Source of the DNA: Sphaerotilus microaerophilus
GTDB taxonomy: Bacteria; Pseudomonadota; Gammaproteobacteria; Burkholderiales; Burkholderiaceae_C
NCBI RefSeq assembly: GCF_023734135.1
Contig: NZ_AP025730.1
Coordinates: 4,402,001-4,466,000 of the forward strand
Direction: 5' to 3'
Length of the DNA stretch: 64,000 nt
Part shown: piece by piece, positions 1 through 64,000 of the stretch
How positions within the stretch are numbered: the first letter of the stretch is position 1
How the letters are laid out: each line of letters opens with the position of its first letter
Position numbers and translations under genes: made by a program
The notes under the pieces: generated by a model
The model's input: the letters and a program-made list of their open reading frames with translations, nothing else
The model's database searches: none
What the model was told of the DNA's origin: nothing

Positions 1-1424
1 GCACCGGCGCCTGCACCGACGCCTGCACCGGCACCTGCTCCACCACCTGGCCCGGCGGCTCCACCCCCGCCCACGGCCACGTGGCGCGCGGCCACCACGC
101 GTCGGCCGTCGGCCGACTCCCAGACGAACTCATGCTCCACCGGCATGCGCCGGCCCAGCGCCTGGCGCACCTGGGGCGAGATCAGCTCGGCCAGGCCAGG
201 CCCGAGCGCCTGCGTCAATGCCCGGCCGGCCACCGCCTCGTCGGCGGCGCCGAACTCCAGCTCGGCGTGGCGGTTCAGGGAGATCACCTGCAGGTCGCGC
301 GCATCCAGCGCGACCAGACTGATCGGCAGGTTGTCGGTCAGCGCGGCCAGGATCTCACGGCCCTCATCGAGCCCGTGCTGCTGCTGCCGGCGCTCGGTGA
401 TGTCGCGGCACAGGCAGACGTACTGCAGCCGCCCGCTCGTCTCGTCGGCCACCAGGTCGGCGTCCACCTCCACCCAGTAGGCCTCAGCCGGTGCCAGGCA
501 GACGGCGCCGCGCCGCGCCATGAACTCGATGCGGAAGGCCTCGCCGCTGCGAAAACGCTCGCGCAGCAGCAGAGCCGGGCGCACGTCGTCGACGTCACGC
601 ACCAGGACCTCCCACAGCGGTCGCCCCCGCACCTCCGCCGTGCTGTGGCCGGTGGTCTCGGCGAAGGCCGGGTGGGCCCACTCGATGACGCCCTCCACGT
701 CGGTGATCACCGCGCCGCGGGCGGTCCGGGAGGCCAGCATCGCCAGGCGGCCGTACTGCTCGGCATGCACCCACTGGGTGCGCAGCGCCTCCTCGCGCTG
801 GGCCGCCTGGGTGAGCTGCAAGCCCACCAGCTCCAGCAGTTGGCGCGCCACGTCGTCCGGCGCCGCCGGGTCGTGGAACTCCAGCGCGGCCACGGCGCGC
901 AGCCCCAGCCGCACGGGCAGCACCAGCACCTGCATCACCTCGCGCGGGCGCCAGGGGCGGCTCGGCTGGTCGATGTAGGTCGGCCCGTAGCTGGTCACCA
1001 GCCCGGCCAGCGCCTGACCAAGCGGCAGTTCCTGCGCGCGCGCCAGGACCAGCGCATCGAGGTCGATGCAGTCGGCGTCCCCCCCCTGCGGGTCGGCCCA
1101 GGGCTGCACCAGCACGCCGTCGGCCTGCCAGTCGAACACCCGCAGCACCACGGTGCGTGTCGCACCCAGAAAGGGCCCCAGGTCCGCGGCGGCCTCGCTC
1201 AGCGCCCCAGCCAGGCTGCCACGCGCGTGCAGCCGCTGCGCCAGGTCCAGCGCCACCGTCAGCGGTGCCGGGCGCGCGCCCGTCGGCGTCACCGCCGCGG
1301 CGGCCGCAGGGCTCTCCGTCGACGCTTGGTCGGGCGGGCCAACCGCTGCGCCAGGCGCGGCCGACCCGGCAGCGGGGTCAGGCAGGCTGCCACCACGCGG
1401 TGATCGCAGGGAAGGAAATGGCAT
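1..1424 (-). CDS. PAS/GAF-domain sensory protein (3' end beyond window)
   Basis: The minus-strand frame opens at the ATG at 1424 and stays open to base 1, so the C-terminus lies outside the window. After a low-complexity Ala/Pro-rich N-terminus of about 50 residues there is a GAF-like region (about residues 55-190, with the stretch ATRTVVLRVFDWQADG). Two PAS-like segments follow: one with GAVITDVEGVIEWAHPAF followed by a PAC-like CRDITERRQ, and one starting near LTDNLPISLVALDARD. The visible part has no transmembrane segment and is therefore probably cytoplasmic. The missing end could be a GGDEF, kinase or other output domain, so the output cannot be named. It is divergent from the histidine kinase gene at 1634. 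The family assignment rests on motif reading only. Confidence 0.7.
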   Translation of the reverse strand, partial: MPFPSLRSPRGGSLPDPAAGSAAPGAAVGPPDQASTESPAAAAAVTPTGARPAPLTVALDLAQRLHARGSLAGALSEAAADLGPFLGATRTVVLRVFDWQADGVLVQPWADPQGGDADCIDLDALVLARAQELPLGQALAGLVTSYGPTYIDQPSRPWRPREVMQVLVLPVRLGLRAVAALEFHDPAAPDDVARQLLELVGLQLTQAAQREEALRTQWVHAEQYGRLAMLASRTARGAVITDVEGVIEWAHPAFAETTGHSTAEVRGRPLWEVLVRDVDDVRPALLLRERFRSGEAFRIEFMARRGAVCLAPAEAYWVEVDADLVADETSGRLQYVCLCRDITERRQQQHGLDEGREILAALTDNLPISLVALDARDLQVISLNRHAELEFGAADEAVAGRALTQALGPGLAELISPQVRQALGRRMPVEHEFVWESADGRRVVAARHVAVGGGGAAGPGGGAGAGAGVGAGAG

Positions 1425-1619
1425 CGACAGGGCGGCATCAGCTTGGAAAACAGGCGCAGGCAACGGACCCCCACACCGACGGCGGCGAGCATAGGTGCTG
1501 CCATCGGCCGGCGCGCCCCGGCACCCGGGCGCGGCCGGGGAAGGCGCGCAATTTGCCCGGACTGGGCAAGTGCGCGCGGCACCCGGCCCTGCGGCGGCAG
1601 GATTCGGGATGGGCGCTCC

Positions 1620-1625
1620 CTACAA
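1620..1625 (+). promoter_or_regulatory. Possible -10 element of the kinase gene
   Basis: TACAAT lies 8 bases before the ATG at 1634. If it is a -10 box the transcript would be leaderless or nearly so. No good -35 hexamer is visible at 16-18 bp spacing. The rest of the 209-bp divergent gap (1425-1633) shows nothing else I can name. Confidence 0.2.
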
Positions 1626-1633
1626 TCATTTGC

Positions 1634-3067
1634 ATGTCCGCCGGTACCGATCTCCAGCCCCCTGCCCTCCTGCCGGCGGCTCAGCGTGCGCCAGCCCTGG
1701 CGGCGGGCGAGCGGTCCGCGCTGACGCTGGCAGCCGGTGCAGTGGCGGCCCTGGCGGCCCTGCTGCTGCTGGCCTGGGCCCTGCCCCAGGCCCTGCCCGA
1801 GCCCCGGCTCAATCCGGGTGGCGCGGCCCTGCTGGTGCTGTTCGCTGCGGCCGTGCTGGTCGGCGGCGTGGCACTGGCGCTGCGAACAGCGCTGCACCAC
1901 ACGCCGTGGCGGCCCCTGGCGGCCGGCCCTGGCGCACCGCAGGCCCAAGCCGTCCACTCCGCCCAACCGATCGCCACGACGACCCAGCGATTTGCCAGCC
2001 CACTGGGCTGGCAGATCGACCTGCTGCGGCGCCTGCCCGGCGTGGCACTGCTGCTGCAACCCGCCCCCGGTGACTGGGTGGTGATCGCCGTGCACCGCGC
2101 TGCCGAGGCCGCACCCGGCCCAGGCGCCGACCCGGCCTGGGCCGACCTGCCTCCGGGGCTGTTGCAGGAGCGACTGCAGTCACTCACCCAGTTGCTGGCG
2201 GCCCATCCGCGCTGGCCGCAGGCGGCGATCCGGTCCTGCCTGCCCTCCGCAGGCGGCACGCCCGCCTCGGGTGACGCTGCGCGGGGCCCCAGCCCCACTG
2301 CGCGCTGCCTGCCCCTGGCCGATGGTGCCTGCGTGGCCTGGCTGCCACCGGACGGCGCGGCCACGCCGCTGCTCGACGAGCGCGAATCGATCGCCTACAG
2401 CGTGTCGCATGACCTGCGCGCGCCGATCCGGGTGATCGAGGGCTTCACCCGCATCGTGCGCGAGGACTACGGCCAGGTGCTCGACCGCATCGGCAACGAC
2501 CACCTCGACCGTGTGCTCGGTGCCACCACGCGCATGAACAGCATGATCGACGCGCTGCTGGCGCTGTCGCGCCTGTCGTCCCAGCCGCTGGCCCGCCAGG
2601 CCGTGCCGCTGTCGCAGATGGCCAGCCAGATCGCCCAGGAACTGCAGCAGCAGGCGCCGCAACGGCGGGTGGAGTTCACCATCCAGCCCGGGCTGACCGC
2701 ACAGGGAGACCCCACCCTGCTGCACAACCTGCTGGAGAACCTGCTCGGCAACGCCTGGAAGTACAGCGCCCGGCGCGAGGTGGCCCACATCGCGCTGCGC
2801 TGCACGCCGCGCCAGCTGCCGGAGGAAGAAGGCAGCAACGCCCCGCCGCGGACGGTCTACGAGGTGAGTGACGACGGCGCCGGCTTCGACATGCGCTTTG
2901 CCGAGCGTCTGTTCAGCCCCTTCCAGCGCCTGCACAGCGCCAGCGAGTTCACCGGCCACGGCGTGGGCCTCGCCTCGGTGCGCCGCATCGTGCAGCGCCA
3001 TGGTGGCCAGATCTGGGCCGAGGCGGAGGTCGACCGCGGCGCGCGCTTCTACTTCACGCTGCCCTGA
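1634..3067 (+). CDS. Membrane-bound sensor histidine kinase
   Basis: A 477-residue protein. Two hydrophobic segments near the N-terminus (about residues 20-45 and 55-80) anchor it in the inner membrane. A short variable sensory region follows, then a HisKA domain with the phospho-acceptor His in SVSHDLRAPIRVIEGF (about residue 258), and a HATPase_c domain with the N box (NLLGNAWKYS), G1 box (VSDDGAGFDM) and G2 region (GHGVGLASVRRIV). The DLRAPIR form of the H box is typical of phytochrome-like and hybrid-type kinases. An upstream extension of the frame is GC-biased and not protein-like, so I use the ATG at 1634. No response regulator is directly adjacent on the same strand; the convergent ANTAR regulator at 3098 is a candidate partner but more likely pairs with the kinase at 3914. 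Confidence 0.85.
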   Translation: MSAGTDLQPPALLPAAQRAPALAAGERSALTLAAGAVAALAALLLLAWALPQALPEPRLNPGGAALLVLFAAAVLVGGVALALRTALHHTPWRPLAAGPGAPQAQAVHSAQPIATTTQRFASPLGWQIDLLRRLPGVALLLQPAPGDWVVIAVHRAAEAAPGPGADPAWADLPPGLLQERLQSLTQLLAAHPRWPQAAIRSCLPSAGGTPASGDAARGPSPTARCLPLADGACVAWLPPDGAATPLLDERESIAYSVSHDLRAPIRVIEGFTRIVREDYGQVLDRIGNDHLDRVLGATTRMNSMIDALLALSRLSSQPLARQAVPLSQMASQIAQELQQQAPQRRVEFTIQPGLTAQGDPTLLHNLLENLLGNAWKYSARREVAHIALRCTPRQLPEEEGSNAPPRTVYEVSDDGAGFDMRFAERLFSPFQRLHSASEFTGHGVGLASVRRIVQRHGGQIWAEAEVDRGARFYFTLP

Positions 3068-3071
3068 CGGC

Positions 3072-3087
3072 CCCTGCCACCGCAGGG
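3072..3087. terminator. Weak hairpin between convergent genes
   Basis: CCCTGC and GCAGGG form a 6-bp stem with a CACC loop in the 30-bp gap between two convergent stop codons. There is no T-run on either side, so this is at best a weak bidirectional terminator. Confidence 0.25.
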
Positions 3088-3097
3088 CACGCCACAG

Positions 3098-3808
3098 TCA
3101 GAGCTGCCCGGGCATCGACAACTGCTCCAGCGCCGCCACCATCGCGGCCGCACTGTCCTCGATCGGCCGGCCTTCCTGGCGGGCCAGGCGCTGCAGGCGC
3201 TCCAGCGCGGCCTGGCGCGGCAAGGACAGCCGATGCATGAGGATGCCCACGGCAAGCGCCACCGGCTGGCGCAGCGGGTCGGCCGACACCGCCTCGCCGG
3301 TGGGCTGGCCCGCGGCGGCCGGGATCGGGGGAACGGTCGATGGCGCGATCGCCTCCGGGCGAGCCGTCGACGGCGCTGGAGCACTGCGGGCACGCGCCTG
3401 CGCCTCGGCATAGGCCTGCTCGACCGCCGGCACGATCTGCGCCACGTCCAGTGGCTTGACCAGGTAGGCCAGCGCCCCGAGCGCCCGGATCTGCGCCAGC
3501 GTGGCCTCGTCATTGAAGGCCGACAGGAACATGAACGGGATGTGCAGGTGGTCGCGCAGGTAGGCGGCCACATCGAAGCCGCTCAGCCCGTCCATGCGGA
3601 TGTCCAGCAGCGCCAGCTCGGGGCGGTGCTGGCGCGCCAGCAGGATGGCGTCGTCGCCGTTGTCCGCGTCGATCACCTCGAAGCCGGCGTGCGTCAGGCC
3701 GTGCACGACCGTGGCCAGCACCAGCCGGTCGTCGTCGACGACCAGCAGCCGCCGGCGCGGCGCTGGCCCAGGCGCGGGGATCTGCGGGGAAGGGAAGTCA
3801 CTGCTCAT
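3098..3808 (-). CDS. ANTAR-domain response regulator (AmiR/NasT type)
   Basis: A 236-residue cytoplasmic protein. A receiver domain occupies about residues 18-140, with the acidic pocket DDD at 25-27, phospho-acceptor Asp69 in LLDIRMDG, and the conserved Lys in LVKPLD. After a Pro/Ala-rich linker comes an ANTAR domain (about 180-230, AVGILMHRLSLPRQAALERL), a helical RNA-binding fold that acts by transcription antitermination on two-hairpin leader RNAs. It lies 105 bp downstream of a HisKA_2-type kinase on the same strand. HisKA_2/HWE kinases commonly pair with ANTAR regulators, as in EutW/EutV. The target RNAs are not identifiable here. The domain calls are confident; the pairing is inferred from context. 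Confidence 0.85.
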   Translation of the reverse strand: MSSDFPSPQIPAPGPAPRRRLLVVDDDRLVLATVVHGLTHAGFEVIDADNGDDAILLARQHRPELALLDIRMDGLSGFDVAAYLRDHLHIPFMFLSAFNDEATLAQIRALGALAYLVKPLDVAQIVPAVEQAYAEAQARARSAPAPSTARPEAIAPSTVPPIPAAAGQPTGEAVSADPLRQPVALAVGILMHRLSLPRQAALERLQRLARQEGRPIEDSAAAMVAALEQLSMPGQL

Positions 3809-3913
3809 GTCTGCCTGCCTGTCATCGGCCTGCCGGGGTGCGGCCGTCCTGTCGATCGGACGCTCGATCGATCATCGTCGTCATCGCCCGGCACTGTGCC
3901 ATGGTCGGCCCCG

Positions 3914-6900
3914 TCATCCGGCCAGTGCCGCCGCGGCGGTTGCGACCGCCACGGCCGGGCGGGCCCGCGCCACCACCGGCGCCGCCAGCGACACCACGGC
4001 CACCACCCGGGCACCGCGCTGGCTGATGCCCAACGAGGCATGGCGGCGCGGCAGCAGCGCGCGCACCAGTCCCAGGCCGGAGACGGTGGCCGGCCGGTTC
4101 TCGATGCGGAAGTCCGGTGGCAGCTGGCCCTCGTTGCCGATCTCCACGCGCACCCCTTCGGCTTCACCAACCAGCCGGCAGCTCACCGCGATGTCCGAGC
4201 GGCTGTGCTTGATGGCGTTGGTGAGCAACTCGTTGAGCGTCAGCGCGATCGGGATGGACTCGGCCTCCGGCAGGGTCCAGTCCACCGCGGCGCCCTCCGC
4301 GCCGGGCTCGACGGTCAGCTCGATCGGCCGACCGAAGGTGCGCTGCACGGACTGGGCGATCGCCTCGACCACGCTGCGCACCGCCAGCGGCCCGACCTGG
4401 CCGACCTGCAGGCCGTACACCTGGGCGATCGCCTGCACCTGGCCGACCACCTCGGTGATCACGGGCTGCACCTCGGGGCGGCGCTGCCCCACCTGCTGCA
4501 GCAGCCCGGCCACGCCCTGCAGGTTGTTCTTGATGCGGTGGTGCACCTCCTGCACCAGCATCTCGCGCTGGGCGATGGCGGCGGCCAGCTCGGCGCGCTG
4601 TGCGGCCCGCTGCGCCGTCACGTCGGAGGCCACCAGCAGCACCTGGTCTACCCGCTCGCCCACGCGAGCCAGCGGCAGGAACCGAGCCTCCCAGGTCTGC
4701 GCGCCACCGTCCTCACGCGGCAGGACGTACTCGCGCTGGGTCACCGCGTCGGGCACCCCCAGCGCAGCGCGCAGGTCGTCGCGCATGCGCTGGGCGATCG
4801 GTGCGGGGTAGAGCTGCTCGGGCAGGCGACCCACGGCCACCTCGGCCTCGACGCCACAGACCTTGGCCGCGACCCGGTTGATCTGCCGCACCTCCAGCGT
4901 GGTCGCATCGAAGAGCGTGATGGCCATCGGCGCGGCTTCGATGATGCGCTGCAGCGAGGCCCGCGCCTCGGCGATGCGCGCCTCGGCTTGGCGGCGCTGC
5001 TCGATGTCCATGAGCGCGTAGGTCAGCTCGCGAGCACCGCTCACGCCCACCGTCGCCACCGCATTGCCCACCACCCAGAAGGTGCGTCCGTCACGTCCCT
5101 GCACGCGGCACTCGAACTTGACCGCCTCGCCGTCGCGCAGCTCGTCGAACAGCTCCAGGCTGTGGCGGAAGGGGTGGTACTCGTCGCGCGTGGCCACCGC
5201 GTCGATCGGCTGGCCGAGGAAGTCGCCCAGGTCGCCGCCGAACATGCGCCGCGCCGAGCGGTTCAGCCAGGAAATCACGCCCGCGTCGTTGACGGTGACG
5301 ATGCCCACCAGCACCGAGTCCAGCACCGCCCGCGTGCGGTCGGCCTGCTGGCCCAGCACCTGCGCCATCTGCTCGCGCTCGCGCGCCAGGGCTTCCAGCT
5401 GCACCTGCTGGGTCTTCAGGCGGGTGATCTCCGAGAGCACCGCGATGGCCTGGGGCGTGTCACTGCCAGGTCCGCCCCCGGGGCCGGTGCGGCGGATCGT
5501 CAGCGCGTACCACTGCGCCTGTCCGGCGTCACCCGGCACCTCCAGCTCCGCCTCGTAGAGCACACCCTGGTCGAGCGTGTCGTCAAGCCGGTTGGAGGCG
5601 ACGATGCCGCTGGTGTGCGTGGCCAGCAGGGCACGGATGTCCGAGCCCACCCCGGCGCCGGCCCCCAGGCGCAGCATGCGCTCGAAGCGGCGATTGCAGT
5701 GCATCAGCGTGTAGCCGCGCATCGAAGCGATGCCCGCCGGCGAGCTCTCCAGGATGGTGGACAGCTCGGCCAGCAACTGCTCGGCACGCTCCTGCGCCTG
5801 GTGCTGGTCGGTGATGTCACGCGTGACCACCGAGGTGGTTGGCCGCCCGGAGGCGAGGCGGCCCGGCTCGATGCGAGTGACCAGCCAGCGCAGCCCCAGC
5901 TCGGGGTGGTGGATGGCGTAGCGCGCCTCGCAGCGCTCACCCGCCTTGAGTGCACGCTGCAGCCGCTCGAACTCGGGCAGCGAGGCCGGCACCACCAGCT
6001 CGCGCCGCACCGAGGCCTGCAGCACGCCACCCGCCGACGGAGCACCCAGGCTGCCGCGGTCGGCGGACTCGGGCCCGCGCAGGGTGGCCAGGCCGACCCC
6101 GGCGGTGTCCACCAGCGTGCCCAGCTGCAGGCGCGCCATGTCGCGCTCCTCCTCGGCGGTGCGGTCCTCCAGCATGCACATGGTGCGGCGCTGTCCGCCA
6201 CGCGCCTCGTAGCAGCGCAGCAGCGCCCGCACCCAGCGCGCACTGCCGTCGGGCCGGGGCAGCGGGCCCTCGGACGCCACCCAGGCGCCACCCGGCTCCA
6301 GCGCCACCGCCATGCGGCCATCTCCCCATTGCAGCACGGCGCGCACCGCCTGGCTGGCCTCGCGCAGCTCCACCAGCGCGCCGCCGACCAGTTCCTCGAA
6401 GGCCTGGTTGGCGCGCAGCACCAGCCCACCGTCATCGAACAGCGCCATGCCCAGCGGCGAGAGGTCGAACCACTGGTCCAGCTCGCGCGAGAAACGCTCG
6501 GCCTGCTCGCGCGCCACGTGCTCGACGGTGGTCTCCTGCATCACCACCATCAGCAGGCGGCGCTGGTCCTGCGTCAGGGTGAGGTAGCGCGCCGAGCGCA
6601 CCCAGCGCAGCTGGCCGTGCTGGTCGAGCAGACGCTGCTCAACCAGCGCCGGCACGCGCGGATCGTGCGGGTCACGCTGCAGGCGCTCGCGCTCACGCAG
6701 CGCCTCGGCACGGTCCTGCTCGGGCAGCAGCTCGATGGGGTCGGTGCCGACGAGTTGCGCACGCGTGCAGCCGCACAGGTCGGCGTAGGCCTGGTTGACG
6801 TCGATGAGGCGAAAGGACTCGTCCTGCAATGCCACCGGAAAGGGCGACACCCAGAGCATGCCGTGCAGTTCGCGCAACGTGGCATCGCCGATCTCCAGCA

Positions 6901-7258
6901 CCGGCAGGCTGCTGCTGACGCGCCGCCGCAGCGCGGCCGCATCCAGCGGCAGGCAGAGCACCCAATGTCGCGCATCGAGGCGGCTGAACACCGGCAGGGC
7001 GCCTCCTGCCGCGGCCAGCAGGGCCGGTGCGGCCAATGCCTCGCCGCTTGCCAGGCAACTGTGCAGCCAGTCCACCAACGCGGGATCGAACACCCGCCCG
7101 AGATCGGCCAGCACCATGCCAGGCTCGCAGGGAAGGCTGCGCAGCGCGGCCGTGTTGGCGTACTGCAGCCGGCCGGAGGCATCAAACGCCAGCAGGGGTT
7201 CGACCAGGCTGTCGAACAGCGTGCGCGGCAGCGCGTCGGTGAGAGCGGGTGAGGCCAT
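3914..7258 (-). CDS. Multi-PAS sensor histidine kinase, HisKA_2 type
   Basis: A very large soluble kinase (1114 residues from the ATG at 7258). A chain of at least five PAS/PAC modules fills the first ~880 residues; PAC-like ends include VTRDITDQHQAQ and LMDIEQRRQAE. A HisKA_2 segment follows with EVHHRIKNNLQGV (His near residue 905), then HATPase_c with NELLTNAIKH. There is no membrane segment, so it should sense an intracellular signal. An in-frame ATG at 7333 is only 12 bp from the upstream HDOD stop and cannot be excluded; I prefer 7258 because the first PAS begins soon after it, although neither start has a clear ribosome-binding site. Order and spacing suggest co-transcription with the HDOD gene and the ANTAR regulator. 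Confidence 0.85.
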   Translation of the reverse strand: MASPALTDALPRTLFDSLVEPLLAFDASGRLQYANTAALRSLPCEPGMVLADLGRVFDPALVDWLHSCLASGEALAAPALLAAAGGALPVFSRLDARHWVLCLPLDAAALRRRVSSSLPVLEIGDATLRELHGMLWVSPFPVALQDESFRLIDVNQAYADLCGCTRAQLVGTDPIELLPEQDRAEALRERERLQRDPHDPRVPALVEQRLLDQHGQLRWVRSARYLTLTQDQRRLLMVVMQETTVEHVAREQAERFSRELDQWFDLSPLGMALFDDGGLVLRANQAFEELVGGALVELREASQAVRAVLQWGDGRMAVALEPGGAWVASEGPLPRPDGSARWVRALLRCYEARGGQRRTMCMLEDRTAEEERDMARLQLGTLVDTAGVGLATLRGPESADRGSLGAPSAGGVLQASVRRELVVPASLPEFERLQRALKAGERCEARYAIHHPELGLRWLVTRIEPGRLASGRPTTSVVTRDITDQHQAQERAEQLLAELSTILESSPAGIASMRGYTLMHCNRRFERMLRLGAGAGVGSDIRALLATHTSGIVASNRLDDTLDQGVLYEAELEVPGDAGQAQWYALTIRRTGPGGGPGSDTPQAIAVLSEITRLKTQQVQLEALAREREQMAQVLGQQADRTRAVLDSVLVGIVTVNDAGVISWLNRSARRMFGGDLGDFLGQPIDAVATRDEYHPFRHSLELFDELRDGEAVKFECRVQGRDGRTFWVVGNAVATVGVSGARELTYALMDIEQRRQAEARIAEARASLQRIIEAAPMAITLFDATTLEVRQINRVAAKVCGVEAEVAVGRLPEQLYPAPIAQRMRDDLRAALGVPDAVTQREYVLPREDGGAQTWEARFLPLARVGERVDQVLLVASDVTAQRAAQRAELAAAIAQREMLVQEVHHRIKNNLQGVAGLLQQVGQRRPEVQPVITEVVGQVQAIAQVYGLQVGQVGPLAVRSVVEAIAQSVQRTFGRPIELTVEPGAEGAAVDWTLPEAESIPIALTLNELLTNAIKHSRSDIAVSCRLVGEAEGVRVEIGNEGQLPPDFRIENRPATVSGLGLVRALLPRRHASLGISQRGARVVAVVSLAAPVVARARPAVAVATAAAALAG

Positions 7259-7345
7259 GGGCCGGGGTGCCGTCAGTGGGGAACTGATAAAGCGTGCAGT
7301 GTATGCAGCGCTTCGCCCCTTGCGGCCGCCCATCGGCCCGCACGG

Positions 7346-8590
7346 TCACATCAGCTGCGTCGCACCGCTGAGGGCGTGCAGCAACGCACGGTTGACCCCC
7401 CTCATCTCCAGCAGGGTGGCCTCGGCATGCTCGCGGATGTCGTGGCCAAAGCCGCCCTCGGTGGCCCGGGCGAGTTGGAGGGCATGCAGGTAGGGCCCCC
7501 CCGATCCGAGCAGGGCGTGCTCGACGGCGTCCGGCACGGGGATGGTGTGCAGCAGCTCTTCGAAGGGCTTTTTCATCATGCGGTCGAGCAGCGAGAACAC
7601 GCCGCAGATGAACATCTCGCCCTTGCTGTCCTCGTCGCCGAGTTCCAGCGCCAACGCCTCCATCATCAGGCCGCGGCGCACCGCGGCATACATCAGCGGG
7701 CGCTGGTCGGGGTCGTTGCCGGCGGTCACGAGCAGCAGCGCCAGCCAGCGCTTGAGGCGCTGGTAGCCCAGCAGCATCACCGCATGGCTGAAGGAGGTGA
7801 TCTCCACGCTCAGGCCGAACAGCGGCGAGTTGATGTAGCGCATCAACTTGTAGGCAAGGCTCGGGTCGCGCTTGAGCGTGCCTTCCAGGTCGCCCAGGGG
7901 TACTTCGTCTTCCACCTGGTTGATCAGTTCGATGATGGCGCTGAGCTCTGGGCGCCCACTCTCCGCCGCAGGGCGCCGTGCCGGCGCGCGCAGCCCGCGC
8001 AACGTCGGAGCAGGCGCCGGCGCCAGATCCGCCCGGGGCACCTCGGCCAGGGGCCAGCCGATCACGGCGGTGGCACCCCGGTCGAAGGAGGCCTCCATCT
8101 GCGCCAGGTCGGTCACGCCGTCCTGCCAGAAGCCGATGGAGCGGCGCACGCCGGCAGGCACCACGCCATCGTTGCGGCGCTCGTCGGAGATATCGATGAT
8201 CGAGTACTTGAAGCAGCCCAGCATGTCCTTGGGCAGCGGGTGGTCGGGTCGCCCCGACAGCAGCAGGCCATTGCCGTTGGAGGCCAGCGTCATGATCGAC
8301 TCCCGGTGCACCGGGTCGCAGGCCATGAACTTCGGTACCTCGATCAGCAGGTTGGGGCTCGGCTGCACCGTCAACAGCTCGGCCAGCACGCTCTCGCTGC
8401 GGATCGACAGCGCGACCTTCGGACCGTCCGCCGGCCACACGCGGCCGAGCGAACTGAGCAGTTCGGCCACCGGCAGCCACTGGCCCGGCACGATGGGAAA
8501 GACCGACAACCGCGTCGCCAGCGTCTGGCGCTTGCGGTCGATCACCGGTGCGTAGCTGAGGGCCACCTGGCCAAGGATGGGGGCGTCCAT
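7346..8590 (-). CDS. HDOD signalling protein with degenerate EAL-like N-terminus (YuxH type)
   Basis: 414 residues from the ATG at 8590. The N-terminal half (VALSYAPVIDRKRQTLATRL, VIGWPLAEVP) resembles a degenerate EAL domain without an obvious catalytic ELL/EVL motif. The C-terminal half is an HDOD domain (AIIELINQVEDEVPLGDLEG, then SLAYKLMRYINSPLFGL and HAVMLLGYQRLKRWL). The family is usually non-catalytic and acts as a signalling scaffold, often for motility. It starts 64 bp after the flgL stop and is followed 12-87 bp later by the multi-PAS kinase, so it may be read from the flagellar operon. A link to flagellar or c-di-GMP control is inferred from position. Confidence 0.8.
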   Translation of the reverse strand: MDAPILGQVALSYAPVIDRKRQTLATRLSVFPIVPGQWLPVAELLSSLGRVWPADGPKVALSIRSESVLAELLTVQPSPNLLIEVPKFMACDPVHRESIMTLASNGNGLLLSGRPDHPLPKDMLGCFKYSIIDISDERRNDGVVPAGVRRSIGFWQDGVTDLAQMEASFDRGATAVIGWPLAEVPRADLAPAPAPTLRGLRAPARRPAAESGRPELSAIIELINQVEDEVPLGDLEGTLKRDPSLAYKLMRYINSPLFGLSVEITSFSHAVMLLGYQRLKRWLALLLVTAGNDPDQRPLMYAAVRRGLMMEALALELGDEDSKGEMFICGVFSLLDRMMKKPFEELLHTIPVPDAVEHALLGSGGPYLHALQLARATEGGFGHDIREHAEATLLEMRGVNRALLHALSGATQLM

Positions 8591-8654
8591 GAGTGTTTGT
8601 TGTGCTGGTTGGAAATCGGGAACTTCGGGGGGCCTGACCCGAAACGGCGCGTGA

Positions 8655-9902
8655 TCAGCCGCTGATGTAGTTGAACAACGAGAGCTTCTGCACCATGGAA
8701 TAGGACTGCAACGCTGCCTGGTAGCTGGTCTGACGGTTCGTGAACTCGGAGATCGCCTGCACCATGTCGACGTCCTCGACGTTCGAGCGCGTGGTCTGCG
8801 CGGCCAGGATGCGCCCGCCCGTGCGGGACTCGACCCCGTCAAGCCGGTTGAGCGTCTCACCCACCATCGCACGGGCGGACTGGAAGCTGCCGAGCACCTG
8901 ATCCATGTCGGAGATCCCGGCGTTGACCGCCTGCATCACCTGGCCATTGTTGGCATTCGGGTTCGACAGCGCCGCCACCGCACGGTCCAGCGCTTTGAAG
9001 ACATTGAGATCGGGCGTCGATTCGCCGACGTGGAAGCTGTCGCTGCTCGCATCCGGTGTGCCGGAGACCGCAAACGAGATGCCCGGCACCACGGTGATGG
9101 CCTTGCCCGGCTGGTAGGCGAAGCTGGTGTTGCCGTTGGCGTCGGCCATCGCGCTGCCGGTGGCGTCGTCGGTGACGCTGTAGCTCAGCGCGCCGGTGCT
9201 CGGATCCTGCGTGAACGCGACGGAGTAGCTGTGGCTGGCCAGGGCGTTCCACGCCGACGGGTCGGTCACCGAGCCGGCGCTGACCCAGCCGCTGCCGGTG
9301 TTGGGCGTGGCGGTGGTACCGGCGCTGGTCTCGAACACGCCGTTGCCGCTGCCCACCTGCAGCCAGACCTGGGGGCCGTCGATTGACAGGGGCAGGTTCT
9401 CGACGTTCGAGCCGGCCAACCCGCCACCGTTGGCCGCAGAGGTCACGCTGCTGCCGTTGTCCACGTAGGGACCCGAGGTGTTGCCCTGGCGCCCGAAGAG
9501 CAGGTTGCCGGCGCCGTCCTGCTGGTTGGCCACCGCGAAGAGCTGGTTGCGCAGCTCCTTGAGCTGGTTGGCCATCGTCAGGCGCTCATTGCCGCTGTAG
9601 CCACCGTTGCCGGCGGCCACCAGGGCCTCGCGTGCCCGCTGCGCCAGATCGCCGGCATCGCCCAGCGCCGACTCGGTCAGCGTCATGACGTTGCGGCTGG
9701 CATCGAGCGTACGCAGCATGCTGCGCCCGCGGGACTCCTCGACCAGCGCACGTTCGACCTGGGCGGCGGCGGTCGGGTCGTCACCCGGGCGTTCCACGCG
9801 CTTGCCGGTGGTCATCTGCTGCTGGGCGCGCGACATCTCTTCCTGGCGGCGCTGCAGGGCGCTCACCGAAGACTCGAAGCTGTAGGCGGTGGAGACCCTC
9901 AT
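8655..9902 (-). CDS. flgL: Flagellar hook-filament junction protein FlgL (HAP3)
   Basis: 415 residues. The N-terminus has the flagellin-like D0/D1 helix expected of FlgL (MRVSTAYSFESSVSALQRRQ, then MTTGKRVERPGDDPTAAAQV), and the C-terminus has the matching helix (TNRQTSYQAALQSYSMVQKL). FlgL sits between FlgK and the flagellin filament and is exported by the flagellar type III apparatus, so it has no signal peptide. The middle, Gly/Ser/Thr-rich region is variable, as usual. It is the last structural gene of the minus-strand flg operon, 69 bp after the flgK stop. Confidence 0.95.
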   Translation of the reverse strand: MRVSTAYSFESSVSALQRRQEEMSRAQQQMTTGKRVERPGDDPTAAAQVERALVEESRGRSMLRTLDASRNVMTLTESALGDAGDLAQRAREALVAAGNGGYSGNERLTMANQLKELRNQLFAVANQQDGAGNLLFGRQGNTSGPYVDNGSSVTSAANGGGLAGSNVENLPLSIDGPQVWLQVGSGNGVFETSAGTTATPNTGSGWVSAGSVTDPSAWNALASHSYSVAFTQDPSTGALSYSVTDDATGSAMADANGNTSFAYQPGKAITVVPGISFAVSGTPDASSDSFHVGESTPDLNVFKALDRAVAALSNPNANNGQVMQAVNAGISDMDQVLGSFQSARAMVGETLNRLDGVESRTGGRILAAQTTRSNVEDVDMVQAISEFTNRQTSYQAALQSYSMVQKLSLFNYISG

Positions 9903-9971
9903 CGCGGTGCCTCGTGCAGCGCAGGGCCGTCAACGGTGGATCGAAGCGGGATCATGGACATGGCGGGCACC

Positions 9972-11384
9972 TCAGCTTCCCAGCGAAATCAGCGTGTCGA
10001 ACACCTTCTGCGCCACCTGCAGCACCTTGGCCGCCGCCTGGTAGCTCTGCTGGAAATGGAGCAACTTGGCGGCCTCCTCATCCAGATTCACCCCGGTGAC
10101 GGAGCCCAGTTGCTGCTGCGCATCGCTGGCGAGGCTGGATGAGACATCGGCACGCGAGGTGGCGGTCTGAACCCGCACGCCCACATCGGCAATGACCTGC
10201 GAGAAATAGTCGGTGAACGTCGAGCCGCTGACCGTGGCCGTGGTGCCCAGCTGCTGCATGGCCAGCGCGTTGGCGTTGTTGCTGCGCGGCGAGGTGATGG
10301 AGGCGCTCTGGGCGGAGGCGGCGATGTCGTCGGTGCTCAGTCCGGCACCGACCTTCATGTTCAACGCGCCCAGGGAATCGATCGAGAACAGCGCCGCGCC
10401 CGCCACGGGTTGGCCGCTGGCATCCACCTTGAGCGACCAGCCCGCTGCCTGCTGGTTGTTCATGGCGGTGGTGATGCCCTGCGCCATCGTGTCCAGGTGG
10501 GTCTTCGCCGCGGCCAGGTCCTCGTCCTGGAACTGCAGCAGGCCAGCCATGCGCCCACCCACCAGCGTGCTGGAGTCGAGCTGGCGTGACACCCCGGCCA
10601 CGTCGAGCGACACCCGCATCAGCGAGGTGTCGCTGGCGTCGGGGCTGGCCTTGAACTGGTAGGCGTTCGTGCCGACCACCAAGCTCTGGCTGCCGCCCAC
10701 GAACAGGTTCATCGAGCCGTCGTCCTGCTCGACCCGGTTGACCTGCACGTAGCTGCTCAGCTCCTTGATGAGCTGGTCGCGGGCGTCCAGCAGGTCATTG
10801 GGCTTTTGCGGGTTCCCGCGCGTGGCCGCCACCTGGCCGTTCAGGTCGGCGATGCGCTGCGTGAGGTTGTTGACCTCGGCCACGCTGTTCTTCAGGTCCA
10901 GCGACACGCCGCTTTGCAGGCTGGCCATGCTCTGGGCCGTGCTGCGGAACATCGAGGCCAGGTCGTCGGCGCGCTCCAGCACCACCCGGCGCGCCGAGGC
11001 ATCGGCCGGCTCGGCCGCCACGTCGCCAAAGGCATTGAACAGCTGCGTCGCGGTATAGCCCAGCCCGTTTTCCCCGGTGCCGATGCTTGATTCCAGCTGG
11101 CCGAGCATCTGGTTGCGCACCTTGTCGGCCGAAGCCTGCGAGTGGGTCTGTGCCACCTGGTCGGTCAGGAAGCCGTTGACCTCCCGCTCGACGGTACGGA
11201 CTTCCACCCCGCGACCGAAATAGCCCGAGCCGCTGTACAGGCCCGACGCGGTCTCGGCCCTGACCGACTGGCGCGAGTAGCCATCGACACCGGCGTTGGC
11301 GATGTTGTGGCCGGTCGTGCTGAGCTGGGCCTGCGCAGCCATCATCCCGCTGGCACCCAGCGAGAGCAGCGAGGTGGGGTTCAT
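9972..11384 (-). CDS. flgK: Flagellar hook-associated protein FlgK (HAP1)
   Basis: 470 residues. It opens with the rod/hook family signature (SLLSLGASGMMAAQAQLSTT, GHNIANAGVDGYSRQ) and ends with the typical FlgK helix (NLDEEAAKLLHFQQSYQAAAK, then VFDTLISLGS). FlgK is the first junction protein between hook and filament. It is shorter than the enteric protein (about 547), with the difference in the variable middle domain. It lies 112 bp downstream of flgJ with no convincing promoter visible in that gap. Confidence 0.95.
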   Translation of the reverse strand: MNPTSLLSLGASGMMAAQAQLSTTGHNIANAGVDGYSRQSVRAETASGLYSGSGYFGRGVEVRTVEREVNGFLTDQVAQTHSQASADKVRNQMLGQLESSIGTGENGLGYTATQLFNAFGDVAAEPADASARRVVLERADDLASMFRSTAQSMASLQSGVSLDLKNSVAEVNNLTQRIADLNGQVAATRGNPQKPNDLLDARDQLIKELSSYVQVNRVEQDDGSMNLFVGGSQSLVVGTNAYQFKASPDASDTSLMRVSLDVAGVSRQLDSSTLVGGRMAGLLQFQDEDLAAAKTHLDTMAQGITTAMNNQQAAGWSLKVDASGQPVAGAALFSIDSLGALNMKVGAGLSTDDIAASAQSASITSPRSNNANALAMQQLGTTATVSGSTFTDYFSQVIADVGVRVQTATSRADVSSSLASDAQQQLGSVTGVNLDEEAAKLLHFQQSYQAAAKVLQVAQKVFDTLISLGS

Positions 11385-11496
11385 GAACGGCTCCTGGCGC
11401 CAGTGCGCTGGATGGATCCATGCCGCAACGGGATCGGGGGCGCGGGGCGCGACGGGGCAGTGGACAAGGTGGACACGGGCGTGCTCCGGTTCGGGG

Positions 11497-12474
11497 TCAT
11501 GCCGTCACACCCGACGTGCCGAGCCGGGCCGATGCTGCGGAGGCATCGGCCTGATCGACGAGGCGGCGGGTGGTCTGGATCACCCGGCCGAGCTTGGCGG
11601 CGTAGTCGGGATCGGTTGCATAGCCGGCGCGCTGAAGTCCGGCGGCAAAGGCCTGGGCGTCATCCGTGCGTTGCATCACACCTGCGTAGCGCGGACTGCC
11701 GGAAATCAGCTTGGCGTAGTCCCGGAAGCTCTCCTCATACGACCCATAGGCACGGAATGCGGCCTGCACCTTCTGCGCCCGGCCGTTGATCACCTCGGTG
11801 GTGGTGGTGACCACCACCGGGCCGTTCCAGTTGCCACCGGCCTTGATGCCGAAAAGGTTGTGTGAGTTGCTGCCATCGGCAGCGCGGATCTCGCGCCGGC
11901 CCCAGCCGGTCTCGTGCGCCGACTGCGCCAGCATGAACTCGGCCGGGATGCCGCTTTGCGCCGCCACGGCCTGCGCCGCGGCGCGGTGGCGCTCGACGAA
12001 ACGCGCCGCGTTGCCCCCCGTGGCGCCGGCCGCCTCGGGCGCGGCTGCTCCCGAACCGACCGCGACCGCCTGGTAGGCCCCCGCCGCACCCGCCGATGCC
12101 ACCGGCGCCCAGCGCGCCGCGCCGGTGACGGCACCCGAACCTCCACCCGCACCGCCCCGGGCGCCACTGGCCGGCACACCCATCTGCCGCTCCAACTGCC
12201 GCGCGATCGCATCGGCCAAGCCGCCCGGGATGCCGGCGAGCTGGGTGGCGTACTGCTGGTCGAGCATGCCGGTGGCCATCTCGGTGGCCTGGTTGTCGAG
12301 CATGCCGGTGGCCATCGTCGAGGCGCGCATGCTCTTCATCAGCTCCTGCATGAACAGCGACTCGAACTGCTTGGCCACTTCGCGGATCGCGCCCTTCGGA
12401 TCCTTGCGTGCCGTGGCCCGCAGGGCGTCGAGCCCGGCGCCGCCGGTGGCGAGTTGCTGGGTGGAAGCGACCAT
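11497..12474 (-). CDS. flgJ: Flagellar rod assembly protein/peptidoglycan hydrolase FlgJ
   Basis: 325 residues with the two-domain layout of beta/gammaproteobacterial FlgJ. The N-terminal rod-capping domain (about 1-105) has EVAKQFESLFMQELMKSMR. A Gly/Ala-rich linker follows, then a C-terminal glucosaminidase/muramidase domain (about 155-310) with FMLAQSAHETGWGRREI, whose Glu is the likely catalytic acid, and the YGSYEESFRDYAKLI motif. It acts in the periplasm, opening the cell wall so that the rod can pass. The start is 19 bp from the flgI stop. Confidence 0.95.
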   Translation of the reverse strand: MVASTQQLATGGAGLDALRATARKDPKGAIREVAKQFESLFMQELMKSMRASTMATGMLDNQATEMATGMLDQQYATQLAGIPGGLADAIARQLERQMGVPASGARGGAGGGSGAVTGAARWAPVASAGAAGAYQAVAVGSGAAAPEAAGATGGNAARFVERHRAAAQAVAAQSGIPAEFMLAQSAHETGWGRREIRAADGSNSHNLFGIKAGGNWNGPVVVTTTTEVINGRAQKVQAAFRAYGSYEESFRDYAKLISGSPRYAGVMQRTDDAQAFAAGLQRAGYATDPDYAAKLGRVIQTTRRLVDQADASAASARLGTSGVTA

Positions 12475-12493
12475 GGCCGATGCTCGCCCTCGC

Positions 12494-13624
12494 TCAGATC
12501 ACTTCGATCTCGGCCTGCAGCGCACCCGCGGCCTTGATCGCCTGCAGGATGGCCAGCAGGTCGGCGGGCGTGGCGCCCAGCGAGTTGAGCGCCCGGACCA
12601 CCTCGGTGAGCTTGGCACCGGCGGGCAGCTGGATCAGCGAGCCGGGCTCCTGCTTCAACGAGATGTCGACCTTCTCGGTCTGCACGGTCTGGCCGCCCGA
12701 CAGCGGCGCGGGCTGGCTGACCACCGGCGTGGAGCTGATCGTCACCGACAGGTTGCCGTGCGCCACCGCGCAGGGCCCGAGCGTGACCGCCTGGTTGACC
12801 ACGATCGAGCCGGTGCGGGCATTGATCACCACCCGCGCGGCCGGCGTGGCCAGTTCGATCGGCAGGTTCTCGATGTCGGCCAGGAAGCCCACGCGCTCGT
12901 CGGGCGAGGCGGGCATCTTGACCTTCACGACGCGCCCATCCTGGGCCAGCGCGGTGCCCTTGCCGAACTTGTCGTTGATGGCCCGGGCCACCGCGCGGGC
13001 GGTGGCGAAGTCGGCCGAGGAGAGATCCAGCTGCAGGCTATCGCCCTGCGCCAGCGGCGTGGCGACGGCGCGCTCCACCGTGGCGCCGCCAGGGATGCGC
13101 CCGGCCGACAGGTGGTTGACCTGTACCTTGGAGCCTCCTGCCGCAGCGCCCGCCCCGGCGATGACCAGATTGCCCTGCGCCAGCGCATAAGTCTGACCGT
13201 CCGCGCCGCGCAGGGGGGTCGCGATGAGCGTGCCGCCGCGCAGGCTCTTGGCATTGCCCAGCGAGGCCACCGTGATGTCGATCGGCTGGCCCGGCTGCGC
13301 AAACGGCGGCAGCGTGGCGGTGACCATCACCGCCGCGACGTTGCGCACCTGCATGTTCGTGCCTGCAGGCACGGTCACGCCCAGCTGCTGCAGCATCGCC
13401 GTCAGGCTCTGCGAGGTGAAGGGCGTCTGGGTGGTCTGGTCACCGGTGCCGTCCAGGCCGACGACCAGGCCGTAGCCGACCAGCTGGTTGTTGCGCACCC
13501 CCTGGACGGTGGCCACTTCCTTGATGCGCGCGGCATCGGCCGCCAGCGGCCACCACAGCGCCGCGCTGGCCAGCAGGGATGCCGTGGCGATCGCACGGCG
13601 CAACCAAACAGTCTGCGTGTCCAT
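12494..13624 (-). CDS. flgI: Flagellar P-ring protein FlgI
   Basis: 376 residues. A Sec signal peptide (hydrophobic stretch IATASLLASAALWWPLAADA) precedes the mature start ARIKEVATVQGVRNNQLVGY, a family hallmark. Conserved FlgI blocks follow, including GLVVGLDGTGDQT and NARTGSIVVNQAVTLGPCAV. FlgI forms the ring around the rod in the peptidoglycan layer, and its assembly depends on the FlgA chaperone encoded at 19075. Length is normal for the family. Confidence 0.96.
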   Translation of the reverse strand: MDTQTVWLRRAIATASLLASAALWWPLAADAARIKEVATVQGVRNNQLVGYGLVVGLDGTGDQTTQTPFTSQSLTAMLQQLGVTVPAGTNMQVRNVAAVMVTATLPPFAQPGQPIDITVASLGNAKSLRGGTLIATPLRGADGQTYALAQGNLVIAGAGAAAGGSKVQVNHLSAGRIPGGATVERAVATPLAQGDSLQLDLSSADFATARAVARAINDKFGKGTALAQDGRVVKVKMPASPDERVGFLADIENLPIELATPAARVVINARTGSIVVNQAVTLGPCAVAHGNLSVTISSTPVVSQPAPLSGGQTVQTEKVDISLKQEPGSLIQLPAGAKLTEVVRALNSLGATPADLLAILQAIKAAGALQAEIEVI

Positions 13625-13666
13625 GGGGGTCTGATCCTTCTTTCGTCAGACCCATTCTGGGCAGCC

Positions 13667-14374
13667 TCAGACCGGCAGAAGATTCAAAAAGAAGCGCCCC
13701 AGCCAGCCTATTCCCTGGGCGTCGGCCTGCTGGCCGCGGCCGCGCTGCTCGACGCGCACGTTGGCGATCTGCGCCGAGGCCACCGTGTTGCCGGGCTGGA
13801 CCGCCCGCGGGTCGACCTGGCCGGAAAAGCGCAGCACGTCGACGTTCTCGTTCACGCCGATCTGCTTTTCGCCGGCAATGACGAGGTGGCCGTTGGGCAG
13901 CACCTCGATCACCGTGCAGGTCACCGTGCCCTCGAACTTGTTGGTGTTCTCGGTGCCGCCCTTGCCGGCAAAGGTGTTGCCGCTGGAGGCACCCACGCCA
14001 AGCTTGCCCAGCAGCGGCGCCTTCAGGAAGGGGAAGCCGGTGATCGAGCCGTCCACCGTGCCCTTCTTCTCCACCGAGCTGGTGGAGGTGGCGCTGGCGC
14101 TGACCTTCTCGACGATCTGCACCGTGAGCGTGTCGCCCACCAGACGGGCGCGGTGGTCCTCGAACAGCGGGCGGTACTGCACCGGCTGGAAGATCGCGCC
14201 GTTGTTGACCGGCGCAGGTGCGACGACCACGGGGCGGGCAGTGGTGACCGGTGGCATGTCCACCTTGGCGCTGCTGGGCATGAGCGCGCAGCCGGACAGC
14301 GCGCTGCCCAGCGACGCTGCCAGCAGGCACGCGCACCGGCGGTACGGCAACGCGGAAGTAAGAAAGTCGGTCAT
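13667..14374 (-). CDS. flgH: Flagellar L-ring lipoprotein FlgH
   Basis: 235 residues. The lipobox LSGCALM marks a lipoprotein processed at Cys and anchored in the outer membrane, where FlgH forms the L ring. Family blocks are clear: YRPLFEDHRARLVGDTLTVQ, SSGNTFAGKGGTENTNKFEG and GEKQIGVNENVDVLRFSG. The start at 14374 is placed by the signal sequence. The frame stays open further upstream, but that part overlaps flgG and is not protein-like. Confidence 0.95.
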   Translation of the reverse strand: MTDFLTSALPYRRCACLLAASLGSALSGCALMPSSAKVDMPPVTTARPVVVAPAPVNNGAIFQPVQYRPLFEDHRARLVGDTLTVQIVEKVSASATSTSSVEKKGTVDGSITGFPFLKAPLLGKLGVGASSGNTFAGKGGTENTNKFEGTVTCTVIEVLPNGHLVIAGEKQIGVNENVDVLRFSGQVDPRAVQPGNTVASAQIANVRVEQRGRGQQADAQGIGWLGRFFLNLLPV

Positions 14375-14388
14375 GGTGCGTTCTCCCC

Positions 14389-15171
14389 TCACAGCTGCGC
14401 CAGGCGCGCCAGCATCTGGTCGGAGGTCGAGATGGCCTTGGAGTTGAGCTCGTAGGCGCGCTGGGTCTGGATCATCGTCACCAGCTCCTCGACCACGTTG
14501 ACGTTGGAGGTCTCGATGAAGCCCTGCGTGAGCGAGCCCATGCCGTCCGTGCCCGGTGCGCCGGTGTTGGGTGTGCCCGAGGCGGCGGTCTCCGCATACA
14601 GGTTGCCCCCCTTGGCCTCCAGGCCGGCGGGGTTGACGAAGTTGGCGATCTGCAACTGGCCGCGCGTCTCGGTGGCGGCCTGGCCGGGTAGTTGCACGCT
14701 GACCGTGCCGTCGGCCGCGACGGTGATCGACTGCGCGTTGGGCGGGATCGTGATGCCCGGCATCACCGTGTAGCCGGTGTTGGTGACGAGCTGGCCGCTG
14801 GCGCTGAGCTGGAAGGAGCCGTCGCGCGTGTAGGCCGTGCTGCCGTCGGGCATCTGGATCTGGAAGAAGCCGCTGCCCTTGACCGCCACGTCCAGCGGGT
14901 TGTTGCTCTGCTGCAGGTTGCCCTGGCTGAACTGCCGCGCCGTGGCCACGGTGCGCACGCCCAGGCCGATCTGCACGCCGGTGGGCAGCTGGGTCTGGTC
15001 GGAACTGGCCGCGCCGGACTGGCGCAGCGTCTGGTACATCAGGTCCTCGAAGACCGCGTGTTCCTTCTTGTAGCCGTTGGTGGCGACGTTGGCGAGGTTG
15101 TGCGACACGACGTCCAGCTGGGTCTGCTGGGCCTCCATGCCGCTCTTCGAAATCCACAGGGCGCGCATCAT
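14389..15171 (-). CDS. flgG: Flagellar distal rod protein FlgG
   Basis: 260 residues, the usual FlgG length. The N-terminus carries the rod signature ([20 protein letters not shown], then [20 protein letters not shown]) and the C-terminus the matching helix ([20 protein letters not shown], then [13 protein letters not shown]). It forms the distal rod and is exported through the flagellar type III system. It lies 32 bp after flgF and 14 bp before flgH. Confidence 0.96.
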
Positions 15172-15203
15172 GGCGGGGCTCCTCTTTCAGCGCAGCAAGG
15201 CGC

Positions 15204-15932
15204 TCAGTTCATCGACAGCAGCTGCTGGGCCTGCTGCTCGTCCTTCTCGGCGGTCTGCATCGAGCGCATCTGCATCTCGAACTGGCGCGCCGCGGAAATC
15301 ATCGCCACCATGGTCTCGACCGCGCTCACGTTCGAGCCCTCCAGCGCGCCGTCCTGCAGCCGCGCGGTGGCGTCGGCCGGCAGCGGGTCGCCGCCCGGGG
15401 CGCGGAACAGCCCGTCGTCGCCACGCTGCAGCGGCGCCTCGGGCGTCACCAGCTTGAGCCGCCCCACGGGGGTCAGCGAGCCGTTGGGCGCGCGGGCGGT
15501 GATCGAGCCATCGCTGGCGATCTGCAGTTCGCTGTTGGCCGGCGCGGTGATCGGGCCGCCGTCGCCCAGCACGCTCAGCCCGCTGCGGTTGACCAAGGTG
15601 CCGTCGTTGGCAATGTCCAGCGAGCCGGCCCGGGTGTAGGCCTCGGTGCCGTCGCGCGCCTGCACCGCCAGCCAGGCGTTGCCCCGCATCGCCACGTCCA
15701 GGTTTCGGCTGGTGGCGCTGACCACCCCGGCCTCCGGGTTGTAGCCCACCGTCGTCTCCAACGCATAGGCCCGCGTGGTCGCACCGTCGCCACGCACCGG
15801 CACGGCGCGGAAGGCCTGCATCTCGGCGCGAAAGCCGTTGGTCGAGACGTTTGCCAGGTTGTTCGACAGCAGCTCCTGGCGCTGCATCGTCGCCTTGGCG
15901 CCACCCATCGAGAGGTAGATCCTGCGGTCCAT
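15204..15932 (-). CDS. flgF: Flagellar proximal rod protein FlgF
   Basis: 242 residues. It starts MDRRIYLSMGGAKATMQRQE and continues with LLSNNLANVSTNGFRAEMQA, the FlgF form of the rod motif. The C-terminus has VSAVETMVAMISAARQFEMQ. It is a proximal rod component in the normal place between flgE and flgG. Confidence 0.95.
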   Translation of the reverse strand: MDRRIYLSMGGAKATMQRQELLSNNLANVSTNGFRAEMQAFRAVPVRGDGATTRAYALETTVGYNPEAGVVSATSRNLDVAMRGNAWLAVQARDGTEAYTRAGSLDIANDGTLVNRSGLSVLGDGGPITAPANSELQIASDGSITARAPNGSLTPVGRLKLVTPEAPLQRGDDGLFRAPGGDPLPADATARLQDGALEGSNVSAVETMVAMISAARQFEMQMRSMQTAEKDEQQAQQLLSMN

Positions 15933-15976
15933 GGCGGCTCCTCGTCAGTCGGTCGCTGGGTCGGCCTGCGGCGGCA

Positions 15977-17281
15977 TCAGCGCAGCGAGACCAGCGTCTG
16001 CAGCACCGAGTCCTGCGTCTTGATGGTCTGTGCGTTGGCCTGGTAGACGCGCTGCGCGGTGATCATGTTGACCAGCTCGGAGGTCAGGTCCACGTTGGAC
16101 TCCTCCAGCGCGCCGGCCTGCAACGAGCCCAGGCTGCCAGACTGGGGGGCCCCCACCGCGTTGGCCAGGCCGGACTCGCCCGTGGCGCGCCACAGGTTGC
16201 CGCCCAGCGGCTGCAGGCCCTGCGGGTTGCGGAAGTTGGCCAGCGGGATCTGGCCGGCCGCGGCGGTCTGGCCATTGGTGTAGCTGGCGGTGAGCACGCC
16301 ATCGGGGCCCACGCTGATGTCGGCGATGCGTCCGGGCGCGCGCCCGCCGACCTGGTTCAGGTCGGTGACGCTGAACTGGCTGGCGTACTGCGTGATGCCG
16401 CTGAAGTCCACGCCGCCGGTGCCGGCGGTGGCGTCGTAGGTGAGGTCGACCGCGGTATGGGTGCCGCTGGCGGGGATGCTCAGGCTGAAGCGCGGCGTGC
16501 CAACGACCGCGCCGGAGGCGTCGAAGGTCAGCGTCTGCAGCACCGTGGAGCCCGAGGCATCGGCGAGCGTGGCGCCGTCGGCGGTGGCATAGACCTCCCA
16601 GGTGTCGTTGGTCGCCGGCGTGGCCGACGGATCGCCCTCGGCGGTCTTGCGGAAGTAGTAGCTCACCTCGACCGCCTCGCCGGCGCTGTCGTACACCGTC
16701 ATCGAGGTGGCCTTGTTGTAGGACTGCGTGTTGGCCGGGTCGAAGGCCGCGGTGATCACGTCGCCGCGGGAGTCCAGGTTGATCTCCGCGGACACGCCGG
16801 TGGACATCGCCGGCGAGATCAGCCCGGTGGGCAGTTGCAGCGGCGCGAGCGTGCCGGTGGCGATCGCACCGGAGGCATCCAGCGCGTAGCCGAGCAGCTT
16901 GGCGCCATCGGTGCTGGTGATGAAGCCTTCCTTGTCCAGCTTGAACTGCCCATTGCGGGTGTACAGCGGCAGCGCGTCGGCACCGGCGTCCGAGCCGGTG
17001 TCCTGCACCATGAAGAAGCCCGCGCCGTTGATGGCGATGTCCAGCGGGTTGCTGGTGCTGGTGATCGAGCCCTGGCTGAACTGCTGCGCCACGTCGGCCA
17101 GCCGCACGCCGATGCCGATGTCGCCCGTCATCATGCCGTTCACCGAGGTGGCGTACATGTCGGCGAATTCGGCCCGCGAGGCCTTGGCGCCGTAGGTGTT
17201 GGCGTTGGCGATGTTGTTGCCGATCACCTCCAGGTTCTTGCTGGAAGCGTTCAGTCCGGACAGGCCTTGCTGGAAATTCAT
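15977..17281 (-). CDS. flgE: Flagellar hook protein FlgE
   Basis: 434 residues from the ATG at 17281, where the family N-terminus begins (MNFQQGLSGLNASSKNLEVI, then GNNIANANTYGAKASRAEFA). The C-terminus has the conserved LTSELVNMITAQRVYQANAQ. FlgE polymerises into the hook under the FlgD cap. Upstream in-frame codons exist but would run into the flgD intergenic region and lack family similarity. The protein is near the enteric length (about 400). Confidence 0.96.
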   Translation of the reverse strand: MNFQQGLSGLNASSKNLEVIGNNIANANTYGAKASRAEFADMYATSVNGMMTGDIGIGVRLADVAQQFSQGSITSTSNPLDIAINGAGFFMVQDTGSDAGADALPLYTRNGQFKLDKEGFITSTDGAKLLGYALDASGAIATGTLAPLQLPTGLISPAMSTGVSAEINLDSRGDVITAAFDPANTQSYNKATSMTVYDSAGEAVEVSYYFRKTAEGDPSATPATNDTWEVYATADGATLADASGSTVLQTLTFDASGAVVGTPRFSLSIPASGTHTAVDLTYDATAGTGGVDFSGITQYASQFSVTDLNQVGGRAPGRIADISVGPDGVLTASYTNGQTAAAGQIPLANFRNPQGLQPLGGNLWRATGESGLANAVGAPQSGSLGSLQAGALEESNVDLTSELVNMITAQRVYQANAQTIKTQDSVLQTLVSLR

Positions 17282-17339
17282 GGGATCGGCTCCTGGAGAG
17301 GTCGGGGCAGTCGGGTCGGTCGGGTCGCCGGGGGGACGT

Positions 17340-18014
17340 TCAGTTCGAGAAGGCCTTGACGTCGCTGTAGGCCACGCTGCCGCCGCCCGCCAGCTGCAGC
17401 GTGAGCGTGCTGCCGCTGGTGCTGACGGACTGCACCGCATCGCGCATCAGCGGCGTGGCGGTCACGGTCTGGGTGCCGCGGGTGGCCACCACGCGAAAGC
17501 GCAGGCCGGTGGTGTCGGCAAGCCCCTCGGGGGCAGTCCACTCGAAGGCATGCCGCCCGCTGGTCTCCGCCCCCAGGTCCAGCGTGTCCACCACCCGCCC
17601 GGCGCCATTGAGCACCTCGACCTTGACCGAATCGGCCGCGCCGGACAGGTCGAAGGCGGCCTGGCCCGTGCCCGTCCCCTCCTCCACCGCCAGCGCATTG
17701 CCGGAGACCAGCACGCCCTTGCCGACCAGCGAGGCGCTCTGCAGGGCCTGCATCTGCAGGAACTGCGAGGTCATCGACTGGATGCTCTCGTTGACCTTCT
17801 CGATGCCCGAGACGGTGTTGATCTGCGCCATCTGGCTGGTGACCTGGGCGTTGTCCATCGGGCTCAACGGATCCTGGTTCTTCATCTGCGTGACCAGCAG
17901 CTTCAGGAAGCGGTCGGCCGCCTCGCTGGTGGCACTCTGCGTCGTGCTGCTGCCGTTGAGTTGCTGGTACAGGGATGCGGCATCGCTGCTGCCGGAGACG
18001 GAGGTGGTGCTCAT
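17340..18014 (-). CDS. flgD: Flagellar hook cap/assembly protein FlgD
   Basis: 224 residues. The family signature DRFLKLLVTQMKNQDPLSPM is at about residues 34-53, followed by DNAQVTSQMAQINTVSGIEK. The C-terminal half is a Tudor/FlgD Ig-like beta region (VVDTLDLGAETSGRHAFEWT). It caps the growing hook so that FlgE can be added. It lies 58 bp before the flgE start and 21 bp after the flgC stop. Confidence 0.95.
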   Translation of the reverse strand: MSTTSVSGSSDAASLYQQLNGSSTTQSATSEAADRFLKLLVTQMKNQDPLSPMDNAQVTSQMAQINTVSGIEKVNESIQSMTSQFLQMQALQSASLVGKGVLVSGNALAVEEGTGTGQAAFDLSGAADSVKVEVLNGAGRVVDTLDLGAETSGRHAFEWTAPEGLADTTGLRFRVVATRGTQTVTATPLMRDAVQSVSTSGSTLTLQLAGGGSVAYSDVKAFSN

Positions 18015-18035
18015 GCGGGTCTACCTTTGGCTTGA

Positions 18036-18446
18036 TCAGCTGCCCTGCCCCATCTGCAGGGTCTTGAGCAGCAGGGTCTTGGCGGTGTTCATCACTTCGA
18101 CGTTGTTCTGGTACGAGCGCGAGGCCGAGATCATGTTGACCATCTCCTCCACCGCGTTGACGTTGGCGTAGGTGACGTAGCCGTCCGCGTCCGCCGCCGG
18201 GTGCTTCGGGTCGTGCACGCGCCGCCCGGGCGTCTGGTCCTCCAGCACCTGCGCCACGCGCACACCGGCAGCGCCCTGGTCGCCCATCGGCTGGGTCTGG
18301 AACAGCACCTGGCGGGCCTTGAAGCTCTGGCCGTCGGGGCCGGCCACGGTATCGGCATTGGCCAGGTTGGTGGCCACCGTGTTGAGGCGCTGGCTCTGCG
18401 CGCTGACGGCACTGCCAGCGACGCTGAAGATGTTGAGCATGGACAT
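18036..18446 (-). CDS. flgC: Flagellar proximal rod protein FlgC
   Basis: 136 residues. It starts MSMLNIFSVAGSAVSAQSQR, continues LNTVATNLANADTVAGPDGQ, and ends with the rod helix VEEMVNMISASRSYQNNVEV. Normal length and position directly after flgB. Confidence 0.96.
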   Translation of the reverse strand: MSMLNIFSVAGSAVSAQSQRLNTVATNLANADTVAGPDGQSFKARQVLFQTQPMGDQGAAGVRVAQVLEDQTPGRRVHDPKHPAADADGYVTYANVNAVEEMVNMISASRSYQNNVEVMNTAKTLLLKTLQMGQGS

Positions 18447-18478
18447 CGCAGGGCTCCTTGCGGGTCAGGCCGCCAGCC

Positions 18479-18883
18479 TCACTGACCCTTGATGGCGTTG
18501 AGCATCGTGCTCACACTGCCGTTCAGGAATCTCAGCGTGGCTTCGTACTTCACGGCGTTGTCGGCAAAGTTCGCGCGCTCGCGGTCCATGTCGACGGTGT
18601 TGCGATCCAGGTTGGTCTGGCTGGCCGAGGCGTAGAGCAGCCCGGTTTCGCTGGCGGCCCCGGTCTTGGGTGTCAGGTGGCCGGCATGCGTCGCGGCCAT
18701 GGACTGGGGCAACGCCTGCGTGCCGGTGGCCTGCCGCAGCGCGGTGGCGAAATCCATGTCGCGCGCCACGTAGCCTGGCGTGTCCGCGTTGGCGATGTTG
18801 CTGGCCAGCAGGCGCTGCCGCTCGGCACGCAGCACCAGCGCTTCGGACTGGAAGGCGAGCGGGTCGGAAAGACGGTCGAGCAT
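18479..18883 (-). CDS. flgB: Flagellar proximal rod protein FlgB
   Basis: 134 residues, first gene of the minus-strand flg operon. The rod motif is LLASNIANADTPGYVARDMD, and the C-terminal helix ends SVSTMLNAIKGQ. It is divergent from flgA, with 191 bp between the two starts (18884-19074). That gap must hold the promoters for both directions, but I could not read a convincing sigma-54 or sigma-28 site in it. Confidence 0.95.
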   Translation of the reverse strand: MLDRLSDPLAFQSEALVLRAERQRLLASNIANADTPGYVARDMDFATALRQATGTQALPQSMAATHAGHLTPKTGAASETGLLYASASQTNLDRNTVDMDRERANFADNAVKYEATLRFLNGSVSTMLNAIKGQ

Positions 18884-19074
18884 GGGGGCAATCCGTGGCG
18901 GGGCGGGCGAGGCAGAAGAGGTCGGCGCCCGGCCAGCAGGCCCGGTGGGCGGCCGGACCCCGGCTTGCTGTCATTCTTGGACGGCTCGCCCCCGAACATG
19001 AGCGTGAAAAGGACCCTTCCAGCCACCCATCTCCGCTCTTGCCCGGGCGCAGCCGCGCCCTAGAGTCCTGGCCC

Positions 19075-19860
19075 ATGGTCACCCCGTCCCTGCCTTCGCC
19101 CGCGCGCAGCCAAAGCCGCGCCGCCGCGTGGGCGGCGTGCCTGGCCGGGGCCAGCCTCGCGCTGGGCTCCGGCGGCCACGTGCTGGCAGCCAACGCCGGA
19201 GGCGTGGGGACCGGAGCCGCCACCGAGGCGGCGGACTCAGCCGTCGCCTCGATCGCCCAGGCCCTGGCATTGACGCAGCAGAGCGTGCGCGTACCCGCTG
19301 GCGCGCGCGTCGAGGTGATCCCCGGGGCGCTCGACCCCCGTCTGAAGCTGGCGCCCTGCGCCCGTATCGAGCCGCAGATTCCCCCCGGTGCACGCGCCTG
19401 GGGCCGCACCCGCGTGGCCCTGCGCTGCGTGAGCGGACCAGTGCGCTGGCAGGTCTACCTGCCGCTGACGGTACAGGTCTGGGCCCGCGCTGCGGTCCTG
19501 GCCACGGCACAGCCCGCGGGCAGCACGCTCACGGCCGCCGACCTGCAACTCGCCGAGGTGGACCTGGCCGCGGCACTGGCCCCAGCCTTCACCGCGCCGG
19601 GCGACCTGGTCGGCCGCACGCTGGCCGTCGCCCTGCCGGCGGGCGCCACCGTGCGCGCCGACCTGCTGCGCCAGCGCCAGTGGTTCCAGGCCGGCGAGAC
19701 CGTCACCGTCGTCGCGCAGGGGCAGGGCTACGCCGTGTCTGGCGAGGCCCAGGCGTTGGGCAATGGCGTCGAAGGCCAGAGCGTGCGCCTGCGCACCGAC
19801 AGCGGCCGCATCATCACCGCGATGCCGGTGGGCACGCGCCGCGTGGAGCTGCCGCTGTGA
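19075..19860 (+). CDS. flgA: Flagellar P-ring chaperone FlgA
   Basis: 261 residues from the ATG at 19075. An N-terminal hydrophobic segment (AAAWAACLAGASLALGSGGH) looks like a Sec signal peptide. The C-terminal half carries a SAF-type domain (ATAQPAGSTLTAADLQLAEV, then GDLVGRTLAVALPAGATVRA) and ends with the FlgA block GQSVRLRTDSGRIITAMPVG. It is a periplasmic chaperone for FlgI. The frame is open far upstream, but that part overlaps flgB and lacks family similarity. Confidence 0.93.
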   Translation: MVTPSLPSPARSQSRAAAWAACLAGASLALGSGGHVLAANAGGVGTGAATEAADSAVASIAQALALTQQSVRVPAGARVEVIPGALDPRLKLAPCARIEPQIPPGARAWGRTRVALRCVSGPVRWQVYLPLTVQVWARAAVLATAQPAGSTLTAADLQLAEVDLAAALAPAFTAPGDLVGRTLAVALPAGATVRADLLRQRQWFQAGETVTVVAQGQGYAVSGEAQALGNGVEGQSVRLRTDSGRIITAMPVGTRRVELPL

Positions 19861-19906
19861 AGCCGCTTCACCCCGCCGTACCCCCCCGAATTCGGGAATG
19901 GCGCCC

Positions 19907-19933
19907 TCAAGTCCGCCGAAGGGACTCCGAAAA
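19907..19933 (+). promoter_or_regulatory. Candidate FliA (sigma-28) promoter for flgM-flgN
   Basis: TCAAGTCC, then 11 bp, then TCCGAAAA. The enteric FliA consensus is TAAAGTTT, N11, GCCGATAA, so spacing is exact and most positions agree. It lies 171 bp upstream of flgM, a gene often read from a FliA promoter in late flagellar control. Confidence 0.45.
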
Positions 19934-20103
19934 GTGGGTGGACAGTGTTCTGGCAATCCGACCCGCACAGAACCGAAGCGGTTGCACGGCCGCCGACGGT
20001 GCCCCGGCACCCTCGATGCAGGACCGTGCCGCACAATCGGCGCTGTCAGACCTCGCTTGCAAGAACTCAGATCTGGACCGGTATCGGCGCCAAGGAGTAC
20101 GTG

Positions 20104-20430
20104 ATGAAAATCGGCAACACGGCAGTTTCCCCCAACGTCGCACCCGTGGGCCAGCCCGCCACGCGCGGCGCTGCCGACGGTGCACGCACCAGCAACACCT
20201 CGTCCGCTGGCAACGCCAGCGGCACTGGCGAGGCCAGCGCCACCGTGAGCCTGTCTGGAGCAGCCAAGGCGCTGCTCGATGGTGCCGACGGCACCTTCGA
20301 CGCCAACAAGGTCGAGCAGGTGCGCCAGTCGATCGCCGACGGCAGCTACAAGGTGAACGCCGAAACCATCGCCGACAAGCTGCTCGCCAATGCCCAGGAA
20401 GTGCTGGGCAAGTCCGGCAGCGCTCGTTGA
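20104..20430 (+). CDS. flgM: Anti-sigma-28 factor FlgM
   Basis: 108 residues. The start ATG at 20104 is set by AAGGAG at 20092-20097, six bases upstream; the GTG directly before it is less well placed. The N-terminal half is Ser/Thr/Gly-rich and likely disordered. The C-terminal half has the FlgM helices (SGAAKALLDG, then NKVEQVRQSIADGSYKVNAE and TIADKLLANAQEVLG). It binds FliA until hook completion, when it is exported. Standard position after flgA and before flgN. Confidence 0.92.
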   Translation: MKIGNTAVSPNVAPVGQPATRGAADGARTSNTSSAGNASGTGEASATVSLSGAAKALLDGADGTFDANKVEQVRQSIADGSYKVNAETIADKLLANAQEVLGKSGSAR

Positions 20431-20550
20431 GCCAGGGCGGCGTTGCCCTTGCGGGTGCGTTGCCCGATCTCGTTTGCCTGACCTTTCGCGCCCGGGCTAC
20501 AAGCCAGGTGCGCGGCGTCAGCCTTGCCCGCTTCTGACCGAGCCCCCGCC

Positions 20551-20961
20551 ATGAACGCACCGTTGCCGAACACAGATCCGACCGAACGGGGGCTCCCCGC
20601 CCAGGGCCACGACCCGGTGCTCGAAGGCCTGTTGCAGGCGGTGGAAACCGAGCTCGGGGACCTCGGCGAGGCGCTGCGCCGGCGCGACATCGGCGGCATC
20701 GAGTCGCACGCCCAGGCGCTGCACCGAGCCCTGGAGCGCGCGGTGGACAGCTTTACCCGCGCAGCCCGGGCGGGCGGTGGGGTCCCCCCGGCGTTGCGCT
20801 CGCGGCTGGTGACTGCCGGAGGCCAGGTGGCTGCACAGCGCGAGTCACTGGCTCGCGCCACGGTGGCCCTGGATCGCGCGATGGACGTCCTGATGCCCGG
20901 CGGCAGCCCGGCGGTCTACGGCGCCACTGGTGCGCGCAGCCTGAGTGCCTACCAGAACTGA
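20551..20961 (+). CDS. flgN: Flagellar export chaperone FlgN-like
   Basis: 136 residues from the ATG at 20551. It is largely helical (VLEGLLQAVETELGDLGEAL and ALHRALERAVDSFTRAARAG), as expected of FlgN, a cytoplasmic chaperone for FlgK and FlgL. Sequence conservation is low in this family, so the name leans on position directly after flgM and on length. A TTG start nine codons upstream is possible but less likely. Confidence 0.75.
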   Translation: MNAPLPNTDPTERGLPAQGHDPVLEGLLQAVETELGDLGEALRRRDIGGIESHAQALHRALERAVDSFTRAARAGGGVPPALRSRLVTAGGQVAAQRESLARATVALDRAMDVLMPGGSPAVYGATGARSLSAYQN

Positions 20962-21068
20962 GCAGCAGCCCGGCTCAGGCAGCATCCACTGGTGAAGGGC
21001 CCGCGATCGGGGCTCGACACCGGGTCCGGATGACGCAACACGGCTGCGCAGGATGACTGCGCGGCACC

Positions 21069-21100
21069 AACAACAACGGCCCTCACGGGCCGTTGTTGTT
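21069..21100 (+). terminator. Strong intrinsic terminator after flgN
   Basis: A perfect 14-bp stem (21069-21082 with 21087-21100, arms AACAACAACGGCCC and its complement) with a TCAC loop. The T-rich end of the arm and the following TT act as the U-tract. It closes the flgA-flgM-flgN unit and may also serve the minus-strand gene at 21190. Confidence 0.85.
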
Positions 21101-21189
21101 TTCTGCGCCTTTTGGCACCTTCAGCACTTGGCGGCCGCCATGCAGCCGGATTGCGATCAACAACCTGCCATCGGGCGAGGCGGGGCAGG

Positions 21190-21567
21190 TCAGTCGTCGC
21201 GCCGCGAAATGCCGACCATCACCGCGGCACGCACGATGTCCTGCACCAGCGCATCATCGACCGGCTGGCTGTAGCGCTGCTTCATGTGGCGGATGCCCTT
21301 GCCCACGCCCTCCAGCTCGGGGAACTCCGCACCCAGCATCGCGCCGTTGAATACCTGCAGGTGCGCATGCGCCTTGTGCGTGACGATGGCGAGCAGGTTG
21401 CGCCCCTCGCTCACGAAAGTGAGGTTGCCCCACTTCACGGTCTGCTCCAGCTGCGGCGCCGCCGCAAGCACCGCCTGCTGCAGCGCGCGCGCCGTCGCCA
21501 CCTGGTTGGGCGCGAGCGTGTCGAAATAGGTGGCCACGAGGGCACTGGGGCGAACGAGATGACGCAT
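21190..21567 (-). CDS. DUF1801 (YdhG-like) domain protein
   Basis: 125 residues from the ATG at 21567. The pattern (YFDTLAPNQVATARALQQAV, then KWGNLTFVSEGRNLLAIVTH and HLQVFNGAMLGAEFPELEGV) matches the small DUF1801/YdhG fold of unknown function. No catalytic residues are evident. It is soluble and stands alone, with about 260 bp of featureless DNA upstream. Confidence 0.7.
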   Translation of the reverse strand: MRHLVRPSALVATYFDTLAPNQVATARALQQAVLAAAPQLEQTVKWGNLTFVSEGRNLLAIVTHKAHAHLQVFNGAMLGAEFPELEGVGKGIRHMKQRYSQPVDDALVQDIVRAAVMVGISRRDD

Positions 21568-21825
21568 GAAACTTCTTCCGTCTCGCACTGGGCGACGGGC
21601 GCTGCCCGATGATGGGCCGCGCGGCCGACCGATCGGGCCGGCGCGATGCGAGCACACAGGCGACCACCGCGTCAGATACCGGACCCAACGGGACCGGCAT
21701 GCAGGCGATTGGTGCAGCCCGTCATGTGCTCCAGACCGTGCAAGGCGTGAACAATGACACGGTCATGCTAACAAACTCTGCCATCCCCCTGCCGCGCAAC
21801 AGCGCCGGCCGGAGGGTATCCAGCG

Positions 21826-22188
21826 TCAGTGCAGTGCCGTCGAATCGCCGTAGTGGCGGCCGAGTTGCAGCGACAGTTGCCGCAGCTGCCACGAGCTGCT
21901 GCCATGGCCCAGTGCGATGCGCTCGCGTGCGTACGCACGGTCCTGGCCCATGCGCAGCAGTTGCACCGGCCAGCCTTCCGCGGCCATCAGGCGCTGGAAG
22001 CGCTCCAGCACGGCGCGCTCCAGACGCGGTGCAGCCGGCCCGGCGGACCGGCCGTCCTCCACCGCCCGCCGGGCGTCCTGCGCCTGCTGCCAGGCCGACA
22101 TCAGCGGCGCAAAGGCCGAGACGCAGCGGAATTCGGTGGGCAGTTCGTCGGGGAGGTGTTCGGTCACCTCGGGTCGTGGGAGCAGCAT
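21826..22188 (-). CDS. Hypothetical protein
   Basis: 120 residues from the ATG at 22188, preceded by GAGGTGG as a possible ribosome-binding site; a GTG two codons upstream is an alternative. It is mostly alpha-helical and Arg/Gln/Leu-rich (LERAVLERFQRLMAAEGWPV, ending ARERIALGHGSSSWQLRQLS), with no membrane segment or known motif. I do not recognise the family. Codon use is like its neighbours, which supports a real gene. Confidence 0.5.
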   Translation of the reverse strand: MLLPRPEVTEHLPDELPTEFRCVSAFAPLMSAWQQAQDARRAVEDGRSAGPAAPRLERAVLERFQRLMAAEGWPVQLLRMGQDRAYARERIALGHGSSSWQLRQLSLQLGRHYGDSTALH

Positions 22189-22361
22189 GGCCACCTCGGT
22201 TCAGTTGGACTGATCGTCAATGACACCGAGCGTAGCCGCACCCCCCGCGAACGAAGGGTTGATAAGGGCAACCGGCCGGGCCCACTCCCGGCTCAAGCCG
22301 CGCGCAAATCTGCCGTTTCGGGCTGACCTGCGCGCAGCGCCGCCCCGTTCACCCGAAGGGT

Positions 22362-22931
22362 TCAGGTCTTCGGCAGGGTCACGCCGACCTGACCCTGGTA
22401 TTTGCCGCCACGGTCCTTGTAGCTGGTCTCGCAGACCTCGTCGCTCTCGAAGAACAGCACCTGGGCGCAGCCCTCGCCAGCGTAGATCTTGGCCGGCAGC
22501 GGCGTGGTGTTGCTGAACTCCAGCGTCACGTAGCCCTCCCATTCCGGCTCGAAGGGCGTCACGTTGACGATGATCCCGCAGCGCGCGTAGGTGCTCTTGC
22601 CCAGGCAGACCGTCAGTACGCTGCGCGGGATCCGGAAGTACTCCACCGTGCGGGCCAGCGCGAAGCTGTTGGGCGGGATGATGCAGACATCGCCCTTGAA
22701 GTCCACGAAGCTTTTCTCGTCGAAGTTCTTCGGATCCACCACCGTCGAGTGCACGTTGGTGAAGATCTTGAACTCGTCGGCGCAGCGGATGTCGTAGCCA
22801 TAGCTGCTGGTGCCATAGCTGACGATCTTGTGGCCGTCGCTCGCGTAGCGAACCTGGCCGGGCTCGAAGGGCTCGATCATCTGGTGCTGCTCGGCCATGC
22901 GGCGGATCCACTTGTCGCTCTTGATGCTCAT
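22362..22931 (-). CDS. dcd: dCTP deaminase
   Basis: 189 residues, the usual Dcd length. It converts dCTP to dUTP in pyrimidine deoxynucleotide synthesis. Clear family blocks: [66 protein letters not shown] (the active-site Ser-x-x-Arg and Glu region) and the C-terminal [25 protein letters not shown] upstream is a plausible ribosome-binding site. Soluble homotrimer in the family. Confidence 0.97.
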
Positions 22932-23203
22932 GCGCTTTCTTTCCAGGGCACCCCGCCCGGCCCGTCGCACCTGCGAAGGCCCGCCTGTGGGGCCCCGGCA
23001 TTCTAGGTTCGTGCCGCGCGCGCCACGCTGGCGGCCGCCGTCGAGCCCGCGGCAGGCACAAATCCCCCGCTTTTGCACGGTCTCACCCGCCGGACACTGG
23101 CATTGCGCCGCTGTTCGTGGTCCAGTCCACACTGCAGGGGTGTATGCGGTTGCGTATTGACGGCCCCACCGCCTGCCACGCCGCCAGCTTCCGGAGTTCC
23201 GCC

Positions 23204-23761
23204 ATGGCACGTTTGCGCTCCTGTCTGCGCCCTGCCGCCGACCTGCTCGCCCAGTACGCCGAGTACCACCGCGACCAGCGCAACATCGCGACCCACCAAG
23301 TGGGCATCCCGCTGATCGTTTTCGCCCTTGGCGTGTTGCTGGCACGACCCACGCTGGCGCTGGATGCGGGCCTGCCCTGGGCGCTGACGCCCGCTTGGTG
23401 CGTCTGGGTGGTCGTGAGCCTCTGGTACCTGACCCGGGGCGAGCCGCTGCTGGGGTTCACCGTCAGCGCCGGCATCGCCGCACTGATCGCCCTCGGGCAG
23501 CCGCTTGCAGCCGCCTCGCTGGGCACCTGGCTCGGCCTCGGGCTGGGTTGCTTCACGCTCGGCTGGCTGATCCAGTTCGTCGGCCACTACTATGAAGGCC
23601 GTCGGCCGGCCTTTGTCGACGACCTGATCGGCCTGCTCGTCGGGCCGATGTTCGTCACCGCCGAGGCGCTCTTCGCGCTGGGCTGGAAGCCCGGCCTCCA
23701 GGCTGCCATCGAGCGCCGTGCCGGCCCGGTGGTGCTGCACGACCTTGCTGCGCGCGCCTGA
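23204..23761 (+). CDS. DUF962/Mpo1-like membrane protein
   Basis: 185 residues from the ATG at 23204, with CCGGAG just upstream. The family start is seen in [20 protein letters not shown] followed by [16 protein letters not shown]. Four to five hydrophobic segments follow, and His-containing motifs ([30 protein letters not shown]) match the metal-binding His pattern of the Mpo1/YGL010w family, in which yeast Mpo1 oxidises 2-hydroxy fatty acids. The bacterial substrate is unknown. Divergent from dcd across 272 bp, in which I see no clear site. Confidence 0.8.
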
Positions 23762-23783
23762 CGGTCCTTACGCAGCGGCCAAC

Positions 23784-24389
23784 TCACCCGTCGCCGGGCT
23801 GCAGGCCCTGCAACTCCTGCAGGGTGTTGGCGTTGACAAAGGCGCCGGCATCGTCGAACAGCACCTCCACGCTGCGCTGGCCATCGGTCCAGCGGTCGAT
23901 GCGGCGCTGCCCGCCCTGGATGAAGCGCACCAGGCTGTCTAGCACGCCGGTGTGCATCAGGCAGAAGACCGGCTGGCGCTGGCGCTGGCCGGCCTCGTCC
24001 AGCGTCACGGCCATCGCGATGTCGCCCTGCGCCTCGGCCAGGCCCCGCGCCAGGCGCTCCACCAGGTCCGCAGGGAAGCGCGGGCTGTCGCAGGGCACGG
24101 TGACCAGGTAGGGCGTCTCGCAGTGCTCCAGCCCGGCGAGGAAGCCGGCCAGCGGCCCCGGATAGTCCGCCAGGGCATCCGGCCAGACAGGTGCGCCCAG
24201 GCTCTCGTAGGCGCCCAGGTTGCGGTTCGCATTGAGCATCACCGCGCCCACCTGGGGCGACAGGCGCAGCAGCGCGTGCAGCGCCAGCGGCATGCCCTGG
24301 TGGTTCTGCAGCCCCTTGTCGACCCCGCCCATGCGGCTGCCTCGGCCGCCGGCCAGCACGAGGCCGGTGATGTCGTCCCGGGAGATCAT
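23784..24389 (-). CDS. mobA: Molybdenum cofactor guanylyltransferase MobA
   Basis: 201 residues. It attaches GMP to molybdopterin to make the MGD cofactor used by formate dehydrogenase. The nucleotide-binding N-terminus [20 protein letters not shown] is diagnostic, and [15 protein letters not shown] and [15 protein letters not shown] are further MobA blocks. The start is at 24389. It is the last gene of the minus-strand accessory arm of the formate dehydrogenase island, 34 bp after the TorD-like gene. Confidence 0.95.
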
Positions 24390-24423
24390 CGCAAGCGTCC
24401 TTCCACGTTCCTTGATCGGCTGC

Positions 24424-25074
24424 TCACTCGGCCAGGTCAAAGGCCTGGGTCTCCACCTGCACGAAGGCGTTGGTGAAGTCCGCCAGCGCGCGGTAGACCC
24501 GGGCCCCCGGGTGCGCGGCCACCGCCTCGCACAGTGCGCCGGCCCAGGGCTGCAGGTGTGCACGGAAGAAACGCGCCTGCCCGCCAAGGTGGCAGTGCGC
24601 CGCATCGTCACCCGCGATCAGCCAGCGCATCACCTCCAGGACGAAGGCGATGTGGTCCTCCGTCTCACCGCTGTCCGCCGCGCGGGCCAGGCCCAGCTCG
24701 GCCAGGGCGGCACGCAGTTGCGCCAGCGGCAGCTCGTTGAGGTGGCCGGCGAGGTGGTAGGAGGCGTAGAGGAACACCTCGGGCCGGCCGACACCGCCGA
24801 ACAGCGCCTCGTACTCTGCAGCGATCTGTGCCGGCGGGGTCTGCCGCAGCAGCCCGACCAGCGCCTGCCAGGGCGTCTCCAGCCAGGCGCCGGCCTGCGG
24901 CGCCTCGGTCACCGCCACCTGCAGTGCGGCCAGCAAGGCCTCGTCCGGCGGCGCCTGCCAGAGGCGGGCGAGCAGCCCGTACAGCTCGGCGCGGGCCAGC
25001 TCGTCGCCATCGTCGACATGGTCGGCGGCGCGCTGGCCGGGGGGTTGGAAGGTCAGGGGGCGAGGGTCGGTCAT
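24424..25074 (-). CDS. TorD-family molybdoenzyme maturation chaperone
   Basis: 216 residues, all-helical. Family features include [20 protein letters not shown] near the N-terminus, the [20 protein letters not shown] motif and [13 protein letters not shown] helices. Such chaperones bind the Tat signal of their molybdoenzyme and assist cofactor insertion, so the likely client is the formate dehydrogenase alpha subunit at 30571. Context on both sides (polyferredoxin and mobA) fits. Confidence 0.88.
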
Positions 25075-25129
25075 CGCGGCAAGGCGCTGGCGCTCGGATG
25101 GATCGGGGGACAGAAGGCTGCAGCCGGGG

Positions 25130-27364
25130 TCACAGGTCGGTGATGCGCACTTCCCGGGTCCGGCTGGCCATGTCGATCACCCGGCAGTCGCTGCACATCT
25201 TCAGCCGTTCGGCCGCGGCGCCCTGGAAGGCAGGATGATGGCCGATGCGCGCCATCACTGCCTGCAGCGCCTGCAGCGTGCCGAAGGGCTTGCCGCAGCG
25301 CACGCACTGGGCCGGCTCGGCCTCGTGCAGCACCCGGGCGGTCTTGCGCGCGCGCGCGCCATCGGCCAGCCACAGGCGCGGTTCGAGCTGCAGGGCGTCC
25401 TCCGGGCAGGTCTTGACGCACAGGCCGCACTGCACGCAGTTCTTCTCGGTGAAGCGCAGTTGCGGGCGCTCCGGGTTGTCGGCCAGCGCCTGCGACGGGC
25501 AGGCACCGACGCAACTCAGGCAGAGCGTGCAGCGCTGCCGGTCCAGTCGCAGCGTGCCCAGCGGCGCACCGGCTGCCGGCAGGGCGATGGCCTCTGGCAG
25601 TCCGGCCGGGACCACCGGCACCTGGGCGATCAGGTGCTCCAGCGCCAGCTCCAGCGAGGCGCGCTTGTCCGCCTGCGCCACCACCGCCGTCGGCGCAGCG
25701 ACACCCTGCGCAGAGGGCGCCTGCAGCGCGGCGTCCAGCGCCGCCAGGTCCCGCGCATCGCGGGCCTCGATCAGCCGGAAGTGCTCGCCGGCATACCCCA
25801 GCCCTGACACCACCGCCTGGGCGATGGCCATCTGCTCGCCCAGGGCCTGGCGGTACTGTGGCGCCTCCTCGCCGGTGAGCAGCACCCAGACCTGGGAGGC
25901 CCCGTGCGCCAACGCCATCAGCCAGACCTCCAGCCCGGTGCTGGCGGTGTGCCACAGCGCCACCGGCAGCACCCGCGCCGGCACGCCGTGCACCGAGGCG
26001 TCCAGGCGGGCGGCCCGGCCCAGTTCGTCGATCAGCCGTGTACCGCCTTCCTGGCTGTGCAGCAGCAGCGCGGCATCGCGCCCTCCGGCCGCGCGGTAGG
26101 CCGAGAGCATCGCCTGCCAGCGCCGGCCCTGCTCCGCGGCGCTGGGGGCCCGGAAGCTGAGCGCGCCGGTCGGGCAGACGGTGGTGCAGGCGCCGCACCC
26201 GGCACACAGGTGCGGCTCGACCATGATGCGCCCGCCCAACGCTGGCGGCAGGCCCGCAGAGCCAGGGCCGCGCGCGCGCGCCGCGCCGGCGCCCTGGGTC
26301 TGCCCCTTGGCCGAAGGCTCGCTGCGGATCGCCCGGGTGGAGCAGACCTCCACACAGGCGTCGCAACCGATCTGCTCATTGCGGCTGTGGGCACACAGGC
26401 GCTGCTCGTAGTACACGAAGCGCGGCTTGTCGAACTCGCCCACCCAGTCGCGCAGCTGCAGCAGCGCCATCGCGCGGCGCAGCGGGTCCGCGCCGGCATG
26501 CAGGTAGCCCTGCGGCGGCTGGTGCATCGTGAAGGCCGGGCTGGCACGCAGGTCCAGCACCAAGTCGAAGCGCTGCGAGCTGATCAGCGGCGCGCGGTCG
26601 AAGTCGATCGCCCCGGCGCTGTCGCAGGCCGCCACGCAGGCGCGGTGGCCGCGGCAGGCCGCCAGGTCGACCTGCCAGGCCAGGTTGATCGCCCCCTCCG
26701 GGCAGGCGCGGACGCAGGCGTTGCAGCGCGTGCACAGGTCCAGGTCGATCGGGTTGCGGCTTTCCCACTCGGCCTCGAAGGCGCCGAGCCACCCCGACAG
26801 GCGGCGCAGCGTGCCGGCGTGCACCGGGAAGTCGTGCGATTGCGTCAGCCCGCCACCACCGGCCGCATCGACCAGCAGCGTCACCTCCAGCGTGCCGGCG
26901 AGCTGCCGCGCCGCCACCTCGGCCGCCTCGGCCGGGCCGATCACCAGGCAGCGGCCCTCGCTGCGGTAGCTCACCGCCGGTACCGGCTCCGGCTCGGGGC
27001 GCTGCGCCGCGGCGATCAGCGCCGCCAGCTTTGGCCCTGCCTGTGCCGCGTCGCGCGACCAGCCGGCCGTCTCGCGCAGGTTGACGAAGTGGATCGGCCG
27101 CTCCTGCAGCCCCGGCGCCCCGGCGGTCTGCGCCGCCAGCTCGGTGAACAGGCGCTGCTCCTGGGTGCAGCCCACCAGCAGCGGCTCGCCGCCTTGCGCC
27201 GCGCGCTGGAAGGCGCCGGCCTCGCGCCGGCACAGCAGGTGGTGCGCGGCCTCCAGGCCGTCAGCCGATGCGCCCGGCGTCGCCGCCAGGGCCTGGCGCA
27301 CCTGGCCCAGCAGGGCCGGCGTCAACGGCATCGATCGATTGCAGTCGCAGATCAGGGTCTTCAT
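25130..27364 (-). CDS. Polyferredoxin-like 4Fe-4S protein of the formate dehydrogenase cluster
   Basis: 744 residues. It begins MKTLICDCNRSMPL, typical of this family. Several 4Fe-4S motifs are visible: CTRCNACVRACPEGAIN, CDACVEVCS, CAGCGACTTVCPTGALS, CTLCLSCVGACPSQAL and CVQCGLCVKTCPEDALQ, plus two C-terminal CxxC pairs (CVRCGKPF and CSDC). No membrane segment or signal is seen, so it is cytoplasmic. The role in this cluster is not established; electron transfer or enzyme maturation are possible. The start overlaps the end of the DUF3306 gene by 104 bp in a different frame. Confidence 0.85.
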   Translation of the reverse strand: MKTLICDCNRSMPLTPALLGQVRQALAATPGASADGLEAAHHLLCRREAGAFQRAAQGGEPLLVGCTQEQRLFTELAAQTAGAPGLQERPIHFVNLRETAGWSRDAAQAGPKLAALIAAAQRPEPEPVPAVSYRSEGRCLVIGPAEAAEVAARQLAGTLEVTLLVDAAGGGGLTQSHDFPVHAGTLRRLSGWLGAFEAEWESRNPIDLDLCTRCNACVRACPEGAINLAWQVDLAACRGHRACVAACDSAGAIDFDRAPLISSQRFDLVLDLRASPAFTMHQPPQGYLHAGADPLRRAMALLQLRDWVGEFDKPRFVYYEQRLCAHSRNEQIGCDACVEVCSTRAIRSEPSAKGQTQGAGAARARGPGSAGLPPALGGRIMVEPHLCAGCGACTTVCPTGALSFRAPSAAEQGRRWQAMLSAYRAAGGRDAALLLHSQEGGTRLIDELGRAARLDASVHGVPARVLPVALWHTASTGLEVWLMALAHGASQVWVLLTGEEAPQYRQALGEQMAIAQAVVSGLGYAGEHFRLIEARDARDLAALDAALQAPSAQGVAAPTAVVAQADKRASLELALEHLIAQVPVVPAGLPEAIALPAAGAPLGTLRLDRQRCTLCLSCVGACPSQALADNPERPQLRFTEKNCVQCGLCVKTCPEDALQLEPRLWLADGARARKTARVLHEAEPAQCVRCGKPFGTLQALQAVMARIGHHPAFQGAAAERLKMCSDCRVIDMASRTREVRITDL

Positions 27365-27893
27365 CGGGGCGATCAGGGCAGTCGTGGCAAGGGGGCAGGC
27401 CGGCCGCGGGCAGCGGCGCGGCCGGGGGTTCGGGGGCCGCGGCGCCGGCAGACGGCTGCGCTGGTTCCTGCGGCGCCGGTGCCGGTTCCGGCGGCGGCGC
27501 CAGGAAGCGGAAGGAGGGGGAGTCGAGCATCGACTGCAGCATCTCGGGTGGCAGCGGGTCCGGGCGGCCGAAGTCCTCGATGTAGACGTCCAGCCCGTCC
27601 ATCACATTGAAATGCGGGTCGGCGAAGAGCTTCTTCAGCGCCGCGTTCTTCACCTGGCGGGCCACGCCGGGGGCGACGAAGCGGGCCACCTCGGCCCCGG
27701 TCTCCAGCGCCGCCACGTCGTCGAGCGTCGGCGCGGGCGCGGTCGGCTCGATCCCCTGCGGCGGCGCGACCACCGGCACGGCCACCGCGCCGGACGCGGG
27801 CACCGGCGCCGGCGGCTCGACCAGCGCCTCGCCCTGCCGGGCCGCCACCTTGCGGCGTGACCAGCGCGAGAAGAAGCCGTCCGCTTCACCCAT
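27261..27893 (-). CDS. DUF3306 protein
   Basis: 210 residues. The conserved core is FFSRWSRRKVAARQGEA at the N-terminus, and VKNAALKKLFADPHFNVMDG with LDVYIEDFGRPDPLPPEML in the middle. A Pro/Ala-rich tail contains a CHDC motif. DUF3306 proteins occur beside DUF3305 and formate dehydrogenase genes; their function is unknown. The last 104 bp overlap the start of the polyferredoxin gene. Confidence 0.82.
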   Translation of the reverse strand: MGEADGFFSRWSRRKVAARQGEALVEPPAPVPASGAVAVPVVAPPQGIEPTAPAPTLDDVAALETGAEVARFVAPGVARQVKNAALKKLFADPHFNVMDGLDVYIEDFGRPDPLPPEMLQSMLDSPSFRFLAPPPEPAPAPQEPAQPSAGAAAPEPPAAPLPAAGLPPCHDCPDRPDEDPDLRLQSIDAVDAGPAGPGAPGPGGDAGRIG

Positions 27894-27900
27894 CTGCGCC

Positions 27901-28488
27901 TCAGCGGCTCTCGCCGGGTTCGGGCATGCGGCGGGCGCGCTGCCCCGGCGCCACGAAGGAGGCCGGGCGGCGACGCTGCTTGGGCTCCGGGCGGTAGTGG
28001 GCGTCGGTGTAGGCCTGCAGCCAGCCGCGCACCTCGGCGCCCAGCGGCGTGTTGTCCACCCGCTCCTGCGCGTCCAGCAGCCGGCCGGCCTCGTTGTAGG
28101 ACAGGGTGACGCACTCCGGCCGAGCCTGCGAGGGGTCGCCCTCCTGCACGCGCCACATCACGAACCACACCGGTGCGCCGGAAGTGAGGTTGAGGTGGTA
28201 GCCCTCGCCTTCGTCCGCAAAGAGCGCCACCGCCAGGCCCGGGTGGGCGAACAGCGCCACGCGGCCGTCGTCGCGCAGGCAACGGGACTTGCGACCGAAC
28301 TGGCCAACGTCCAGCTCGACGTCGGCGACGCGGAAGCGCCAGTCCTCCCAGCGGTTGGGCGCCGCCTCGCGCTCCATCAGCACCGCCACGCGCAGCGGCT
28401 CGGGCGTGCGCGGCGGCGCATCGCCCATCGGGGTGTCGCCGCGCGAGGGCTCCAGTGAGGTCGGCTCGACAGGGGACGGCTCGCTCAT
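27901..28488 (-). CDS. DUF3305 protein
   Basis: 195 residues from the ATG at 28488. Core blocks are LRVAVLMEREAAPNRWEDWR, the NLTSGAPVWFVMWRVQEGD segment and VTLSYNEAGRLLDAQERVDN. DUF3305 genes are partners of DUF3306 in formate dehydrogenase clusters; the molecular role is unknown. It is the first gene of the minus-strand accessory unit, and one copy of the GCGACAA palindrome lies 54 bp upstream of its start. Confidence 0.82.
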   Translation of the reverse strand: MSEPSPVEPTSLEPSRGDTPMGDAPPRTPEPLRVAVLMEREAAPNRWEDWRFRVADVELDVGQFGRKSRCLRDDGRVALFAHPGLAVALFADEGEGYHLNLTSGAPVWFVMWRVQEGDPSQARPECVTLSYNEAGRLLDAQERVDNTPLGAEVRGWLQAYTDAHYRPEPKQRRRPASFVAPGQRARRMPEPGESR

Positions 28489-28541
28489 GGGCACAGTTTT
28501 GCAGGGATGGACATATCCAGGCCAGTCTAGCCAGCACGGCC

Positions 28542-28556
28542 GCGACAAGTTGTCGC
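28542..28556. promoter_or_regulatory. Palindromic operator GCGACAA-N-TTGTCGC, copy 1
   Basis: A perfect 7-bp inverted repeat around one base, between the regulator stop (28616) and the DUF3305 start (28488). The same 15-bp site occurs twice upstream of the regulator and the formate dehydrogenase genes. This suggests a shared binding protein controlling both arms. Confidence 0.65.
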
Positions 28557-28615
28557 CAGGGCCAGCCTGCGCCCCCGGCCAAGGGAAAGTCCTTAGCACG
28601 CCAGCCGCACGGCGA

Positions 28616-30010
<1,395 letters not shown>

Positions 30011-30062
30011 GGCAAGAACGGCAAGTCGGCAATCTGTCGTGGGCGGGCGCAACCGCACGGCG

Positions 30063-30083
30063 CTGTCACCACCGGGGTGACAG
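30063..30083. promoter_or_regulatory. Inverted repeat CTGTCACC/GGTGACAG
   Basis: Perfect 8-bp arms (30063-30070 and 30076-30083) around a 5-base centre, between the regulator start and the paired GCGACAA sites. It could be a second operator or part of the regulator's own promoter region. Confidence 0.35.
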
Positions 30084-30102
30084 GCATTGTGGCCAGACCG
30101 CA

Positions 30103-30117
30103 GCGACAACTTGTCGC
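30103..30117. promoter_or_regulatory. Palindromic operator GCGACAA-N-TTGTCGC, copy 2
   Basis: A perfect 7-bp inverted repeat. Its centre is 22 bp from that of copy 3, about two helical turns, so dimers would bind on the same DNA face. It sits in the divergent region between the regulator and the formate dehydrogenase genes. Confidence 0.7.
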
Positions 30118-30124
30118 CGCCCGC

Positions 30125-30139
30125 GCGACAAGTTGTCGT
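30125..30139. promoter_or_regulatory. Palindromic operator GCGACAA-N-TTGTCGT, copy 3
   Basis: Same 15-bp palindrome with one mismatch in the last base. It lies 151 bp upstream of the Tat-target peptide gene. No -24/-12 element with GG-N10-GC spacing is visible between here and 30291. Confidence 0.68.
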
Positions 30140-30290
30140 CAAAGCCTCCGGGGAGTTCCCGATGTTCACTGCCGGCCCGCGGGCGGTTAATCGGTGGGTT
30201 GCCACTTATGCACGGTGTTGCAGAACTGTGTTCCTGTCCACCCGCTGCAACCCCGGCTCCGTTCCGCCCACCGCCCAGGAGGCCCAGCCC

Positions 30291-30530
30291 ATGAGCCCGC
30301 GAACCCCGTCTTCCCCTGCCCCCGTGCCGTCTGGCGAACCGGCCGCCGGTCGTCGGCGCCTGTTCACCGGCCTGGGCGCGATGGGCGCCGCCGCCGCGGC
30401 CACCACGCTGCTGCCCGGCTGCGCCCCCGCCGATCCGGCGCCCGTCGCTGCCAGGCCCGCCCCCGAGAAGGGCGGCGGTTACCAGCTGACGCAGCACGTG
30501 CAGCGCTACTACCAGACCGCCAAGGTCTGA
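30291..30530 (+). CDS. Formate dehydrogenase region Tat-target peptide
   Basis: 79 residues. AGGAG lies nine bases upstream of the ATG. The N-terminus carries a twin-arginine-type signal (GRRRLFTGLGAMGAAAAATT, then a LLPGC segment). A short tail (YQLTQHVQRYYQTAKV) matches the small proteins found before fdh alpha subunits in many proteobacteria. Function is unknown; assistance to export or assembly is often assumed. First gene of the plus-strand fdh operon, 40 bp before the alpha subunit. Confidence 0.8.
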   Translation: MSPRTPSSPAPVPSGEPAAGRRRLFTGLGAMGAAAAATTLLPGCAPADPAPVAARPAPEKGGGYQLTQHVQRYYQTAKV

Positions 30531-30570
30531 AGAAGAACCTCCCCGAGCCCACCGCACCACGAGGCCTGCC

Positions 30571-33567
30571 ATGTTGCTGACCCGACGCCCCCCCTCCCGA
30601 ACCGCCGACACGGGCCCCCGTGGCGGCTCACCGCTGGTTGACCGCCTGGTGGGCGGATTGGCGCGCAGCGTGCCCATCGTCGACCGGCGCAGCTTCCTGC
30701 GCCGCAGCGGCCTGGGCGTGGGGGTTGGCCTGGCCGCCAGCCAGCTCACGCTGGTGCGGCGCGCCGATGCGGCCGATGCACCCAAGACGGGCGACGGCTC
30801 GGGCAAGAAGGTCGAGGTCAAGCGCACGGTCTGTGGCCACTGCTCGGTGGGCTGCGCGATCGACGCAGTGGTCGAGAACGGCGTCTGGGTGCGCCAGGAG
30901 CCGGTGTTCGACTCGCCCATCAACCTGGGCGCTCACTGCGCCAAGGGCGCGGCGGTGCGCGAGCACGGCCACGGCGAGTACCGCCTGCGCACGCCGATGA
31001 AGCTGGTCGACGGCAAGTACCAGCGCATCAGCTGGGACCAGGCGCTCGACGAGATCTCCAGGAAGATGCTGGAGCTGCGCAAGGCCAGCGGCCCGGACTC
31101 GATCTTCGTGGTCGGCTCCTCCAAGCACAACAACGAGCAGGCCTACCTGCTGCGCAAGTGGGTGTCGTTCTGGGGTACGAACAACACCGACCACCAGGCG
31201 CGCATCTGCCACTCCACCACCGTCGCGGGCGTCGCCAATACCTGGGGGTATGGCGCGATGACCAACTCCTACAACGACATGCAGAACGCCAAGGCGGCGA
31301 TCTACATCGGCTCCAACGCGGCGGAAGCCCACCCGGTGTCGATGCTGCACATGCTGCATGCCAAGGAGAACGGCTGCAAGATGATCGTGGTGGATCCGCG
31401 TTTCACCCGCACGGCCGCCAAGGCCGACGAGTACGTGCGCATCCGCTCCGGCTCGGACATCCCCTTCCTGTTCGGGGTGATGTGGCACATCTTCAAGAAC
31501 GGCTGGGAAGACCGGAAGTACCTGGAGGACCGCGTCTACGGCATGGACAAGGTCAAGGAGGAGATCCTGGCCAAGTGGACGCCCGACAAGGTCGAGGAGG
31601 CCTGCGGCGTCAACGAGGCCACCGCCTTCAAGGTCGCCAAGATCCTGGCCGAGAACCGCCCCGGCACCATCGTCTGGTGCATGGGCCAGACGCAGCACAG
31701 CATCGGCAACGCCATCGTGCGGGCGTCGTGCCTGCTGCAGCTGGCTCTGGGCAACGTCGGCAAGAGCGGCGGCGGCACCAACATCTTCCGCGGCCACGAC
31801 AACGTGCAGGGTGCCACCGACGTGGGCCCCAACCCGGACTCCCTGCCCGGCTACTACGGCCTGGCCGAGGGCTCCTGGAAGCACTTCGCCAAGGCCTGGG
31901 GCGTCGACTTCGAGTGGATCAAGAAGCAGTACGCCTCGCCCGCGATGATGACCAAGTCCGGCATGACGGTGTCGCGCTGGATCGACGGCGTGCTGGAGAA
32001 GAACGAGCTGATCGACCAGGACAGCAACCTGCGCGGCCTGTTCTTCTGGGGCCACGCGCCCAACTCCCAGACCCGCGGCCTGGAGATGAAGAAGGCGATG
32101 GACAAGCTCGACCTGCTGGTCGTGGTCGATCCCTTCCCCAGCGCCACCGCCGCGATGGCGGCGATGCCGGGCAACAAGGACGACCTGAACCCCAACCGCG
32201 CGGTCTACCTGCTGCCGGCGGCCACGCAGTTCGAGACCAGCGGCTCCTGCACCGCCTCCAACCGCTCGCTGCAGTGGCGCGAGAAGGTCATCGACCCGCT
32301 CTGGGAGAGCCGCACCGACCACATGATCATGTACCAGCTGGCCGAGAAGCTCGGCTTCGGCAAGGAGCTGGTCAAGAACTACAAGATGGTCCAGGGCAAG
32401 GGCGGCATGGAGCCCGAGGTCGAGTCGATCCTGCGTGAGATCAACAAGTGCGTCTGGACCATCGGCTACACCGGCCAGAGCCCGGAGCGGCTGAAGGCGC
32501 ACATGCGCAACATGAACGTCTTCGACGTCAAGACGCTCAAGGCCACGGGCGGCATCGACAAGGAGACCGGCTACAAGCTCGACGGCGACTACTTCGGCCT
32601 GCCCTGGCCCTGCTACGGCACGCCCGAGCTCCGGCACCCCGGCTCGCCCAACCTCTATGACACCAGCCGCCACGTGATGGAGGGCGGCGGCAACTTCCGC
32701 GCCAACTTCGGCGTGGAGCGCGAGGGCGTCTCGCTGCTGGCGGGCGACGGCTCACACTCGCTGGGCGCGGAGCTGACCACGGGCTACCCCGAGTTCGACC
32801 ACGTGCTGCTCAAGAAGCTCGGCTGGTGGGGCGACCTCAGCGAGGACGAGCAGAAGGCCGCCGAGGGCAAGAACTGGAAGACCGACCCCTCCGGCGGCAT
32901 CATCCGCGTGGCGATGCAGGTGCACGGCTGCCACCCCTTCGGCAACGCCAAGGCGCGCGCGGTGGTCTGGAACTTCCCGGACCCGATCCCGCAGCACCGC
33001 GAGCCGCTGTACTCCACCCGCGCCGACCTGGTCGCCAAGTACCCCACCCACGACGACAAGAAGGCCTTCTGGCGTCTGCCCACGCTCTACAAGAGCGTGC
33101 AGGAGAAGAACAAGGACATCGGCAAGACCTTCCCGCTGATCATGTCCAGCGGCCGGCTGGTCGAGTACGAGGGCGGCGGCGAGGAGACCCGCTCCAACCC
33201 CTGGCTGGCCGAGCTGCAGCAGGACATGTTCGTCGAGATCAACCCCAAGGCCGCCAACGACCGGGGCATCCGCAACGGCGACTGGGTCTGGATCAAGACC
33301 CCGCCGATGGCCGCGGTGCCGGATTTCAAGGGTCTGCGCGTCAAGGCCCTGGTGACCGAGCGGGTGGACGCCGAGACCGTCTGGCTGCCCTTCCACTTCT
33401 CCGGCCGCTGGGGCGGCGTCGACCTGGCGGCCTATTACCCCGAAGGTGCCAAGCCGGTGGTGCGTGGCGAGGCGGTCAACACCGCCACCACCTACGGCTA
33501 CGACAGCGTGACGATGATGCAAGAGACCAAGACCACCGTCTGCCAGGTCGAGAAGGCCACCGCTTAA
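30571..33567 (+). CDS. fdhA: Formate dehydrogenase alpha (catalytic) subunit
   Basis: 998 residues, molybdopterin oxidoreductase family. It oxidises formate to CO2 in the periplasm and passes electrons to the beta and gamma subunits. A Tat signal (VDRRSFLRRSGLGVGVG, residues 38-54) exports it folded. A 4Fe-4S site is formed by Cys88, Cys91, Cys95 and Cys123. The catalytic position reads RICHSTTVAGVANTWG: Cys213 stands where enteric FDH-N has selenocysteine, followed by the conserved His214. MGD-binding blocks follow (SNAAEAHPVSMLHMLHAKE and KSGGGTNIFRGHDNVQGATD). The whole length is intact. Confidence 0.96.
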   Translation: MLLTRRPPSRTADTGPRGGSPLVDRLVGGLARSVPIVDRRSFLRRSGLGVGVGLAASQLTLVRRADAADAPKTGDGSGKKVEVKRTVCGHCSVGCAIDAVVENGVWVRQEPVFDSPINLGAHCAKGAAVREHGHGEYRLRTPMKLVDGKYQRISWDQALDEISRKMLELRKASGPDSIFVVGSSKHNNEQAYLLRKWVSFWGTNNTDHQARICHSTTVAGVANTWGYGAMTNSYNDMQNAKAAIYIGSNAAEAHPVSMLHMLHAKENGCKMIVVDPRFTRTAAKADEYVRIRSGSDIPFLFGVMWHIFKNGWEDRKYLEDRVYGMDKVKEEILAKWTPDKVEEACGVNEATAFKVAKILAENRPGTIVWCMGQTQHSIGNAIVRASCLLQLALGNVGKSGGGTNIFRGHDNVQGATDVGPNPDSLPGYYGLAEGSWKHFAKAWGVDFEWIKKQYASPAMMTKSGMTVSRWIDGVLEKNELIDQDSNLRGLFFWGHAPNSQTRGLEMKKAMDKLDLLVVVDPFPSATAAMAAMPGNKDDLNPNRAVYLLPAATQFETSGSCTASNRSLQWREKVIDPLWESRTDHMIMYQLAEKLGFGKELVKNYKMVQGKGGMEPEVESILREINKCVWTIGYTGQSPERLKAHMRNMNVFDVKTLKATGGIDKETGYKLDGDYFGLPWPCYGTPELRHPGSPNLYDTSRHVMEGGGNFRANFGVEREGVSLLAGDGSHSLGAELTTGYPEFDHVLLKKLGWWGDLSEDEQKAAEGKNWKTDPSGGIIRVAMQVHGCHPFGNAKARAVVWNFPDPIPQHREPLYSTRADLVAKYPTHDDKKAFWRLPTLYKSVQEKNKDIGKTFPLIMSSGRLVEYEGGGEETRSNPWLAELQQDMFVEINPKAANDRGIRNGDWVWIKTPPMAAVPDFKGLRVKALVTERVDAETVWLPFHFSGRWGGVDLAAYYPEGAKPVVRGEAVNTATTYGYDSVTMMQETKTTVCQVEKATA

Positions 33568-33582
33568 GCGCGAGGAGTTGTC

Positions 33583-34215
33583 ATGGCACGAATGAAGTTC
33601 ATCTGCGACTCCGAGCGCTGCATCGAGTGCAACGGCTGCGTCACCGCCTGCAAGGCCGAGCACGACCTGCCTTGGGGCGTGAACCGCCGCCGCGTGGTCA
33701 CGCTCAACGACGGCGTGCCGGGCGAGAAGTCCATCTCGGTGGCCTGCATGCATTGCAGCGACGCGCCCTGCATGGCGGTGTGCCCGGTCAACTGCTTCTA
33801 CCGCACCGACGAGGGCGTGGTGCTGCACGACAAGGACGTGTGCATCGGCTGCGGCTATTGCAGCTACGCCTGCCCGTTCGGCGCGCCGCAGTTCCCCAGC
33901 AACGGCACCTTCGGCCTGCGCGGCAAGATGGACAAGTGCACCTTCTGCGCCGGCGGCCCGGAGGCCAACGGCAGCGCCGCCGAGTTCGAGAAGTACGGCC
34001 GCAACCGCCTGGCCGAAGGCAAGCTGCCCGCCTGCGCCGAGATGTGCTCCACCAAGGCGCTGCTGGGCGGCGACGGCGACATCGTGGCCGACATCTTCCG
34101 CACCCGCGTGATCCAGCGCGGCAAGGGCAGCGAGGTCTGGGGCTGGGGCACCGCCTACGGCAAGCCCGCTGGTGGCGCCACCCCCGCACCCGCCAAGGAG
34201 CCGGGCAAGTCATGA
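33583..34215 (+). CDS. fdhB: Formate dehydrogenase beta (4Fe-4S) subunit
   Basis: 210 residues. Cysteine motifs for four 4Fe-4S clusters are visible: CIECNGCVTACK, CMHCSDAPCMAVCPVNCF, CIGCGYCSYACPF and CTFC with a later CAEMC. It relays electrons from the alpha subunit to the membrane cytochrome b. There is no C-terminal transmembrane helix, unlike FdnH. GCGAGGAG before the ATG is a good ribosome-binding site. Its stop overlaps the next gene (ATGA). Confidence 0.95.
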   Translation: MARMKFICDSERCIECNGCVTACKAEHDLPWGVNRRRVVTLNDGVPGEKSISVACMHCSDAPCMAVCPVNCFYRTDEGVVLHDKDVCIGCGYCSYACPFGAPQFPSNGTFGLRGKMDKCTFCAGGPEANGSAAEFEKYGRNRLAEGKLPACAEMCSTKALLGGDGDIVADIFRTRVIQRGKGSEVWGWGTAYGKPAGGATPAPAKEPGKS

Positions 34216-34454
34216 AGCCGCTGACCCTGACCCTGGCGGCGGCACTGGTCGCCCTTGCGGGCTGCGGCGAGCCGGCGCAGACCATCTCCAGCGGGCGCAT
34301 CAGCGACGCCAAGCCCTGGGAGGGCACCAGCGCCGGTGACCCCTACACCGCCAACGGCTGGAAGGCTGGCGACGCCGACGCTTGGCGCAGCCAGATCCGC
34401 AGCCGCATGCTCAACCAGAACGAGTACACGCGCACCACAGGACGGGCGCCATGA
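34212..34454 (+). CDS. Small lipoprotein of the fdh operon
   Basis: 80 residues. The ATG overlaps the fdhB stop codon by ATGA, so translation is probably coupled. A short hydrophobic signal ending in the lipobox ALAGCGE predicts a lipoprotein. The mature part is polar and Trp-containing (TANGWKAGDADAWRSQIRSR). No function is known to me; position between beta and gamma subunits suggests a structural or assembly role. Confidence 0.7.
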   Translation: MKPLTLTLAAALVALAGCGEPAQTISSGRISDAKPWEGTSAGDPYTANGWKAGDADAWRSQIRSRMLNQNEYTRTTGRAP

Positions 34455-34497
34455 CCGGCACCCCCCGTCCATCGCAGCGCACGACCGAGGAGCTGTC

Positions 34498-35691
34498 ATG
34501 CCGGGACTGATCCGCACCGCCCTGCTCGCTGCCGCCCTGCTGGCCGGAGGCGCGGCCTGGGCCCAGAACGCCCCGCCCGCCGGCACGGCGGTCACCACGC
34601 CGGAAAAGGCCACCCGCGAAGCGGCCACCACCACCGGCGGGGCGCCCGCGGGCTTCGTCGCGCCGGCCGAGCCGAAGGCGGACGAATCCGCCGCCGCGCG
34701 CGCCCAGACCCAGCCCGGCAACAACGCGCCGGTCTGGCGTGCGGCGCGCGACAGCGGCAGCCAGCCCGGCTACAGCAGCCTGCCCGGCGCCGAGCAGGGC
34801 ATGCTGATCCAGCCCTTCGTGCAGTACCCCGGCTCGCGCCTGACCAACGCCGGCGAGGCCTGGCGCGAGGTGCGCAACCGCTGGATCCTGCCCTACGGCG
34901 GCTCGTTCCTGCTGATCGTCCTGCTCGCCATCGCCATCTTCTACTGGCGCAAGGGGCCGCTGGGCTCTCCGGTGCGCGACACCGGCCGCAAGGTGGAGCG
35001 CTTCACCCCCTTCGAGCGCGCCGCCCACGGCGCCAACGCCGCGGCCTTCGTGCTGCTGGCAATCTCCGGCGTCGTGATGGCCTTCGGCAAGTTCTTCCTG
35101 CTGCCGGTGATCGGCAGCACGCTGTTCGGCTGGCTGACCTGGCTGCTCAAGACGATGCACAACTTCGTCGGCCCGCTGTTCGCGGTGTCGCTGGTGATCG
35201 TGGTCCTCACCTTCGTGAAGGACAACATCGCCAGCAAGGCCGACTTCGTCTGGCTGAGCAAGGCCGGCGGCATGCTGGGTGACCACGAGATCCCGTCGCA
35301 CCGCTTCAACGCCGGCGAGAAAGGCATCTTCTGGTGGGGCGTGACCATCCCCGGGCTGATCATCGTGGCCTCTGGCCTGGTGCTGGACCAGCTCCTGCCC
35401 GGCCTGGCCTACCTGCGTGGCGACATGCAGATCGCCCACATGATCCACGCCAGTGCCGCGGTGGTGATGATCGCGATGCTGATGGGCCACATCTACATGG
35501 GCACCATCGGCACCCACGGCGCGCTGGATGCGATGCGCACCGGCTGGGTGGACGCCTCCTGGGCCCGCGAGCACCACTCGCTCTGGCTGGACGACATCGA
35601 CGCCGGCAAGATCCCGGCGCAGCGCTCCGGCCAGCCGGACACGACCCCCGCCTCGACCCGCCCGAGCGCCCCCGCGCAGGGCCGGGCCTGA
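34498..35691 (+). CDS. fdhC: Formate dehydrogenase gamma subunit (cytochrome b)
   Basis: 397 residues from the ATG at 34498 (GAGGAG upstream). A signal-like first helix is followed by a low-complexity periplasmic stretch (about 22-95), longer than in FdnI. The cytochrome b part has four further transmembrane helices (WILPYGGSFLLIVLLAIAIF, AAFVLLAISGVVMAFGKFFL, FVGPLFAVSLVIVVLTFV and the pair around 295-365). Candidate haem ligands are His in AAHGANA, KTMHNFVG and MIHASAAVVMIAMLMGHIYM. It passes electrons to quinone. Confidence 0.93.
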   Translation: MPGLIRTALLAAALLAGGAAWAQNAPPAGTAVTTPEKATREAATTTGGAPAGFVAPAEPKADESAAARAQTQPGNNAPVWRAARDSGSQPGYSSLPGAEQGMLIQPFVQYPGSRLTNAGEAWREVRNRWILPYGGSFLLIVLLAIAIFYWRKGPLGSPVRDTGRKVERFTPFERAAHGANAAAFVLLAISGVVMAFGKFFLLPVIGSTLFGWLTWLLKTMHNFVGPLFAVSLVIVVLTFVKDNIASKADFVWLSKAGGMLGDHEIPSHRFNAGEKGIFWWGVTIPGLIIVASGLVLDQLLPGLAYLRGDMQIAHMIHASAAVVMIAMLMGHIYMGTIGTHGALDAMRTGWVDASWAREHHSLWLDDIDAGKIPAQRSGQPDTTPASTRPSAPAQGRA

Positions 35692-35732
35692 CCCGCTGCA
35701 TCCGACTCATCCGACGCCCCCGCAAGGAACCG

Positions 35733-36104
35733 ATGATGAAGCCCCACCCCATCGCCCTCCCGCTGATCGTGCTGCTGGCCGCCGCCCTGGGCAGCAGCGC
35801 CATCGCCAAGCTGCCGGCACCGAGCGACGAAGCCAAGGCCAAGGCGGCCGAGGCCGCCGCCAAGACCGCGCACGGCAACAAGACCGCGGACTTCCAGCTC
35901 TGCAAGGCGCAGGACCGCATCGCGGCGCAGCACCAGGCCGCTGCCAGGAAGGCGGGCAAGGACGTCAAGCCGGCGGTGGCGACACCGCCCTGCACCGACC
36001 CGGGCCCCTTCGTCTACACGCCGCCGGTGGCGGCCTCGGGGGCCTCCGCTCCGGCTGCTGCGACGGCCACCGCCGCGGCGCCTGCGCCGGCCAAGAAGCC
36101 CTGA
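35733..36104 (+). CDS. Small exported protein of the fdh operon
   Basis: 123 residues. AAGGAA precedes the ATG at 35733; an ATG directly after it is possible too. A Sec signal peptide (IALPLIVLLAAALGSSAIAK) is followed by an Ala/Lys-rich mature part with two Cys (QLCKAQDRIA and TPPCTDPGPF) and a low-complexity Ala/Pro tail. Unknown function; found here between the gamma subunit and fdhD. Confidence 0.65.
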   Translation: MMKPHPIALPLIVLLAAALGSSAIAKLPAPSDEAKAKAAEAAAKTAHGNKTADFQLCKAQDRIAAQHQAAARKAGKDVKPAVATPPCTDPGPFVYTPPVAASGASAPAAATATAAAPAPAKKP

Positions 36105-36118
36105 CCCAGGAGGTCGCC

Positions 36119-37075
36119 ATGGCCCCCGTCAGCGAACGCGCCCCCCTCTGGAGTGCCGACGACGTCGCTCCGTCTTCGGCCCGGGACCGGCCTCCGGCGA
36201 AGGCCGCCACGGTCCTGACCCAGGCCAAGGACGCCCTGACCCGCGAGATCGAGATCCTCGACCAGCACGGGCAGCGCCGTCGCATCGCGATCCCGGTCGA
36301 GCGGCCGCTGACGGTCTTCGTCGACAAGCGCGAGCTGGTCACGCTGATGACGCTGGGCGAGTCGCCCGAGCTGCTGGTGCTCGGCTACCTGATCAACCAG
36401 CGGCTGATCGCGTCGGCCGACGAGGTCGAGTCGATCACGGTCGACTGGGAGGTCGATGCGGCCGCGGTACGCACCCGGGGCGGCATCCCCGACCTGGAGG
36501 CCCGCACGGCGCGCCGGGTGGTCACCACCGGCTGCGGCCAGGGCACGGTGTTCGGCGACGCGATGGCGCAGCTCGACCAGATCCGCCTGCCCGACGCGGC
36601 CAGCGCGCGCATCCGCCAGAGCGACCTGCACAGCATGCTCGAGCAGATGCGCCGGCAGGACGACATCCACCGCCGCGCCGGCTCGGTGCACGGCTGCGCG
36701 CTGTTCAGTGCCGCCCGCCCCGGGCGTTCACCGGCCTGCGAGCAGCTGATCTTCATCGAGGACGTGGGCCGCCACAACGCCATCGACACCATCGCCGGCT
36801 GGATGGCCCTGAACGGCGTCAGCGGCGGTGACAAGACCTTCTACACCACAGGGCGGCTGACCAGCGAGATGGTGCTGAAGGCCGCGCAGATGGGCATCCC
36901 CATCGTGGTGTCGCGCAACGGCGTCACGCAGATGGGCCATGAGCTGGCCAGCCGGCTGGGCATGACGCTGTTCGGCCGGGCGGCGAACCGGCACTTCCTC
37001 TGCTACACCGGCTTCGAGCGCTTCGACTCCGAGCCGGAACCCCTGCCGCCGACGGTGCGCGTGGTGGCCGGCTGA
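36119..37075 (+). CDS. fdhD: FdhD-type sulfur carrier/sulfurtransferase, variant motif
   Basis: 318 residues. FdhD moves sulfur from IscS to the molybdenum cofactor of formate dehydrogenase. Family blocks are clear: VERPLTVFVDKRELVTLMTL, VHGCALFS, FIEDVGRHNAIDTIAGWMAL and TTGRLTSEMVLKAAQMGIPI. The catalytic loop reads TTGCGQGTVFGDA, keeping the first Cys but with Gly in place of the second Cys of the usual CGxCG. A second FdhD with a full CGLCG loop is at 46110. Ribosome-binding site AGGAGG. Last gene of the fdh operon. Confidence 0.9.
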   Translation: MAPVSERAPLWSADDVAPSSARDRPPAKAATVLTQAKDALTREIEILDQHGQRRRIAIPVERPLTVFVDKRELVTLMTLGESPELLVLGYLINQRLIASADEVESITVDWEVDAAAVRTRGGIPDLEARTARRVVTTGCGQGTVFGDAMAQLDQIRLPDAASARIRQSDLHSMLEQMRRQDDIHRRAGSVHGCALFSAARPGRSPACEQLIFIEDVGRHNAIDTIAGWMALNGVSGGDKTFYTTGRLTSEMVLKAAQMGIPIVVSRNGVTQMGHELASRLGMTLFGRAANRHFLCYTGFERFDSEPEPLPPTVRVVAG

Positions 37076-37140
37076 AGCGCGCCGGGCTCGGCGGACAATG
37101 TGCGCCGCCTGCCCTGCCGCTGCTTCCCCAACCGCACCCC

Positions 37141-37590
37141 ATGCCGCGCCCTGACTCGCCCCACTCTCCGCGCCGTGACTTCCCTGGCCGGCGCTGGCTC
37201 ATCGTCGGGCTGCGCTCCCTGCACCTGGTCGCGCTGATGCCGCTCGCCGTGGCGGTACTGTCTGCCAGCACACCCCCCGGCTGGGCCGCCTGGGGCCTGC
37301 TGCTGACCGGACTGGGGCTGTGGGGCATCGAACTCTGGTCCAACCCGAAGCACCGCGGCGAGCTGGCCGGGCTGTTCATCCCGCTCAAGCTGGCCGGCGT
37401 GGCCGGCATGATTGCCCTGCCCACGCTGGCCCCGCCGCTGTTCTGGCTGCTAGTGGCGGCCTCGTCGGTGGTCTCGCACGCACCGGCGGGCTTCCGGCAC
37501 TGGCGCCCGCTGGGGCCCTGGCAGGACCCGGCAATGTCCGCTCAGGCCGATCGGGAAAGTCGCCCGAGCAGGGCGTCGAAGCCGGGGTAG
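37141..37590 (+). CDS. Small membrane protein of unknown function
   Basis: 149 residues with four hydrophobic segments (SLHLVALMPLAVAVLSAS, WGLLLTGLGLWGIELWS, IPLKLAGVAGMIALPTL and PLFWLLVAASSVVSHA) and a short polar tail. I do not recognise the family with certainty. It overlaps the convergent DUF364 gene by 49 bp at the 3' ends. Placement after fdhD suggests it may be carried with the island. Confidence 0.6.
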   Translation: MPRPDSPHSPRRDFPGRRWLIVGLRSLHLVALMPLAVAVLSASTPPGWAAWGLLLTGLGLWGIELWSNPKHRGELAGLFIPLKLAGVAGMIALPTLAPPLFWLLVAASSVVSHAPAGFRHWRPLGPWQDPAMSAQADRESRPSRASKPG

Positions 37591-38438
37591 TCGGCTGGCG
37601 TGAGGGTGAACTTGCGCGCCGCGGCGCCGGCCGCGCGGCCCTCGACCAGCCCGGCGACGTAGGCCGCACCGTCGGTGATCCAGGTGCCGCCCAACGCGGT
37701 CACGCCCCGCGCGAACAGCCCGTCGGGCAGGCAGCCTGCGCCGGGTCCGAGCATCGCAAGCCAGCGCGCGTCGGCGCAGGCGGCCAGCACGGCATCGAGC
37801 GTGTCGTTGAGCAGCACGGTGCTGGTGCAGATCACCTTCTGGCAGCCGCGCAGGCGCGCCGGGTCCAGCGTCACCTCCAGGCCGGGGCGGGCGTCGAGCA
37901 GGTCCTCACGCAGTTCCAGCACGGTGAGCTGCACGCCGCGCGCCAGCAGGCGGTCGATGAGCGGGCCGAACAGGCCGATCATGCCCACGCGCTCGCCCGG
38001 CTCGGCCTGCAGCGCGCCCACCGAGTCGCCGCTGGCCGGCGGCACGAAGCCGGCGCTGTCGAAGCACCAGCGCGTCAGCGCCGCGGCCGCCGCGTGGCCG
38101 GCCGAGCGCAGCGCGCCTCCCGGCGCGGCAAAGCCGGCGCGCACGAGGTCCAGTGCGTCGCTGCCGGTCAGGTCATGGCGCCAGCTTGCAGCGGCCAACT
38201 CGCCATGCGTGTCGTCAAGCAGCACATAGGCCAGGCCGAGCGTGCCGTCGGCCAGTTCGAGCGCGCAGAACTCGCCGCGCGCCTCGGCCCGCGCGCCATC
38301 GGCGGCCTCGCGTGGCGGCAGGTGCAGCGCCTTCACGCTGGGCAACCTGGCGATGCTGCCCAGTCGTTCAAGTTGGGCCAGGTAGTCGTGGGTGTAGGAA
38401 GCAGGGAACGGGTTGGCTGGGGTCATCGGTGAAGTCAT
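37542..38438 (-). CDS. DUF364/DUF4213 protein (putative heavy-metal chelation family)
   Basis: 298 residues from the ATG at 38438; an ATG at 38426 is also possible. The N-terminal part (about 10-95) fits the DUF4213 enolase-like domain. The rest fits DUF364, with VGMIGLFGPLIDRLLARGVQ, the CTSTVLLNDTLDAVLAACAD segment, and MLGPGAGCLPDGLFARGVTA near the end. The family is proposed to handle metals and is seen near molybdoenzyme genes, but its reaction is not established. Soluble. Divergent from the kinase at 38524. Confidence 0.78.
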   Translation of the reverse strand: MTSPMTPANPFPASYTHDYLAQLERLGSIARLPSVKALHLPPREAADGARAEARGEFCALELADGTLGLAYVLLDDTHGELAAASWRHDLTGSDALDLVRAGFAAPGGALRSAGHAAAAALTRWCFDSAGFVPPASGDSVGALQAEPGERVGMIGLFGPLIDRLLARGVQLTVLELREDLLDARPGLEVTLDPARLRGCQKVICTSTVLLNDTLDAVLAACADARWLAMLGPGAGCLPDGLFARGVTALGGTWITDGAAYVAGLVEGRAAGAAARKFTLTPADYPGFDALLGRLSRSA

Positions 38439-38523
38439 CGGCGGGATCCTCCGGCGCAGCGAGCATAGCCGCGCCGTCCGCCGCCGCGGACAATGCCACG
38501 GCCCCTCGCGACCGCCATCCACC

Positions 38524-40554
38524 GTGCCCTTTCAGCGCTTCGCCCCTCTCGCCGCAGCCCGTGGCTCGCTGCGGGCGCGCCTGCTCGCACTGGCCCTGCT
38601 GCCCCTGCTGGGCGTGCTGCCGCTGCTCGGCCTGATCCTGCTGCTCTGGGGCAACACCGCCATCGACCGCCTGCTCATCGGCAAGGTGCGCAGCGATCTG
38701 GCGGTGGCGCAGGGCTACTTCGAGCGCGTGCAGGCCGAGGTGGGCAGCGGCACGCTGGCGGTGGCGCACTCCCACCGGCTGCAGCGTGCCCTGGGCCGCC
38801 CGGCCGAGCTGGCCGCGCTGCTGGAGGCCGAACGCCAGGCACAGCGCCTCGACTTCCTGCGCCTGCTGCCGCCCGACGCGGCCCAGCACGGCAGCGGGCC
38901 GCTGGCCAGCATCGCCCTGACCGGCCCCGCCGAGCTGCGGCGCCTGGACCCGGCCCTGGCCGAGCGGGCCCGCGTCCACCTGGTGCCTACCCGCAACGCC
39001 GCGCCCACTGCCCGGACGGTGGAAGACCGCGCCCTGCTGCTGACCACCCTGGCGCCGGTGCACGACGACCAGGGCCGGCGGCTGGGCTGGCTGCAGGGCG
39101 GCGTGATGCTCAACCGCAACCTGGGCTTCATCGACCACATCAACGAGATCGTCTACCCCGAGGGCTCGCTGCCCTTCGGCAGCCAGGGCACCGCCACGCT
39201 GTTCCTGGACGACGTGCGCGTCACCACCAACGTGCGCCTGTTTGCCGACCCCGGCCAGGTCACCGAGGGCGAGCAGCGCGCCATCGGCACCCGCGTGTCG
39301 GTGGCGGTGCGCGAGGCGGTGCTGGGCCGGGGCGAGACCTGGCTGGACCGCGCCTTCGTGGTCAAGGACTGGTACGTCTCGGCCTACCTGCCGCTGGCCG
39401 ATGCGCAGGGCACTCGCGTGGGCATGCTCTACGTGGGCTACCTGGAGCAGCCCTTCACCTGGGCCAAGTACGCCGTGCTGGCCAGCATCGGGGTGATCTT
39501 CTTCGCGGTGATGATCGTGACGGCCTGGTGGTCGCTGCGCGCAGCCGGGCTGATCTACCGCCCCCTGGAGCGCATGACGGCCACGCTGCAGCGCGTGGAG
39601 CACGGCGAGCTGACCGCCCGCGTCGGGCCGTTCACTGCGCCCGGCGAGGGTCGGCGCGTGAGCGAGAGCGGGCGGGCGCCGCAGGAGATCACGCACCTGG
39701 CCACCACACTGGACCACCTGCTCGACGTCATCGACGACAAGACGCGGGCACTGCAACGCTGGGGCGAGGAGCTGGACCTCAAGGTCGCCGAGCGCACCCG
39801 CGAGCTGGAGGTGAGCCACGCCAGCCTGCGCGCGGCCCAGCAGCAGCTGGTGCGCAGCGAGAAGCTCGCCGCCATCGGCCAGCTCACCGCCAGCATCGCG
39901 CACGAGGTCAACAACCCCATCGCCGTCATCCAGGGCAACCTGGACCTGCTGCGACTGCTGCTGGGCGCAGCGGCCGAACCGGCCCGGGCCGAGTTGCGCC
40001 TGATCGACGAGCAGATCGAGCGCATGCGGCTGATCGTCACCCAGCTGCTGCAGTTCGCCCGCCCCAACGAGTTCGCCGGCTACGTCGAGCCGCTGGACGT
40101 GCGCGAGGTGATCGGCGCCAGCCTGGTGCTGGTCAACCACCTGCTGCAGCGCCAGCACATCCGCGTCGAGCGGCATGACCAGGCGACCCGGCAGGTGGCC
40201 ATCAACCGGCAGGAGCTGCAGCAGGTGCTGATCAACCTGCTCGTCAACGCCGCCCAGGCCATGCCCGAGGGCGGGCGCATCGAGATCCACAGCGGCGACT
40301 GCGCCGACGGTGGCAACGAGGGTGGCAACGACGGCGTGATCGTCAGCGTCACCGACAGCGGCCCCGGCCTGGACGAGGCCACGCTGGCGCGGCTGTTCGA
40401 GCCCTTCTTCACCACCAAGCGCGACGGCAACGGCCTGGGCCTGTGGATCAGCCGCGGCCTGCTGGAGCGCTACGGCGGCGAGCTGCAGGCCAGCGTGCGG
40501 CCCGCCAGCGAGGGCAGCGGCGCGCGCTTCACGGTGCGCCTGCCGGCGGCCTGA
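38524..40554 (+). CDS. Cache-domain sensor histidine kinase
   Basis: 676 residues if started at the GTG at 38524 (VPFQRFAPLAAARGSLRARL). The frame is open upstream but would overlap the DUF364 gene. A first membrane helix (about 20-43) and a second (about 320-345) flank a periplasmic single-Cache domain (GTATLFLDDVRVTTNVRLFA near its start). HAMP-like and coiled-coil segments follow. HisKA has SIAHEVNNPIAVIQGNLDLL (His about residue 459), and HATPase_c has NLLVNAAQAM, DSGPGLD and GNGLGLWIS. It is an NtrB-like class kinase and is the best candidate partner of the NtrC-type regulator at 28616, by class and island membership. Confidence 0.83.
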   Translation: MPFQRFAPLAAARGSLRARLLALALLPLLGVLPLLGLILLLWGNTAIDRLLIGKVRSDLAVAQGYFERVQAEVGSGTLAVAHSHRLQRALGRPAELAALLEAERQAQRLDFLRLLPPDAAQHGSGPLASIALTGPAELRRLDPALAERARVHLVPTRNAAPTARTVEDRALLLTTLAPVHDDQGRRLGWLQGGVMLNRNLGFIDHINEIVYPEGSLPFGSQGTATLFLDDVRVTTNVRLFADPGQVTEGEQRAIGTRVSVAVREAVLGRGETWLDRAFVVKDWYVSAYLPLADAQGTRVGMLYVGYLEQPFTWAKYAVLASIGVIFFAVMIVTAWWSLRAAGLIYRPLERMTATLQRVEHGELTARVGPFTAPGEGRRVSESGRAPQEITHLATTLDHLLDVIDDKTRALQRWGEELDLKVAERTRELEVSHASLRAAQQQLVRSEKLAAIGQLTASIAHEVNNPIAVIQGNLDLLRLLLGAAAEPARAELRLIDEQIERMRLIVTQLLQFARPNEFAGYVEPLDVREVIGASLVLVNHLLQRQHIRVERHDQATRQVAINRQELQQVLINLLVNAAQAMPEGGRIEIHSGDCADGGNEGGNDGVIVSVTDSGPGLDEATLARLFEPFFTTKRDGNGLGLWISRGLLERYGGELQASVRPASEGSGARFTVRLPAA

Positions 40555-41467
40555 GCGGTTCATCCGTCGCCGCAGCCTGTGCGACCAGCCAGTCCCGGAA
40601 ACCCGCCACCAGCGGGTTGGCCGAGCGGCGCTGCGGCACGATCAGCCAGTAGGCCCGGTCGCTGGGCAGCTCCATCTCGACCAGCTGCACCAGCGAGCCG
40701 CGCGCCAGCTCGGCCTCGACCAGGAAGCGCGGCAGCAGCGCCACCCCCAGCCCCTGCACCGCCGCCTCGCTGATCAGCGAGAACAGCTCCATGCGCGAGC
40801 CCGCCATCGCGTCGCGCACCTCCACGCCGGCCTGCTCGAACCACTGGCGCCACAGCTGCGGCCGGGTGCTGATCTGCAGGCGTGGCAGGCGCGCCAGGTC
40901 GCCCGCCTGCAGCGGCTCGCTGCGGCCACGCAGCGCCTCGGCCCGCAGCGCCGGGCTGCCGACGGCGATCAGCGTCTCGGCCCGCAGGAAATGCGCCTCG
41001 GTCCCGGGCCAGCCGGCCTCGCCGGCGTAGATCGTGGCGTCGAGCCCCGTCTCGTCGAACAGGAAGGGCCGCGTGCGCGGCGTCAGGTTCACCGTCACGC
41101 CCGGGTGCGCCGCCAGGTAGCCGCGCAGGCGCGGCAGCAACCACTTGGCCGCAAAGGTGGGCAGCACGCCCAGCTCCAGCACGCCGCCGGCGCTGCCGGT
41201 GGTCATCAGCTCCAGCGCGTCGCGCTCCACCTCCTCCAGCCGCGCCCGCACGCGTCGGCTGTAGGCCGCACCGGCATCGGTCAGCACCACGCCACGCCGG
41301 GTGCGCCGGAACAGCGCCACGCCGACGAAGGCCTCCAGCGCCGCGATCTGCCGGCACACCGCGCTCTGCGTCAGCGCCAGCTCGTCGGCCGCACGGGTGA
41401 AGCTCTGGTGCCGCGCCGCCGCCTCGAAGGCGGCCAGGGCGGCGGTGGAGGGCAGTTTGCGGCGCAT
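40529..41467 (-). CDS. LysR-family transcriptional regulator
   Basis: 312 residues from the ATG at 41467. The winged HTH is at about 5-65 (AFEAAARHQSFTRAADELAL, then TQSAVCRQIAALEAFVGVAL), in the GcvA-like style. A type 2 periplasmic-binding-like effector domain follows (GVLELGVLPTFAAKWLLPRL). It is divergent from the cytochrome c peroxidase across 331 bp and is the likely regulator of that gene. Its 3' end overlaps the kinase stop by 26 bp. Confidence 0.88.
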   Translation of the reverse strand: MRRKLPSTAALAAFEAAARHQSFTRAADELALTQSAVCRQIAALEAFVGVALFRRTRRGVVLTDAGAAYSRRVRARLEEVERDALELMTTGSAGGVLELGVLPTFAAKWLLPRLRGYLAAHPGVTVNLTPRTRPFLFDETGLDATIYAGEAGWPGTEAHFLRAETLIAVGSPALRAEALRGRSEPLQAGDLARLPRLQISTRPQLWRQWFEQAGVEVRDAMAGSRMELFSLISEAAVQGLGVALLPRFLVEAELARGSLVQLVEMELPSDRAYWLIVPQRRSANPLVAGFRDWLVAQAAATDEPLRPPAGAP

Positions 41468-41498
41468 GGACCTGGCGGGTGGACGGGGGCGATCGAGG

Positions 41499-41522
41499 CG
41501 GTGACGGTGACGGTGACGGTGA
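41499..41522. repeat. Hexanucleotide tandem repeat (CGGTGA)4
   Basis: Four perfect copies of CGGTGA followed by one CGGTGG, upstream of the LysR start. It could vary in copy number and alter spacing in the leader of the regulator. No coding role is assigned. Confidence 0.6.
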
Positions 41523-41709
41523 CGGTGGCGGCGTCGGCAAAGGCAGCTTCCGCGCAGACCGCGGAGGTAGTGGAAACCGCGGCCGAGAGTGTATGCAGCG
41601 CCGCGCAGACCCGGCGCCGCTCGCAGATCCGGCACGTGGATCCGGCCTGAAACCCCACCGAGAAGGGGGTCCGGCATACCGACCCAGGTTCTCCACCGCG
41701 GGCAGCGAC

Positions 41710-41725
41710 ATTGACGATCGTCAAT
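41710..41725. promoter_or_regulatory. LysR-type operator ATTGACGATCGTCAAT
   Basis: A perfect 16-bp palindrome containing the T-N11-A pattern of LysR sites. It overlaps the -35 hexamer of the peroxidase promoter, so binding could repress or activate it. Confidence 0.55.
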
Positions 41726-41739
41726 CTCAAATTTACATT
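41711..41739 (+). promoter_or_regulatory. Sigma-70 promoter of the cytochrome c peroxidase gene
   Basis: TTGACG at 41711-41716 and TACATT at 41734-41739 with a 17-bp spacer, in a locally AT-rich stretch. The peroxidase ATG is 59 bp downstream. Confidence 0.6.
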
Positions 41740-41750
41740 CAGAAACGTCT

Positions 41751-41766
41751 TGTGACATTCGTCACA
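41751..41766. promoter_or_regulatory. CRP/FNR-type site TGTGACATTCGTCACA
   Basis: This fits the CRP half-site pattern TGTGA-N6-TCACA exactly. It lies just downstream of the -10 element, near the expected transcript start, where a bound protein would block rather than activate that promoter. Confidence 0.5.
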
Positions 41767-41798
41767 ACCACCTCAGCACCCCTTCACTGAGAGGCTTC

Positions 41799-43712
41799 AT
41801 GCAACCGAGCTCCCGAGACCACGCCCCCGCCCTGCACGTCCGTGCGTGGCGCGCAGTGACCCTCACCGCCACCGCCGCCCTGCTCACACTGTCCGCGCAG
41901 GCGCAGACCCCCAGTTCGCTGGCGCGCGCCTCGCGGCCCGAGCCGTCCAACCTCGGCAGCTACGTGGCGGACCGCAGCTCGGCCATCGCCCTGGGCAAGG
42001 CGCTGTTCTGGGACATGCAGGTGGGCAGTGATGGGCGCACGGCCTGCGCGTCCTGCCACTTCCATGCCGGTGCGGACCCGCGCTCGAAGAACCAGCTGTC
42101 TCGCGGGCCCAACGGCACGAGCTTCGCGTTCGCCGGGCCGAACCACCAACTCACCGCGGGCGACTACCCCTTCCACAAGCTCGCCGACCCCGGCAACCGT
42201 GACTCCGCCGTGCTGCGCAGCCTCGCCGCGGTGACCAGCTCGCAGGGCGTGTTCCGCGAGCGTTTCAACGGCGTGGTGCCCGGCCAGGCCGAGGACACCC
42301 GCCAGGTCGTCTACGACCCGGTCTTCCACGTCGGCGCGATCAACACCCGCCAGGTCGAGCCGCGCAACACCCCCAGCGTGATCAACGCGGTGTTCAACCT
42401 GCGCAGCTTCTGGGACGGCCGGGCGCAGACGATCTTCAACGGCGTCAACCCCTTCGGCAAGCGCGATACCGCCGCGCGCGTCTACCGCAACGACCGCAGC
42501 TGGACCCTGCTGGGCTGGAAGGAGCAGCTCAATGCGGTGGCGGTGACGCTCAACGACTCCAGCCTCGCCTCGCAGGCCTCGGGCCCGCCACTGAGCAACC
42601 TGGAGATGAGTGCCGACGGGCGGCGCTTCCCCGACCTGGGCCGCAAGCTGACCGCGCTGCGCCCCCTCGCCGGCCAGCAGGTGGCCAGCGACGACAGCGT
42701 GCTCGCCATCCTGCGCGCGGCCAACGGCGATGGCCTGGCCTCGGCCAACTACGCCGACCTGGTCAAGAAGGCCTTCCGCTCCGAGTGGTGGAACGGCAGC
42801 AAGAAAGTGACCATCGGCAGTGCGAGCTACACCCAGATGGAGGCCAACTTCAGCCTCTTCTTCGGCCTGGCGCTGCAGATGTACCAGGCCACGCTGGTGT
42901 CTGACCAGACCCCCTTCGACACCTTTGCCGAGGGCAACGGCGCCGCACTGACGGCCCAGCAGCTCATGGGCTGGGGGGTGTTCACCGGCAAGGGCAAGTG
43001 CGCCTCCTGCCACGGCGGCGCGGCCTTCACCAACGCCAGCATCCACCGCCGCCTGATCACCGACCGCATGAACCGCATGACGATGGGCAATGGCGGCGTG
43101 GCGGTCTACGACGAGGGCTTCTACAACATCGGCGTCACGCCGACGGCCGAGGACATCGGCGTGGGCGGCAACGACCCCTTCGGCAACCCGCTGTCCTTCT
43201 CCGGCCTGGCCAAGAAGTCGGCCCTGCTGTTCAACCTGTACGAGCAGGCCCTGCCCAACCAGCTGGTGACGTCGCTGACCCGCATCGCCGTGCAGGGCGC
43301 CTTCAAGACGCCGGGCCTGCGCAACGTCGAGCTGACGGCGCCCTACTTCCACAACGGCGGCACGGCCACGCTGGCCCAGGTGATCGAGTTCTACAACCGC
43401 GGCGGCAACTTCGCCCGCGCCAACCTCGCCAACCTCGACGCCGATATCCAGCCGCTGGGCCTGAGCGCCACCGAGAAGGAATCGTTGGTCGCCTTCCTCA
43501 AGGCCCTGACCGACGAGCGCGTACGCAAGCACGCCGCCCCCTTCGATCACCCGCAACTGCGCGTCACCAACGGCCACCCCGGTGACACCTCCACCGTCAC
43601 CAACGACGGCTGGGGCCGCGCCACGGACGCCTGGCTGGACCTGCCGGCCGTCGGCCGCAGCGGCTACAGCGCCGACCGCATCCCGGCCTCCTTCCTCGGC
43701 CTGGCCCAGTGA
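41799..43712 (+). CDS. Di-haem cytochrome c peroxidase/MauG-family protein
   Basis: 637 residues, nearly twice the usual bacterial peroxidase. A Sec signal (VTLTATAALLTLSAQAQT) exports it to the periplasm. Two CASCH haem-binding motifs are present, one near residue 83 (CASCHFHAG) and one near 402 (CASCHGGAAF). Conserved peroxidase blocks include RNTPSVINAVFNLRSFWDGR and AFKTPGLRNVELTAPYFHNG. The extra length lies between the haems and probably holds an inserted domain. Substrate could be H2O2 or an organic cofactor precursor. It is controlled from the divergent region shared with the LysR gene. Confidence 0.87.
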   Translation: MQPSSRDHAPALHVRAWRAVTLTATAALLTLSAQAQTPSSLARASRPEPSNLGSYVADRSSAIALGKALFWDMQVGSDGRTACASCHFHAGADPRSKNQLSRGPNGTSFAFAGPNHQLTAGDYPFHKLADPGNRDSAVLRSLAAVTSSQGVFRERFNGVVPGQAEDTRQVVYDPVFHVGAINTRQVEPRNTPSVINAVFNLRSFWDGRAQTIFNGVNPFGKRDTAARVYRNDRSWTLLGWKEQLNAVAVTLNDSSLASQASGPPLSNLEMSADGRRFPDLGRKLTALRPLAGQQVASDDSVLAILRAANGDGLASANYADLVKKAFRSEWWNGSKKVTIGSASYTQMEANFSLFFGLALQMYQATLVSDQTPFDTFAEGNGAALTAQQLMGWGVFTGKGKCASCHGGAAFTNASIHRRLITDRMNRMTMGNGGVAVYDEGFYNIGVTPTAEDIGVGGNDPFGNPLSFSGLAKKSALLFNLYEQALPNQLVTSLTRIAVQGAFKTPGLRNVELTAPYFHNGGTATLAQVIEFYNRGGNFARANLANLDADIQPLGLSATEKESLVAFLKALTDERVRKHAAPFDHPQLRVTNGHPGDTSTVTNDGWGRATDAWLDLPAVGRSGYSADRIPASFLGLAQ

Positions 43713-43751
43713 GCCTGGCGACGCCGGGTGGGCCCGGGCCGCTCGGGCGCG

Positions 43752-44117
43752 TCAGCCCCCGGCGCGCTTGACCCGGTAGCCCTCGGCCTGCAGCAGCGCG
43801 ACCAGCCGCTCGGCATGGTCGCCCTGCACCTCGAGCACGCCGTCCTTGAGCGTGCCGCCCGCACCGCAGGCCGTGCGCAGGCGCTTGCCCAGCACCGCCA
43901 GCTCCTCGCCCGCCAGCGGCACGCCACGCACGACCGTCACCGCCTTGCCGCCGCGCCCCTTGGTCTCGCGCGAGACCCGCACGACGCCATCACCCGCCGG
44001 AGGGGCTGCCGGCGCCTTGCAGACACAGTCGGCCACCGGCCGGCGGCAAGTGGGGCACATGCGGCCGCTGTCGGTGGAGTAGACGAGGCCGCCGGAACCG
44101 GAACGGAAGCTGGGCAT
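43752..44117 (-). CDS. SUI1/YciH-family translation-initiation-factor-like protein
   Basis: 121 residues from the ATG at 44117. The C-terminal SUI1 fold is seen in VSRETKGRGGKAVTVVRGVP and CGAGGTLKDGVLEVQGDHAE. The N-terminus has a CPTCRRPVADCVC cluster that may bind zinc. Bacterial YciH proteins resemble eIF1; their role in initiation is not essential. Convergent with the peroxidase gene (39-bp gap) and divergent from the methyltransferase gene. Confidence 0.85.
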   Translation of the reverse strand: MPSFRSGSGGLVYSTDSGRMCPTCRRPVADCVCKAPAAPPAGDGVVRVSRETKGRGGKAVTVVRGVPLAGEELAVLGKRLRTACGAGGTLKDGVLEVQGDHAERLVALLQAEGYRVKRAGG

Positions 44118-44230
44118 GGTGCGGAATTCGAAAGCTGCACTGGGACGGGGTCGGATTGTCCCGCGCCGACCGGCACTCCTGCGCGTCGATATCATGGCTC
44201 GCCACGTCAACCCCTCCCCACGACGACCCC

Positions 44231-44845
44231 ATGCCGAATTTCTGGGACGAACGCTTCGCCGAACCCGGCTACAAGTACGGCACTGCGCCGAACGCCTTCC
44301 TGCGCGAGCAGGCTGCGGCCCTGCCCGCGGCCGCGCGCGTGCTGGTGCCGGGCGATGGCGAGGGGCGCAACGGCGTCTGGCTGGCCGAGCAGGGCCACGC
44401 GGTGCTGGCGGTGGACTATTCGGAGGTCGGCCTGGCCAAGGCGCGGGCGCTGGCCGCCGAGCGGGGTCCCGACACCGCCGCGCGGCTGACCACGCAATGG
44501 GCCGACCTGAGCGGCTGGTTGCCCCCCGAAGGCGCCTTCGACGCCGTGGTGCTGGTCTTCTGCCACCTGCCCTCGGCGCTGCGGCGCCTGGCCCATCCGC
44601 GCCTGGCCGCGGCGCTCAAGCCCGGTGGCCGGCTGATCCTGGAAGCCTTCCACCCCAGCCAGCTCGGCCGCTCCAGTGGCGGGCCGAAGGACGTGGACAT
44701 GCTCTACACCCTGGCCGACCTGCGCGATGACTTTGCCGGCCTGCTCGACGAGACGCTCGGCTGGGAAGGCGAGGTGATGCTCGACGAAGGCCCCGGCCAC
44801 CAGGGCGCAGGGCGGGTGACCCGCTATGTCGGCGCTCGCCGCTGA
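44231..44845 (+). CDS. Class I SAM-dependent methyltransferase (TehB-like)
   Basis: 204 residues from the ATG at 44231. The start MPNFWDERFAEPGYKYGTAP is typical of a TehB/SAM group. Motif I is RVLVPGDGEGRNGVWLAEQG, and the acidic loop is VLAVDYSEVGLAKARAL. It has LKPGGRLILEAFHP in the late strand region. Soluble; substrate unknown (tellurite or a small thiol are possible by analogy). It overlaps the next gene by 20 bp. Confidence 0.85.
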   Translation: MPNFWDERFAEPGYKYGTAPNAFLREQAAALPAAARVLVPGDGEGRNGVWLAEQGHAVLAVDYSEVGLAKARALAAERGPDTAARLTTQWADLSGWLPPEGAFDAVVLVFCHLPSALRRLAHPRLAAALKPGGRLILEAFHPSQLGRSSGGPKDVDMLYTLADLRDDFAGLLDETLGWEGEVMLDEGPGHQGAGRVTRYVGARR

Positions 44846-46085
44846 GCCGGGCTGCACCCGGCGCATCGCACTCGCCCGGATCGGGGCGGCCGGCTGCGCG
44901 GGCCTGTCCCCCTGGCCGGCCACGGCGGCGAATGCGGCGGACGCGGCCCGCTCGCCCACGCCCCTGCAGGTCGAGCTGCTGAACCGCGAACTGGAGCAGC
45001 CCTGGGCGCTGGCCACCCTGCCCGACGGACGACTGCTCGTCACGGAGAAGCCCGGCCGCATGCGCGTGCTCACTGCCGACGGTCGGCACGTGCTCGCCAC
45101 GCTGGCCGGGTTGCCGCCGGTGGCGGCACGCGGCCAGGGCGGGCTGCTCGACGTGGCGCTGGACCCGGATTTCACCCGCGACCCTTGGATCTACTGGGCC
45201 TACAGCGAGCCGGGCGATGGCGGCGTGGCTGGCTTCGGCGCCACCAGCGGCACGGCGGTGGCCCGCGGCAGGCTGGCGGGGGATCGGCTGCGCGACGTGG
45301 CCGTGATCTGGCGCCAGCAGCCCAAGCGCAGCGGCAGCGGCCACTTCGGCGCCCGATTGGTGTTCCGCCCGGACGGCACGCTCTTCATCACCGTCGGTGA
45401 CCGCCAGGCCGATGACCCGCGCGCGCCCGGCCGTGCCTTCGCGCAGAACCTCACCACCACGCTGGGCAAGGTCGTACGCATCCACCGCGACGGGCGCATT
45501 CCTGCCGACAACCCCGAATTTCCCGCCTCCGAGGGCCACGCCCTGCCCGGCATCTGGAGCTACGGCCACCGCAACCCGCAGGGCGCCGCGCTGCACCCGG
45601 CCACCGGCGAGCTCTGGCTGGTCGAACACGGCCCGCAGGGCGGCGATGAACTCAACCGCGTGCGGCCCGGGCGCAACCACGGCTGGCCGCTGCGCAGCTA
45701 CGGCTGTCCCTACGGCGCGCCGGTGGGCGAGGCCTGCCGCGTCGGCGGCGGGCGGCATGCGCCGGAGTTCGAGGAGCCCGTCGCCACCTGGGTGCCGACC
45801 TCGATCGCGCCGTCGGACCTGCTGTTCTACACCGGCCGCCTGTTCGCCGGCTGGCAAAGCCCGGGCACCGGCCCCGGCCAGGTCAGCGCGCTGATCCCGT
45901 CGCTCGCGGGCGCTGCCCTTTGGCGCGTGGTGATCGGTGGCCCGCCGGAGGCGCCGCGCGAGGTGGCCCGCGAGCGGCTGCTGGCCGACCTGGGCGAGCG
46001 CCTGCGCTGCCTGCGCCAGGCCAGCGACGGCGCACTGCTGCTGCTGACCGACAGCGGCAAGCTGCTGCGCGTCACGCCCCGCTGA
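44826..46085 (+). CDS. PQQ-dependent aldose sugar dehydrogenase-like protein
   Basis: 419 residues. A signal-like N-terminus (IALARIGAAGCAGLSPWPAT) suggests export. A six-bladed propeller of the soluble GDH/YliI family follows: LEQPWALATLPDGRLLVTEK, GGLLDVALDPDFTRDPWIYW, SGSGHFGARLVFRPDGTLFI, and LPGIWSYGHRNPQGAALHPA with the catalytic-type His and the Arg-Asn-Pro-Gln motif. LVEHGPQGGDELNRV holds the Ca/PQQ region. It would oxidise aldoses in the periplasm if PQQ is available; no PQQ synthesis genes are in the window. Confidence 0.88.
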   Translation: MSALAAEPGCTRRIALARIGAAGCAGLSPWPATAANAADAARSPTPLQVELLNRELEQPWALATLPDGRLLVTEKPGRMRVLTADGRHVLATLAGLPPVAARGQGGLLDVALDPDFTRDPWIYWAYSEPGDGGVAGFGATSGTAVARGRLAGDRLRDVAVIWRQQPKRSGSGHFGARLVFRPDGTLFITVGDRQADDPRAPGRAFAQNLTTTLGKVVRIHRDGRIPADNPEFPASEGHALPGIWSYGHRNPQGAALHPATGELWLVEHGPQGGDELNRVRPGRNHGWPLRSYGCPYGAPVGEACRVGGGRHAPEFEEPVATWVPTSIAPSDLLFYTGRLFAGWQSPGTGPGQVSALIPSLAGAALWRVVIGGPPEAPREVARERLLADLGERLRCLRQASDGALLLLTDSGKLLRVTPR

Positions 46086-46109
46086 GCTTGGCGCGCCGGC
46101 GCGCGCCGA

Positions 46110-46982
46110 TCAGCCGGCGGACGACACCCGCTCGGCCCCCGCGTAGACCGTCACCCGCCCCTGGCGCACGAAACCGGCCAGCACCAGGCCGGCCGCCTCG
46201 GCGGTCTGCACCGCCAGCGCGGTGGGCGCCGAGATCGCCGCCAGCAGCCCGACGCCGGCCTGCGCGGTCTTGTAGACCATCTCGTAGCTCGCCCGACTCG
46301 TCACCGCCACGAAGGCCTGCGCCGGATCCCGCCCTGCGCGCACCGCCGCACCGATCACCTTGTCGAGCGCGTTGTGGCGGCCCACGTCCTCGCGCGCCAG
46401 ACACAAGCGACCGTCGAGGTCGAACCAGCCCGCCGCGTGCGTGGCCCCAGTGGCGCGCTGCAGCCGCTGCGCGGCATCGAGCGCATCCATCGCCCGCTGC
46501 AGCGCCGTTGCCTCCACCCGCACGGCCGGCACCGCGCGCCGCACCGGCCGCACCGCCTCGGCCAGGCTCTCGGTGCCGCACAGCCCGCAGCCGGTGCGCC
46601 CGGCCAGCGTGCGGCGGCGCTCCTTGAGCCGCATGAAGCAGCGCAGCGTCACCCGCAGCTGCAGCGTGATGCCCACCGGCGCCACCCCGTCCTCGACCTG
46701 TTCCTCGCCCTGCTCCTCAAAATCGAGCAGGTCATCGGCCGAATTGATGATCCCTTCGGACAGCGAGAAGCCCAGCGCGAAATCCTCCAGGTCCAGCGGG
46801 CTGGCCAGCATCACCGCGTGCGAGATGCCGTTGTAGACCAGCGCCACCGGCCGCTCCTCGGCCAGCCGCTCCTCGCCCGGAAGGCGACGCTCGCCCTCCA
46901 GGCGCCAGGCCGTGGCCCGGCGGGTGCCCTCGATCGGCGGCATGGCGGCCTGGTCGGCCGGTCCTCGCGGTGCTGCGCTCAT
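46110..46982 (-). CDS. fdhD: FdhD sulfur carrier protein, canonical CGxCG form
   Basis: 290 residues from the ATG at 46982. It has the standard loop RTGCGLCGTESL with both Cys, the LCLAREDVGRHNALDKVIGA block and VAVTSRASYEMVYKTAQAGV. It would supply sulfur to bis-MGD of a formate dehydrogenase. It lies outside the main fdh operon and is the second FdhD in the window; the other (36119) lacks the second Cys. Division of labour between the two is open. Confidence 0.92.
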   Translation of the reverse strand: MSAAPRGPADQAAMPPIEGTRRATAWRLEGERRLPGEERLAEERPVALVYNGISHAVMLASPLDLEDFALGFSLSEGIINSADDLLDFEEQGEEQVEDGVAPVGITLQLRVTLRCFMRLKERRRTLAGRTGCGLCGTESLAEAVRPVRRAVPAVRVEATALQRAMDALDAAQRLQRATGATHAAGWFDLDGRLCLAREDVGRHNALDKVIGAAVRAGRDPAQAFVAVTSRASYEMVYKTAQAGVGLLAAISAPTALAVQTAEAAGLVLAGFVRQGRVTVYAGAERVSSAG

Positions 46983-47059
46983 CGGTCCATTTTGGCAGTG
47001 CCCCCGGCCCAAGGGCGGGCGGCAGAATCGGGCCCCCACACGCTGCCCAGGAAATCGAC

Positions 47060-47809
47060 ATGAGCCACGCACCGATCGTCCTCGTCCACGGCGCCTGGGG
47101 CGGTGCCTGGATCTGGCGCCGCGTGCTCGGACCGCTGCGCGCGGCCGGCCACGAGGTCCACGCCGTCACGCTGACCGGCGATGGCGAGCGCGCCCACCTG
47201 CGCACGCAGCTGCCAGCCGGCAGCATCACGCTGCAGACGCACGTCGCCGACGTGGTCGGGCTGATCGAGGCCGAGGAGCTGCGCGACATCGTGCTGGTCG
47301 GCCACAGCTACGGCGGCATGGTGGTGACCGGCGCGGCCGACCGCCTGACGGCGCGCGACCCCGCGGCGATCCGCCAGCTGGTGTACCTGGACGCGATGAT
47401 CCCCCTGCCCGGGGAGGGCTGGGGCCAGCAGCACAGCCCGGAGGTGGTCGCCGAGCGCACCGCCGCCGCCAACGCCAACGCCTACGCGCTGCCCCCGCCC
47501 GACCCGGCCGGCTTCGGCTTGAGCGGCGCCGACCGCGACTGGCTGCTGCGCCGCCAGGTGCCGCACCCCTTCGGCCCGCACCCGCACGGCCCCTACCGCG
47601 AGCCGCTGGACTACGACGGCGAGCGCTGGGCGCAGCTGTCGCGCCACTTCATCGATTGCAACGAGCCGGCCTACCCGACCATTTCGGCGATGCGTGAGCG
47701 CGCGCGCAGCCTGAGCGGCTTCACCGTGCACGAGATGGCCACCGGCCACTGCCCGATGGTCAGCGAGCCAGAAGCGCTGGTGCGGCTGCTGCTGGCAATT
47801 GCCGGCTGA
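47060..47809 (+). CDS. Alpha/beta-hydrolase (EstC/salicylate-esterase-like)
   Basis: 249 residues from the ATG at 47060 (AGGAAATC upstream). Oxyanion motif IVLVHGAWGGAWIWRRVLGP, nucleophile Ser in LVGHSYGGMVVTG, and catalytic His in MATGHCPMVSEPEAL near the C-terminus. It is soluble; plant MES-like and bacterial EstC relatives hydrolyse small esters. Substrate unknown. It is the last gene before the CRISPR-Cas locus. Confidence 0.85.
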   Translation: MSHAPIVLVHGAWGGAWIWRRVLGPLRAAGHEVHAVTLTGDGERAHLRTQLPAGSITLQTHVADVVGLIEAEELRDIVLVGHSYGGMVVTGAADRLTARDPAAIRQLVYLDAMIPLPGEGWGQQHSPEVVAERTAAANANAYALPPPDPAGFGLSGADRDWLLRRQVPHPFGPHPHGPYREPLDYDGERWAQLSRHFIDCNEPAYPTISAMRERARSLSGFTVHEMATGHCPMVSEPEALVRLLLAIAG

Positions 47810-47909
47810 GGCCTGCTGAGCCGCCGCGCCACGGGCAGGTCCAGACTGAACAAGAGGCGCTCGACCCCACTCAAACCGTTACTTTTTCACGCCACCACCC
47901 TTTCAAACG

Positions 47910-47926
47910 GGCTCATCCAGTGAGCC
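47910..47926. promoter_or_regulatory. Inverted repeat upstream of cas3
   Basis: GGCTCA and TGAGCC, 6-bp arms around five bases, in the 174-bp gap before cas3. It could be an operator of the cas promoter. No clear -35/-10 pair is visible next to it. Confidence 0.25.
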
Positions 47927-47983
47927 ACTCCATCGCTATCGTTCGTCCCTATGTGAACAATCCACATCAGGGAGGAACAACAA

Positions 47984-50410
47984 ATGCACGATGGCCAAAC
48001 GCCCATCGCCCACAGCGCCCTGGGCGGCGGCGCACCGCATGCGCTGATCGACCACCTGCAGGCCGTCGCCCGGCTGGCCGCGCAGGCCATCCGGGCAGGC
48101 TGCGATGACCCGGCGCTGACTGCCCTGGCAGAACTGGCCGGCCGGTGGCACGACCTGGGCAAGTACCGGTCTGGCTTCCAGCGCTACATCCGGCTGGTGG
48201 GCGAGGCGCACATCGAAGGCCGGCTCCCGCAGGGCAGCGACAAGAGCCACTCCGCAGCCGGCGCACTGCACGCCGAGCGCTGGCTGAAGGAGCGCCAGGG
48301 GCCGGTCGGCCTGATGGCCGCCCGCCTGTTGCAGTACGTGATCGCCGGCCACCACGCAGGGCTGGACGACTGGCACAGCGACGTCGGCTGCCTTGCCGGG
48401 CGGCTTGCCGATGAGGCGGCGCAGCGCGAGTATCAGGAAGCACTCGGAACTGAGCCCCCCTCCTCGATCACCTCGCCCGCAACGACCTTGCCGAACCCGA
48501 AGACGCTGCCGATCACCCCTGGCACTGGCCACGAAGAGATCCCCGGCCGCCTTGCACTGTGGGTGCGCATGCTCTTCTCGGCCCTGGTCGACGCCGATTT
48601 CCTCGACACCGAAGCCTTCATGAACCCGGGCACCGCGGCAGCGCGCCAGGCCGCAGCCCCGTCAATGGCCGAATTGCTGGCCGCCTTCGATGCCTACATG
48701 TCCAAGAAGGCCGCCGCAGTGCAGACTGCCGGGCTGGCCGACAGCCCCGTCAACCGACAGCGCGCCGACGTGCTGGCCGCCTGCCGCGCCAAGGCCGCCG
48801 GTGCGCCTGGCACCTACACGCTGACTGTGCCCACCGGCGGCGGCAAGACACTGGCCAGCCTGGCCTTTGCGCTCACACACGCGCAGCGGCACGGCCTGCG
48901 GCGGGTGGTGATGGTGATCCCCTACACCAGCATCATCGAGCAGACCGCGGAGGTCTACCGCGAAGTCTTCGCGCCGCTCGGCGCGGAGGTGGCCGATCGC
49001 GTCGTGCTGGAGCACCACAGCAACGCCGCCGAGCCAGGCGAGGCGGCCGAGACGGCCCGCTCCCGCCTGGCCTGCGAGAACTGGGATGCGCCCATCGTCG
49101 TCACCACCAGCGTGCAGCTCTTCGAGAGCCTGTTCGCCCGCCGGACCTCGCGCTGCCGCAAGCTGCACGCGCTGCGCGGCGCCGTGATCGTGATCGACGA
49201 GGCCCAGTTGCTGCCGGCGGACTTCCTGCAGCCGGTGGTGGACGTGCTGCGCCTGCTGGTGCGCGACCACGGTGCCACCGTCGTGCTCTGCACGGCCACC
49301 CAGCCAACGCTGACCGAGCAGCGCCATTTCGGCGGGCGCGGCCTGCGCGGCTACGCACCCGGTGAGGTCACCGCGATCATCGACGACGAGCCGGCCCTGT
49401 ATGCCGCCCTGCAGCGCGTGCAGGTGCGCCTGCCCGCCAGCCTGACCCAGCCCCAGGGCTGGGAGGTCACCGCCGAGGCCCTCGCCCGCCACGACGCCGC
49501 GCTGGCCATCGTCGGCCGCCGCGCCGACGCCCGCGAGCTCTACGAGCGCCTCGCCCGCGAGCTGCCCACCGGGCGCGAAGGCCTGTGGCACCTCTCGGCG
49601 CTGATGTGCCCGCAGCACCGCAGCGAGGTCATTGCCGACATCAAGTCCGCACTCGCGGCGCGGCGCGCGGCCCTGGCCCGTGGCGAGCCGGCCACGCCGG
49701 TGCGGGTGGTCTCCACCCAGCTGGTCGAGGCTGGCGTCGACCTGGACTTCCCGGTGGTGTTCCGCGCGCTGGCCGGGCTGGACTCCATCGCGCAGGCGGC
49801 CGGCCGCTGCAACCGCGAGGGCCGGCTCGAACGCGGCGAGGTGCACGTCTTCGTGCCGCCCAAGGCGCCCCCGCCTGGCCTGCTACGGCAGGCCGCGCAG
49901 GCCTGCACGCTCGTCTGGGACGGAATGGATCCAACCGGCGACGACGACCCGCTGGCGCTGGAACGGGTATCGCGCTACTTCGCCCGACTGTACGGTGGCG
50001 CCGAGCTGGACCGCCACGGCATCGCCGAACTGCTGCGCCTGGAAGTCGACCCACGCGCTGGCGCGCTGGCGATGAACTTCCGCAGCGCGGCCGACAAGTT
50101 CCGCCTCATCGACGAGAAGGACGCCGCCACTGTCTTCGTGCGCTGGCACAGCCCGCGCTGCCGCGACGACGTGAACGCCCTGCTCGGCCTTCTGGAGCGC
50201 GACGGCCCCTCGCGCTGGCTGATGCGCCGGCTGCAGCGCTACGGCGTGACGATCTATCAGCAGGATCTGAAACGCCTGCTTGCCGCCGGCGACGTGCACG
50301 AACTGCTGCCTGGCCTGTACGTGCAGACCGACAGCGATGTGTTCTACGACCCGGTGCTCGGCGCCCTGCTGGGCGGCGCACCCGGCGATCCGGCGGCATA
50401 TGCCATCTGA
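47984..50410 (+). CDS. cas3: Type I-C Cas3 nuclease-helicase
   Basis: 808 residues, fused HD nuclease and SF2 helicase. GGAGG lies eight bases upstream of the ATG. HD motifs: His56-Asp57 in GRWHDLGKYRSGF and the later AGHHAG. Helicase motifs: Walker A VPTGGGKTLASLA (about residue 283), the DEAQ box VIVIDEAQLLP (about 404), TATQP, and QAAGRCNREG in motif VI. It is recruited by Cascade to target DNA and degrades it. First gene of the cas locus; a 444-bp gap separates it from cas5c. Confidence 0.97.
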   Translation: MHDGQTPIAHSALGGGAPHALIDHLQAVARLAAQAIRAGCDDPALTALAELAGRWHDLGKYRSGFQRYIRLVGEAHIEGRLPQGSDKSHSAAGALHAERWLKERQGPVGLMAARLLQYVIAGHHAGLDDWHSDVGCLAGRLADEAAQREYQEALGTEPPSSITSPATTLPNPKTLPITPGTGHEEIPGRLALWVRMLFSALVDADFLDTEAFMNPGTAAARQAAAPSMAELLAAFDAYMSKKAAAVQTAGLADSPVNRQRADVLAACRAKAAGAPGTYTLTVPTGGGKTLASLAFALTHAQRHGLRRVVMVIPYTSIIEQTAEVYREVFAPLGAEVADRVVLEHHSNAAEPGEAAETARSRLACENWDAPIVVTTSVQLFESLFARRTSRCRKLHALRGAVIVIDEAQLLPADFLQPVVDVLRLLVRDHGATVVLCTATQPTLTEQRHFGGRGLRGYAPGEVTAIIDDEPALYAALQRVQVRLPASLTQPQGWEVTAEALARHDAALAIVGRRADARELYERLARELPTGREGLWHLSALMCPQHRSEVIADIKSALAARRAALARGEPATPVRVVSTQLVEAGVDLDFPVVFRALAGLDSIAQAAGRCNREGRLERGEVHVFVPPKAPPPGLLRQAAQACTLVWDGMDPTGDDDPLALERVSRYFARLYGGAELDRHGIAELLRLEVDPRAGALAMNFRSAADKFRLIDEKDAATVFVRWHSPRCRDDVNALLGLLERDGPSRWLMRRLQRYGVTIYQQDLKRLLAAGDVHELLPGLYVQTDSDVFYDPVLGALLGGAPGDPAAYAI

Positions 50411-50420
50411 AAGGACGACT

Positions 50421-50512
50421 CGCGAAGGGCAAAGCCCTTCGCGGTCGACGCTTCATGCGAGGAACACCGTGCCTCACTTAGTTTCAACCCACCCCCTTCT
50501 GGGGGATGGCGC
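50421..50512 (-). ncRNA. Candidate CRISPR-resembling RNA (degenerate repeat-spacer-repeat)
   Basis: Read on the minus strand, 50512-50481 is a 32-nt repeat-like unit: a CCCCC-AGAA-GGGGG hairpin followed by the handle TGGGTTGAAAC, which differs by one base from the TGGATTGAAAC handle of the array. Next is a 31-nt spacer-like segment (50480-50450, starting TAAGTGAGG). Then comes a second repeat-like unit (50449-50421) starting GTCG and containing a perfect 10-bp hairpin CGCGAAGGGC-TTT-GCCCTTCGCG but no handle. Cas5c, which processes I-C repeats, could release a crRNA-like RNA from this. The plus-strand reading as a hairpin after cas3 is the simple alternative. Transcription is not shown. Confidence 0.45.
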
Positions 50513-50528
50513 AATCGTAACACCAGAG

Positions 50529-50540
50529 GGATCATGATCC
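50529..50540. repeat. Palindrome GGATCATGATCC
   Basis: A perfect 12-bp palindrome between the degenerate CRISPR unit and the AT-rich segment. It could be an operator; no protein is assigned. Confidence 0.35.
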
Positions 50541-50590
50541 ATCACGTTCATATAGGTACACCTAAATAACTTAGAACTTCGATGTAGACT
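50541..50590 (+). promoter_or_regulatory. AT-rich promoter-like segment upstream of small ORF and cas5c
   Basis: This 50-bp stretch is far more AT-rich than its surroundings and contains TATAGG, TAAATA and TAGACT hexamers, though none pairs with a good -35. It contains a short inverted repeat AGGT-AC-ACCT (50554-50563) and, on the minus strand, TTC followed by TAAGT (50576-50569), matching the start of the spacer-like segment at 50480. It probably holds the promoter for the 41-codon ORF and the cas5c-cas8c-cas7c genes. Confidence 0.4.
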
Positions 50591-50622
50591 GCGCCTCATC
50601 CAGAACGCAGTGGGGCATCTCC

Positions 50623-50748
50623 ATGGATTTCCTGTCCAACCTTGTGCGCGAGCTTCGGCTCATGAAGGACCAGCCGGCCGACCGGTTCTACACCGCCTGC
50701 CTTGTCGCGGTGACAGCCATGCTGACCATTGCGTACGTCCTTAAGTGA
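50623..50748 (+). CDS. Small single-span membrane peptide (41 aa), hypothetical
   Basis: ATG at 50623 with TGGGG seven bases upstream; stop TGA at 50746-50748. The N-terminal half is charged and amphipathic (MDFLSNLVRELRLMKDQPAD) and the C-terminal half is a likely membrane helix (TACLVAVTAMLTIAYVLK). It resembles small membrane toxins and small membrane proteins in general layout, but I recognise no family. It lies between the degenerate CRISPR unit and cas5c, the place where a guarded toxin gene would sit in a creTA-like arrangement. No paralogue is visible in the window. Confidence 0.45.
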   Translation: MDFLSNLVRELRLMKDQPADRFYTACLVAVTAMLTIAYVLK

Positions 50749-50854
50749 ACTGGTTGATGGTGCGCATGAACCCCGAAGTCCCCACTCTACCCCCTGGCGC
50801 TCGCGGGAGAGGCACCAACCTGTCAGAACGAATTTGGCCGAAAAGGAAGTAAGC

Positions 50855-51514
50855 ATGACTTCATCACACTGCCTGGACGTGCGCGGCGACTACGCCTGCT
50901 TCACCCGACCCGAGATGAAGGTCGAGCGCGTGTCCTACGACTTCATCACCCCCTCGGCCGCCCGCGCGGTGTTCGAGGCCATTCTCTGGAAGCCCGAGAT
51001 CCGCTGGCGCATGGAGCGCATCGAGGTGCTGGCCCCCGTGCGCTGGATCAGCGTGCGGCGCAACGAGGTGGGCGCGGTGGTCTCCACCCGCAACGTGACC
51101 AGCGCGATGCAGTCCGGCAGCGGGCAGCTGGGCCTGTACATCGAGGACGAGCGGCAGCAGCGCGCCGGCCTCTTCCTGCGCGACGTGGCCTACCGGCTGC
51201 ATGCCCGCATGGAGCCAGTCAAGGGCGAGGCGCTGCACAACCCGGCCAAGTACGCCGAGATGTTCGCCCGCCGTGCGGCCAAGGGCCAGTGCGTCAACCA
51301 GCCCTACCTGGGCTGCCGTGAATTCGACGCCCGGGTGCGGCTGGTGACCTCGCCCGACGGCGAGCCGGAGCCGCTGGCTGCGGTGGACGGCGACTTCGGC
51401 TGGATGCTCTACGACATGGACTTCAGCCGCCCCAGCGACCCGCGGCCGATGTTCTTCCGCGCCCAGGTCACGCGCGGGGTGCTGGACCTGACCAAGGCGG
51501 AGGTGCGGTCATGA
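50855..51514 (+). CDS. cas5c: Cas5c (Cas5d), crRNA-processing Cascade subunit
   Basis: 219 residues from the ATG at 50855 (AAGGAAG upstream). The N-terminus CLDVRGDYACFTRPEMKVER, then SYDFITPSAARAVFEAILWK, is typical of Cas5 of subtype I-C. In I-C, which has no Cas6, Cas5c cuts the pre-crRNA at the base of the repeat hairpin to leave an 11-nt 5' handle, and then stays in Cascade. No cas6 is present here, consistent with this. It overlaps cas8c by four bases (ATGA). Confidence 0.95.
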   Translation: MTSSHCLDVRGDYACFTRPEMKVERVSYDFITPSAARAVFEAILWKPEIRWRMERIEVLAPVRWISVRRNEVGAVVSTRNVTSAMQSGSGQLGLYIEDERQQRAGLFLRDVAYRLHARMEPVKGEALHNPAKYAEMFARRAAKGQCVNQPYLGCREFDARVRLVTSPDGEPEPLAAVDGDFGWMLYDMDFSRPSDPRPMFFRAQVTRGVLDLTKAEVRS

Positions 51515-53310
51515 TCCTTCAGGCGCTGCACGCGTACTGCCTGCGCAAGATGCGCGACCCCGACCCGGCACGGCGGCTGCCGGCGGCCGGGCTGGAGGAG
51601 AAGGAAATTCCCTTCATCCTGGAGCTGGCGGCCGACGGGCGGCTGATCGGCATCAGCGACACCCGGACGCAGGAGGGCAAGAAGAAGATTGCCAGGCGCT
51701 TTCTGGTGCCGCAGGGCGTCAAGAAGACCTCGGGTGTGGCGGCCAACCTGCTCTGGGACACGGCGGAATACGTGCTCGGCTTCGACACCAAGGGCAAACC
51801 GGAGCGGGTGGCCGAACAGACGGCAGCGTTTCGCCGCCGCGTCGAGGAAGTGGCGCAGCGGGCTCCCGACGATGCCGGCCTGCAAGCTGTGCTGGCCTTT
51901 CTCTCCAGCGAACCGCTGGCCGCCGCGCAAGGCCAATCCGCCTGGGCCGAGATCGCCGAAGCGAACCCGCTGCTGAGCTTCCGTCTGGCCAGCGAAGACG
52001 CGGTCGATCTGGTCTGCCAGCGCCCCGCAGTGGTCGCCGCCATCGCGTCGCCATCCGAACCGACGGCCGCAGCGGCGCAAGGCCTGCCTTGCCTGATCAC
52101 CGGCGGCAACGCCGAACCGGAGCGCCTGCACAGCGCGATCAAGGGCGTCTGGGGCGCGCAGACCTCGGGCGCCAACATCGTTTCGTTCAACCTCGACGCC
52201 TTCCGCTCCTTCGGCAAGGAGCAGGGCGCCAACGCCCCGGTCAGCCCGGCGGCGGCCTTCGCCTACACCACTGCGCTGAACTACCTGCTCACCAAGGGCT
52301 CGCACCAGCGCATGCAGGTGGGCGACGCCAGCACGGTGTTCTGGGCCCAGTCGGAGGCGGACGCCGACTTCGAGAACGCCTTCGCCGCCTTCTTCAACGA
52401 CCAACACGACGACCCGGACGCCCACACCGCGCAGGTGCGGGCGCTATTGGGCGCGGTGCACAGCGGGCGCTTCGGTGGCACCGCCGGTGAACGGCGCTTC
52501 TTCGTGCTGGGCCTGGCGCCCAACGCGGCGCGCATCTCGATCCGCTTCTGGCACGCCGCACCGCTGGCCGAGGTGGGCGAGCGCATCCAGCGCTGGTTCG
52601 ACGAGTTGGATATCGCGGGCGGCGCGAAGGACCCGGCCTACCCGTCGCTGTTCCGCCTGCTCACCGCCGTCGCCCTGCAGGGCAAGGCCGACAACATCCC
52701 GCCCAACCTGGGTGGCGACGTGATGCGCGCCATCCTGAGCGGCACGCCCTTCCCTGCCCTGTGGCTCAACGCCGCGGTGCAGCGCTGCCGGGCCGAGCAG
52801 CGCGTCACCCACCTACGCGCCGCGGCCATCAAGGCCTGCCTGCTGCGCAGCCACCCCCTTTCACCCCAGGAGGACCCGAAAGCCATGCTCGACCGTGACA
52901 ACCCCAATGCGGCCTACCGCCTCGGCCGCCTCTTCGCCGTGCTGGAGAAGATCCAGGAAGAGGCCAACCCCGGCCTGAACGCCACCATCCGCGAGCGCTA
53001 CTACGGCGCGGCCTCCAGCACCCCGGTGGCGGTGTTCACCACGCTGCTGCGGCTGAAGAACCACCACCTGGCCAAGCTGACGAATCGCGGCAGGGCCACG
53101 AACTTCGAGAAGCTGATCGGGGAGATCACCGGCGGCATCGCCGACTTCCCGCTGCACCTGCCGCTGCCCGAGCAGGGCCGCTTCGCCCTGGGCTACTACC
53201 ACCAGCGCCAGGACTTCTTCACCAAGCACGAGGCCGCCGATGCCGGCGCCGACCCCGCCGTCGATGCGCCTGCCGCTGCGGCCACGCCCGCGCAACCCAG
53301 CCTGATCTGA
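51511..53310 (+). CDS. cas8c: Cas8c (Csd1), large Cascade subunit
   Basis: 599 residues. Family opening MILQALHAYCLRKMRDPDPA and blocks GISDTRTQEGKKKIARRFLV, VLGFDTKGKPERVAEQTAAF and GTPFPALWLNAAVQRCRAEQ. Cas8c recognises the PAM and contacts Cas3. The C-terminal helical part is also the Cas11c reading frame (internal start at 52885). The last 20 residues are an Ala/Pro-rich tail. Confidence 0.96.
   Translation: MILQALHAYCLRKMRDPDPARRLPAAGLEEKEIPFILELAADGRLIGISDTRTQEGKKKIARRFLVPQGVKKTSGVAANLLWDTAEYVLGFDTKGKPERVAEQTAAFRRRVEEVAQRAPDDAGLQAVLAFLSSEPLAAAQGQSAWAEIAEANPLLSFRLASEDAVDLVCQRPAVVAAIASPSEPTAAAAQGLPCLITGGNAEPERLHSAIKGVWGAQTSGANIVSFNLDAFRSFGKEQGANAPVSPAAAFAYTTALNYLLTKGSHQRMQVGDASTVFWAQSEADADFENAFAAFFNDQHDDPDAHTAQVRALLGAVHSGRFGGTAGERRFFVLGLAPNAARISIRFWHAAPLAEVGERIQRWFDELDIAGGAKDPAYPSLFRLLTAVALQGKADNIPPNLGGDVMRAILSGTPFPALWLNAAVQRCRAEQRVTHLRAAAIKACLLRSHPLSPQEDPKAMLDRDNPNAAYRLGRLFAVLEKIQEEANPGLNATIRERYYGAASSTPVAVFTTLLRLKNHHLAKLTNRGRATNFEKLIGEITGGIADFPLHLPLPEQGRFALGYYHQRQDFFTKHEAADAGADPAVDAPAAAATPAQPSLI
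52885..53310 (+). CDS. cas11c: Cas11c small subunit from internal start within cas8c
   Basis: 141 residues in frame with cas8c. CAGGAGG at 52867-52873 lies 11 bases before an ATG at 52885 (MLDRDNPNAAYRLGRLFAVL), a strong ribosome-binding site unusual inside a gene. It is established for subtype I-C, as for I-B and I-D, that a separate Cas11 is translated from the 3' end of cas8 and is needed for Cascade. The product is largely helical (EANPGLNATIRERYYGAASS, then TLLRLKNHHLAKL), as expected. Confidence 0.8.
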   Translation: MLDRDNPNAAYRLGRLFAVLEKIQEEANPGLNATIRERYYGAASSTPVAVFTTLLRLKNHHLAKLTNRGRATNFEKLIGEITGGIADFPLHLPLPEQGRFALGYYHQRQDFFTKHEAADAGADPAVDAPAAAATPAQPSLI

Positions 53311-53334
53311 CCGTCATCACCCAGGAGGAACCCC

Positions 53335-54246
53335 ATGACCACCCTCGCCCACCGCTACGACTTCGTGCTGCTCTTCGACGTGAAGGACGGCAACCCCAAT
53401 GGCGACCCGGACGCCGGCAACCTGCCGCGCCTGGACGCCGAAACCGGCCATGGCCTGATGACCGACGTGGCGCTCAAGCGCAAGGTGCGCAACTACGTCG
53501 GCCTCGTGCATGAGGAAAAGCCGCCCTACGAAATCTATGTGAAGGAGAAGGCAGTTCTCAATCGTGCCCACGAGCGCGCCTATGTCGAAACCGGCAATGC
53601 CGAGTCGCTAAAGGGCGATGAAAAGAAGCGCAAGGGCGCTGGCGATGCGGTCGAGCAGGCCCGCCAATGGATGTGCGCCAACTTCTTCGACGTGCGGACC
53701 TTCGGCGCGGTCATGAGCCTGGGCGTCAACTGCGGCCAGGTCCGCGGCCCAGTGCAAATGACCTTCGCCCGCTCGATCGAGCCCATCGTTGCGCTGGAGC
53801 ATTCCATCACCCGCATGGCCGTGGCCACCGAGGCCGAGGCCGAGAAGCAGGGCGGCGACAACCGCACCATGGGCCGCAAACACACCGTGCCCTATGGCCT
53901 GTACCGCTCGCACGGCTTCATTTCCAGCTTCCTGGCCCGACAGACCAGCTTCACGGCCGAGGACCTGGAGCTGCTGTTCAAGGCGCTGGAGCAGATGTTC
54001 GAGCACGACCGCTCGGCCGCACGCGGGCAGATGAGCACCCGCGGGCTGTATGTGTTCGAGCACGACAGCGAACTGGGCAATGCGCCCGCGCATGCGCTGT
54101 TCGACCGACTGGTGGTGGCGCCCACCGCGCCGGGCACGCCGGCGCGGGATTTCAGCGCCTACGCCGTCACGTTCGACGGTAAGACGTTGGAAGCGGGGGC
54201 CACCGTCGAGGCAGCACCGGGAGTCCGACTGACGCGGCGCTGCTGA
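53335..54246 (+). CDS. cas7c: Cas7c (Csd2), Cascade backbone subunit
   Basis: 303 residues. GGAGGAA precedes the ATG. Family blocks: [20 protein letters not shown], then [20 protein letters not shown], the [20 protein letters not shown] segment, [20 protein letters not shown] and [20 protein letters not shown]. Several copies coat the spacer part of the crRNA. It is followed 12 bp later by a convergent toxin gene instead of cas4. Confidence 0.97.
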
Positions 54247-54258
54247 AACCGCAACAGG

Positions 54259-54552
54259 TCAACCGCGGCGGGTCCAATACCCCGGCTTGCGACTCTGATG
54301 CATCAATGCCAGCACGGTCAGGGTCGATGCTTCGACCCGGTACACCAGTGAATACGGATAGCGCCCCAGCGGCAGCACGCGTGCGCGGGCAAGGGACGGC
54401 GTTCCCAGGTCCGGGTCACGCATCAGCATCTCACCGAGTTGCTCGATGCGCCGCTGCAGTTGGCGCGCCACCTGCGGTCCGAACTCGGCATCGCTGCGCG
54501 CCAATGCGTCTCGCAGCTCCTGTTCGGCAGCGGGGTGGAGGATGAGATGCAT
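54259..54552 (-). CDS. ParE/RelE-superfamily toxin
   Basis: 97 residues from the ATG at 54552. Fold features include PAAEQELRDALARSDAEFGP, the RRIEQLGEMLMRDPDLGTP segment and LPLGRYPYSLVYRVEAS, which match the ParE-type arm (Arg/Lys-rich centre, YSLVYRV strand). It is the second gene of a pair with the antitoxin at 54563, ten bases apart. It is inserted on the minus strand between cas7c and cas4, against the direction of the cas operon. Confidence 0.85.
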   Translation of the reverse strand: MHLILHPAAEQELRDALARSDAEFGPQVARQLQRRIEQLGEMLMRDPDLGTPSLARARVLPLGRYPYSLVYRVEASTLTVLALMHQSRKPGYWTRRG

Positions 54553-54562
54553 CAACCGTGCA

Positions 54563-54787
54563 TCAACGGTATGGGGCCCGCAGCTCCTGCATCACCTCGC
54601 TCCACGGCCGACAGGTCACCTCGCCGCGGTCCACCTCGGCGATGCGCTGCGCAATCTCCGCCTCCCACTCCGGGCTCAGCGGCGGCGCCGGCTCGATGCT
54701 CTCCAGCAGCGTTTCCGCCAGCACGGCGCGCTGCTCTGGCGGCAGATCCAAAGCCTGGGCCGTCAATTCTTCCAACGTCGATGACAT
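54563..54787 (-). CDS. Antitoxin of the ParE-type pair
   Basis: 74 residues from the ATG at 54787 (GGAGCCAGG upstream); an ATG at 54817 is an alternative. MSSTLEELTAQALDLPPEQR, then AVLAETLLESIE, and a C-terminal RPWSEVMQELRAPYR are typical of the addiction-module component family that pairs with ParE/RelE toxins. It should neutralise the toxin and repress the pair. 64 bp separate it from the divergent cas4. Confidence 0.85.
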   Translation of the reverse strand: MSSTLEELTAQALDLPPEQRAVLAETLLESIEPAPPLSPEWEAEIAQRIAEVDRGEVTCRPWSEVMQELRAPYR

Positions 54788-54851
54788 ACCTGGCTCCATC
54801 TCGAATCCTTGAGGCATACCGAGAGTCTAGGTCCAGAAGCCCCGCACTGCC

Positions 54852-55493
54852 ATGAATGCCGAAGACCTCGACCCCCTGCCCCTGTCCGCCCTGCAGCACT
54901 GGGCCTACTGCCCGCGCCAGTGCGGGTTGATCCACCTGGAGCAGGCCTTTGACGACAACCTGCACACCCTGCGCGGCCAGGCAGTGCACCGGCAGGTGGA
55001 CCAGCCGGGCGTGGAGATCCGCAAGGGCCTGCGCGTCGAGCGTGCCCTGCCGGTGTGGCACGACAGCCTGAACCTGATCGGCAAGGCCGACGTGGTGGAG
55101 TTCGAACCCGACGGCACGCCCTACCCGGTGGAATACAAGCACGGCTCACGCCACAAGGCGGCCGACATCGCCGCGGCGGACGATGTGCAGCTCGCCGCCC
55201 AGGCCCTCTGCCTAGCCGCCATGACCGGCCGCGCCGTGCCCGAAGGCGCGCTGTACTACGCCGCCTCCAAGCGCCGCCGCATCGTGCCCATCACCCCGGC
55301 GCTGCAGCAGACCGTGGCCGGCACCGCCGCCGCCGTGCGCGCCATGCTGGCCAGCGGCGTCCTGCCCGCCCCCATCACCGACACCCGCCGCTGCCACGGC
55401 TGCTCGCTGCGCGAGCGCTGCCAGCCCGAGGCCTGGCGGCAGCTGCACGGCAGCCGGGACCTGCGGGCCGACCTGTTCCTGCCCGAAGACTGA
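54852..55493 (+). CDS. cas4: Cas4 adaptation nuclease
   Basis: 213 residues. 4Fe-4S ligands are in HWAYCPRQCGLIH and the C-terminal CHGCSLRERC. RecB-nuclease motifs are GKADVVEFEPDGTPYPVEYK (Asp, Glu and Lys) and QLAAQALCL. With Cas1-Cas2 it trims prespacers and sets PAM choice and orientation. Because the toxin-antitoxin pair separates it from cas7c, it may need its own promoter or read-through. Confidence 0.96.
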   Translation: MNAEDLDPLPLSALQHWAYCPRQCGLIHLEQAFDDNLHTLRGQAVHRQVDQPGVEIRKGLRVERALPVWHDSLNLIGKADVVEFEPDGTPYPVEYKHGSRHKAADIAAADDVQLAAQALCLAAMTGRAVPEGALYYAASKRRRIVPITPALQQTVAGTAAAVRAMLASGVLPAPITDTRRCHGCSLRERCQPEAWRQLHGSRDLRADLFLPED

Positions 55494-55525
55494 CTGACGG
55501 ATCGCTCAGCCGGAGCCTGCCGAAC

Positions 55526-56557
55526 ATGCAACTGCTCAACACCCTCTACGTCACCCTGCCCGAGAGCTACCTGCGGCTGGACAACGACACCCTGCGCGTG
55601 GTGGACGAGGAACGGGAGACCCGCCTGCGCGTGCCGCTGCACCACCTGCAGGCGGTGGTCTGCTTCGGTCACGTTGGCATGAGCGCACCGCTGATGCACC
55701 GGCTGGCCGACGAGGGCATCGCGCTGGTGCTGCTCGATGGCCACGGCCGCTTCAAGGCCCGGCTGGAAGGCGCCGTCAGCGGCAACGTGCTGCTGCGCCG
55801 CGCCCAGCACCATGCGGTGGACAACGCCGCCTTCACGCTCGAAGCGGCGCGCAACATCGTCGCCGGCAAGCTGCGCAACCAGCGCCAGGTGCTGATGCGC
55901 GGCGCGCGCGAAACCAAGGACGAGACCGAAAGGGCTCGGCTCGTGCGCGCCGCCCAGGACCTGGCTGCCAGCCTGCGCGCCCTGCCTGCGGCAGCCGACC
56001 TGGACACCCTGCGCGGCCTGGAGGGCGAAGGCGCACGCGGCTACTTCGAGGCCCTCAACCTGCTCGTCAAGCCCGAGCGGCGAGAACACTTCCAGATGGA
56101 CGGCCGCAGCCGCCGCCCGCCGCGCGACCGCATGAACGCCCTGCTCAGCTTCTTCTACTCCATGTGGATGAACGACTGCCGCAGCGCCATCGAGGCCGCC
56201 GGGCTCGACCCCCAACTCGGCTTTCTGCACGCGCTACGCCCTGGCCGCGCCGCGCTCGCGCTGGACCTGATGGAAGAGTTCCGCCCCTGGGCCGACCGGC
56301 TGGCGCTCACTTTGGTCAACCGCGGCCAGGTCGGCCCGGGTGACTTCGATTGCCGCGAAGGCGGCGCCGTCCTGCTGCAGGGCGACGCCCGCAAGGCCGT
56401 GGTGGTGGCCTACCAGGAGCGCAAGCAGGAGGAAGTCACCCACCCCCTGCTGGCCGAAAGCCTGCCGCTGGGCCTCGTGCCGCTGGTGCAGGCCCGCCTG
56501 TTCGCGCGCCACGTGCGCGGCGAGGCGCCCACCTACGTGCCCTTCACCCCGCGCTGA
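55526..56557 (+). CDS. cas1: Cas1 integrase
   Basis: 343 residues from the ATG at 55526. The subtype I-C start [20 protein letters not shown] is clear. The metal-binding Glu is in [17 protein letters not shown], and the His and acidic residues are in [20 protein letters not shown]. It integrates new spacers with Cas2 at the leader end of the array. Upstream in-frame codons overlap cas4 and are not used. Confidence 0.97.
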
Positions 56558-56600
56558 ACGGGCCGGAGCCCCGCATCACCGCCCCAGGGAGAACGCCGCC

Positions 56601-56891
56601 ATGCTCGTCATCGTCTGCTACGACGTCAACACCGAAGACCGCGCCGGCCGCCGGCGCCTGCGCCGCGTCGCCAAGGTCTGCGAAAGCACCGGTCAGCGGG
56701 TGCAGAAATCCGTCTTCGAATGCCAGGTCAACCTGGCCCAGATGGAACAACTTGAACGCCGCCTGCTCGCCGAGATCGACCTCGACAGCGACTGCCTGCG
56801 CCTGTACCGCCTGGCCGACAGCAAGGGCTGCGAAGTGCGCGAACACGGGCGCTTCCGCGCCACCGACTTCGAGGATCCGCTCGTCTTATGA
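56601..56891 (+). CDS. cas2: Cas2 adaptation protein
   Basis: 96 residues. [20 protein letters not shown] with the conserved Asp, then [20 protein letters not shown]. It forms the central dimer of the Cas1-Cas2 complex. GGGAGAA precedes the ATG. Last cas gene before the leader. Confidence 0.97.
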
Positions 56892-57079
56892 TCCGTTCTG
56901 CGCGAACCCCAAGTGACCGCCAGGCCACCCCAGAGGTTCGCGCGCCGCGCAAGTGACTGATTTGCAAGGGAGTCCATGCTCCTCACCGCCAACCAGACAC
57001 CCGACCGGCGTCGTGAGACGCCCGGGTTCGCGAAAACCACCCGGTTTTCGCCAGCCCGCCAACACGTTGGAAGCGCGGC
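56892..57079 (+). promoter_or_regulatory. CRISPR leader
   Basis: 188 bp between the cas2 stop and the first repeat. It should hold the pre-crRNA promoter and the Cas1-Cas2 docking signals. CAAGTGAC occurs twice (56910-56917 and 56950-56957). A perfect 9-bp inverted repeat, GCGAAAACC/GGTTTTCGC with an ACCC centre (57030-57051), ends 28 bp before repeat 1. Confidence 0.75.
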
Positions 57080-60000
57080 GTCGCCGGCCGGGAAACCGGT
57101 CGGCGTGGATTGAAACCTGGCCGGGCACGTTCGACACGCTGCCCTCGGTCGTCGCCGGCCGGGAAACCGGTCGGCGTGGATTGAAACTCGACCCTCCGTA
57201 CACCAAGGGCGCGATGGACTACGGTCGCCGGCCGGGAAACCGGTCGGCGTGGATTGAAACTATCCTCTTGGTGACGACACGGCTCGCAACGTGGGTCGCC
57301 GGCCGGGAAACCGGTCGGCGTGGATTGAAACTCCGAAGGCCTGGAGGCGCAGTGGCAGTCGCTGCTGGTCGCCGGCCGGGAAACCGGTCGGCGTGGATTG
57401 AAACGGTCTTGGGCCGGGCCTGTACCCGAAGGCGCTGGCGGTCGCCGGCCGGGAAACCGGTCGGCGTGGATTGAAACCATCTCCAGCAGCGACTGCCACT
57501 GCGCCTCCAGGGTCGCCGGCCGGGAAACCGGTCGGCGTGGATTGAAACCCAGGGCTGCTTGGTGATGGTGCCGAGGATGGCCGTCGCCGGCCGGGAAACC
57601 GGTCGGCGTGGATTGAAACCACCTTGGGGCAAACGATACTTTAGATGGGGCGGGTCGCCGGCCGGGAAACCGGTCGGCGTGGATTGAAACAGGAGATTGC
57701 TCCTCGCCGCATCAACCCGCGCCGTCGCCGGCCGGGAAACCGGTCGGCGTGGATTGAAACGGGAAGTGGCGCAGCTGCTCGATCAGGGTCGTCTGGTCGC
57801 CGGCCGGGAAACCGGTCGGCGTGGATTGAAACCGATTGAAACGACGCAATCACTGATCGACAAGGCGTCGCCGGCCGGGAAACCGGTCGGCGTGGATTGA
57901 AACTGATATGAGCCAAGGGGTTATCTTTGGAGACATGGTCGCCGGCCGGGAAACCGGTCGGCGTGGATTGAAACACTGACTAACCAGGAGTTACCGAAAT
58001 GTCTGACGTCGCCGGCCGGGAAACCGGTCGGCGTGGATTGAAACTCGGACAGCACCTTGACCACCACCCCCGCCATTGGTGTCGCCGGCCGGGAAACCGG
58101 TCGGCGTGGATTGAAACTTTCCGACGGCTGGCTGTTTTGCTGGCGCTGCTGGTCGCCGGCCGGGAAACCGGTCGGCGTGGATTGAAACACAAACCGCTTG
58201 ATTGATCGGGGCGTTGAGTTCGGTCGCCGGCCGGGAAACCGGTCGGCGTGGATTGAAACCAGCTACCCCAAGTAAAATTAGGTCAGACGATGTGTCGCCG
58301 GCCGGGAAACCGGTCGGCGTGGATTGAAACCGCAGTCTCGCAAGCCGCGCGCCAAGTATCAGCGCCGTCGCCGGCCGGGAAACCGGTCGGCGTGGATTGA
58401 AACAGCGGCAGTGTTACCGTTGGTTATCCGCATGAACTGTCGCCGGCCGGGAAACCGGTCGGCGTGGATTGAAACCTCACGAGGCCGCGGTCATGGAGCT
58501 GGCGCAAGGTCGCCGGCCGGGAAACCGGTCGGCGTGGATTGAAACAACCATGACGTGACCAACTGCCTGGCGCGCGTCGTCGCCGGCCGGGAAACCGGTC
58601 GGCGTGGATTGAAACTGGATGGCAGAGATTGGGAGATTTCACCTGTTCAGTCGCCGGCCGGGAAACCGGTCGGCGTGGATTGAAACCTGTTCGACACCAC
58701 CCACTGGCAAAGGACCGGGGAAGTCGCCGGCCGGGAAACCGGTCGGCGTGGATTGAAACACCGTACCGGCCTACGGCACGCCGCGCCGGGTGGTGGGTCG
58801 CCGGCCGGGAAACCGGTCGGCGTGGATTGAAACGCCTTGCCGCGGCACAACACCTTGTCGATTGGTGGTCGCCGGCCGGGAAACCGGTCGGCGTGGATTG
58901 AAACGAGCCATCCCACCTCATCGGCGCCGGGCTCAAGTCGCCGGCCGGGAAACCGGTCGGCGTGGATTGAAACGCCCTCATCGAAGGGTTTACCGCGCGC
59001 ATCGCGCAGGTCGCCGGCCGGGAAACCGGTCGGCGTGGATTGAAACTGGGACGAAAAGTGCCCCGCCGCGCTGGGCACTTGTCGCCGGCCGGGAAACCGG
59101 TCGGCGTGGATTGAAACTGGCGCAGTTTGCCCCACTTGGCGGGCGGGAAGAGTCGCCGGCCGGGAAACCGGTCGGCGTGGATTGAAACCACCTGCGCGTG
59201 ATCCGCGTGTTCCTGGCGCAGGTCGCCGGCCGGGAAACCGGTCGGCGTGGATTGAAACTACGCCACACTGCGCACAATAGGCGCTGTCTGGCAGTCGCCG
59301 GCCGGGAAACCGGTCGGCGTGGATTGAAACGCTGGCCCCTGCCTGCCCTCGCTGGCCCCTGCCTGGTCGCCGGCCGGGAAACCGGTCGGCGTGGATTGAA
59401 ACGACGACGCATCGGCCGAGCTCACCACCGACCGCAGTCGCCGGCCGGGAAACCGGTCGGCGTGGATTGAAACAATAGCCAGCTTGACTTCCGTGAACGG
59501 CATGCCCGCGTCGCCGGCCGGGAAACCGGTCGGCGTGGATTGAAACACCGCGCCGGCCACCCTCAACGGCTGGAGCCTCACGTCGCCGGCCGGGAAACCG
59601 GTCGGCGTGGATTGAAACTGGGCTCACGGCTCCGTCCTCCACCGGATGACCCGGTCGCCGGCCGGGAAACCGGTCGGCGTGGATTGAAACACAATTCGGC
59701 GAGATCAGCGCCAAGGTCGCCGACAGGTCGCCGGCCGGGAAACCGGTCGGCGTGGATTGAAACTCGGCCCAGCTGCCCGAGATGTACTTCCCAGGCCTGT
59801 CGCCGGCCGGGAAACCGGTCGGCGTGGATTGAAACTTGCTCACGCCGAGCCCGCTGCTTTGCACACCATGGTCGCCGGCCGGGAAACCGGTCGGCGTGGA
59901 TTGAAACAGCTACGAGGCCGGCACCGGTGACATGCGTGAGGTCGCCGGCCGGGAAACCGGTCGGCGTGGATTGAAACCAGCCCGCATCGGTGGACGGCCA

Positions 60001-62049
60001 GCCGGGCGGCGGTCGCCGGCCGGGAAACCGGTCGGCGTGGATTGAAACTGCAGGCCACTGATGTTTGCCGCAGCGCCTGCCGTCGCCGGCCGGGAAACCG
60101 GTCGGCGTGGATTGAAACCCAGGCTCTGCCAGTGCGCCGGCCTGCGGCTCTGGTCGCCGGCCGGGAAACCGGTCGGCGTGGATTGAAACACAGTGTTCGG
60201 CGGCATGCGCCAGCCTTTGGCGGTCGCCGGCCGGGAAACCGGTCGGCGTGGATTGAAACAGCCCCGCCAACGGACTGGCCCGGGCACGGCATGTCGCCGG
60301 CCGGGAAACCGGTCGGCGTGGATTGAAACGAGACCACGACTGAGTTGCTACCCCACCAGGTGCCGTCGCCGGCCGGGAAACCGGTCGGCGTGGATTGAAA
60401 CCGCGCGAGTGATACAGATAAGGCAGACAGAAGGTGGGTCGCCGGCCGGGAAACCGGTCGGCGTGGATTGAAACCGGCGTGAGCATGTTGGTGGCAAAGG
60501 TTCCCAGTGTCGCCGGCCGGGAAACCGGTCGGCGTGGATTGAAACGCGAAGTACCAACAACTGATGAAGAAACGGAGGGCGTCGCCGGCCGGGAAACCGG
60601 TCGGCGTGGATTGAAACTGCACGCTTGCGCTCGGTAGCCATGGCGCGCTCCGTCGCCGGCCGGGAAACCGGTCGGCGTGGATTGAAACTTATGCGCGGTG
60701 ACCCACCGACCACAGATCGGCGGTCGCCGGCCGGGAAACCGGTCGGCGTGGATTGAAACATGTTGACCGGCCGGAAACGGCAAACATCGACATGTCGCCG
60801 GCCGGGAAACCGGTCGGCGTGGATTGAAACCGCTCCGCGCCAGCGCACGACATCCTGTTGGCCAGTCGCCGGCCGGGAAACCGGTCGGCGTGGATTGAAA
60901 CTGTCGACGCGATGGCGGACATTGTCCTGGATCTGGTCGCCGGCCGGGAAACCGGTCGGCGTGGATTGAAACGCTCGCTGTGACCTGGCACAGCCCAGGC
61001 GGTGATGTCGCCGGCCGGGAAACCGGTCGGCGTGGATTGAAACTACGCCGGCGTGTCCGTGTGCCATCACCACGGCACGTCGCCGGCCGGGAAACCGGTC
61101 GGCGTGGATTGAAACGATGGAATGCCCAAGCAACAGCAAGCACAGATGCGTCGCCGGCCGGGAAACCGGTCGGCGTGGATTGAAACAGATGGTGGCGCCG
61201 GATCACACCGGTGCGCGGACAGTCGCCGGCCGGGAAACCGGTCGGCGTGGATTGAAACCACATCGACTACGAGGCTCAGTACGACTACACCACCCGTCGC
61301 CGGCCGGGAAACCGGTCGGCGTGGATTGAAACAGCATCGGCATCCCCGTCTTCCACGGCGGCCCGGCGTCGCCGGCCGGGAAACCGGTCGGCGTGGATTG
61401 AAACGTGTGGACCCGGGGCTGACCATGGGCACGACCCACGTCGCCGGCCGGGAAACCGGTCGGCGTGGATTGAAACCGCCTCAGCGTCGACGCCCGCCAG
61501 GTCGGCCTGGTCGCCGGCCGGGAAACCGGTCGGCGTGGATTGAAACGCCGAGCCCATCATCAGCGGCACCGCGCCGATTGCGTCGCCAGCCGGGAAACCG
61601 GTCGGCGTGGATTGAAACACCGGGTCGGGCGTAGACGCGCACTTTTTCGACCGGTCGCCGGCCGGGAAACCGGTCGGCGTGGATTGAAACTGGCCGATAT
61701 GGCCGCCCTTGCGGGCCTCAACAACGTCGCCGGCCGGGAAACCGGTCGGCGTGGATTGAAACGTGCGAGATTGCACTATTAGGGGTCAATCGACCGTCGC
61801 CGGCCGGGAAACCGGTCGGCATGGATTGAAACCAGCGAGCCCCAGTCAGACAGACACTTGAGCAGCTTGTCGCCGGCCGGGAAACCGGTCGGCGTGGATT
61901 GAAACGACCCAGTACGCATGAACGTATTGGTCGAATTGGGTCGCCGGCCGGGAAACCGGTCGGCGTGGATTGAAACGACGTGCACACGGATTGCCTCTTG
62001 ACAGGTATTGACGTCGCCGGCCGGGAAACCGGTCGGCGTGGATTGAAAC
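57080..62049 (+). CRISPR. Type I-C CRISPR array, leader-proximal block (repeats 1-70)
   Basis: Seventy 37-bp repeats and 69 intact spacers of 32-37 bp. The repeat is GTCGCC-led, with 10-bp arms CGCCGGCCGG and CCGGTCGGCG (one G-U pair) around a GAAA tetraloop, followed by the 11-nt handle TGGATTGAAAC that Cas5c should leave. Most copies are identical. Repeat 64 (61582-61618) has G to A at position 7 and repeat 67 (61796-61832) has G to A at position 26. Orientation is set by the handle and by the adjacent cas2 and leader at the 5' end, so newest spacers are near 57117. Spacers 4 and 6 overlap on opposite strands. Confidence 0.98.
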
Positions 62050-62078
62050 TGCACCAGCGTGGTGCAAACGGATAATTT

Positions 62079-63236
62079 TAGGACTTACGCAAACGTTTAA
62101 ATCAAACTAGATTATTTAATATATCGGCGCCGATTTCGTGGTATTTGTGATAATATATTCACCATGAAACCCACGAGCCGAGACTACTGCCAATTTCTGA
62201 TATCCACACAAATCAACTACACGCAGACCTATTTTGCGGATCACCATCAGAGGTTTTCTCATGACGCCATAAATCGCTACTTGCAGGCTGCCAATATCAG
62301 CCCGGCCGATGTCTGGAATCTGGCCCGACGAAACATCGAATTTGACGACGATGCCTGCCTGGTTTTCGATGACAGCGTTCTGGACAAGAACCACTCGCAC
62401 AAAATCGAGCTGGTGCGCAAACAGTACAGCGGCAACGCCCACGGCCTGATCAAGGGCATTGGGGTGGTCAACTGCCTGTACGTGAACATCAAGACCGGCC
62501 ACTACTGGATCATCGACTGGCGCATCTATGCGCCTGACGAAGACGGCAAGTCCAAGCTGGATCATGTCCAGGAGATGTTCGACAATGCCATGGCGCACAA
62601 GAAGCTGCCCTTTCGCACCGTGCTGATGGACTCCTGGTACGCCACCATGGATCTGATGAAGCACATCCACCGGGCGGGCAAGCACTTCTACTGCCCGCTC
62701 AAGAGCAATCGCAAGGTTGACGACAGCCAAGGCCAGCAGCCCTACAAGGCGGTCAGTACGCTGCAGTGGAGTGCCCAAGAACATGTGCATGGCAAACACG
62801 TCAAACTGTTCAAGTTTCCCAGTGACATCAAGCTGAAACTGTTCCGGGTTGTGGTTGATACCAATCGCACGGACTGGGTTGTGACAAACGACCTATCTCA
62901 AGATTCGACGGACGATACGCATGAGATGTGTGCCGTGCGCTGGAAGATTGAGCAGTACCACAGGGAGATCAAGCAGGTTCTTGGCATCGAAAAATGTCAG
63001 TGCAGAATGGCCCGGTCACAGAAGAATCACATCGCCTGCGCGATATTGGCCTGGGTCCACCTCTGCGAGACGGCCAAAGCGCTGAAGACAAACATCTACA
63101 GCCTGAAGAAGGGAATCCTCTCGGAATTCCTCAAGAAGGAACTTCGGTCACCAACCATTCGCATGGCACCCATCTGACATATTGAGTCGAAATGGCGAAT
63201 CATTGCGCTAGCTGAAGTGACCCTGCGTAAGTCCTA
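62079..63236 (+). mobile_element. Insertion sequence (1158 bp) within the array
   Basis: 13-bp terminal inverted repeats TAGGACTTACGCA (62079-62091) and TGCGTAAGTCCTA (63224-63236), flanked by a 5-bp direct repeat AATTT (62074-62078 and 63237-63241). It carries one DDE transposase gene. Its base composition is clearly less GC-rich than the host DNA, suggesting recent entry from elsewhere. The transposase looks like the IS4/IS701 group, but the 5-bp duplication should be checked against that family. Confidence 0.85.
62164..63177 (+). CDS. DDE transposase (IS4/IS701-like)
   Basis: 337 residues. Likely catalytic residues are Asp69 or Asp70 in CLVFDDSVLDKNHSHKIEL, Asp156 in TVLMDSWYATMDLM and Glu263 in RWKIEQYHREIKQVLG. 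It appears full length with no frameshift, so the element may still be active. Codon use and GC content differ from the neighbouring genes. The family name is tentative. Confidence 0.85.
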   Translation: MKPTSRDYCQFLISTQINYTQTYFADHHQRFSHDAINRYLQAANISPADVWNLARRNIEFDDDACLVFDDSVLDKNHSHKIELVRKQYSGNAHGLIKGIGVVNCLYVNIKTGHYWIIDWRIYAPDEDGKSKLDHVQEMFDNAMAHKKLPFRTVLMDSWYATMDLMKHIHRAGKHFYCPLKSNRKVDDSQGQQPYKAVSTLQWSAQEHVHGKHVKLFKFPSDIKLKLFRVVVDTNRTDWVVTNDLSQDSTDDTHEMCAVRWKIEQYHREIKQVLGIEKCQCRMARSQKNHIACAILAWVHLCETAKALKTNIYSLKKGILSEFLKKELRSPTIRMAPI

Positions 63237-63246
63237 AATTTATCCA

Positions 63247-63999
63247 GTCGCCGGCCGGGAAACCGGTCGGCGTGGATTGAAACGGCTAGAGGGATAACCT
63301 TAACCGGGTCAATCGAGTCGCCGGCCGGGAAACCGGTCGGCGTGGATTGAAACAGCAGGCCCGGGAGCCTATGCGCAGCAAGGAATGTGTCGCCGGCCGG
63401 GAAACCGGTCGGCGTGGATTGAAACAATAACGTCAACCTGGGCGCATACTACCGCGCCGGTCGCCGGCCGGGAAACCGGTCGGCGTGGATTGAAACTGGG
63501 TGGTGGCAGCCATGGGATGGGCTCCTTTCCGGTCGCCGGCCGGGAAACCGGTCGGCGTGGATTGAAACAGCCAGGCCCACCCGGCCGGCGTGATCGAAGG
63601 CAGGTCGCCGGCCGGGAAACCGGTCGGCGTGGATTGAAACGTCAAGACCAAGAACCTCGACCGCCTGCTTGCGGGGGTCGCCGGCCGGGAAACCGGTCGG
63701 CGTGGATTGAAACATCAGCGTGAGCAGGTCGCGCGCGCCCCAGCTCACGTCGCCGGCCGGGAAACCGGTCGGCGTGGATTGAAACCATGCCTGCATTACA
63801 CCATACGGTGTCATTTCAGGGTCGCCGGCCGGGAAACCGGTCGGCGTGGATTGAAACGTCTACTCCGCGCAGGCAGCACCCGCGCAGCTGCGTCGCCGGC
63901 CGGGAAACCGGTCGGCGTGGATTGAAACCGAATCTAGCGCAAGCACGTCTCCGATGGGCTGGGTCGCCGGCCGGGAAACCGGTCGGCGTGGATTGAAAC
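63247..63999 (+). CRISPR. Type I-C CRISPR array, leader-distal block (repeats 71-81)
   Basis: Eleven further 37-bp repeats with ten intact spacers of 33-36 bp, all repeats identical to the consensus. The array continues past base 64000, so its true end and any terminal degenerate repeat are not seen. Without read-through of the insertion sequence, crRNAs from this part may be produced poorly. Confidence 0.97.
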
Positions 64000-64000
64000 T

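Follow-up and report, generated by a model that had tools for sequence, protein, structure and literature searches.

A putative single-repeat CreA/CreR-like guide gene between cas3 and cas5c of a type I-C CRISPR-Cas locus, next to a small membrane-protein ORF that precedes the Cascade genes

In the window (the whole analysed stretch of 64,000 nucleotides), the gap between cas3 and cas5c contains on the minus strand one degenerate type I-C repeat followed by a 31-nt guide, as established by reading the sequence and by a script check. We consider this element, with a probability of about 0.75, to be a crRNA-like gene with a single repeat, of the CreA/CreR kind, by which the I-C Cascade would silence its own operon and, in this locus, a toxin-like membrane protein as well. 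What we observe in the sequences is the anatomy of the element, its conservation, the co-variation of guides with their targets, the specificity for TTC and for the handle, and the selection acting on a small ORF. The preliminary description had recognised here a degenerate CRISPR-like unit with a handle one base off that of the array, a 5-bp hairpin with an AGAA loop and a 31-nt spacer-like stretch, all of which was borne out; it missed, however, the target in the putative promoter region and the membrane-protein ORF at 50623-50748.

On the plus strand, cas3 (47984-50410) ends 10 nt before a 10-bp hairpin described below; its HD domain (TIGR01596) scores above the cut-off, and its helicase core (TIGR01587) reaches 90 bits, under the cut-off of 102. 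The genes cas5c, cas8c and cas7c follow in this order on the same strand: cas5c at 50855-51514 (NCBIfam TIGR01876, 179 bits over 50858-51511; the start is an ATG of our choice), cas8c/csd1 at 51511-53310 (TIGR01863, 571 bits) and cas7c/csd2 at 53335-54246 (TIGR02589, 405 bits). Because of these NCBIfam matches and that of Cas1c (490 bits), the cas genes can be assigned to subtype I-C, which the preliminary description had only surmised. The type I-C array occupies 57080-63999 of the plus strand, with 79 exact 37-nt repeats inside the window and the repeat end TGGATTGAAAC. Cas5c makes the 11-nt handle, and TTC is the usual I-C PAM.

Two side observations concern the locus. The array spacers at 57340-57368 and 57483-57511 contain 29-nt stretches that are perfectly reverse-complementary, as if one source had been acquired twice in opposite orientation. 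Between cas7c and cas4, a minus-strand ORF in 54259-54817 runs against the cas operon beside a TIGR02574 addiction-module component (E 9e-9); it has no NCBIfam match, and we take it to be ParE/RelE-like.

The repeat-like unit (psiR) spans 50481-50517 on the minus strand and consists of a stem-loop, CCCCC-AGAA-GGGGG at 50505-50492, running into the 11-nt handle TGGGTTGAAAC at 50491-50481. The handle keeps 10 of the 11 bases of the array handle TGGATTGAAAC, and in a scan of the whole window it was the sole 11-mer within one mismatch of the latter outside 57-64 kb. The remainder of the unit bears a poor likeness to the array repeat (8 of 26 bases). The guide (psiS, 31 nt, 5' TAAGTGAGGCACGG...) is at 50450-50480 of the same strand, and GTCGAC separates its end (50450) from the stem (50443) of a GC-rich hairpin at 50421-50443 with a perfect 10-bp stem, CGCGAAGGGC-TTT-GCCCTTCGCG. 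The preliminary description had taken this hairpin for a second repeat and read the element as repeat-spacer-repeat. The perfect stem stands, and the repeat status is rejected, as the best ungapped identity to the array repeat, 14/37, is at the level of shuffled sequences (mean 14.5, P 0.74). The hairpin is probably the terminator-like 3' end of a putative guide RNA. An Rfam search of the window gave nothing at the element, and a simple scan of 50380-50900 revealed neither a sigma-70 consensus promoter nor a T-tract terminator.

The proposed target (protospacer) of the guide is at 50540-50573 on the minus strand, if a length of 34 nt is assumed, with the seed TAAGT-T-A at 50573-50567 and the PAM TTC at 50576-50574. 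The guide, TAAGT-G-A, agrees with it at 6 of the 7 seed positions, at 7 of 10 over positions 1-5 and 7-11, and at 8 of 15 overall. The string TTC-TAAGT-T-A (50576-50567, minus strand) lies 6 nt before TGTAGACT, the same distance from TGTAGA as that of the target in G001, a locus of the same genus. The -10-like TAGACT at 50585-50590 on the plus strand would belong to the regulated promoter, and TAGA(C/G/A)T is equally placed in G001, G233, G402 and G200. A perfect palindrome, GATCATGATC (50530-50539), and an inverted repeat, TAGGT-AC-ACCTA (50553-50564), which could be an operator, were also noticed by eye in the interval from the guide gene to the target seed.

Taken without its relatives, the pairing in the window would not be convincing. 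Shuffled guides give P values of 0.05 for the seed and 0.10 for the ten positions, and the match is the weakest among the 20 loci considered below, which counts against our reading. When the guide was scored at every position on both strands of the approximately 320 nt next to the repeat, the TTC-flanked minus-strand site was at the top in all five loci then known; in the window it came first by total score, with three sites tied on the seed. A whole-genome search with the window guide, allowing at most 3 mismatches, yielded 25 places, compared to 38 for a reversed control pattern. Among the 25 are the guide's own sequence and two TTC sites that, with 2 mismatches, are better overall than the local target.

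We collected 108 I-C loci by Cas5c similarity, cas5c being placed by tblastn: 44 from the family (including G010), 27 new ones from the order, 21 new ones from the phylum, 4 new ones from one genus and 12 of 45 plasmid records. The weak matches G047 and G017, duplicate genomes, additional pieces of matches that had been split and the remaining 33 plasmid records were left out. The sources of loci were Cas5c and small-ORF searches and plasmid records; genus searches gave no new locus. Sixty-eight loci have a cas3-cas5c gap of up to 100 nt and 33 a longer one, the end of cas3 not being found in 7. A locus was counted if GAAAC was followed by a 17-nt guide matching a TTC-flanked site in its own gap at 11 or more of 15 positions (positions 6 and 12 were not scored). 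Nineteen loci qualified, at 11-15 of 15 positions, and all of them are among the 33 loci with gaps longer than 100 nt; by source, these are 9/44 from the family, 7/27 from the order, 1/21 from the phylum, 1/4 from the genus and 1/12 from plasmids. With 19 of 108 loci combining a GAAAC-ended repeat and a guide that matches a local TTC-flanked site, the creR/creA-like interpretation of the preliminary description proved right in kind.

These matches depend on both the PAM and the handle. Each of 12 other triplets in place of TTC gave 0/108 loci, and guides compared with the gaps of other loci matched in 7 of 11,556 pairs. When the letters of GAAAC were rearranged in 19 ways, no arrangement gave more than one locus within the gaps (three gave 1, the others 0), compared to 19 for GAAAC. 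A scan of 5.3 kb in 40 loci gave nine matches for TTC, 0-3 for 11 other triplets and 0-5 for each of five other handles; one match of that scan, in G253, is inside an ORF and was taken as chance. Thirteen of the 33 long-gap loci had no match, and allowing handles with up to 2 mismatches in these 13 yielded scattered candidates only.

The window is under the threshold with its 8 of 15 positions and was counted as the twentieth locus by homology of place; with it, 89 of the 108 loci are below the threshold, which also counts against our reading. Over positions 1-5 and 7-11, 18 of the 20 loci match at 9 or 10 of 10, G233 at 8 and the window at 7. Thus, 19 of the 20 match at 8-10 of the ten positions reported as paired in a haloarchaeal CreA (PMC8501985). 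From the counts and controls, and from the window's 8 of 15 and P values of 0.05-0.10, we therefore regard the family as very well supported and the window pairing as moderately so.

In G001 the whole module is present. Both guide and target differ from those of the window, the target being as far from the -10-like element as in the window: the guide CAAAT-C-TGACT-A-GCTGC faces the target CAAAT-A-TGTCT-T-GCTGC, with TTC in front. The seeds of the window and G001 differ at two positions and the targets differ alike; guides and targets change together. In G416 and G028 (L098 and L009), the target is situated just past the cas3 stop and upstream of a TTGAC(A/G) hexamer, and the guide gene follows downstream on the plus strand; this arrangement would be a second layout of the same circuit. 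G012, whose Cas5c is 98% identical to that of the window, and G010 have a short cas3-cas5c gap and no module, which is a further point against our reading. In G027, G056 and G982 (L010, L012 and L155), where no guide was found, the gap holds another ORF of approximately 100 aa (KxxYKxTxPNGKIYVGxDLTDSI...), presumably GIY-YIG-like. A DNA search with the gap of the window gave one 34-nt match, to a Sphingomonas plasmid (E 0.1), and none in 50,697 phage records.

The predicted RNA has a similar anatomy across the family. Most of the 20 loci have a predicted stem-loop adjoining the 11-nt handle and, approximately 25-45 nt downstream of the handle, a strong hairpin, which is followed by T-tracts in G1273, G1374, G426 and G402; for G1047, folding of 75 nt revealed no strong hairpin. 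The stretch downstream of the cas genes was compared for 18 loci, an array was found in 12 of them (in G416 it consists of 3 copies only), and in each of these the mini-repeat handle differs from that of the locus' own array by 0 or 1 base. Hence the handle and hairpins, whose conservation in homologous I-C loci the preliminary description had proposed as a check, are indeed retained, the hairpins in most of the 20 loci. The combination of stem-loop, handle and downstream hairpin would fit a guide with one repeat and a terminator at its end.

Between the element and cas5c, the plus strand of the window contains a 41-codon ORF (50623-50748; MDFLSNLVRELRLM...) of what we call the RELRL family, with an N-terminal helix and one hydrophobic helix. 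One family of such small membrane proteins, 40-60 aa long, is present in 10 of the 20 loci, the window included, and has the approximate motif L-R-E-h-R-L-x3-Q-x-P-x2-R-F followed by one hydrophobic stretch. In six pairs compared by NG86, pS is 0.75-0.89, near saturation, while pN is as low as 0.11-0.34; because of this, the ORF is very probably translated into a selected protein, and the substitution pattern indicates that the family is under purifying selection. In G402, G200, G1313 and G1248 the stop of the ORF is 7-16 nt from the start of Cas5c homology, and hence the ORF looks like a part of the cas operon there; in the window the distance is 109 nt. AlphaFold predicts helices at residues 2-14 and 19-40 for the window ORF, with a mean pLDDT of 79 and a pTM of 0.39.

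The window ORF matches no NCBIfam, Pfam or PADLOC family, and its relatives have Pfam matches below the cut-off only. A profile search of a protein database produced 39 proteins at E of at most 1, none with a precomputed Pfam domain; the organism names shown are Aquincola, Inhella and Denitromonas. Scanning genome contigs with five ORF sequences gave 2 loci, and tblastn of the small ORF in plasmids gave none. The class-level small-ORF search, the window's own match aside, was counted as no support outside the family, and the weak small-ORF search matches L019, L024 and L030 were inspected and rejected.

Relatives of this family occur in phages. Four of the six members tested match phrog_6632, a PHROG family of unknown function, at E 2e-5 to 2e-3, and profile comparison aligns the CRISPR-linked family with six phage relatives over 34 columns with 97.9% probability. 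In Salmonella phage SPN3UB and in Escherichia phages vB_EcoS-783R2 and 569R3 they are situated between endolysin and Rz, and in two Pseudomonas phages, SEN34, Rac-SA53 and an Actinobacillus phage in tail or baseplate regions. Unannotated small membrane ORFs in the endolysin-Rz gap of enterobacterial phages (L221:2501-2632 and L224:1898-2026) are kin of the CRISPR-linked family as well.

The other ten loci vary in what occupies this place. G269 and G1047 have other small membrane ORFs in the same place, before a plus-strand mini-repeat (family profile 0.2 and 4.1 bits, respectively), and G1374 has a lipoprotein-like ORF (-1.1 bits); by these values, all three fail to score with the profile. Among ORFs of at least 24 aa, no convincing small membrane ORF was seen in seven loci: G264, G426, G028, G416, G1144, G1273 and pl_L209. 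As for the cas-promoter target that characterises CreR, the window target is upstream of the small ORF and then cas5c, and the targets of G264 and G426 are directly upstream of cas5c, the promoters and the shared transcript being putative.

Our reading implies the following course of events. The element would be transcribed into a minus-strand RNA that keeps the Cas5c handle and the hairpin and comprises a guide of approximately 31 nt and the hairpin end. The I-C Cascade loaded with this processed RNA would bind the divergent promoter by partial complementarity (positions 1-5 and a part of 7-11, next to the TTC PAM) and repress the operon of the small membrane protein, cas5c, cas8c and cas7c, presumably one transcript, without cutting; the partial pairing is compatible with repression without cleavage. 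If Cascade became scarce, were lost or were blocked by an anti-CRISPR, the promoter would open and more Cascade would be made, together with the membrane protein in the window locus. In G264 and G426 this would amount to plain cas autorepression, and in the window and nine other loci the membrane protein would be released along with new Cascade. The 41-aa protein would most likely be a CreT-like toxin, judging from the layout, its size and hydrophobicity, and the analogy to a type I-E ORF of Citrobacter rodentium.

A bolder version of the model, which we hold tentatively and at somewhat below even odds, is a two-output I-C circuit. One guide would silence both a captured phage-type membrane protein (a relative of phrog_6632) and cas5c-cas8c-cas7c, so that a block of Cascade would refill Cascade and at the same time fire an abortive-infection fuse. 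The loci would swap or drop this cartridge while keeping the guide-promoter pair, and CreR and CreTA would be interconvertible.

The guide might instead only tune cas5c-cas8c-cas7c, as in CreR, the membrane protein being an accessory such as a membrane anchor, a phage-exclusion protein or a leader cistron. This pure autoregulation, which we consider unlikely, agrees with the seven loci where a guide-target pair is upstream of cas5c with no convincing small membrane ORF, with the operon-like position of the ORF in the four loci with 7-16 nt spacing, and with a review according to which CreR is generally uncoupled from toxins (PMC12737573). However, ten loci keep one conserved membrane-protein family, the other small membrane ORFs that occupy this place in G269 and G1047 are what exchangeable toxins would be expected to look like, and the equally placed I-E ORF of C. 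rodentium is reported to be toxic (PMC12055562). It is also conceivable, but rather improbable, that the family is real and the window copy is a decaying relic, its guide having drifted and repression having been lost. The weak pairing and the close relatives without the module would be explained in this way; against it, the window keeps the handle, the hairpin, TTC at the homologous place, five seed bases in a row and a conserved ORF that is intact.

The remaining explanations deny the element a guide function. A solitary repeat left by a mobile element could act as a decoy, similarly to the Racr RNA anti-CRISPRs, and the single repeat unit and the phage relatives of the small protein would be in line with that. 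We find this very improbable, since the guides of related loci pair with a site in the cas/ORF promoter region of the same locus, the module resides inside the cas locus in many genera, and the gap has no nucleotide match in the phage records searched. That the element is a mere bidirectional terminator between convergent transcripts, with the handle there by chance, is suggested by the terminator-like hairpin right after cas3, and yet is scarcely credible given the recurrence of handles and guide-target pairs in the 19 loci and their dependence on TTC and on GAAAC.

Shmakov 2023 is reportedly a survey of CRISPR-derived regulatory elements. It, or the CreR paper of Liu 2023, may list I-C loci; among the literature matches listed there was no I-C case of CreA/CreR, and the main texts of PMC8501985, PMC12737573 and PMC9458426 contain 0 mentions of "I-C".

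In the haloarchaeal type I-B CreTA, a guide with a degenerate repeat pairs at positions 1-5 and 7-11 with a TTC-flanked promoter site, and creA of Haloarcula hispanica is a one-repeat form ending in a terminator (PMC8501985). The I-C element resembles it in the degenerate repeat, the predicted 1-5/7-11 pairing, the TTC-flanked site in the putative promoter region and the one-repeat form with a terminator-like end. Unlike the CreT of that system, which comprises tRNA-sequestering RNAs with mini-ORFs, the ORF here encodes a 40-60-aa membrane protein, with pN far below pS, before the Cascade genes of an I-C locus; a toxic RNA may be present elsewhere in the gap. The layout is that of the type I-E CreTA of C. 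rodentium, with cas3, an opposite-strand CreA, a target in the promoter region, a short ORF and the first Cascade gene; there, the short ORF before the first Cascade gene is translated and stops growth, an effect that is lost when its start codon is mutated (PMC12055562). In contrast to the ATG PAM and the 96-bp ORF without annotated relatives of that system, the PAM here is TTC, and the ORF has a family of dozens and phage relatives.

CreR has been described for types I-B, I-E and V-A (PMC13131331). The I-C guide is similar to it in its limited complementarity to a cas promoter, which here is putative, and differs in the type and in the membrane protein that stands between target and cas5c in ten of the 20 loci, CreR being generally uncoupled from toxins (PMC12737573). 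In CrePA, a KilA-N protein toxin is repressed by CreA-Cascade and triggered by anti-CRISPR (PMC12737573). Both cases would place a phage-descended protein, here a candidate toxin, under a crRNA-like guide; unlike CrePA, the window ORF has no KilA-N match, and its product would be a very small membrane protein encoded immediately ahead of the Cascade genes. Racr RNA anti-CRISPRs are likewise solitary repeat mimics, but they are virus-encoded and block Cas, whereas the present element is host-encoded and its guide has a local target (PMC10651486).

According to a 2025 review, type I-B is so far the only type in which CreTA has been clarified, and the review raises the question of its existence in other types and with other toxins (PMC12737573). 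The loci described here point to CreA/CreR-like guides in type I-C, mostly within one bacterial order, with single cases outside. Since a conserved protein cartridge is present in half of the loci and none was found in some others, interconversion between cas autoregulation and CRISPR addiction becomes testable in this family. The small membrane-protein family with phage relatives, in turn, is a candidate toxin that would be wired to anti-CRISPR sensing.
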